Shown here in pieces: positions 1 to 64,000 of a stretch of DNA of 64,000 bases. The first letter of the stretch is position 1, and each line of letters starts with the position of its first letter. The position numbers were made by a program, and so were the translations under genes. The DNA comes from Atriophallophorus winterbourni (taxonomy: Eukaryota; Platyhelminthes; Trematoda; Plagiorchiida; Microphallidae): assembly GCA_013407085.1 (NCBI GenBank), contig JACCGJ010000691.1:1-64000 (forward strand). The letters are read 5' to 3'. The notes beneath the pieces are model-generated. The model made no database searches. It saw only the letters and a list, made by a program, of their open reading frames with translations, and was not told where the DNA came from.

Positions 1-115
1 CTGTTTCAAAGCTCACTGAAACCTAATCTTACTGTCTCCATCTGATGAGGCAAAAAAGCCAGAAACCGGTAGTGGTGTGTAAGGCGGGGGTGAGCAAACA
101 TTACTTTCCACATAG
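1..115 (+). repeat. Retrozyme-like repeat, partial monomer
   Basis: This is a partial copy of the dispersed 241-bp family also found at 10937-11320, 12490-12756 and 38755-38938. It runs from the segment before the ribozyme (a CTCACTGAAACCTAATC-like stretch) through the hammerhead core into the downstream part that normally reads TGAGCAACACATTAC. The left side is cut by the window edge. No ORF is expected; the family looks non-coding. Confidence 0.7.
36..77 (+). ncRNA. Hammerhead ribozyme motif (type I, minimal)
   Basis: The core CTGATGA lies at 42-48 and GAAA at 62-65. Stem II is GGC/GCC (49-51 with 58-60) closed by an A-rich loop, with one extra A before GAAA. CCGGTA follows at 66-71, giving a GUA cleavage triplet. 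Stem I is 36-41 with 72-77 and has one T.G wobble and one mismatch. The core is intact but the stems are weaker than in the copies at 12594 and 49543, so activity is uncertain. Confidence 0.6.
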
Positions 116-469
116 CGTGTTTTTCACAAATTTTGCAGAAATCCACTTCAGATTACACGTTTCGCGATTCAGACTTTAAACTGGAGGGTTTCGATCGCGC
201 TTTTGTCAGGTTTTCATTGGTCCTGTTGATCCTTTGTTTCAAGAAAACTTTGGTTGCGTTTTCGGCAGCCTTTCAAGAATTCCTTGAATTATCTGGAGGT
301 TTGACCACCAAAATCCCTTGGTATGATTCTATTCTGCTGGCATCTAAGCTTGTAGATGCAATGATTATACCATTTCGCTTCCGTTGCGGCTGTTCGTATC
401 AACTCGCTGGCTAGATTGCAAATTCCAGGCTCGTGGGAGTAAGCGAAGTGTTTGAAAATATTGGAGACC
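116..469. other. No recognisable gene
   Basis: Short overlapping ORFs on both strands here resemble no family I know. The stretch separates a retrozyme-like repeat from a Penelope-like terminal fragment and looks like decayed repeat or unique DNA. Confidence 0.4.
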
Positions 470-600
470 GATCGAGAGTCCATAATCATGAAAAGAAGCG
501 AAACGTTACCCAAAAACCTGTACTAACCGATTGATTGCAAACTGTCTTTTCATGAATATGGACTCCTGATCAGTCTCGAATTTACCGAACAGCTGCTGTA
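470..600 (+). repeat. Penelope-like terminal repeat fragment (family B)
   Basis: It contains GAAGCGAAACGTTACCC, followed by the family tail (an AACCGATTGATTGCAAA-like segment and a run matching TTTCATGAATA). The same string recurs at 12783, 14790, 29087-29371 (minus), 34160, 45455 and 48285. The upstream half with the CTGACGA box is missing or mutated here. Confidence 0.55.
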
Positions 601-689
601 GCCTAGAGCTTCAGACGGGACGCGCGATAATCACGACCTGCTTGGCGTTACGGCAGTGGTCACCTTCGGGGGCAGCCAGGACTCTGAAC

Positions 690-795
690 ATTCACTATTC
701 ATACATAAGGCGCACCGGAATGTAAGGCTCACTGCCGATTTTTCGTAAAAATTATTGTTTTATGTGCGCCTTATAGTCCGAAAAATACGGTAGTA
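690..795. mobile_element. DNA-transposon-like terminal fragment
   Basis: AAGGCGCACCGGAATGTAAG near 708-727 and its imperfect inverted counterpart GTGCGCCTTATAGTCCG near 763-779 form a short inverted pair. The right side ends in GAAAAATACGGTA. I recall similar TAAGGCGCAC-bearing ends from DNA transposons in other animals, but I cannot name the superfamily. No transposase is nearby. Confidence 0.35.
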
Positions 796-1365
796 TCGCC
801 CATGCTAATCAAGATAAGGCAAAAGAAAATTTCTAACTGCACAAATGCACGACAATGCGAGATAAAAAATTACCTGAAAAGATAACGCCGACTTTAATCG
901 GGAACATTGACGTACTGGAAAATACACACTAAGGATGCTTTTATATAGGGCTCACCAATTTGTAGTACACGAAGAATTCGTGCATCACGTCGGGGTCACC
1001 AATTTGTAGTAGACTGACTACTACAATAACGTCCCCCGAAGGTAGGAGAAAACGCACAGGACCATGAAGATCTTATCGCTGTATCCAAAACGTGTACAAC
1101 GGTACAGAAGAGCGGTCACGTAGCACGCGTGAACGGAAGAATTATTAAGGTCAGTGTTTTAGCTCCAGTAAAACATAGTTGTTAAATAGGCGGATGGCTA
1201 CGTGTAGGTCGTGTCTTATGATATTTAAATAAACATGAAGCATTTGCAGTCCGTTCACCACCTACCGCCACTAACATGTCTTGCTTACCTGGCTTGAAGC
1301 CGCAAGTCTTAATTTGAATTACTTTGAATATAAGCTGCCAATTGTTAATGTCGACTAAAAGTGAT
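796..1365. other. No recognisable gene
   Basis: No coding similarity was seen. A 16-bp string TCACCAATTTGTAGTA occurs twice (about 951 and 996), the only local structure noticed. The rest looks non-coding. Confidence 0.35.
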
Positions 1366-1427
1366 GATTTCAATTCAATTCAATTTTAATGGTCTAAAAA
1401 GCATATAGCTTTACAAAAACCACATTC
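1366..1427 (-). mobile_element. CR1-like 3' end with (AATTG)n tail
   Basis: On the plus strand it reads (CAATT)n then TTTTAATGGTCTAAAAAGC and ATATAGCTTTACAAAAACCAC. This is the reverse complement of the 3' terminus also seen at 6288 (minus), 18222 (plus) and 47195 (plus). Only about 60 bp of the element is present, so this is a severely 5'-truncated copy of the (AATTG)n subfamily. Confidence 0.7.
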
Positions 1428-1499
1428 ATGTCATATTTTCGCTTTCGACTGTCACGTAGCTTCTATATCAGAACCAAAACATTAAAAAATTGCGCAAAC

Positions 1500-2225
1500 T
1501 TAGTCTTGCAATTAATGTTTGAAAAATGGTCTACAGTGCGAAACCGTTTACAAAAGCGCGTCTCGGCTGCTCGGCATGTTACGGCGGATATTTGGACGTT
1601 TTTCCCCGGGTTGTTTTCCTCTCATGATGAATACATATATACACCCGGTTCTAGATTATGCCGCTCAAGCCTGGACACCATGGCTCCAAAAAGACATCTT
1701 ACTAATGGATCGCATATACCGGAGAGCTTCTAAGCTTGTTATTGGTCTCGAAAATATGCCATTCGCCGGGCGACTCAGACGACTGTAAATGAGGACACTT
1801 GCACAAAGAAGAATGCAAGGTGATCTCATCCTCGCATACAAAATACTCACTACTGTTTCCCACCCCCTGGATATATTATTCCACCTTCGAACTTCCAGCA
1901 ACAGTCGTGGCCATGGTTGCAAGTTGGAAATACCACATTCCAAACTGATCTGCCGCAGGTATTTTTATTAAGTTCGTGTGAGCTTTGCTTGGAATTCCCT
2001 ACCTTTCGATTTGGCAAGCTCAAACAGTTTATCTATATTCAAATCAAAACTTGACGATTATATGAGAGCTAATCCGAGTTTTGCCCCAAACTATCAATAA
2101 GCTATCATCGTTACATTGATTTTGATTTTATTTATACTTATATATATACATTTGTACCTATATTTCCACCCTGTGGTTATTGTAATGTTAATTGCTTTTT
2201 CAACCATAAATCTTGAATCTTGAAT
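1500..2225 (+). pseudogene. CR1-like reverse transcriptase, C-terminal remnant plus 3'UTR
   Basis: Two frames together give the region downstream of the RT palm, with the recognisable strings LQCETVYK, MLRRIFGRF, MNTYIHPV and QAWTPWLQKDI, then RMQGDLILAYKIL after a stop. The best stretch, 1519-1788, matches the C-terminal part of the RT at 22997-24733. It is broken by a stop at 1786 and by frameshifts. The 3' end near 2205-2225 carries CATAAATCTTGAATCTTGAA, the (TTGAATC)n terminus. It is a 5'-truncated dead copy with no catalytic domain. Confidence 0.8.
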
Positions 2226-2779
2226 CTTAAATCATGTGTCTTAAAATTGTACGTTATTCTCACCTGTTTTATTAGTGCTGCTGCATCGAATGAAATACAC
2301 AAATCTCAACGTGCAAACGTTTTCTATAGATTTCTAAATTCGAACATAAATTACAAGATCAAATCCCCTTAAGAAGCACAAATAATGCCGCATGCACACC
2401 TGAAAATTATGACATCGTTACCCACATTATCAATAATATTTATTTTCAGATAATTTGAACATTCCCAAGGCAACAAAAGTGGTTTTTCCATGCAAAGAGT
2501 AATGGTTGTTTCAAAAAAGATTTGCATTAATTCAGGCAGACAGTTTCGGTAAAAGCGATTCTCCAGCGCAACGACAACATTAGTACCCAAGGGCAGCAAA
2601 GTCGTCGCAGTGGGTGACAGTATTTGCTGTACTATTTTGCCGGAGGCCATATGAGTCGCACACCATTAGAGTATTTTCCGGAAAAATAGCTAATATTACC
2701 AAAGCGAATCCGATTATGACAAATTTAGAACGTTGGAACGTGATCCTTAACTGGTAAAGAGCATATACTGCTTTAGGCT
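2226..2779. other. No recognisable gene
   Basis: A 93-residue minus-strand reading frame (2369-2650) has no recognisable motif. The sequence looks like non-coding DNA between two retroelement fragments. Confidence 0.35.
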
Positions 2780-2990
2780 ACTGAAGGTAGATCCCGTAGA
2801 CAGCGTGCTTCTGTCGCCAATTTGCTGAGTACTGCTTATCACTGTAAGCGCTGCTGGAGAGATTTTTCTACCGAATCGGACTGCCTATTCATTCGAATCG
2901 CCGTGCACTTGCGATGAACCTCCATTGTTAACATCTACCCAAGTATGCAGACAAGTTTCCTTTATACTTGAATCATTGAGACCAGCATGG
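2780..2990 (+). pseudogene. Non-LTR element tail with cysteine/histidine motif (degenerate)
   Basis: Clearly similar in DNA to 34800-35010: shared blocks include CTGAGTACTGC, CCGAATCGG and a CATTGTTAACATC-like end. At 34800 the frame reads a CGRGCLFRIGLFSH zinc-finger-like ending typical of the C-terminus of some non-LTR polyproteins; here that finger is eroded. It is only a short 3' remnant. Confidence 0.5.
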
Positions 2991-3457
2991 TAGCTTTCCT
3001 GATCTGTATATGTATATACAGTCGCCATACATATATGATTAATTAGCTACTGTATGGACGTATTTTTCGTTGCTCTGACAATTTTGATCATATCTTCGTT
3101 GCATCTGCACGGATTTATACCATTTAAAAACTCGACTTTATCTATCGGATTTCATACTTTTTGATGGTGGAAATCGACTTACAGCAAAGTTACCAGTTTA
3201 ACGGGAAAAGAACAATTTGTTCACGCGCACAAAGTTTTCCCAGCACCAGCTATCCTGCGGATTTTGCAATCACTGCAAAGACCACATTGAGTTACAAGTT
3301 TCGATACCTTATTTCGTGTTCTATCTTCTGTGGTTCACGAGTTACCGTGGATTATTTGTTCAATGCCGAAATCTCGCCAACGAACACAGTCAAATCTCTC
3401 AATGGATAAAACACCCATTATCGATCAGCCGGCAAGCCCTATGCAACCCACAAACAT

Positions 3458-4592
3458 GTGCGAACGTGTAACGAGATCCACTGTCCTGACAATGAAAAAA
3501 TCGATCCAGCTGTGACCGTGAAAAGTATTCATGTGACGGCGTCACTGAATCGTTGTGACCTCTGCATCACGTGTTTCAATCCGGTAAGCGTTGATACTGT
3601 TTCAGTTAAATGTGCTTTATGCGGGTTACACCAACACATGTCATGTGATGAGACTTTAACTGATGAGTGTGTAAGGCTAGTGAACAATAATGACTATCCA
3701 TCTGTGCTATTTTTGCCATGCCTGTAGAAATTCACATATAAATGGGCATCGCAAGAGTATACATCCATCTTTTGGAAAAGTGTTTAAAACAATAAAGAGT
3801 AGATTGTCGAAACTGGAAGAGGAGCTTGCAAAAGTAAAGAATGCTGTAGAGCCATTAATCAAGCCTAAAACATGTAAACTGAACAAACGAATACGCTCAA
3901 ATTTACAACCACCAAACTATTCTCTGGAAAAGGTTGAATTGTTGCAGCACGGCACCCAGGAGAGTGTTAAAAAAGTATTAAATCCGAAACCGTTCACATC
4001 GAATGCCCCATTAACCAAAGTTGCCTCGAAAGGAATTTCTCTTAGTGTTATCTGCACCAACGTGCCAGAGTCAACTGAGACGTTATTGTGGAATAGACAC
4101 CAGAATTACTTGGCTGAATGGTTGAAACTGTGCACTCGCATGAATCTGAAAGCGATCCACCCGGCTTCGTTGATTCGCTTGAGTTGTCCTCCCAAAGCGC
4201 TACACCAAGAGAAGCCGTGGTTGCTCAAGGTGGTAGTGCAAAATGTAAAGGATTTAAGAGATAAACTTCTATCGACATACTTGCTACGGGACGGCATGGA
4301 AAATGCATCTCGTGTATTTGTTGATGTGCCGTGGTCAAAGCGGGTAAAATCGCCACCGGAAGGTGACCAAAAGAAAACAAATAATAGCAATAAGCGCACG
4401 CTTATTCTCTTAAATGTCCCAGAAGATACCACTGGTTCAGATACAAAATGTAAATCCAACCACGACATACAACCGTGGAGATTTTTTAGTAATGCTATCC
4501 AAACCAGCAATGCAGCGGTTATCGATACTTTCCGAATCCCGAAGTCATCGAATTACGAAGGTAATGGTCCACTTTTTCCACCACTATGGTGA
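3458..4592 (+). pseudogene. CR1 ORF1 with PHD-like zinc finger (frameshifted)
   Basis: The first frame (3458-3727) gives a CDLC..CALCGLHQHMSC cysteine/histidine pattern. The next frame (3690-4592, 300 residues) continues with CYFCHAC, so a single frameshift near 3708 splits a C4HC3 PHD-like finger. After it come a lysine- and glutamate-rich stretch with heptad-like leucines (LSKLEEELAKVK) and the conserved ORF1 block VICTNVPES. The family role of ORF1 is RNA binding or chaperoning of the element transcript. It is inactive because of the frameshift and further stops after 4592. Confidence 0.75.
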
Positions 4593-4745
4593 ACACCGTG
4601 CTTAACAATTGGAACAAGTATCGATACAAAGTTCCACGAGAGATCAAAATTATCAGTAAACACCTGAAAACCGACTCTATCGTGGAAGTTGTCGGACCAG
4701 TTGTTATTGAGCAAAGTGATACCGGGAATCCTGCCATAAAAACGG

Positions 4746-5588
4746 ATGTCGACCGACTCTATCGGACTCGGTGATGTAATTTACCCACCATCTTTGACAC
4801 GTACTCAAATTACCTGTTCAAATACTCATCATTCAACACTTTTATCAAGATTAAACATCAAATGTTTGTACACCAACGCACAATGCTTGATAAATAAGTT
4901 ATCTGAGCTAATCGAGCTTCGTCAAACATATTCACCACTCCTGATAGCCGTAATGGAAACCTGGTTCAATCAGCAATTAGCTGAAGAAGAAATTTCCAAT
5001 CCAAACATGTTTCTTTTTCATCGTGGATGAGGTGTTGCTATTTACTATGAACAACACCTCACGTTCAGAGAAATCACGGATAATGATTTAATACTGGAAG
5101 ATACAATTTGGTGTTCGCTTGAATTAGCAGCAGGTGAAAACTATGTTTTTGTTGTGATTTACCGATCACCGTCAGTAGACGTAGCATACAATGCTACTTT
5201 AATTGAGAAAACTCAGCTGGTTGTTCCCAGATATTAAAAAAACGTATTGATCATGGGTGACTTTAATCTCCCGAATTTACTTAAAAGCGAGATTCCACCG
5301 GTGAATTCTCTGGATCACGTATTCTACAAAATGTTCAACGAAATTCCTTTATATAACCACATTTCAAGCAGCACTCGCTTCAGAAGCACAAACACACAGT
5401 TCATACTCGATCTTGTTCTGACGAGCGTGGAAAATGTCATCGAGGATATCCGCTATGAAGCACTTGGAAAGAATGATCACGTAGTCATTGTTTTCGACTA
5501 TATATCTGAAGCGAAAAGAGCTAGTGATGTTCAGAAATTGATAATAAAAATCGATACGGTTGCTACCATTCAACATCCAAATATGTAA
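4746..5588 (+). pseudogene. CR1 endonuclease (APE-type) remnant
   Basis: The first frame gives YTNAQCLINKL and VMETWF (the catalytic glutamate motif ET), ending at 5030. The second (5247-5588) gives IMGDFNLP, ILDLVLTS and NDHVVIVFDY, the GDFN and (S/N)DH motifs of apurinic-like endonucleases that nick the target. Between them, in another frame, are an AIYYEQHL-like block and a VVIYRSPS block. There are at least two frameshifts, and the domain ends at the internal deletion near 5590. Confidence 0.75.
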
Positions 5589-5634
5589 AACGTTAAACGT
5601 CGATAAATAATTCGAATTCACATACTCTCTGGGA

Positions 5635-6279
5635 TCTCAGCAATTTTCATGGGTTAGGGAAGAGAAAGACCTGGGTGTGTGGATTAGCAGTAATTTGAAG
5701 TCTTCACTGAAGTGTTCTATTGTATACAAAAAGTCTTGCCAAAGCTTAGCGTAGCTCAGAAGGATCTTCGGCATTTTCACAAAACAGATACTCCCGCGGA
5801 TAATTAACACCTATATCAGATCAACAATGGAGTACGCTGTTCAAGCATGGTCCCCATGGTTACAGAAGGACATGACCTTGCTGCAACGCGTATACCATCG
5901 CGCTATAAAACTCGTGACCGGGCAATATAACAGGCCATACGAGGAGAGGATTGCAACTCTAAACCTCTTTGACTTTTCGTACCGTCGTCTCAGGGGTGAC
6001 TTGATCCTGCTATTCAACATTCTGCATACAGTGTATCATCCACTTAAACATCTGTTTCATCGGCAAGAAGCACGAGTTAGCAGATCACAGGGCTACAAGT
6101 TAATTATTCCACACTCCAGATCAAATTGTATAAGGTTTTTCTTTGCTGTCCAAGATTGTTTTATATGGAACTCTCTGCCCCCACATATCATTTGCTTATC
6201 AAGCCTGAACTTGTTCAAAGCTGAACTTGACAAGTATATGTTGACTAAATCCAACCTCACACCTGAATACACGTGCTGA
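5635..6279 (+). pseudogene. CR1 reverse transcriptase C-terminus
   Basis: From 5635 the frame reads W(V)REEKDLGVWISSNLKSS. A TAG stop follows near 5750, after which the open frame 5827-6279 continues with MEYAVQAWSPWLQKDMTLL, RRLRGDLILLFNIL and HSRSNCIRFFFAVQ. This is the post-palm region present in all CR1 copies in the window. No catalytic FADD motif remains because the deletion removed it. Confidence 0.8.
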
Positions 6280-6287
6280 CTTTCCAC

Positions 6288-8080
6288 ATTCAATTCAATT
6301 CAATTCAATTTTAGTGGTCTAAAAAGCATATAGCTTTACAAAAAACCACAGAATAAAATGAGAGCAACGGATAATATAACAAGCAAAAATGGGATTAGAT
6401 TGCTTACTGAGCAGTTCAAGAATCAAGTAAATATCCAAAGGGCAGAAATTGTTTTCGATTGGTGGGATAACATATGTAGGTGTATGGTGTTAAGATGTAT
6501 AGTTTTCTTCGATGCACGGGTTTAGGGTCAAATAGGCATCAAGGCTTCTCTTGAAAGTTTGCTGGTTTGGTGAGTTCACAACATTATCTGGCAGATTGTT
6601 CCAAGTAAAACAAACTCGCACGGCAAAAAAATGTCGTCTGCAGTTTAGTCTCGAGTGAGGGACAGTTAGAGTAAATGTGTGAGCTCTTGTATTATGCGAG
6701 CTCCGTAGATTCAATAAGCATTGTAGAGGGTGATTTTCAGTATTCAAAATATTGTAAACCAGAATCAAATCCCCTCGGAGACGACGACGTGGATAATCAA
6801 ATAAATTTAGCGTTTTGATTCGCTCATTGTAGGGTTTCCGGCTGAGTCCAGTGACAAGTTTGGTAGCTCGATGATATATTCGTTACAAAGTCGCAACATC
6901 TTTTTTAAGCCATGGCGACCATGCTTGAACCGCATATTCCATCGTGGGCCTGATATACGTATTTATAATACAGGGAATTGTCTGTTTTGAGAACCTACCG
7001 AAAATTCTCTTTAGGAGTGACAATTTCTGTGATGTTTTGCGATAGACGTAGTTGCAGTGGCTCGACATCCCTAGGGTGTTGCTTATTAACACACCCAAGT
7101 CCCTTTGTTCCATGGTCCACGAGAGGCTGTGTGTTCCAAGAAAATACTGGTACTCCACATATTTGCCAATGTTTAACATGTGACACTTTTGGAAATTGAA
7201 AAATATGCGATTTTTTAGGGACCAAGCCTGGAGGTTGTCCAGATCCTTCTGGAGCAGTTCGCAGTCTTCCGACTTACTTATCTTCGACCACACTTTTATA
7301 TCGTCCGCGAACAGTACGATCTTGCATTTGATGAGAGCTGGTATGTCATTAGCATAAAGCGCGAAGAGGATTGGTCCGAGGACGGATCCCTGAGGCACTC
7401 CACTTGTCACGGCTACCGACTTCGATAGAGCACCGTCCACAGAAACTTGAACAAACCGATCAGTCAGGTAATTTTCTAACCATGCTAACAGACTGCCAGT
7501 GATACCACAACGTTCCAGCTTCTGCAAGAGAATACTGTGGTTTACACGGTCAAATGCTTTCGACATATCGAGGTAACATACATGGATAGTATCCCCAGCA
7601 TCTACTGCTCGAGTCCAGTCGTCAAGGGTAAGGAGAAGGTTAGTAAGGCAGGAGTATCCCCTTCTAAAACCGTGTTGCGCTCCCGAAAATAGCTTATTTT
7701 CCTCAAGGTATTTGCTCAGTTTGTTTGCCACGATCCTTTCGAGTACCTTGGATACGGCGGACAACAAAGTAACAGGTCTGTAATTTGCGGGCTCCGAACG
7801 CACCCCGCCTTTGAAAATCGGGGAGATTATACCAGATTTCCATTCAGTCGGTATGACACTTTGCGACAACGATTCGCAGAATAACTGAGTTAGAGGTCCG
7901 CATAGAGATTGTGCACAATGCTTGAGTATATTCGGGGTAATTTTATCACAACCAGGGGATTTTCTGGGATTCAACGATAGTAGAGTTCCCAGCACCTCTT
8001 CTTTGTTGATGGTTATCGTGTCCAATGGTAGAGGATGCGTTGTTTCTGGATCCATTTGGATCCATTGATAAAACATTTGT
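6288..8080 (-). mobile_element. CR1-like element, (AATTG)n subfamily, 5'-truncated
   Basis: The 3' terminus is the inverted (CAATT)n at 6290-6311 followed by the TTTTAGTGGTCTAAAAAGC block. The element runs leftwards on the minus strand and is truncated at about 8080, within the segment just before the RT domain. It is a sister of the plus-strand copy at 16055-18222 and the fragment at 46627-47200, with near-identical protein. Confidence 0.85.
6490..8076 (-). pseudogene. CR1 reverse transcriptase with one nonsense codon
   Basis: A reading frame of about 528 codons is open except for one TAA at 6883-6885, where the sister copy at 17680 has CAA (Gln). In order it carries the RT fingers (KSPGCDKITPNIL, YRPVTLLSAVSK), motif A (CYLDMSKAFDRVNH), motif B (TSGVPQGSVLGPILF), the catalytic LFADDIKVW and the long C-terminal region ending CIEENYTS. 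Everything needed for catalysis is present. The endonuclease and ORF1 are missing because of 5' truncation. It looks like a young copy. Confidence 0.9.
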
Positions 8081-8081
8081 G

Positions 8082-8172
8082 TTGTTTTTATGCACTCCCT
8101 ATATTTTTAATCTGTGGTTACTGTAAAGTATTTGCTTTTTGGACCATTAAAACTTTGAATTACTTTGAATTC
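8082..8172 (+). repeat. CR1 3'UTR fragment, (ACTTTGAAT)n tail
   Basis: The block ATCTGTGGTTACTGTAAAG, TTGCTTTTTGGACCATTAAA and TTTGAATTACTTTGAATTCC is the 3' end of the subfamily seen complete at 11321-12487. The coding part was lost, probably when the minus-strand element next to it arrived. Confidence 0.6.
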
Positions 8173-8269
8173 CAACTACAATGACCAGCAGACCTTTGGT
8201 TAGTCGAATTTCAGAACGTTTATTAACAACGGAATAAATTTAAATGTCCAATTTTGGAGTGATCACAGT

Positions 8270-8350
8270 CCCTATGTATACACATCTCAAGCGGTTTCTG
8301 GCTGTTTACCGTCATCAAGGGTAACAGAAATATCTGTTTCAGTAAGATTT
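8270..8350 (-). repeat. Degenerate retrozyme-like repeat
   Basis: Read on the minus strand it contains TTGATGACGGTAAACAGCC then AGAAACCGC, matching the hammerhead part of the 241-bp family. The core has changed from CTGATGA to TTGATGA and stem I is lost, so it should be inactive. Confidence 0.5.
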
Positions 8351-9207
8351 AATAATTGGAAATTGATAAACAAATCTTTACTTTAAAAGCATTGTTACTC
8401 GAGTTGGCAAATCAGACTCACAGATAATTAATCCACATGGTGGATTTAAGGAATTCGATCAATCTAATGTAGGCGACCGGTTTTAGAGTGCTCAAATCCC
8501 TTGCACTTACAAGCCACACCATTTATCTGACAGTTCACTCTCATTAGATTAGTTTCTTTGATAATTTAAATAGTAGAAAATGGTACAAATATATTACTCC
8601 GAAGCCACTATCATTCGGATTGTTACACCAAACCTCTTGATGACCCGATTAATCTTAGTCAACTAATCTAATCGATTGGATAAATTTAAAAATGTTTCTC
8701 TTGAAAGATCGTAGCAAACACCGTCGTACCATTCATTCAGTTGAACCTTGTTCATCGACCAGTTTTGAACACGCACAGAGTTCGACGAACTTGCATATTT
8801 GGGTCAGACCAAAACAACCCGCAATGAACAAAACCTTGAATATCGCGAGACCACCTAGAAGCATGCTTTTGAACGTGAAGCTCAGGAATTCAAGTGATCG
8901 AAAAAATACTGAATGGTACACTGAAAAATACGATGATAAAGTTTGTATGCTTTTTCAATACTTACGGTTTTGCCGTTCAGATTAATTTTTGAATCGATTC
9001 ACTTTGATAAATGCCACACAGCTACATCGCAACAATCATGTTTATGTTATATTAGCGGAAAGGAGACTTTGAAATCGTTTGATCAAAATTGAAGCGAATA
9101 AGACAGTAAAAAATAATCATCAAAACATTGTTAATGATTAGTATCAAACGCTAAAACTTACTTGGGCATCTAGTGATTTTTAACCTGTATCGGATAATAC
9201 GACTTGA
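8351..9207. other. No recognisable gene
   Basis: A 97-codon plus-strand frame (8692-8985) is open, but its product shows no motif that I know. It contains a lysine/arginine-rich N-terminus and nothing resembling the CR1 proteins around it. It is probably chance. Confidence 0.35.
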
Positions 9208-9520
9208 TTATGTAAACTGTTCCCCAATTGTACAGTGAACATAGTTCAACCTGCTATACTGTTGATGGAGCATATACGGTTGACCGCGCAGTTGTGTGTT
9301 ATGAGAGAGTTGTAATAAATGTCTGCAAGGATGATTTGATTGATTGAGCACTGTCCAAATGAAAATTACAGCTCCACGTTGTCGTCTAAACGGGATGCAG
9401 TTTCTGAATTCTGAAGCGTGTTTCATATGGATAATTAGAATGTTCAAGAATAATCTCTATCGCTCTGTGTTGTGAAGTTTCCAATACCGCCAAGGATACC
9501 AGTATGAACTATTCGATATG
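9208..9520 (-). pseudogene. Very degenerate CR1 RT C-terminus
   Basis: A minus-strand reading gives RRQRGAVIFIWTVLNQSNHP, then LLQLSHNTQLRG and SRLNYVHCTIGEQF. This aligns by eye with the RRRLRGDLILVYNILNTENH ... HSRLNCRRHFFAV block of other copies. Upstream, WYPW and an ER pair fit the QAWSPW..ERIYHR region. It is an old copy, more diverged than any other CR1 piece here. Confidence 0.5.
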
Positions 9521-9787
9521 ACGACGAATTTATGTTAAAATCAACTTGCAGGTGATATTGACGTCAAACGAACCTAAGGCTCTGTTAAGGGGACTCAAGT
9601 TAGTTTAAGCTTTGCTGGCAGCAAATCGACAGTGAATTTGTTCCCCAAGTCGTACTAAATAATCAAGCTTAGGTCTTTTTCTAAGGAGACGAGTTGAATA
9701 ACAGTTCGACTCATATAATATCCGTTTTTGAATATTCCATTGAATGATAAAAAGCTGCCACATTCGATTTCCTTCGTCATAGACTCT

Positions 9788-10040
9788 GGGCTTCAGGTAT
9801 CAAACCGCTGGAAGAAACTACAGGAGCAATGCTGAAATTCCCAGAGCCTACCGGCTTTATGGACTAGTACAATTCTACCGTCGTTGCATCCCGCAATGTG
9901 CACGGGTCTCACAGCTATTAAGCGATCTGCTCCGTGGTAACGCGAAGTCGTTAATTTTAACGGAAGAATCCAAATCACTGTTCACATCGCTTAAGAAGCA
10001 CATCGCCGAGATCACATCCAGATCACATCCGGTACCTTGG
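9788..10040 (+). pseudogene. Ty3/gypsy-type pol fragment
   Basis: Two adjacent frames give SGIKPLEETTGAMLKFPEP and then YGLVQFYRRCIPQCARVSQL followed by LSDLLRGNAKS and LTEESKSLFTSLKKHIAE. This is the RT-to-RNase H connection of Ty3/gypsy elements (family pattern GIKP..V.AI..FP.P, F(L)G..NFYRRFIP, L..LL). A frameshift near 9848 separates the halves. No LTR, protease or integrase was recognised nearby, so it is a short relic. Confidence 0.65.
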
Positions 10041-10936
10041 TCTTGTCTTTGTCGGGCCTAGTGATCACTTTTCCTTTTTTTTCCGCAGATTAAGAAGTGC
10101 TCGTTTTTCATCTTGTGTGAGGTTACTCCTTTCTGGCTGTTGTTTCTTGTTGTTTCTTGATAATACTGGTTATACAGTTGGGTAATGCATCTGCCTGAGT
10201 ATCCGGTAGCTCAGTTAAGGTAGATTCTACGCATTGAATCATATCTTCAGGTTATAAAAACTTTGTACAAAGTGAGAAGTTTAAGTCTTTCTTCGGTCTA
10301 CGCAGGTATACGAGTAACGTAAAAAGGGGTAGAACGCTTCGATCCTTATTAACACACCTCAAGGATAAATCACCTTCAAGCTGCGTGACGAATTGCGCAT
10401 ATTAAATCAACCGCAAGGGTCGCTCGGGAGTATATAACGGGTAAACATCCAGAGAACTCAGTACTAGGATAAGTGAACACAAAAATCGAATCGTTAAGAA
10501 GCTACGCAATTTCAGCACTAGCTTAAAACGTGCTGGACACAGGTCGAAGTGTTTATGTTTATAACGTAAAAGTGATTTGACGACATCACGCTGAGGCGGT
10601 TGTTATCACAACAAAGGTTGGTAAGAATGCAGTCAATAATATGGATGGAGCTGATATCTCCACAATATGGCGTCCGGTTCTGCAGCGGATAAACATTAAC
10701 GTGACCCCTACTGTGCGCACCGAGTACGCAATCGAGCTAATCTCTCAGCAAATGTCATTCACACCTGTCAAGACTAAAACAATTGAGGGATTATACTGCA
10801 CGTAGGGGTGGTGGTGCGTCAGATGATATTGATCGCGCCTGTTTATCTTAACGAGCGCAGAATTCACCATGGACTGTGCAGTTCTTAAGCACCTAAGGAC
10901 TGGTCAGGTGAATGAACTCTAAGCTTGATCTCTAAA
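10041..10936. other. No recognisable gene
   Basis: No long ORF and no motif. A weak reading near 10600-10790 is open but unmatched. It could be further gypsy remnant but I cannot support that. Confidence 0.3.
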
Positions 10937-10968
10937 GTAATGTGTTGCTCACATCCCCTGAAATTACA

Positions 10969-11010
10969 CTCCACTACCGGTTTCTGGCTGTTTGCCGTCA
11001 TCAGATGAAG
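10969..11010 (-). ncRNA. Hammerhead ribozyme motif
   Basis: On the minus strand the core CTGATGA is 11004-10998, stem II is CGGC/GCCA with an AAACA loop, then GAAA, CCGGTA and stem I GTGGAG pairing with CTTCAT through wobbles. The first stem II pair is a C-A mismatch. Confidence 0.65.
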
Positions 11011-11182
11011 ACAGTAAGATTAGGTTCAGTGAGCCTTGAGTGCTTGACCACGAATCACTATGTGATTCTGTGTTTGAACATCGTGGTTCGTTGTACGAAT
11101 CCTATGCAGCAGTGGCATTCAAGTATAACCTTGTTTACCATTTATCCACTGTTTCAAGGCTCACTGAACCTAATCTCACTAT

Positions 11183-11224
11183 CTCCACCTGATGACAGCA
11201 AACAGCCGGAAACCGGTAGTGGAG
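11183..11224 (+). ncRNA. Hammerhead ribozyme motif
   Basis: Stem I CTCCAC (11183-11188) pairs fully with GTGGAG (11219-11224). The core CTGATGA is 11189-11195. Stem II is CAGC/GCCG with one mismatch around an AAACA loop, then GAAA, then CCGGTA with a GUA cleavage triplet. ACCGGT is self-complementary, so stem III could form between two molecules. Confidence 0.7.
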
Positions 11225-11320
11225 TGTAATTTCAGGGGATGTGAGCAACACATTACTTTGGTTATCCATAAGCGCCTTGAGTGCTTGAACACGAATCACT
11301 ATGTGATTCTGTGTTTGAAC

Positions 11321-12487
11321 AATCATAGTATTTTAATCCAGAAACTTGAATTGCACGAGATAACAGGAAAACTTCTTGCTTGGCTAGAAAACTATTTACG
11401 CGACAGGAGTGCCCAAGTCAGAGTTGACGGCGCCTTATCGAAATCATTTAAAATTACGAGCGGAGTGCCCCAGGGTTCGGTCCTCGGACCGATTTTGTTT
11501 TTGATCTACGCAAACGACATTCCCGAACGTGTTAAATGCAAGATTATGTTATTTGCAGACGATATAAAGCTTTGGAGAAGCATACGTACAAATGATGACT
11601 GTGAAACTTTGCAGAAAGATCTAAACACATTGCACGATTGGTCTCTGAGAAACAAACTACCCTTCAACTTCCAAAAGTGCAAGGTATTAAACATTGGAAA
11701 GACTGTGAATTACAACTACACTCTTGGGTCCCACCAACTAGTCTGGACAACTGAAGAGAAGGATTTGGGTGTTTGGACCAGTTCAAGTCTGAAGACTTCA
11801 CTGCAGTGCAAAGCGGCTTAAAAAAAGGCGTCACAAGTATTGGCGTTATTGAGACGAATTTTCGGCAGATTCTCCAATCAGTCGGTGTCCCGTATCATGA
11901 ACACCTATCTGAGACCAGCGATGGAGTACGTTGTTCAGGCTTGGTCACCCTGGATTCAGAAAGACATCAATCTTCTGCAGCGTATTTACCACCGAACCAC
12001 AAAGCTTGTACCCGGACTAGCTGCTAAACCATATGAAGAACGTTTGAGGAGTCTCAATCTTTTCGACTTTCGCTGTCGTCGACTAAGAGGTGACCTCATA
12101 CTGATGTACAATATTATGCACGTCCCTAACCATCCCTTGTCCAAACTTTTCACACGCTCGCCACCCCGTGCCAGTCGGAAACATGAACTTACAGTGCTTA
12201 TTCCCACTTCAAGACTGAACTGTCGAAGATATTCGTATGCTGTACGTGTAAGTTTCACATGGAACACCCTCCCATCTACTGTTACACACTCAGCCAACCT
12301 GGATATTTTTAAAGCTAATTTGGACAAATACTTGAGAGACAACCCAAATTTTGATACGATTTACACTACATGAGTTTTCCTGTTCTTCTTTTTTATTGTA
12401 TATACCTCATAACTCCATCCTATGGTTATTATTTAGCTAAATGCTTTTTAGATCATTACAACTTTGAATCACTTTGAAACACTTTGA
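11321..12487 (+). pseudogene. CR1-like RT (C-terminal two thirds), one nonsense codon
   Basis: Starting inside the RT (ILIQKLELHEITGKLLAWL) it carries motif B (TSGVPQGSVLGPILFLI), the catalytic LFADDIKLW, then the C-terminal region to TTX at 12373. A single in-frame TAA at 11819-11821 sits where other copies have Tyr (VYKKASQ). Otherwise the frame is open from 11321 to 12373. The 3'UTR ends in (CACTTTGAA)n at about 12460-12489. It is 5'-truncated and inserted into a retrozyme-like unit at 11320. Confidence 0.85.
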
Positions 12488-12489
12488 AA

Positions 12490-12756
12490 CATCGTAGTTA
12501 GTTGTACGAACCCTATGCAGCAGTGGCATTCAAGTATACACTTGTTTACCATTTATCCACTGTTTCAAGTCTCACTGAACCTAATCTTACTGTCTCCACC
12601 TGATGACGGCAAACAGCCAGAAACCGGTAGTGGAGTGTAATTTCAGGGGATGTGAGCAACACATTATTTTGGTCATCCATAAGCGCCTTGAGTTGTTAAC
12701 CACGAATCACTATGTGATTCTGTGTTTGAACATCGTGGTTCGTTGTACGAAACCTA
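12490..12756 (+). repeat. Retrozyme-like repeat, 1.1 head-to-tail monomers
   Basis: One full 241-bp unit runs from 12490 (CATCGTAGTTAGTTGTACGA) to 12730. The next unit begins at 12731 with CATCGTGGTTCGTTGTACGA and stops near 12756. More than one monomer in direct orientation is what is expected if the template was a concatemer or circle. A small palindrome ACGAATCAC/GTGATTC-like lies near 12704-12722. Confidence 0.8.
12594..12635 (+). ncRNA. Hammerhead ribozyme motif
   Basis: Stem I CTCCAC (12594-12599) with GTGGAG (12630-12635) is six Watson-Crick pairs. The core CTGATGA is 12600-12606. Stem II is CGGC/GCCA (outermost pair mismatched), loop AAACA, then GAAA and CCGGTA. It differs from the 11183 copy in stem II, and between them the intact CGGC/GCCG stem can be inferred. 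Confidence 0.75.
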
Positions 12757-12782
12757 AGCTTGATCTCTGTTCGTACTGCCAC

Positions 12783-12895
12783 CATTGGTCAGAGGAAGCT
12801 TCTGAGTCAGAAGCGAAACGTTACCAGTAAACTGCTCTCACTGATTCATTACAAACTTTCTGTTTTCATGATTGTCATTCCCCGATCGATCACGA
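12783..12895 (+). repeat. Penelope-like terminal repeat fragment (family B)
   Basis: It reads TTGGTCAGAGGAAGCTTCTG, then AGTCAGAAGCGAAACGTTACC, a CTGCTCTCACTGATTC-like block and the TTTTCATGATTG tail. The GCTTCTG/CAGAAGC hairpin is preserved but the CTGACGA box is changed to CAGAGGA. Confidence 0.6.
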
Positions 12896-13497
12896 ACATT
12901 TTCCACTACGTTTCAGGCTAATAACTACGTCACGAAATTCAACCATCAGGCAAAATATCGATCGATCAAGATGTGACTGCGAGGATTGTTATTTGTTGGA
13001 AAAGTGTTTAAAACAATATATAGTAGATTGTCCCAACTGGAAGAGGAGCTTGCACATGTGAAGAATTCTGTTGAGCCATTAATCAAGCCTAAAAGAATTT
13101 AAACTGAAAAAACCAATACGCTCAACCTTACCACCACCAAACCATGCTCCTGGAAAGAATGAATTTTCGCTACCCCATTCCCACCTTAACGGTAGAAGCT
13201 ATTTTAATTCTGCCAGTGTCTGATTTACTTGGAATAGTTTACGTTATATCGTTGCTCACTCCACTAGCTCGCAAGACTTTAAAACAAATTGGACTAGTTT
13301 TTATTGAATTATTCGTTTCCCGTAGGATATAGCTAAACTGTTGGAGTTTACTAAACACTTATATACTGCTTAATCTAATTCCTTATTTTCTTTTATACGC
13401 TAACATTTCAATTTTACCTTTCCATGGTTGTTGTTAAGCTTGTAGCATTTAGGCCATTGAAAATCTTGAATTTCCTTGAATTACTTTGAAACCACTC
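12896..13497 (+). mobile_element. CR1 deletion derivative: ORF1 piece joined to 3' end
   Basis: 12990-13150 is nearly the same as 3771-3935 (ORF1 coiled-coil region, LSQLEEELAHVK). It then jumps near 13155-13165 to the last part of the RT C-terminus (HSHLN-like, TWNSLR-like readings) and a 3'UTR ending TTGAATTTCCTTGAATTAC at about 13470-13490. All of the endonuclease and the RT catalytic domain is missing. It has the same architecture type as 3050-6287, with a larger deletion. Confidence 0.65.
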
Positions 13498-13539
13498 ACA
13501 TACTTCGTTAATCTAACACTGATTCATACCGATTTGAAA

Positions 13540-14305
13540 CGTAGAAGGAGGAAATCGCCCGGATATTTCTAATTACCAACCCGTTACTGTGTAACTTGTA
13601 ATTTCTAAATCCATGCTGTTTTCTCAAACGCAAATGATTATTTTCAGAATGTTTCATTAGCTTGTCAATAATGAGACGGAAACATTCTCATTTATCTAAT
13701 TTACTGATAATACTGGATGATTGGACACAAGTGGTAGATAGAGGTCAAGCAATTCTTCAAATAATTTGATCGTGTTAACTATAGCTTCCCACTACAGAAT
13801 CTTGAAAGGCTTGGTATCACCGGAAAGCTGGTGAATTGGCTAAATAACTACCTAACAAATTGCACTATCCAGGTAAATATTGAGAGTGCATTATCGAAAA
13901 TAATCTGAATGACTAGCGGACTTCCCAATGATTCAGTCCTTGGTCCGATCCTCTTACTGGTTTATGTCTATGAAATACGGGAATTTGTTCGATGTAACAT
14001 TTCGTTATTTGCGGACAACATAAAGATATGGAGTTGCATCCGTAGCGAAAAGTCGGTTTGTTATTACAAGAATATCTTGATACGCTTAACATTTGTTTAT
14101 TGAAGGGCAAACTGCCATTTAACTTCAGCAAATGCAGGCTCCGGAATGTAGGGAATCAAGTAGAGTTCACATGCCGGAATACTTATATACTGTTTAACAT
14201 ATTGGCTTTTTTGTTTTATACACGTATACTTCAATTTTTACCATCCTAATGTTATCGTTAAGCTTATTGCTTTTTAGACCATTAAAAACCTTGAATTACC
14301 TTAAC
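13540..14305 (+). pseudogene. Degenerate CR1 RT fragment
   Basis: Readings include GGNRPDISNYQPVTV (fingers), DDWTQVVDRG, GITGKLVNWLNNYL, TSGLPNDSVLGPILLLVY (motif B, with QG changed to ND) and LFADNIKIWS. The catalytic pair is FADN rather than FADD. There are several stops and a jump into a 3'UTR ending CCATTAAAAACCTTGAATT. It is an old inactive copy. Confidence 0.75.
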
Positions 14306-14789
14306 AGTGGGTACAATTCTAGGGAACTTCAAAACAGAATCGAAGAATAACGAAAACGTCTCAAAAGGCAACTTCGAGATGCGATGCAGTTGGCATTGGC
14401 TGTGTATGTATTAGATACTGGTGATAGCGTCGTGTTATATAATGTCAATGTGTTAAGATGTGGTATTAAACTGTATGGCGGACGCCTACATGAGGAGTCG
14501 GTCAAAAATGCTGTGGCCTGTAAAATTGCGGTCAATAAGGTGGGTGTGTCAGAGATCTCCGCAATCTTGCGCTCAGCCCTAATGCGAATGTAAGTAGCTA
14601 ATATTTATCCAACACTGAATAGATAAATAGATTTTTTAAATATTTAAACTTAATATCATTAGTTCTGCGCTTTTGAAGTTGTGAGCCGCAGTGTCGGCCA
14701 ACCATGACCGTATTCACTTGTATTAGATTGATGTGAATGAACAGCGCATGAGGCAAACTGCCAATTGATCTTGGTAAAGTTTACGTGAC
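14306..14789. other. Unassigned stretch with one small ORF
   Basis: A 69-codon plus-strand frame at 14384-14593 reads on from upstream without a clear start. Its product shows no motif that I recognise. I cannot assign a function and it may be chance. Confidence 0.3.
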
Positions 14790-14985
14790 TTGACATCACC
14801 TTGCTTAGCGGTAAGGTCAAGACAGAGGTGCTGGGATAGATGCGGCTCAGTCGTGTTCCCCGTCCTGGCTATAACCCTTGGTCTGACGAAGCTTTGTGTC
14901 GCAAGCGAAACATTGTCCAAAAACTACTCTAATCGATTGCATACAAATTTCTTTTACACATTAATCGCTTATTTTTTCTAAGCAT
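14790..14985 (+). repeat. Penelope-like terminal repeat fragment (family B)
   Basis: It shares the blocks TAGCGGTAAGGTCAA, CGTGTTCCCCGTCCTGGCTA, TTGGTCTGACGAAGC, GCAAGCGAAACATT and TCGATTGCATACAAATTTC with the copy at 29087-29371. Here CTGACGA is intact (14883-14889) and GAAA lies at 14907-14910. The stem between them is GCTT..AAGC. See the separate remark on whether this is a hammerhead. Confidence 0.65.
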
Positions 14986-16054
14986 TTATGTTTTATGGAT
15001 ATGTGCTGCTCCGCCACAAGCCAGAGACTGTCTTTGAGCTAAACACCATCACCTGGTGGTTGAAGTGCTACTTAATGTCGTTTCCTTTTCTGACTAATGC
15101 CCTTATACTGATGATGTGAAGCTTCACCCAAAAATTGCTCTTGTCGATTGTTTTCTTAATTTTTTAATGAATTTTGTTGTGGTGCGATGTGCATTAGCGA
15201 TGGATGCTAATTTCGATATACAGAGCACTACAATCCGGCACAATCCATGAGCAGGAAGCGGCGAGAATAGCGACGACGACAATTGCGAACTCGTATTATT
15301 TTGGATTTCGGAAGGATTGCAATATAAAGGATCGGACGTATGATAAGATGGGCAACGGCAGCCGCAATCGAACGATATGCAATTCGTCAATGCCGGTCAA
15401 ACGAGCCCTGCGTGGCGAGGGCATAAAACGTACCGGTTGGCACGAAATCGGTTGGTAAATCAGATCGAAATGACACCCGGAAACAGGCATGCTTGAGAAT
15501 CACTAATGTCGTTGTTTAATTTGCCTATATTTGATAGGCGTGTGCTTTGATATTTGTCTTGTGGGTAATACACACCTTTGACCAATCGTCTTCTCTCGTG
15601 GGTGTACGCAATAAGCGTTGGACAGATTGACCACAGGGACGAATCATGTGCAATGTTCAAGTGGCTGTGAAACGCGGGGGGTTAGGTGATAATTGTTGGG
15701 CCGATGAAACAGAAATGTGATAGTTGGCCAGATGTTCGTCAGCTGCCACTTGTTGACCTGAAATGAACTGACGAAATCATTTCTTACATCTCTACCCCAC
15801 CCACTACAATATGATTACTCGATCAGTCCCAAACATCTTTCGACATATTTCCATCTATTACATTTGCTCGTTGTGATCATCTGGGGCTCCATCTTAACGT
15901 TGGTAAATATGTTCTCTTAGTTTCGTGTCAGAACAGAAGTCCATTTTGATGAATAAACATTGACTTTTGCATTTCGACAATAGTAATGTAAATGTGATAC
16001 AAATTGTGTACTTTTTGACGTAGCACTTGCATCTTTAGTTAAATTTTGAATAAG
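14986..16054. other. No recognisable gene
   Basis: Short ORFs occur on both strands (the longest 88 codons, 15124-15390 minus) without motifs. A TTACTCGATCAGTCCCAAAC string at 15816-15835 resembles the family B tail. The rest looks like unique or anciently decayed DNA. Confidence 0.35.
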
Positions 16055-16061
16055 CAATGAA

Positions 16062-18075
16062 ATGAATAGCTACTCGGAAGACCAACGACCTGTCATAATG
16101 TCTAAAATGAAACGGAATCCCAAGCTTCTTTACCAGATTGTGAACAAGCAGTGTTCAGTGAAACCAGGAGTTGCGGCCTTGCGGACGCCCTCTGAAATGA
16201 CCACAAATGCAGCTGACACCGCGGATGTTTTGGTAAATTATTATGCTACAGTATTTTGTCCAAAGGAAAGCGTGGATATACAAATGGATCCACAAATAAC
16301 GCATCCTCTACCATTGGACACAATAACCATCACCAAAGAAGAGGTGCTGGTAACTCTACTATCGTTGAATCCCAGAAAATCCCCTGGTTGTGATAAAGTT
16401 ACCCCGAATATACTCAAGCATTGTGCACAATCTCTATGCGGACCTCTAACTCAGTTATTCTGCGAATCGTTGGCGCAAAGTGTCATACCGACTGAATGGA
16501 AATCTGGTATAATCTCCCCGATTTTCAAAGGCGGGGTGCGTTCGGAGCCTGCAAATTACAGACCTGTTACTTTGTTGTCCGCCGTATCCAAGGTACTCGA
16601 AAGGATCGTGGCAAAAAACTGAGCAAATACCTTGAGGAAAATAAGCTATTTTCGGGAGCCCAACACGGTTTTAGAAGGGGATACTCCTGCCTTACTAACC
16701 TTCTCCTTACCCTTGACGACTGGACTCGAGCAGTAGATGCTGGGGATACTATCCATGTATGTTACCCCGATATGTCGAAAGCATTTGACCGTGTAAACCA
16801 CAGTATTCTTTTGCAGAAGCTGGAACGTTGTTAGCATGGTTAGAAAATTACCTGACTGATCGGCTTGTTCAAGTCTCTGTGGACGGTGCTCTATCGGAGC
16901 CGGTAGCCGTGACAAGTGGAGTGCCTCAGGGATCCGTCCTCGGACTAATCATTTTCGCGCTTTATGCTAATGACATACCGGCTCTCATCAAATGCAAGAT
17001 AGTACTGTTCGCGGACGATATAAAAGTGTGGTCGAAGATAAATAAATCGGAAGACTGCGAACTGCTCCAGAGTGATCTGGACAACCTCCAGGCTTGGTCC
17101 CTAAAATATCGCATATTTTTCAATTTGCAAAAGTGTGACATGTTAAACATTGGCACGGATGTGCAATCGTGCAGTATTTCTGTGCTGTGCGGCTAACATC
17201 GTGCTAAATTGATTGGCCACCGGTAGTGAGTTTCATGCTGAAACGCGCTGGAGTCTCACTACCATTTTTATTTACTTTCTATTTCTTTTTTCATATCTGT
17301 CTAGGCCTGGGCAACCTGACAGTATCCCAGCCCACGTGCAGTCTCTGACTGTGCGGCACTTTGCCTTGATCAGGCTTGTGCTTTCACACACACACACATT
17401 GGCAAATATGTGGAGTACCAGTATTTTCTTGGAACACACAGCCTCTCGTGGACCATGGAACAAAGGGACTTGGGTGTGTTAATAAGCAACACCCTAGGGA
17501 TGTCGAGCCACTGCAACTACGTCTATCGCAAAACATCACAGAAATTGTCACTCCTAAAGAGAATTTTCGGTAGGTTCTTAAAACAGTCAATTCCCTGTAT
17601 TATAAATACGTACATCAGACCCACGATGGAATATGCAGTTCAAGCATGGTCGCCATGGCTTAAAAAAGATGTTGCGACTATGCAACGAATATATCATCGA
17701 GCTACCAAACTTGTCACTGGACTCAGCCGGAAACCCTACAATAAGCGAATCAAAACGCTAAAATTTATTTGATTATCCACGTCGTCGTCTTCGAGGGGAT
17801 TTGATTCTGGTTTACAATATTTTGAATACCGAAAATCGCCCTCTACAATGCTTATTGAATCTACGGAGCTCACATAATACAAGAGCTCACACATTTACTC
17901 TGTCACTCACTCAAGATTCAACTGCAGACGACATTTTTTGCCGTGCGAGATTGTTTTACTGGGAACAATCTGCCAGATAATGTTGTAAAATCACCAAACC
18001 AGCAAACTTTCAAGAGAAGCCTTGATGCCTTTTTGACACTAAACCCGTGCATCGAAGAAAACGATACAGCTTAAC
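16062..18075 (+). pseudogene. CR1 reverse transcriptase, broken
   Basis: Intact fingers (SPGCDKVTPNIL, YRPVTLLSAVSK), motif A (CYPDMSKAFDRVNH, L to P next to the catalytic Asp), motif B and LFADDIKVW are spread over several frames. Breaks seen: a small deletion near 16615 in the A-run GCAAAAAACTG, loss of about 19 bp near 16830 (the sister copy has a GITGSL segment), the SINE at 17156-17395, an extra A near 17760 (AAAATTTATTTG) and a short deletion near 17910. Confidence 0.85.
17156..17395 (+). mobile_element. SINE-like element (family C), complete, 9-bp target duplication
   Basis: The target duplication ACATTGGCA is at 17147-17155 and 17396-17404. The sister CR1 copy has this string only once, so the empty site is known. 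The element has a 5' hairpin part (GATGTGCAATCGTGCAG), the block GTGCGGCTAACATCGTGC, an inverted pair GGTAGTGAG/CTCACTACC, a T-rich middle, then AGGCCTGGGCAACCTGACAG and GGCTTGTGCTTTC followed by (CA)n. It has no ORF. I do not see a canonical pol III A/B box pair. Confidence 0.85.
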
Positions 18076-18235
18076 ACCATACACCTACATTTGTTATCCC
18101 AACAATCGAAAACAATTTCTGCCCTTTGGATATTTACTTGATTCTCGAACTGCCCAGTAAGCAATCTAATCCCATTTTTGCTTTGCTTTTTAGACCATTA
18201 AAATTGAATTGAATTGAATTGAATTGACCTTTTAT

Positions 18236-18479
18236 CAGAAACCAAGTGACACACATGAAGTTTCGAGGAAAAATTCTACCCATGCAAAATATGTTTAGAT
18301 CGATAATGATCATTGGTATCAGTGGAAAATGTAAAAAACTAGCTCAAGGAATAGAGAAATCAAGATGTTATGGCGAAAAAAGCAATCGCTTTACATGTAC
18401 CATTGCACGACAGCTATAAAAATACAGAGGATGCAATCAAAATTCCATTGAGGTGTTTGGTTTTTGAGGTTCCATATTG
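18236..18479. other. Nothing recognised
   Basis: AT-rich stretch between the (TTGAA)n tail of one CR1 copy and the degenerate end of the next. No ORF or repeat was identified. Confidence 0.35.
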
Positions 18480-19963
18480 TGTCAATATACAGGGCTGATA
18501 GTGTAGTGCACTTTGATATAAGCATCCAATTTCGAGTTGACATCACATATTGTATGGGCGCTCACAATAGCCTGTGATAGTAACTTCCACTGAAGGCAAA
18601 TACGCACAGTGAAGAAATGGTGTCTAAATTCGAATCTTGAGTGCGGTATAACAAGTTAACTTGAATAACTCCATGGATTTTTAGGGGAACTGACATTCAT
18701 CAAATCGCGGAGAAGGTGATTTTCCATCCGCAGTATTTTATATGTTAGGATCATGTGAAAATCGGTCAATCCCAATATGGCCATTCTTTCTTGGTATGGG
18801 ATGTGTTGCATCCCATCAACTGGCTTCGTCGCACGGTATTAAATTTTATTCAGCAATTCAATGTATTTACGCAGCCACGGTACCCAAACTGGGATCATGA
18901 ATTCTATCGTTGGATGGATGTAAATATTTATAATACGGGGAACGTTTTAGTAGAGAACCACCAAACTATTCTGCTCAGCATTCCCCAGATACCATTTGCC
19001 ATTTGAAGACTTTCTGGTAATACCTAATAAGTTTCAGTTTTTTATTATTTTTATTAGTGTTGTTAGTAATCCAGATACCGAGATCCTTATCAGCGCTGGT
19101 CCAAGTCAAGTTTTCATAACCAAGATTATATGTATGCTTGTATTGCCGGCCAAGTTGTAACATTTTACATTTACGTATTTTGAAATTCATCTGATTTAGT
19201 TGAGAACAGTGATACAGGACATTCAAATCCTCTTGCAGCATCAACCTGTCTTCAATGGATCGGATTTGCTACCATATTATTATGTCATCAGAAAAAGAAC
19301 CATCTGGCTTCGTACTACTTGCGCAATATCATTTATGTATAATAAGAAATGAATACTCCCGTGCTACTGCCCTTAGTTTCATCCGCTTTTTAATCCTGCT
19401 TCGTAGTATACATATATAACGTTGAGAAGTTTTCTTCCAAACGAACATTAAATGTTCTCTCGAATAAAGATTTCAGGTGCTGTAAGAGAGAGCGCCAATG
19501 ACTATCCGGATCAGATTAATCCAGGTGTGCGAAACCAGTGCTTTGTAACTCGGTACACAAAGCACGGTAGTTCATCATTCTGACGCATTTCGTTCGTCAC
19601 TGTTGCGCCTAGCGCTACAAAGATGCTCGAATTCTAGGACAAAGTGATCGCTTTGTCCGATTGACAGTTTATGAACGATATTCTCTACAACGGTGGGATA
19701 TGATGTAAGTATCAGGTCCAAGGTAGATGGTCATACAAGTATATCCAAAATCGTGATTATAAAAGGGTGCATAAACTTAGACGGCTTGAAGTTTATATTC
19801 AAATGTCTCTGATGGATGATCATCCCGGCTATAGAGCTGGGGAAGTTGTTACATAGCGCAAAGCATTAATCAGTTTATTTTTTAGGTCGAGGGTTGCTGT
19901 TGGAGAACGATAGATCACTCCAATAATGTATTTGTCACCGCTTCCTACTGTGCAGTCGCATTT
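18480..19963 (-). pseudogene. Degenerate CR1 element: endonuclease then RT C-terminus
   Basis: On the minus strand 19963-19480 reads TVGSGDKYIIGVIYRSPTAT, then HPSETFEYKL and a ..IGQSDHFVLEFEH.. block: the endonuclease with GDFN eroded and the SDH motif kept. 19244-18975 reads MLQEDLNVLYHCSQLN, FKIRKCKMLQLG and WTSADKDLGIWI, the region after the RT palm, followed by further eroded C-terminus to about 18480. The RT palm with its FADD is deleted between them. Confidence 0.65.
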
Positions 19964-20288
19964 TTTTGTTGCTCTGACACTTCTGCTCATATCTTCGCCG
20001 AATTTGCTTTGATTTCTCTCATTCCAAAAATTCTGTGCTACCTTCGATCATATCTATCGGAATTTATTCGTTTTGCTCTTGTCAACGGATTAGCAGCAAA
20101 GTTATCATATCGGCGTAATTTTCACAGTTTGCTCACGCGCGCAAACTTTATTCAATCGCTAACTATTCTACGGTTTTTGCTATCATTGCAAAGATCGCGT
20201 CGAGCTACGCATTTTGATACTTGTTTCTGTGTTCTAGCTTGTGTAGTTAACGAGTTATATTGGATTATTTGATACATTACGAAATCAC

Positions 20289-21925
20289 GTGTTCCAAAAC
20301 AGCCACCTCGACCCGTCGAACAAAAACCCGTCACACCCGAACAACCCAATTCAGGCTACTAACATGTTTGACCGCATCACGAGAACCAACATACGGACTA
20401 AAAAATCGATCGATCAAACTGTGACAGCGACATCGAACCAACTTGACCTCATTGCCAAGGGCCTGGATACGGCGAACGCAACAATGGTCACGGCCGACCC
20501 AGCTGATAGGACGAATCTCGACACGCAGAATTGTCCCGAAGTCACGTGCGAAGCATGCGAACTACCGGTGAGTCCCATGACGCGTAAAGTAATAACGTGT
20601 TTTCTGTGTATGGGTAAAATCCATGGTAAATGCGACCGTACTTTAGCCCCTGATTCGATAGCATTATTAAATAATGAAATGGTTCCAGGTGCATGCTATG
20701 TCTGTGTTCGTTGCAGAGCTACATCTTTGCACAAAGCCGATACTTTTGAAGGAAAATTAGAAAATAGAATGGCCGGTTTGGAGTTGGGCCTTCGACGTGT
20801 GGAAGAAATGTTGGTAAATCATGTGAGCACGCAAGTGATCACTGATGTAAACCATCATATCAATACATCGATTTCGGAACCACCATTGAAGGAAGCTAAG
20901 ACTAAGGCTATTCGTGTGCCAAAAAAGCAAAAAAGCAGGGTTATTCCCGTTTTAGAATCAGCTGAAACGACCACCGAACTAGGAAATTCTTACAGAGATA
21001 TGCTGTTACGATCGACCTCAGCTGTACACTCCAAAACTGCTGTACCCGACTCACAAAGTCAAGCCACAAATGTTTTAAATTCTAAAACGCCTGACTTTCC
21101 GATACGCAAAAAAACACCCCATACACGCTGAACGTGATATGTACGAATGTCAGCGAGTCCCAAGAAAGCCTGTTTGATAGCAAACAGAAACATGATGTCG
21201 ATAAATGGTCTGAACTTTGTCACCTAATGAAAATTGAACATGTAAACGCAGAAAAGGTGACTCGTCTAACCCGCCATTCATCTTCACCTCATATTGGTCA
21301 ACCTCGCTTGCTCAAGGTAACACTAAAATGCGAGGCTGATATCGAGAACGTATTGCTGAATGCATACCTACTCAAGTCAGATTCCGACTCAAACTGCCGC
21401 ATATATCCCGATGTACCATGGTGGGAAAGGAAGGGCAGCTTGAACGACAGGGAACAAATGGTATCGCGAAGTATAGTTCTACTTGGTGTACCAGAAAATA
21501 CTTCTAAAGCATCGAATCAGGAAACGGTAGAGCACGACGTCAAACAATGGCGCTACATTGCGTGTTCTCTCGATATTTCTAATGCCGTTGTTGTGGACAC
21601 TTTTCGAGTTCCTTTTTCGCCAAAATACAAGGGGGATGGACCGAAACCTCTGAAGATTACGTTCTTGACCAGCGCTATGGCTGAAATAGTAAGGTCGGAA
21701 TGGACAAAAAAGAAACGAACACTACCCAAGGATGTTAGACTTAGCCCACCCAAACCAATGAGTGAGACACACTCGCGGCTGGGGGCGGTAGACGGTAGCG
21801 TTCCCACCGAAACGGAAGCAATCAATACATCAAAAAACGTAGTGGGTCCGGCTCAAACCGAGTCGGACCGAGTACATCATGGTCCGGCTCTCAGGGGGTC
21901 GGACATACAAACATCATCCGCATAG
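20289..21925 (+). pseudogene. CR1 ORF1 (PHD-like finger, coiled coil), one frameshift
   Basis: The first frame (20289-21131, 280 residues) has a C4HC3 pattern: C87-x2-C90, C104-x2-C107, H112-x2-C115, C139-x2-C142, with C136 also present. This is followed by a likely coiled coil (residues about 157-180) and a basic stretch. The second frame (21134-21925) carries VICTNVSESQES-like sequence, LLNAYLLKSDSDS and DTFRVPFSPKYKGDGPKP. Other copies read straight through, so the TGA at 21129-21131 reflects a one-base indel, possibly in the A7 run at 21112-21126. The ORF1 of these elements is thought to bind element RNA. Confidence 0.8.
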
Positions 21926-21978
21926 GCTCGCTACACACGAAAACCACTGTTAAATGCCTATACACAAATGCACAGTGC

Positions 21979-23013
21979 TTGCGGAACAAAATCGCCGAAT
22001 TATCCCACTTTAACGCTCAGTTTTCTGCTGACATCATTGCTGTTACCGAAACATGGTTTTACGATCAGGTGAACGATTGCGAGCTGGCACTTCCCAACAT
22101 GATCCTACTTCGACGAGACCGTTCAAGATCAGGTGGTGGAGTTGCTTTGTATTATAACGAACGTCTTCAATGCACAGCTGTACCTGACACAAGGTTTGAG
22201 CTAGAGGACACCATGTGGTGTAGCCTTCGCTTGGAAACTGGAGAGAACTGTATACTTGGTGTGATCTACCGCTCGCCCAACTCTTCCGATGCCCAAAATG
22301 AAACGTTGTTACAAATGATGCGCAACGCTGGAAACCTTAGAGGATGCCAATTGTTAATAATGGGTGATTTTAACCTCCCACATCTCTACACCAAAAGTGT
22401 GCATACTCAGCAATCCCTTGAGTACAAATTCCGTGAGATTATCACTTTCACTCCCCTATACAACCATGTCCATTCATTCACTCGACAAAGGGGCCTCAAT
22501 GAATCATCAATTCTAGATCTGGTTTTAACCTCCGAAGCAACAGCAGTGGAGTCAGTGCAGTATCATAGTCCTTTGGGGCTAAGTGACCATCTTGTGTTGT
22601 CCTTCGAATTCGTGTGCAACGCCAGAAGGGCGTCGGGCGACGTTAAGTTCATCAGGAGAGTCGATTACTTCGGCCTTCGCGGTGCCATTACGATTATGGA
22701 GGAAAAACATCTCGATCTTACGAATGCAGATACTCATTGTTCTAGTCTGTTAAGTTATATCGGTACAAAACTAGACGACAATTCTACCTGTGTTCCCAAA
22801 AGGAAATCAAGAACATTTTGCTTCAAACTCCGAAGCCGCACTCGGAAGTGGATAGCCATGCGAAATTCCGCATGGGCTGCACACAAAATAATACGAACAG
22901 ACGCATCTTGGGAACACTTTCGTAGTTTTCGTAACAAGGTGACGTCCCTTAATTCGAGAAGACAAGCAATATCACCATTGGAAGCTGATCGACCAGATGG
23001 AACGACATCCTAA
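21979..23013 (+). pseudogene. CR1 ORF2, endonuclease part
   Basis: APE-like endonuclease with ET (residues 24-25), GVIYRSP (94-100), GDFNLP (GD at 129-130), ILDLVLTS (178-185) and SDH (202-204), counted from the in-frame TTG at 21979. The true start is probably upstream (TTVKCLYTNAQC is in frame). It nicks target DNA for target-primed reverse transcription. The frame ends at 23013 in a different phase from the RT, so ORF2 is interrupted near 22970, just before a KLIDQMERHP-like junction. Confidence 0.85.
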
Positions 23014-24733
23014 GTTGCTGTACACCATCGTAAACACCGCGACCAAGGTTAAGCCAGGTGTATTTCCTATCCAGACAGAGAACGGACTGACTGATAATGT
23101 CAAGGATACAGCTGATGCCCTAATATCATTTTATGCGCAAGTATTTTGTCTAAAGAACGTGTCAACGCTGACGTCTTTGCCGCACCCACTACAAGTCGAA
23201 TGCCTTAGCAACATCGAGGTAAATCCTACGGTTGTGCGAAAGCATTTACGCGGGCTGAACGTTCGCAAATCACCAGGAGAGGATGGAATAACACCCGCTG
23301 TTCTGAAGTCATGCGAGCTGGAGCTTTGTGGCCCACTAAGTGGTCTATTCAGGCACTCATTGAATACGGGAACCGTACCAACTCAATGGAAAACCGGTGT
23401 TATCACACCAATCTACAAAGGGGGCAGTCGTTCTGATCCGGCGAATTACCGCCCCGTGACGCTTCTTTCAGCGGTTTCTAAAATTTTGGAACGCCTGGTG
23501 TGTGAACGACTTGTTGAACATCTCGAGAACCATCAGCTAATAACTTTCACACAACACGGATTTAGGAAAACATATTCATGCCTGTCTAACTTGCTCACGA
23601 CTCTAAATGACTGGACGCAAGCACTAGACCAAGGGGGTTCCGTCCATGCCGGTTACTTAGATATATCTAAAGCATTCGACAGAGTGAATCACTCCTTACT
23701 GCTTCAGAAGCTGCAGAATGTTGGCGTCATCGGAAACCTACTAACATGGTTCACAAGTTACCTGTCTGGACGCAAAGTAAAAGTCAGAATAGATGGTGAA
23801 ACTTCTCGAACAATTGAAGCCACGAGCGGAGTCCCTCAGGGTTCGGTTCTCGGTCCGATACTGTTTCTCATATTTATAAACGATCTACCGAACTTACTAG
23901 CATGTAAGCTTGTTTTATTCGCAGATGATGTAAAAATCTGGACGAAGGTCAACTCTATCGAGGACTGTCAAGTTCTGCAAGGAGATTTGAATAAGCTGCA
24001 CCAGTGGTCAATCCAAAACAAACTGCCATTTAATTTCCGCAAGTGCAAAATGTTGCAAGTCGGAAAACCCTTTCCCTTTACCTATACACTTGGCAGCCAC
24101 CCGCTTGAATGGAGTACATCACAAAAAGATCTCGGAATCTTGGTGTCTGGCACTTTGAAGAACAGCCTACAGTGCGAAGCCGTCTACAAGCGTGCGTGCA
24201 GCTTGCTAGGTTTACTGAAACGCATTTTCGGACGTTTCCCACCACACTCACTCGCGAAATTACTAAACACTTACATACATCCTGTCGTTGACTACGCTGT
24301 ACAAGCTTGGACGCCATGGATGGAAAAAAACATCTCGCTCCTCGAACGAATTTATCACAAGGCAACCAAAATGGTTACCGGATTGAATAATTTACCCTTT
24401 GAGCAGCGACTGACCAGACTTGGACTGTGCACCCTCGAGCGCAGGCGTATCCTACACGACCTCACTCTGACATATCGAATCATCTACGCGAAATCCCACC
24501 CTCTCAAACACCTCTTCAAGTTTGGTTCGGTTGTCCCCACACGCAGCCACCCTTTGACCCTTCAAATCCCACACTCACGATTGAATTGTCGTCGTCACTT
24601 CTTCGCTGTTCGTGTATGCTTCTTGTGGAATAGCTTGCCGACAGATATTGTTACCTCAGCGAACGAGCACATCTTTAAACAAATGTTACGAAACCTTATG
24701 TTGAGAACTACTGCGTTGGCCCCTACATATTGA
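22997..24733 (+). CDS. CR1 ORF2, reverse transcriptase part
   Basis: A 578-residue open frame. RT fingers SPGEDGITP (92-100) and YRPVTLLSAVSK (151-162), motif A LDISKAFDR (D222), motif B TSGVPQGSVLGP (276-287) and catalytic FADD (308-311) are all intact. They are followed by the conserved C-terminal region (PFNFRKCKM, KDLGILVSG, QAWTPWMEK, RLNCRRHFFAVRVCFLWN). This is the only full-length, uninterrupted RT domain in the window. It is separated from its endonuclease by a frameshift, so the element is probably not autonomous as assembled. Confidence 0.9.
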   Translation: MERHPKLLYTIVNTATKVKPGVFPIQTENGLTDNVKDTADALISFYAQVFCLKNVSTLTSLPHPLQVECLSNIEVNPTVVRKHLRGLNVRKSPGEDGITPAVLKSCELELCGPLSGLFRHSLNTGTVPTQWKTGVITPIYKGGSRSDPANYRPVTLLSAVSKILERLVCERLVEHLENHQLITFTQHGFRKTYSCLSNLLTTLNDWTQALDQGGSVHAGYLDISKAFDRVNHSLLLQKLQNVGVIGNLLTWFTSYLSGRKVKVRIDGETSRTIEATSGVPQGSVLGPILFLIFINDLPNLLACKLVLFADDVKIWTKVNSIEDCQVLQGDLNKLHQWSIQNKLPFNFRKCKMLQVGKPFPFTYTLGSHPLEWSTSQKDLGILVSGTLKNSLQCEAVYKRACSLLGLLKRIFGRFPPHSLAKLLNTYIHPVVDYAVQAWTPWMEKNISLLERIYHKATKMVTGLNNLPFEQRLTRLGLCTLERRRILHDLTLTYRIIYAKSHPLKHLFKFGSVVPTRSHPLTLQIPHSRLNCRRHFFAVRVCFLWNSLPTDIVTSANEHIFKQMLRNLMLRTTALAPTY

Positions 24734-24917
24734 TGTCTATATTTTTTTAACGCACGGAACTACCGTCCATCCAAAGATTCTTTTCCCTCAGTCTGTGTCG
24801 CCATTGAGGATTATTTTTGCTCCACCTATGAAGAACACGGATATGATCATACAAGTAACGATTTTTTTAATTTTTATACGTATATCCTATGGTACTGTAC
24901 AGCAATTTGCTTTTTTT

Positions 24918-24949
24918 ACCATAAATCTTGAATCTTGAATCTTGAATCT
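24918..24949 (+). repeat. (TTGAATC)n 3' terminus of CR1
   Basis: CATAAATCTTGAATC followed by further TTGAATC units closes the element. CR1 elements typically end in short tandem repeats rather than poly(A). Here the unit is 7 bp. Confidence 0.85.
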
Positions 24950-27565
24950 AGATATCACCAAAGTGTGTCATGTATATCAGGGGTCTGGTCATCCATAACT
25001 CTACAGATAAAATATTTCTTGAAGTAGAGTATTGCTCCTCCGCCATCACCTAATAGGTCACGCCATAATAGAGGCATGCTGGGCAAAGAGTTCACTTTCA
25101 GACTATGAGGCACGGAACCACGTTTCTGTTATGGCAACTATGTCTGGCGCCGTTTCATTACAAATCTCGGACAGTTCGATTAATTTGTTGATAAGGCTGT
25201 TTACGTTTATATAGATGCATTTAATCGTATATTTCGTGAGTAATAACGGGATGTACACTGAAGTTATTGGTCCTAATTCTGTTGAATCGGACATAACAAG
25301 TTTTTTGAGTTTGAGCTCTGATAGTCACTAGTATCAAACGGGGGTGTGGGTAGATTTATTCTTGTTGTTATTGCTTCAGTGACAGAATCGGAAATTGTAT
25401 TAGGCTCTCGATTCGGATCTTGATCGATTTTGGATCTAGCGGCATTTGCATTATTCGTGTTATTCGTGCTAGTGGAATTATTCGTCTGTGTATGGATCTC
25501 AAAGTTTTCTTGGTTGACCGTTCTCCTCTGAACATGATCATTATCTTTGACGATGGGATTAGATATGATAACCCCTTTCGGTAACTTATGTTTCAAGGCT
25601 TTCCATATGCATCTTAGTCTATCGGCTATGACGCTGTTTATAAGGATCACTTTCAGTGGATTTGGACCAGTTCCATTGTACTTGGGTGTTCGTGATAGAC
25701 GGAAAATATCGACCGTAACTTCCTCGGAAATGTACATAATTTCTGTCAGAAATCTCAACTGCTTACGATCTTGGCTAGTGCGTTCGTGAAAAGAAGAATT
25801 ACGAATGATTTCTGGAATCCCGAGTAAAATTAGACTACGGGAGGAATGGTTTCCACGTTCAGTGGTTTTGTCATGTCACTCACACTATGGAATATCAGTG
25901 TAGACACGACAGGGTGTTTCAGAGCTACTTCGTAGCAGGTATGCGTTCAGCAATATATCTTCTAAGTCCCTTTCATTGTTTACGGTTACTTTAAGCAATC
26001 GTAGTTCGTCGTGGTGTGGCGAATCACGATTTCTGAACTCAGAACTCAGAACTCAGAAAATTTTATGGTAGAAAAAGCAGTAAGCTTAACAATAACCATA
26101 GGATGACAAGATATATGGAATATATAAAAAAATATAAAATATCTCAAAAATTAATAGGGACAGTCACATACCGCATGGCTCGTCATGAACTCATCGAGTT
26201 TGGAAGCGAAAACCTCAACAGATTCTGATCGTGTGATTTCTTCAGGCAAATGGTTCCAAGTGAAACAAATTCTTACCGAGAAAAAAATTACGACGAATAT
26301 CCAATCGAGAATGCGGAACGCTTAAAGCCTTTGAATGTGTACGTGTTCGAGTAAGTCCATTGGGATTTAGCAAGTGTTTAAGGGGATGGTTTTCAGTATG
26401 CAGAATTTTGAATGGTAAGTCTATTCAATGAAGTGTGTGTAACATGATTTATCTTCCGCATTTCGCACAGGTTAAACCACGCTTTAAGCTTGTGTTGCTT
26501 TCTGCTACATTCGTACATATTACACTTAAGTTGTGGAACCGGGTGGCTGATCGATTGTTCGAAGTTTTCGTAGTTTGTCCACTTGTATTATTTTCAATAG
26601 CTATATATTCTTTGTTATCAGCGACGGAAACTGAATGGCCTCGATTGTGATACATTGGTCTCGGCGCCGTTTAACGGCTTTGTTCTACAGACACTGCACA
26701 CAACAGAAAGCGGGTAGTTCAGAATTATTAATAAAGACAACTGCCTCTTTAGTCAAATCTTTATCGCAATTACTGTGTATCATAGTAGAACACATGTAAC
26801 ACATGACTAATTTCGATTTCACACTTACCCCCATTTTGGAAATTTTACACAAATCACGCGTAGCTTTCTTGGGTCCTAGCATACAATGGTAGTTGAGGTC
26901 AAGATGGTTTGATCGTTGGATGTGGGTTTTGATAGCTTTCACCAAAACACTGAGGCTCGTATCGATCGATTAACGGTTGAGAGATGTAATTTGCGAGGTT
27001 CGTGTGTGAACGTATCGCAATGTATTGAAAACAAATTATCGAGCAAACAGTCGTGGTGACCATAGATTTGATCTTACACAAAGGAAACACGGCTTGTTGA
27101 ACTCAACAGAAGAAGACCTTCCGAATGATAACGGTCCCGAGCAAATCAAAACAGCGGCAACAAATTTTGCACGCGCAAAAATTTCCAATATGATGTGGAA
27201 AATTGGGAACTTTCGAAATATTGATCACATGACATTAAAAATGTTTGGTTCTAATAGATCTCTTCAAGAGAAATCGAATGGTTTTAAAATGATCCAGATA
27301 GAATCAGCGAATGAAGAGTAATGTTCAAAAGTATCAGAACACAACATTATGCGTCCGCACGTTCGGTTGAAGATAGCTTACTATTTACGTCGAAACAGTA
27401 ACTTTGCTGTGGATCGATTGACAAGAGAAAAACGAATAAATTCCGGTAGCTATGATAGAAAGTAACACAGAATGGGAATGGGATAAATCCGAGCAGATTC
27501 TGCGAAGATATGACCAAAAGTGTAAGAGTAAATAAATGCGATCGCACCGCAGAATCTATTGAATC
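24950..27565 (-). mobile_element. CR1-like element, 5' half only, with nested insertion
   Basis: On the minus strand: 5'UTR (27565-27335, matching 19964-20120), ORF1 with a PHD-like finger (CYMCSTMIHSNCDKDL at about 26840, CCVQC at 26690), the block VICTNVAES (26550), then after a nested insertion LLKVTVNNERDLEDILLNAY (25980), DIFRLSRTPKYNGTGPNPLK (25690), and the endonuclease start (IKCIYINVNSLINKL, IVAITETWF at 25120-25240; LGDGGGAILY near 25060). It stops at 24950 against the tail of the plus element. Several frameshifts. Loss of the 3' half is unusual for a LINE and implies a later deletion or rearrangement. Confidence 0.75.
26040..26445 (-). mobile_element. Nested CR1 3' fragment with (TTCTGAG)n tail
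   Basis: ORF1 of the surrounding minus-strand element is interrupted here. The insert reads, on the minus strand, ILHTENHPLKHLLNPNGLTR and SVPHSRLDIRRNFF, then a 3'UTR (CATCCTATGGTTATTGTTAA) and a tail of TTCTGAG repeats at 26030-26062. The tail unit differs from all other CR1 copies here. Confidence 0.7.
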
Positions 27566-27689
27566 CAGGTCGAGAAACAAACCGTCTCTAGCCAGATCGT
27601 TGTCTCCACAAAGCTCAACAAATGCTAATTAAACAAGATAATACACACTTATCATGAGACTGAAACCAAATGGATGGGCAACACATTTT

Positions 27690-27990
27690 AGGTCAAACAG
27701 ACACCCGATGATTTTATTAAAATATTCAACAACGCACCTATATGTTTCAGGAAGATGCTGATGTCTATATCGGCCACAAATTCAAGGAACTGCAGCCCCA
27801 AAATTTATTTGGAATCAAATAGCCGACCATCCAACAAAGAGGGGAGTGCAAGTCTTTAATTGTGGACTTGGTTTTAAATTCTAAAGATTTCGAACTGGCC
27901 AATGCATAGACTTTGAAAATTTAGAGGTGCTTAAGTGTCGGGTAAAACCAGTATATGGAACGCCTTTCTGTCGACAAAGTCGAGATTACC
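27690..27990 (+). pseudogene. Degenerate CR1 endonuclease fragment
   Basis: SLIVDLVLNSKDFELAN resembles the ILDLVLTSE block of the endonuclease, preceded by EDADVYIGHKFKEL-like sequence in the position of the LEYKFREI segment. Short and eroded. Confidence 0.4.
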
Positions 27991-28539
27991 AGTCTAGAGT
28001 GAACCAAGCGTACCGATCGCAATCGGGCACTGGGTATTGAACAGAGAAAACTGGGAATTGATGACCACTAGCGTGTAAACAGTATGAGCAAATGAGTGAA
28101 TGAATTGATTGACCTCGACTGAATTGGCATATAACAGAATAAGGGCAATCTTTCATGATCACTCCTACAACGTACTAACAGCATGCAGGAAAGTAGTGAA
28201 AACTCGCTATATACTCAAGCTCCCTATTTGTTCTCGTACTCTTGAACTGGCGAACCTTCGGCGCCACTTGCGAAACGTTATCAAACACCTGCAATGTCTC
28301 TACTTTTGCATAACGATGACAAATCATTCGGTTTGAAATATTTTACACATCTCTTTGGTATATATCGTTGGTTCAATATCACGTCTATAAACAGCAAATC
28401 TCGCGTTGAAGTGATCCACCTTATAAAGTTGAGATGCTTCGAATTTATGTTGACCATATACCTAGTTCTACTTGAATACTAATTTTAAATAGCTTATTTA
28501 ACCGTGGCATTCTAGTACAACAATGTTTGCCATTCTAGC

Positions 28540-28645
28540 ACTTAAAGCAAGCTGAACCCAATCTTACTCCTACATTTGATGTCGATTATAAAACCAGAAA
28601 CTGGTTGGGGTGTGAGAATGAGCATAACACTTTCTCAATATGGAC
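28540..28645 (+). repeat. Degenerate retrozyme-like repeat
   Basis: AGCTGAACCCAATCTTACTC, TTTGATG, AACCAGAAACTGGTTGGGG and TGAGCATAACAC line up in order with the 241-bp family. The hammerhead core is destroyed (CTGATGA to TTGATGT). Confidence 0.5.
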
Positions 28646-28884
28646 CATATTTTAAACTTTGAAGTCACTTTTCGATATGGCTTGTACAGCCAACCTATCC
28701 TATCACACATAGTACAATGTACATGTAGATATGCTTGAGCGAATTATCCATATTTTCACACATTTCCACGTCCGATTAAGTGTGGTTTGCACTTATGTAG
28801 GGACGGCACAATCATAATCTCAGTGTCTCGAAATAAAACAGCAAAGGTAATCTGATGTTGAACTTTGAAGCTACTGTTAGTCAG

Positions 28885-28934
28885 CGTTCCTACAGTAAAT
28901 GTATATTTTGTATATATATTTATTGTCCTTATAC
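28885..28934 (+). repeat. CR1 3'UTR, left half of a split copy
   Basis: ATTTTGTATATATATTTATT and GTCCTTAT match the 3'UTR of the copy at 33298-33962. Its continuation (CCTGTGGTGTTGTACAG, then CATAAATTCTTGAATATTG) is found at 30556-30620, on the far side of the hAT element. So the hAT landed in a pre-existing CR1 3' end. Confidence 0.75.
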
Positions 28935-29086
28935 CAGTGGTTCTTGCCCTTTTTGGTGGTACTGAACCCTACAAGTTCCATACATGCATTCATCGAACCC
29001 TTCGTAGTTGGAAAAATAAAATGTTTTTTGTTCCAATTCAAAACATATGTATATAACTGTATAAATGCACAAACTGTCTCATGCAT

Positions 29087-29371
29087 TCGATTGGAATATG
29101 TTTGGGACTGATCGTGTATTCATAATGCAAAGAAATTTCAGTGCAATCGGTTTGAGTAGTTTTTGGGTAACGTTTCACTTCTGACACAGAAGCTTCGTCA
29201 GACCAAGGGTGATAGTCAGGACAGGGAACATGATTAAGTAGAAGTCAACCCACCACCACTTATTTGACCTTACCGCTACACATCCTATAGTACGCCTACA
29301 GTGTGTCACGTCTCGTGTGGAAAATGGACCAAATAAGTGGTGGTAGGTTGACTACTACTTAATCATGTTCC
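29087..29371 (-). mobile_element. Penelope-like terminal repeat (family B), 13-bp target duplication
   Basis: The duplication CTGTCTCATGCAT is at 29074-29086 and 29372-29384. Read on the minus strand the element starts with 42-bp inverted arms (29330-29371 and 29225-29266, about two mismatches) around a 63-bp loop. It continues with CTATCACCCTTGGTCTGACG, the GCTTCTG..CAGAAGT hairpin, GAAACGTTACCC and the tail TCCCAAACATATTCCAATCG. It is the most complete family B copy here. An inverted 5' end and a hammerhead-like motif are features described for Penelope-like elements. Confidence 0.75.
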
Positions 29372-29489
29372 CTGTCTCATGCATCATTTGCACACAAAAT
29401 CACTGTGTTGAAAGAAAAAAACAAACACAACATGAATTTTGCACATAAACAAACACGAAATGAATATTTACCGCAAATCAATGTGACCG

Positions 29490-30035
29490 TTGTTCTTGCC
29501 TCACAGCGACAATTTCAGGAATGCGCGGCTTCGTCTTAGGCAAGTGCCACTCTCATATCATTTTCGTAACATAGTTTGTTCCTTTTCTTCGTTTGTATGT
29601 TTACCATAATCGAAAAGGACTGCTGGCAAAGATATTTTGTAACAAACGGTATGAGAATCTCGAGGGCTTTCTTAGCAATAAGAGGGTACGCAACGACTTG
29701 GTGACACCAAAACGTTGAGAGCTTTGTTTTTCTGAGGAGTTGCTGTTGAACCTGGCTCTCCTGCAGTTTAATGATTTCGTAGAGGGATTTATCATTGACA
29801 TCTGCTGTCGCAACACTAAACGTGAACGGCTGTCTCGCCCATGCTGGATATGAGTTTCTGGTGGGGAAGTATCCGTCGAGAGACTTTGCGAGCTCATCCA
29901 AGTGCATTGCAATTGCTTGCTTCAGTGCCTTGGGTACAGAAATGTCTCCGATATCGGACACGTCTTCGATCTTACTTACACAGTCATCCAGCAGGGGAAA
30001 GCTGGCAAAGTTACCATTCTCTGTTCGTAGTTTCC
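29490..30035 (-). pseudogene. hAT transposase C-terminal fragment
   Basis: A minus-strand product with NGNFASFPLLDD, DELAKSLDGYFPT, STFWCHQVVAYPLIAKKAL, EILIPFVTKYLCQQSFS, then KNRKLC-like and DMRVALAKTKPRIPEIV. This is the hAT dimerisation/C-terminal region of the type domesticated in ZBED5/SCAND3/FAM200-like proteins (family pattern FP.L...AL..L.PF.T.YLCE..FS). A one-base change near 29540 breaks the last 20 codons. The catalytic N-terminal part is missing. Confidence 0.8.
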
Positions 30036-30036
30036 A

Positions 30037-30475
30037 TAAAATGCGAGGCTTATATCGAGAACGTATTGCCGAACGCTTACCTACTCAAGTCAGATTCCGA
30101 CTCAAACTGCCGCATATATCCCGATGTACCATGGTGGTAAAGGAGGGGCAGCTTGAACGCCAGGGAACAAACGGTATCGCCAAGAATAGTTCTACGTGGT
30201 GTACCAAAAAATACTTCTAGAGCATCGATTCAGGAAACCGTAGAGCACGACGTGAAGCAATGGCGCTACATTGCGTGTTCTCTTGATATTTCTAGCGCCG
30301 TTGTTGTGGACACTTTTCGTGTTCCTTTTTCGCCAAAATATAAACGGGATGGACCGAAACCTCTGAAGATTACGTTCTTGACCAGCGCTATGGCCGAAAT
30401 AGTAAGGTCGGAAGGGAAAAAAGGAAAACGAACACTACCCAAGGATGTTAGACTTAGCCCACCCAAACCCAATGC
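30037..30475 (+). pseudogene. CR1 ORF1 fragment inside the hAT element
   Basis: Nearly the same as 21325-21762 (ORF1 middle): it contains KCEAYIENVLPNAYLLKSDS, YPDVPWW, QETVEHDVKQWRYIACSLDI and DTFRVPFSPKYKRDGPKPLK. It has neither a 5' nor a 3' CR1 end. A one-base change after VPWW shifts frame. Its position between the transposase remnant and the hAT terminus suggests capture by the hAT rather than retrotransposition. Confidence 0.8.
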
Positions 30476-30620
30476 CAAACCGTCGAACCCCAGAAAAGGA
30501 CTCACCGAACCCCTTGAGTTCGATCGAACCCAGGTTAAGAACCACTGCCTTGTACGAATATCCTGTGGTGTTGTACAGATACGAGCTTTTATACCATAAA
30601 TTCTTGAATATTGAATCAAT

Positions 30621-31584
30621 CATTTGTAAACACAAGTAAATTTAAATTCGATAAAACAAATGTACATGAACAAGATAGCCACAGTTGCACACATCTGGGT
30701 CAAAATCAATGCTGTCCAAGTCAACGCGTTTAATTGCCTCCACATTTGTATCGTGAATGTGACTGAATAGGTTCACTTTCGAACCGATTTCCCACAGTAG
30801 ATTCAAAGTTCAAGTTAAGTTTATCATTTGTTTGTCGTTTCGTGGTTTTATCTCACGTTTGACACGTTTGCATAACTATGGTTTGTATGAGGTTTTACAA
30901 TCCCTCAGATATTAAAATTTAGCCGACAAGGTGTCACTGAATTTCTGAAAAAATAATGGAAAGAAATTTGAATGCAACCGGTTAGCGGAGTTTTAGCAAC
31001 ATATTGATTCTGAGGAAGCTACGATTCGATTCTGCAAAACTTTACTCAGCAACTGCCTTAACCGATTGCATACAAATTTATTTCCATGATGACTACAGGA
31101 GTTAATCAGCTTTGCCTTTGCCACCGATGGTTTCTGGCTATCAGATCATCACGTGGAAAAGATATGAATAGCTACCCAATCATTGGAACTTTTGTGGAAA
31201 ATTTGACGAGTTTTAATAAAAATCAATGTTTTGCAAGTGCTCATCGCCATGCATTTATATTTCACCATAAAATCGGATCATTTTCATAGCTATCAACGTT
31301 TCATTCGGATTCACGCGTCGTCGAAATCTTTCATAATTTTAGTTATGGGGCATTGTAACCACGGTAACAATAGTGAAACATGCTTTAGCTTAATGAATAT
31401 TGCACACAATGTACATTTCGACGTGATAATCAATAATGAAAAATTCACCTGCTCAATCTGATTTTAGGTCACTAGATATGGAGAAATTTACTCTTTGATC
31501 AATGTTAACGGAAAGACTAGGAGAGAAGCGATAGCGTAATGAAAAAATATGGCTAAGGAAATTTTGTGAGGTTCTAATATACTG
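30621..31584. other. Mostly unassigned; eroded family B copy at about 30965-31090
   Basis: The block TTCTGAGGAAGCTACGATTC through CTTAACCGATTGCATACAAA has the order of family B repeats with many changes. The remainder (30621-30960, 31090-31584) shows no ORF with known motifs. Confidence 0.4.
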
Positions 31585-31645
31585 TGGTGTTCACATCCGG
31601 TTTCCGGCTATTTCTGGTCCTCAAGTGAAGATCAGGCTTGGTGAG
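31585..31645 (-). repeat. Degenerate retrozyme-like repeat
   Basis: Minus strand: AAATAGCCGGAAACCGGATG retains the stem II 3' side, GAAA and ACCGGAT; the CTGATGA box is lost. Confidence 0.45.
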
Positions 31646-31689
31646 CATTGAAGCAGTGTCATAGTAGTCAACAACGGTATACTTGTATG

Positions 31690-32640
31690 TCACTATTAAA
31701 TAAGATTCTTACCTCTAGTGGCGTACCACAATGTTCCGTTATCGGGTCAGTACTTTTATCGATTTACATCAACGACCGACCTGCTGATTATATTAAGCTT
31801 TGGACGCGATTAAAATCAACTGCGGACGGTGTACAGCTGCAAAGTGATTTAAATACCTTCAATAAATGGTTGGTGCGGAATAATCTGCCATTCAATTTCT
31901 AAAAATGCAAAGTGCTGAAATTTGGTAAGCCATTTTAGTTCCAATAGCACTTTGGGCAGACGATTTTGAGTTGGACCGAGTCGGAAAGCGATCTTGGAGT
32001 CTAGGTTGCAGCGTGAAGAACAGCCTGCATTGTGAGGTTACCTAAAAGCGTGCTTCCCAGCTTCTAGGTATGTTGCGAGGGATTTTCAGAGTCTGCTCGC
32101 CTGGAACGTTGTCAACCATCATGAAAGCCTACTTAATTCCAACCATAGAGCTTGCATCACATGCTTGGACTCCGTGGTTAAAAAACGATATACTATTGCT
32201 TAATAAAATATACCATCGTGCAACCAAGCTCGTAAGTGGTTTCCGGAAACTAACGTACGAGGAACGATTGCATAAATTAAGACTCCCATCTCCCTTTCAA
32301 ATAAGCCTTCGGAATGAAGTGATACTAACATACAAATTATTAAATACCCCGCATCATCCTCTAAAACATTTATTCGAATACCATGAGTCGCAACATACAC
32401 GCAGCCATTCAGCGACACTTCAAATTCTCCACTCCCGTATCAGCTGTCGCCGAGATTTTTAATCTGTACGTCTCTGTTTTCTTTGGAATACCCTCCCCTA
32501 AACTCTTGTTACAACTCCCAAAGTCGAAATATTCATTCGAAATTGGGACACTCATTTGTTGCATAACGATTTGACACGACCCGGGGACTAACTCTCGAAA
32601 AGTATTCAACTAGACCATACGGACATTGCATGATTATATG
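31690..32640 (+). pseudogene. CR1 RT fragment with catalytic motif deleted
   Basis: SSGVPQCSVIGSVLLSIYIN (motif B, Gly to Cys) is followed directly by PADYIKLW, so the FADD motif has been lost in a small deletion. Then come LQSDLNTFNKWLVRNNLPF and, after stops, the frame 32070-32462 (MLRGIFRVCSP, TPWLKNDILLLNKIYHRATK, NEVILTYKLLNTPHHPLKH). Non-functional. Confidence 0.75.
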
Positions 32641-32889
32641 TTCTTTCCTTTACGTTAACGAATATTTACTACGTCGTGGTAATTGTGAAGGTATGTCACC
32701 ATATAATTCTAGAATCTTAAGCTTGAGAAAAGGTTCAGTTGATCTTAGTGCAAAACCTTCTTGTTTTATTTGGCCTTTATTTAAAAATATTTAGTAAGTC
32801 GATGGCGACATTTTTGGTTTAACTCCTTGTCCAAAATCTCGTCGATTCAAAATTCTTTTGCCGTGTATAACATATTCTGGAAATTTCAT

Positions 32890-33297
32890 CGGCGATAATT
32901 TAGTCGTATGTATGCAAAAGCTTCTGAGATGACTGTTGTTTCGGACGAGAAACAGTCAGCATTATTGAAGTACCATGGTATGCCAACAGATAAAAACTTA
33001 CGACTTCTAAGAGCAGCTAGAAATAAGGTCCAACAGATTGCAGGCCGATGTGTAAATGACTATTGGACTGAAATTAGCCGCAATATCCAAAAGCTGCGGA
33101 TACTGGAAATTTTCACGATATTTATGATGGGATGAAGAGTCATTGGTCCAAACAAACTTACAACGCCTCCCATTAAGTCTGTATCTAGTAACCCGATTGT
33201 CGGGTAGAGCACTTCTCCTCTCTCTACTCTTGGGACAGTACGGTTTTACCACATGTACTTGAAAATGTTGAGCGGTTGCCAACCATTGAACATCTAG
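32890..33297 (+). pseudogene. RTE-like element, linker before the RT
   Basis: RLLRAARNKVQQIAGRC, NDYWTEISRNIQKL and, after a frameshift, GMKRVIGPNKLT..PIKS resemble the segment between endonuclease and RT in RTE-like LINEs (pattern DYW..LA..IQ.A...D...FYDG.K...GP....). Stops follow. It ends where a CR1 3' fragment begins at 33298. Confidence 0.55.
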
Positions 33298-33962
33298 ATG
33301 GTGATGGCGATGGATTACTCAGTGCAAGCTTGGTCACCGTGGCTACAAAAGGACATCAAGCTGCTCGAGAGGATTTATCACAGAGCAAGCAAAATGGTTG
33401 GCTGCCTCCGCAAACTACCATACGAGAATCGACTTGAACATCTTAATTTGAATACACTGCTTCGCAGACGGGTTAGATTTGATCTAATCCTAACGTACAA
33501 AATAATGAACTCAAAGGCGCACCCTCTGAGGCATCTATTTCACCTCCGGTCAAGCCATGTCACACGTACTCACCCATTGGCATTTGATATTCCACATTCC
33601 CACCGGAACTCCCGTCGGTTCTTCTATTCGGAACTGTCGCTTCTATTCGGTGCGCGTTTGTTTCGTATGGAACTCCCTACCGTCAGATGTTGTCCAATCA
33701 TCTAGTGAAAGGATTTTCAGGAACAAATTGGATATATTTATGTGTAGTAATCCCACCCTACATCCCGTTTATATAACATGATCTTTTTCCAAACGAATAA
33801 TTTTTTTCCATCATACAGCGACAATACATGACATTTTTGTAACTACAAAACTGTCGATCTTCCTAATGACTCCATTTATTTTGTATATATATTTATTGTC
33901 CTTATCCTGTGGTGTTGTACAGCTACGAGCTTTTTTATACCATAAATTCTTGAATCTTGAGA
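33298..33962 (+). mobile_element. CR1-like 3' fragment, (TTGAATC) subfamily F
   Basis: MDYSVQAWSPWLQKDIKLLE through LRHLFHLRSSHVTRTHPLAF and the HRNSRRFF block match the minus-strand copy at 62571-63719. A tandem duplication of about 19 bp at about 33620-33655 (TTCTATTCGG repeated) shifts the frame; translation resumes in another frame to 33781. The 3'UTR has TATATATATTTATTGTCCTT and ends CATAAATTCTTGAATCTTGA. Confidence 0.8.
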
Positions 33963-34159
33963 TACTACCCCTGGACTTGACAAGCCTGCGCAAAATGCAC
34001 AGGCGATGTATTGTTTTCCAACATCAGTCTTGTGCTGAAATTTTTAAATAAAGTTTTATCCTTCTCTCAGCAATAAAGGAGGTGAAGACGAGCTCAAGGA
34101 GAATTATCGCTCGGTACACGATTGCAATATCCAGTCACCGACAAAATTGTCAAAATGAT

Positions 34160-34305
34160 TATTCCATTGGACCTAGATATCAGAACGAGAGCGTGCGGAA
34201 CCCGAAAGTTTTTCCTATCAATCACAAACGATTGCACACAAATTCCTTTGCATTATGAATACACGATCGGTCCCAAACATATTCCAATCGATTGATTGCC
34301 CAATT
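34160..34305 (+). repeat. Penelope-like family B tail
   Basis: It carries ACGATTGCACACAAATTCCT, ATTATGAATACACGATCGGT and CCCAAACATATTCCAATCGA, the 3' part of the family B repeat. The hairpin/CTGACGA part is absent. Confidence 0.6.
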
Positions 34306-34499
34306 AATTATTTATAACAGCCGATTTGTATGTTATCAACAGAAGTAGACCTGAATACACACAAGTCCTTTACAAAACGTGACAGTACCGTCCAGAGCCG
34401 ATTTTGCACGTGTAGCACTCATCGAATGCACACCCTTAATGGATGGGGTTAAAATGCTTCGAGATCTGCATTAAGCAAGTATATTCACGTATCGTGGAT

Positions 34500-35010
34500 G
34501 GACTCAGTAACGAATGCTGAAGTGCTTTCAAAAGCTGGTCTACGGAGCATGTTCAACCTACTACGACAGCGCCATATACGCGGGGCTGGGTCAAGTGTAC
34601 ATAATTGAAAATTGTCGTATTCTAAAAGATCTACTCAGTTGTGAGTTGAAATCAAGAAGTCAACCTTTGGGCAGACCGCGCTTGTTGTACAAATACTTTG
34701 CAAAAGACGTGAAATCTATCGACATTGACCCTACGAGTTGGGAAGTACTTGCTCACTTTGGAGGCATTGTGTAAAGCGTCATGTCCAAGATGGGGAAAAG
34801 CAGATACAGCTCTTGGCTGCTGAACGCATATCACGCCGCCGATCGCCTGAGTACTGCCTACCGCCGTGAGCGTTGCGGGAGAGGTTGTCTCTTCCGAATC
34901 GGTCTGTTTAGTCATCCTAAAATCTGCGGAGCATGAAACCATCATGCGCTTGTGGTGTACATCCATGGTTAACATCGACCGAAGGAGGCTAACAACAACA
35001 ATCACATTGG
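34500..35010 (+). pseudogene. Non-LTR element C-terminus with zinc-finger-like end
   Basis: Readings SQPLGRPRLLYKYFAKDVKS and IDIDPTSWEVLA fit the C-terminal signature of several non-LTR polyproteins (GRP.LR.KD..K.D....I....WE..A). Further on, in another frame, CGRGCLFRIGLFSHPKICG gives a C-x3-C..H finger at the very end. Related DNA lies at 2780-2990. I do not assign the clade. Frames are broken. Confidence 0.6.
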
Positions 35011-36440
35011 ACAAGGTACACACAATTTGAATAAAATACGCCCTCCATCATGTTTTGCGATCGAGTAGACCGACTTGGGCATGACAGTCCCATGCCAGTT
35101 TTCGGTGCCATAATCTTTTCTGTTCGGTGAACGTAAATATACCGACCCAAAGTGAATTCGAGTTCAGAAGTATCCTGGAGTTCAACGTTAGTGGGATGCT
35201 CCCATACATCACCTAGACGTCTTCAAACTATCCCAGCAATACCCATATTAAGTTTCATGTGATCAGGAAGACTATTAATTGATGCTCGGCTAGCATAGTT
35301 TACCAAATCCCCAACCCAAATAAACCACGAAGAACGCAGCGTAGTACCGTCAATAAAATCGTCTATAAGAGTCAGAGATGAATACAACAAGTGGTGGAAA
35401 TACCAATCATAGCAAGAATTTGCCGACAAAAGTGAAAAATGGCAAGAAAACAAACGCAACGTGCCACGTTGCGCCTTTGGGGACGGGAAGGTGAACGACA
35501 TGGACAACGAATACCTGAACACTAACGGTCAATGATTCAAATAAACACTAGTCGTTCATAAGATGAAGGATACAAAAGGAGGTACACGGGCTGCCTGAGC
35601 TGCAGAACAACTAGTAAATAATCACAAAATTGAATGATTACTGACACCTGAGCCAAAATCAAATCCGTCACACTGCAACGAGGCAAGAACACAGGCGATG
35701 TGGGTGAAGGAAGGAAGTCGTTGGATGAAAGTTCGGTAGCATAAAAAAGCGTGGCACGGGGTGATGACGGACAGATGAATAGCACGATCTTTGAAAATTC
35801 ACTCTATTTGCATGTAGGTGAAAACAGAGAACTTGCAGTATACGGCCTAAGGGACTCAAGTTTTGTCGATAGGTTGAAGAGAATGTCACACCGAAACAAA
35901 AACCGATAGTTTCAAATGCTTATTTTTACAATCCACATAACAAAATGTAGAAGAGCGATAACAAGGAATGGAAAAGAAATTGCTCGAGAAGATGCGTAGA
36001 TAAAAAAATCGATCATTCGTCCCCGAGATGGTGCATAGTAGGAAGATCAAAAGGGGCAGATATCGATCTTCTAGGTGCGAACACACACAAACAGAAGCAA
36101 GCACGCTCATGGGAAATAAATTTGTTTCCGTGCAATAATGAAGATGATGAAACAAACGACAAACAGAACGAGCGCAGAGGTATGCGAACGACTAAGCTAA
36201 GGACAGACACACACGCACATAAAAGAGCGAGATCGGAATAGAGAGCGACACGAAAGACGTTGGTACGAAGATAAGCAACCCAAATATCGGACAAGAGAAA
36301 GAAATGTGAACACCAGGATCGAAGAGGAATAGGCAACGTCGCTTCAAACTCAAAACAGAACAAAACGAGGTTATAGCAGTGTGTGATGAAACACGGAAAC
36401 ACAGATAAAGCGACCGTGGATGTACGCACATTCAAGCGAT
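35011..36440. other. 3' flank of the SMAD gene; no gene recognised
   Basis: Minus-strand sequence downstream of the SMAD stop, so it may contain the 3'UTR. It is pyrimidine-rich on that strand. I saw no clear AATAAA on the minus strand near the stop. Several ORFs of 70-175 codons in this stretch lack motifs and are probably chance products of the biased composition. Confidence 0.4.
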
Positions 36441-61185
<24,745 letters not shown>

Positions 61186-61602
61186 GATTCCGGTTAAAAC
61201 ATATTCAAGCAATAAAATCACGAAGATCAGGTTATACAGTAATCCGCATCAACACCTTTTCGCAATAACAGTGCGCAATATGACAAAATGTGCCAGGAAA
61301 GACCTTGAATTCAAAACAGCGCCTACCGAGACCAGTTTAAGTTCAAGTTCAAGTTGCACAGGGCTGAAGGTGGCTAAAAGCCAGATTTTCTTCGACGCTA
61401 TGTGGTTGAGCACCCGGCACTTCGATATCAAGTATACAGTTCGTACTTTTTACACGTTCTTGTTTCCTAATATCTGGAAAGTAAGGTATGGTTTCTCTTC
61501 GCCAACACGGTAAGAGGTCAGCTATTCAGGAAACAATGCAATAATATGCGTGAACAATGTGTGGTTATGAAATCACTAGCCTAGTTGAGGTAAAGTGAAA
61601 CA

Positions 61603-61665
61603 CAGTCATAGACTGCATGTGGGCTAATTTACTGTCAGGTTGTCCAAGCCTAGACAGATATGATA
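61603..61665 (-). mobile_element. SINE-like element C, short fragment
   Basis: Antisense AGACTGCATGTGGGCTAAT, CTGTCAGGTTGTCCAAGC and CTAGACAGATATGATAAAAA. Just upstream of the SMAD start region. Confidence 0.6.
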
Positions 61666-61692
61666 AAAATGTAAAAATACGTTTTTTTGTTT

Positions 61693-62345
61693 TTTTTATA
61701 AAGTTTTTTATTAGACAATATGCGGGAATATGATAGACCATTTAACGTCTAATTCCCTTTTAAAGCTCAACATATTTGGGAGGCTTACTTTACAATCTGG
61801 GAGCTTGTTCCAGAAGTTGACCACACGGTTGCTAAAAAAGTGCACACGTGCCAGCAACCTGGGCCTACTCTTAAGAAGTTTCATGGAATTACCCCTTGTA
61901 GCTGCTTTAGGTGCAAGTTTAAGGATTTCAGTAATATTATCACCTGTAAGACCCTTTATAATCTTGAAGGCTTCTATTAGGTCACCTCGCAGCCGCCGTC
62001 TCTTTAGTGATAACAAACCGAGGTCATTGAGTCTAGCCTCATAAGTTTTACCTGCCTGACCCTCAACCATCCTAGTCGCAAGGCGCTGGACCCTTTCGAG
62101 ACATGCTATATCCTTTTTTAAGTACGGTGCCCAGGATTGAACGCAGTACTCCAAGTGAGGCCGCACGACTACTTTGTATAAGGGGATGAAGATTGAAGGT
62201 TTTCGACAAGATAACGCTGAGCGAAGTCTGAACAATTCTCTGCGAGCCTTGTTTGCAGCTTCGGCACATTGAGTAGCCTATTTAAAATCGCCTGTTATAG
62301 TGATACCAAGATCCTTCACTTTTTGAGCAGCCGTTATTCTGATGT
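61693..62345 (-). mobile_element. CR1-like LINE, distinct subfamily G, 5'-truncated
   Basis: The open frame 62235-61711 encodes PLYKVVVRPHLEYCVQSWAP, YLKKDIACLERVQRLATRMV, LLSLKRRRLRGDLIEAFKII and VVNFWNKLP. Upstream, VKDLGITITGDFK and ANKARRELFRLR are in frame apart from one stop near 62280. The 3' end is A-rich on the minus strand rather than a TTGAAT repeat. It is closer in sequence style to CR1 elements of other phyla than to its neighbours. No catalytic domain is left. Confidence 0.75.
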
Positions 62346-62354
62346 TAAAGTTCA

Positions 62355-64000
62355 TGTTCAAGATTCAAGATTTAAGAAGATTCAAGAATTTATAGTATAA
62401 AAAAGCTGGTAGCTGTACAACACCACAGGATATTCGTTTGAGGACAGTAAATATATATACAAGAAATTGAGTCATTAGGAAGATCGACAGTTTTGTAGTT
62501 GCGAAAAATGTCATGTATTGGGGCGGTATGATGGGTAAAGAAATATTCGTTTGGAAGAAAATCATGTTATTTAAACGGTATGTAGGGTGGAATTAGTACG
62601 TATAAATATATCCAATTTGTTCCTGAAAATCCTTTCACTAGATGATTGGACAACATCTGACGGTAGGGAGTTCCATAAGAAACAAACACGCACCGAGTAG
62701 AAGAACCGACGGCAGTTCCGGTGGGAATGTGGAATATCAAATGCCAATGGGTTAGTACGTGTGGCATGGCTTGACCGGAGGCGAAATAGATGCCTCAGAG
62801 GGTGCGCCTTGAAGTTCATTATTTTGTAGGTTAGTATTAGATCGAATCGAACCCTTCTGATAAGCAGTGTATCCAAATTAAGCTGCTCAAGTCGATTCTC
62901 ATATGGTAGGTTGCGGAGACACCCAACCATTTTAGTTGCTCTGTGATAAATCCTCTCGAGCAGCTTGATGTCCTTTTGTAGCCACGGTGCCCAAGCTTGC
63001 ACTGAGTAATCCATCACCGGGTTAATATACGTATTTATGAGCATGGAGAATGATTCCCGAAAAAAATGTCCAAAAATACGCCGAAGCATACCTAGCATGC
63101 GGCTAGCTCGGTTGTACACTGCTTCGCATTGCATGCTAAACTTCAGACTTCCACTAATCCATATGCCGAGGTCTTTTTCTTTGGTTGTCCATTTCAGTTG
63201 ATTTGGTCCAAGGTTGTATGAGAATGGAAAATCTTTGCCTATTTGCAACATTTTACACTTTCGGAAGTTGAATGGAAGTTTATTTCTCTCCGACCAGCTG
63301 TTCAATAGATCCAAATCGCTTTGTAAGCGCAAACAGTCCACGATTGACGTGATTCGCATCCAAAGTTTAACATCATCCGCAAAGAGAACCATTTTAGCTG
63401 TGACAAGTTTCGGAAGGTCGTTGATGTAGACCAAAAAGAGAACCGGACCAAGTACCGAACCTTGTGGGACACCGCTAGTGGCTTCGATTTCCCCAGACAT
63501 CACACCATCGATACGTACAGTTGCTTTGCGATCAAGAAGGTAACTTCTCAGCCAGGCAAGAAGGCAACCATTAATACCAACATCGTGCAGCTTGCGCAGG
63601 AGTATAGAATGGTCCACGCGATCAAACGCCTTTGATATGTCCAAGTAACACGCATGCACGCAACCACCATTATCCACTGCCTGCGTCCAGTCATCCAGTG
63701 TCTCTAGTAGGCTAGTCAAGCAAGAACGAGACTTCCTAAATCCATGTTACTCTCTGGACAACAAGTTTTGGACTTCGAGATGACTGACAATTCTTTCGCA
63801 CACAATTCGCTCCATAATTTTTGAGATCACTGGAAGAAGTGTAACAGGGCGGTAATTTGCTGGGTCAGAACGTGTTCCACCTTTGTAGATGGGTGTTATG
63901 ATTCCGCTCTTCCAGTCATTAGGTACAACACCCTCCCTCAAGGAGTGATTAAATAAATCACAAAGTGGTTCGCACAGTTGACTGCCGCATAACTTAAGGA
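62355..64000 (-). mobile_element. CR1-like element, subfamily F, runs off the window
   Basis: The 3' tail is ATTCAAGATTCAAGATTTAAG (two to three TTGAATC units) at 62360-62395, the 3'UTR includes AATATATATACAAG, and the RT ORF continues past 64000. It is the source-like relative of the copies at 33298-33962 and around the hAT element. Confidence 0.85.
62571..64000 (-). pseudogene. CR1 reverse transcriptase, one nonsense codon
   Basis: In frame from the window edge to 62571, except a TAA at 63747-63749 where relatives have Gln (QHGFRK). It contains GIITPIYKGG, YRPVTLLPVISKIME, motif A CYLDISKAFDRVDH, motif B TSGVPQGSVLGPVLFLVY, the catalytic LFADDVKLW and the complete C-terminal region. Probably a recent insertion. 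Confidence 0.9.

Follow-up and report, generated by a model that had tools for sequence, protein, structure and literature searches.

Short hammerhead repeats of Atriophallophorus winterbourni as candidate ORF-less retroelements inserted in the manner of Penelope-like elements

The 241-bp non-coding unit studied here is probably a retroelement without an ORF, which would be inserted by internal initiation of the kind used by Penelope-like elements (PLEs); judging from the sequences, we put the probability of this reading at roughly 0.6. The unit was found in positions 1 to 64,000 of contig JACCGJ010000691.1 (hereafter the window, 64,000 nucleotides), and genome-wide searches covered the 537-Mb assembly. 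The 3' ends of its copies are anchored and the 5' ends spread, and the copies show inversions, target duplications and multi-unit inserts. The hammerhead helices are kept between families of such repeats, and PLEs of the same genome also have anchored ends, located beyond a hammerhead-like motif.

The window insertion and its hammerheads

The initial annotation had described a non-coding unit of 241 bp with junctions at 11079 and 12731, and this was confirmed. The two complete units are 93.4% identical (Table 1), with GC contents of 0.436 and 0.423, the longest ATG frame in the unit read round twice is 92 aa long, and the unit junction TTTGAACATCGTGGTTCG is present exactly at 11073-11090 and 12725-12742, with no further match in the window at up to 3 mismatches (0.07 expected). 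A third junction, announced at about 38817, does exist but lies at 38808/38809; it is old and diverged (81% identity over u169-241 and 76% over u1-115, u denoting positions in the unit), and its match ends before a complete ribozyme core.

What had been taken for two loci at 11079 and 12731 is a single insertion split by a LINE fragment. This fragment (11320-12489) follows ..TTTGAA, the CA being assignable to either side, its terminal ACTTTGAAAC repeats abut CATCGTAG, and its two flanks together make up the unit junction. The insertion as a whole is flanked by a perfect 15-bp target duplication, CTAAGCTTGATCTCT, for which 0.01 matches were expected in the window. Because the LINE flanks form a unit junction and CTAAGCTTGATCTCT frames the whole, the original order was therefore target, inverted u181-76, u196-241, two full units, about 21 nt and target, i.e. 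an array of 2.3 units that the LINE fragment broke at the unit junction. The LINE, which we take to be of a CR1/Jockey-like type, is explained as having probably entered the array later. For a LINE ORF of the window, the closest named proteins among the 120 listed are from Paragonimus westermani (54-57%) and Dicrocoelium dendriticum (41-45%). As the LINE splits the array, Tandem Repeats Finder did not report the expected 241-bp tandem array. Elsewhere in the window, an open frame of 335 aa (43285-44292, minus strand) matches DDE_Tnp_1_7 (E=3.8e-61) and presumably encodes a piggyBac-type transposase.

Table 1. Coordinates and strands of the repeat-related features in the window
Coordinates	Strand	Feature	Evidence
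1..107	+	Family A fragment u71-181, core at 42; match ends at u181 (S1); the window edge may cut its start	
10919..10933	+	Left target site duplication, 15 bp, CTAAGCTTGATCTCT	Exact match to 12754-12768
10934..11039	-	Inverted 5' piece of unit, u181 to u76, with the S1 anchor at its outer end	94-96% identity to units 1 and 2
11033..11078	+	3' part of preceding unit, u196-241	98% identity
11079..11319	+	Family A unit 1, complete, 241 bp	
11181..11226	+	Unit 1 minimal type I hammerhead, helix II with A.C mismatch; cut predicted after ..CCGGTA, 11218/11219	Pattern, co-fold
11320..12489	+	LINE fragment, C-terminal half of RT, tail of ACTTTGAAAC repeats	RVT_1 E=5e-16
12490..12730	+	Family A unit 2, complete, 241 bp	93.4% identity to unit 1
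12592..12637	+	Unit 2 minimal type I hammerhead, with C.A at 10.1-11.1 like family A consensus	
12731..12753	+	Third unit, first ~21 nt; 3' end of array	
12754..12768	+	Right target site duplication	Exact match to 10919-10933
38736..38921	+	Old diverged copy of a family A junction, u169-241 then u1-115	
49541..49586	+	Family B hammerhead, helices I and II fully paired, GUC cut site	
58420..58465	+	Family B-like hammerhead, GAAACCGATC variant	

Each unit carries one minimal type I hammerhead, as first annotated, with cores showing a paired helix I at 11189 and 12600; further cores in the window lie at 42, 11004 (minus strand), 49549 and 58428. The hammerhead models by which the motif had been expected to be recognised did not detect it, as the Rfam search gave none at the gathering score in the window and none at E<=10 in 10500-13200. 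The motif is therefore atypical and was for this reason assessed by pattern, genome count and co-folding. Its helix III is the loop-less palindrome ACCGGU, as in PLEs, and because of this the hammerhead should act as a dimer. A minimal hammerhead with a loop-less helix III that needs a second copy has been described for PLEs in PMC7761336, where Cervera and de la Pena 2014 and Lunse et al. 2017 are cited for the hammerheads of PLE pseudo-LTRs.

Four unconstrained co-folds were tried and judged by comparing dot-bracket strings. The double hammerhead was the minimum free energy (MFE) structure in two of them, 12600 with itself (-32.7 kcal/mol) and 49549 with itself (-33.7 kcal/mol), and the MFE structure of the monomer was not a hammerhead. 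Pairing of 11189 with 12600 gave no double hammerhead, as helices I formed and helices II and III of 11189 mis-paired, and 49549 with 58428 also folded otherwise. The consensus of family A (115 segments), to which the two units belong, has a C.A mismatch at the normally G-C 10.1-11.1 pair of helix II. A mismatch at this position is expected to reduce hammerhead cleavage, and it may thus weaken the cleavage predicted for family A. Among 64 strict cores, taken from loci in genome order and from the window (some overlapping loci being counted twice), the letters at 10.1/11.1 were GC in 28, CA in 28, UA in 3, CG in 2 and others in 3.

Hammerhead families in the genome

The core pattern CTGATGAN{8,18}GAAACCGG has 15,183 exact matches in the genome, compared to 3 for the reversed-pattern control. 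These repeats include at least three families, A (241 bp), B (~232 bp) and C (~308 bp). Family B is 79.5% identical to family A over u25-149, and family C, which has no BLAST match to family A, has solely a 36-nt hammerhead block in common with family B. The consensus helix I reads C-G, A-U, C-G, C-G, U-A, C-G in family A, C-G, A-U, U.G, C-G, C-G, C-G in family B and C-G, A-U, C-G, A-U, C-G, G-C in family C. For helix II, the consensus is C.A, G-C, G-C, C-G in family A, G-C, U-A, G-C, C-G in family B and G-C, C-G, G-C, G-C in family C. At several positions, pairing is kept among the families through two-sided changes.

Family C forms long head-to-tail arrays of ~307-bp units, with ~18 units on contig C14985; further arrays are found on C4214, C963, C11991, C1232 and C10329. 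The long arrays are candidates for circular RNA production. They also are what would be expected of an ordinary satellite-like repeat spread by recombination, with the hammerhead as a passenger, an explanation made very improbable by the border duplications and anchored 3' ends described below and by the two-sided helix changes between the families.

Ends of the insertions

The ends were analysed in 62 arrays with both ends in view, namely 15 loci selected as similar to unit 1, the window and 46 arrays of loci from L021 onward. Overlapping or duplicate loci (L001, L006, L011, L030, L043, L048 and L085) were excluded, as were clusters whose largest piece was <70 nt or <78% identical or that lay within 30 bp of the locus end. 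In this sample, where most loci were chosen via the hammerhead core (L088-L105 mainly for family-A-type cores), with a resulting bias toward 3' ends just downstream of the core, and where some family B copies (L025, L074) were scored as misses, the 3' end fell at u172-191 in 40 of the 62 arrays. This site, named S1, lies 31-50 nt past the predicted cut. The best 20-nt window of 3' ends accordingly holds 40, and in 2000 uniform simulations it held at most 17. A second site, S2, at u54-63, accounts for 8 of the 62 arrays, and the 46 arrays from L021 onward include 33 at S1 and 5 at S2. The distance between the two anchors is close to half a unit (~121 of 241 nt), and their sequences are not significantly similar (p 0.67). 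Of 19 family B cores, 11 have their end 42-46 nt beyond the cut; one of the others ends before this interval and 7 continue through it. Apparent constant overhangs of 50 nt were dropped after the loci were read, as they were judged to be an artefact of the search pad.

The 47 direct 5' ends are spread (12 in the best 20-nt window, p 0.02) and do not cluster at the predicted cut, within 3 nt of which only one of them lies. Their mild concentration at u72-89 of family A corresponds to inserts of ~100 bp, from about u83 to u181, and is possibly a stop of reverse transcription or a 5' end of the RNA. Raw genome counts of 20-mers with up to 2 mismatches, between which mutability may differ, agree with a core at u80-177 flanked by regions near 10,000: 17,323 for u80-99 and 19,208 for u158-177, compared to 10,186 for u52-71 (which straddles S2), 10,069 for u182-201 and 9,805 for u212-231. 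Another 20-mer, with 23,179 matches, also catches family B and was left out.

An inverted left piece is present in 15 of the 62 arrays; the left and right ends are at S2 and S1, respectively, in 7 of these and at S1 and S2 in 1, and 7 have one end elsewhere. Direct repeats of at least 9 bp border 20 of 79 clusters, with 1.05 expected. The 79 clusters were not de-duplicated, and the repeats of L069 and L070 are family B sequence, which gives a stricter count of 18/79; the 15-bp duplication of the window is absent from the count because the LINE splits the array.

The unit had initially been called retrozyme-like, which holds for its short non-coding sequence, type I hammerhead, head-to-tail junctions, dispersed copies and target duplications; its loop-less helix III is of the PLE type and not canonical. 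A canonical retrozyme cycle, in which every hammerhead would cleave itself, a host ligase would close 241-nt circles and these circles would template insertion, appears doubtful to us. Such a cycle, demonstrated in coral, mussel and axolotl (PMC7229834), would fit the inserts of >241 bp, found in 35 of the 62 arrays and in 19 of the 46 from L021 onward. However, transcripts of longer arrays also predict multi-unit inserts, and family A matches at ~243-bp spacing do occur in the genome. The cycle would also fit the greater likeness of units within arrays than between arrays (90.6% versus 86.9% identity). Rare-allele sharing, which was 0.114 within and 0.030 between arrays, was tried as a means to discriminate circles from concatemers and did not separate the two. 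The helix II mismatch of the family A consensus and the absence of a helix III loop argue against the cycle, and a strong self-paired fold is not clear (z = -2.59 for unit 1 and -0.53 for unit 2).

Less probable still, and in our opinion unlikely, is a SINE-like element that the LINEs abundant in the genome would move through a common 3' tail. RT fragments of LINEs occur frequently in the window, the inversions and the long target duplications are of a kind that LINEs are able to leave, and in one locus (L076) a LINE-like tail stands immediately before the element. The S1 end ..CATTACTTTG resembles the LINE end ..CATTACAACTTTG, but this likeness is not significant (p 0.35) and the family B ends are unlike those of the LINE (p 0.70); overall, no significant common sequence was found among the 3' ends of family A, family B, PLE and LINE (shuffle p 0.35-0.70). 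Moreover, there is no repeated tail after S1 among the copies listed, and the LINE in the window is accounted for by its probable later arrival in the array. As to a SINE head, ARAGORN found no tRNA in 10900-12800 and the two units have no B-box match; 5S and 7SL heads were covered by the Rfam scan only.

Proposed Penelope-like insertion and its relation to known systems

Some of the GIY-YIG matches in the genome are pieces in which the endonuclease is accompanied by a PLE-like RT. In a Pfam search of a PLE piece, the endonuclease scored 27.7 bits, over the cut-off, and the RT weakly, with 19.3 bits, under the cut-off. The RT piece has 150 scored matches, with open frames of up to 924 aa, and some PLE copies stand head-to-tail ~2531 bp apart, such as those on C6359 and C13126. 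At the PLE junction of L108, the motif CTGATGATGTCATCTAGCCTGATGACGAAACGTC comes after the endonuclease frame and falls within the N-terminal portion of the open frame that follows. It is hammerhead-like only, since it gives no clean double-hammerhead co-fold and contains an additional base ahead of helix II. The same extra base is found in a second hammerhead-like hairpin, CTGACGAAGCTTCTG..CAGAAGCGAAACG, which occurs with up to 3 mismatches at 12790-12820 (plus strand) and 29171-29201 (minus strand) of the window and has similar counterparts in L026, L054 and L058; these hairpins are possibly the ends of another PLE family. In four other loci (L053, L064, L065 and L066), PLE-like endonuclease frames in facing copies stand beside apparent Gypsy-type RT pieces, an arrangement that looks like an unusual composite.

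A single PLE 3' end, at query positions 276-289 in 39 of 39 non-self copies, was rejected, as the query element itself ends at 282 and bounds the alignments. Twenty of these 39 copies were then read and gave two ends: 6 of the 20 end 43 nt past the predicted cut and 14 end ~31 nt further (~74 nt), L119 and L127 having identical flanks and probably being one insertion. These two ends, seen in L109-L128, match the 'tail' signature reported for PLEs. In three PLE copies an inverted side piece reaches at least the 43-nt end. The main end of family A, 31-50 nt past the cut, matches this shorter PLE end.

The layout common to the repeats and the PLEs, with a hammerhead, some tens of nucleotides, a fixed end and an inverted partner, is best explained by target-primed reverse transcription of the PLE type. 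According to this preferred reading, the unit RNA would carry a dimer-type minimal hammerhead, and the template would be an RNA spanning more than one unit, either a concatemer or a circle copied through more than one full turn. The reverse transcriptase/endonuclease of a PLE would use this RNA and begin reverse transcription at the fixed internal site S1, ~41 nt 3' of the hammerhead cut, or alternatively at S2, half a unit away. The cDNA would extend upstream and halt at a variable 5' point, the other target strand would also prime in about a quarter of cases and thus leave the inverted left piece, and repair would produce target duplications of roughly 9-15 bp. We infer that the PLE protein acts, that dimers cleave and that cleavage supplies the template pool. 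The link to PLEs rests on layout, because the 3' ends of family A, family B, PLE and LINE share no significant sequence. Several observations stand against the preferred reading, namely that only 6 of the 20 PLE copies have the 43-nt end, that 8 of the 19 family B cores have their end outside 42-46 nt, that the family A consensus has the C.A mismatch, that two of the four co-folds gave another structure and that the 5' ends lie off the cut.

Family A resembles PLEs in its minimal type I hammerhead without a helix III loop, in its tandem or partial-tandem copies and in 3' ends that lie at fixed internal positions beyond the hammerhead; in contrast to PLEs, the units have no ORF for RT or GIY-YIG endonuclease, measure 232-241 bp in families A and B and have no significant 3'-end similarity to the PLE of the same genome. 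Like metazoan non-LTR retrozymes (PMC7229834), they are non-coding repeats of 150-450 bp with type I hammerheads, a GC content below 50% and target duplications of >4 bp. They differ from the invertebrate retrozymes by a hammerhead predicted to be of the dimer type, without a helix III hairpin for monomer cleavage; amphibian retrozyme hammerheads also require dimers (PMC7229834). Compared to metazoan retrozymes, insertion ends have been mapped for family A. PLEs have been proposed as helpers of retrozymes because of their coexistence, common hammerheads and tandem copies (PMC7229834).

In the anole Penelope element PAc (PMC11167929), the hammerhead motif straddles the ORF start and, as proposed for family A, stands beside internal start sites, two of them 30-40 nt apart, and both target strands are cut and extended. 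Its main start is 111-118 nt into the ORF, which corresponds to 85-92 nt past the cut at +26, compared to ~41 nt in family A, and PAc is autonomous, unlike family A. The optional 'tail' of 30-40 bp between the two start sites of the anole element is resembled by the two PLE ends ~31 nt apart found here. The Sm-alpha repeats of Schistosoma (PMC6155905, PMC4918200) are likewise short flatworm repeats with type I hammerheads; they carry a tRNA part, and none was found in family A. The literature cited already describes metazoan retrozymes that form circular RNAs, the hammerheads of PLEs, as well as dispersed minimal hammerheads. What is new is the presence of three families in a single genome, together with the evidence from insertion ends; a literature search that took in few subscription papers found no earlier report of such a link between hammerhead and insertion end.

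The question addressed by the insertion-end data is that of the machinery that mobilises animal hammerhead repeats. Thousands of copies, sampled ends that keep a set distance to the hammerhead and co-resident PLEs with ends of the same kind provide a direct and testable link, and they raise the possibility that, besides circle formation, the location of the hammerhead with respect to the priming site plays a role. More tentatively, the dimer-type hammerhead and the next ~40 nt might be a portable module, able to turn any RNA into a substrate for internal initiation of the Penelope type. If so, families A, B and C, which outside the hammerhead are related distantly or not at all, would each have acquired this module and would be ORF-less parasites of PLEs, and animal hammerhead repeats would gain their missing mobilising enzyme.
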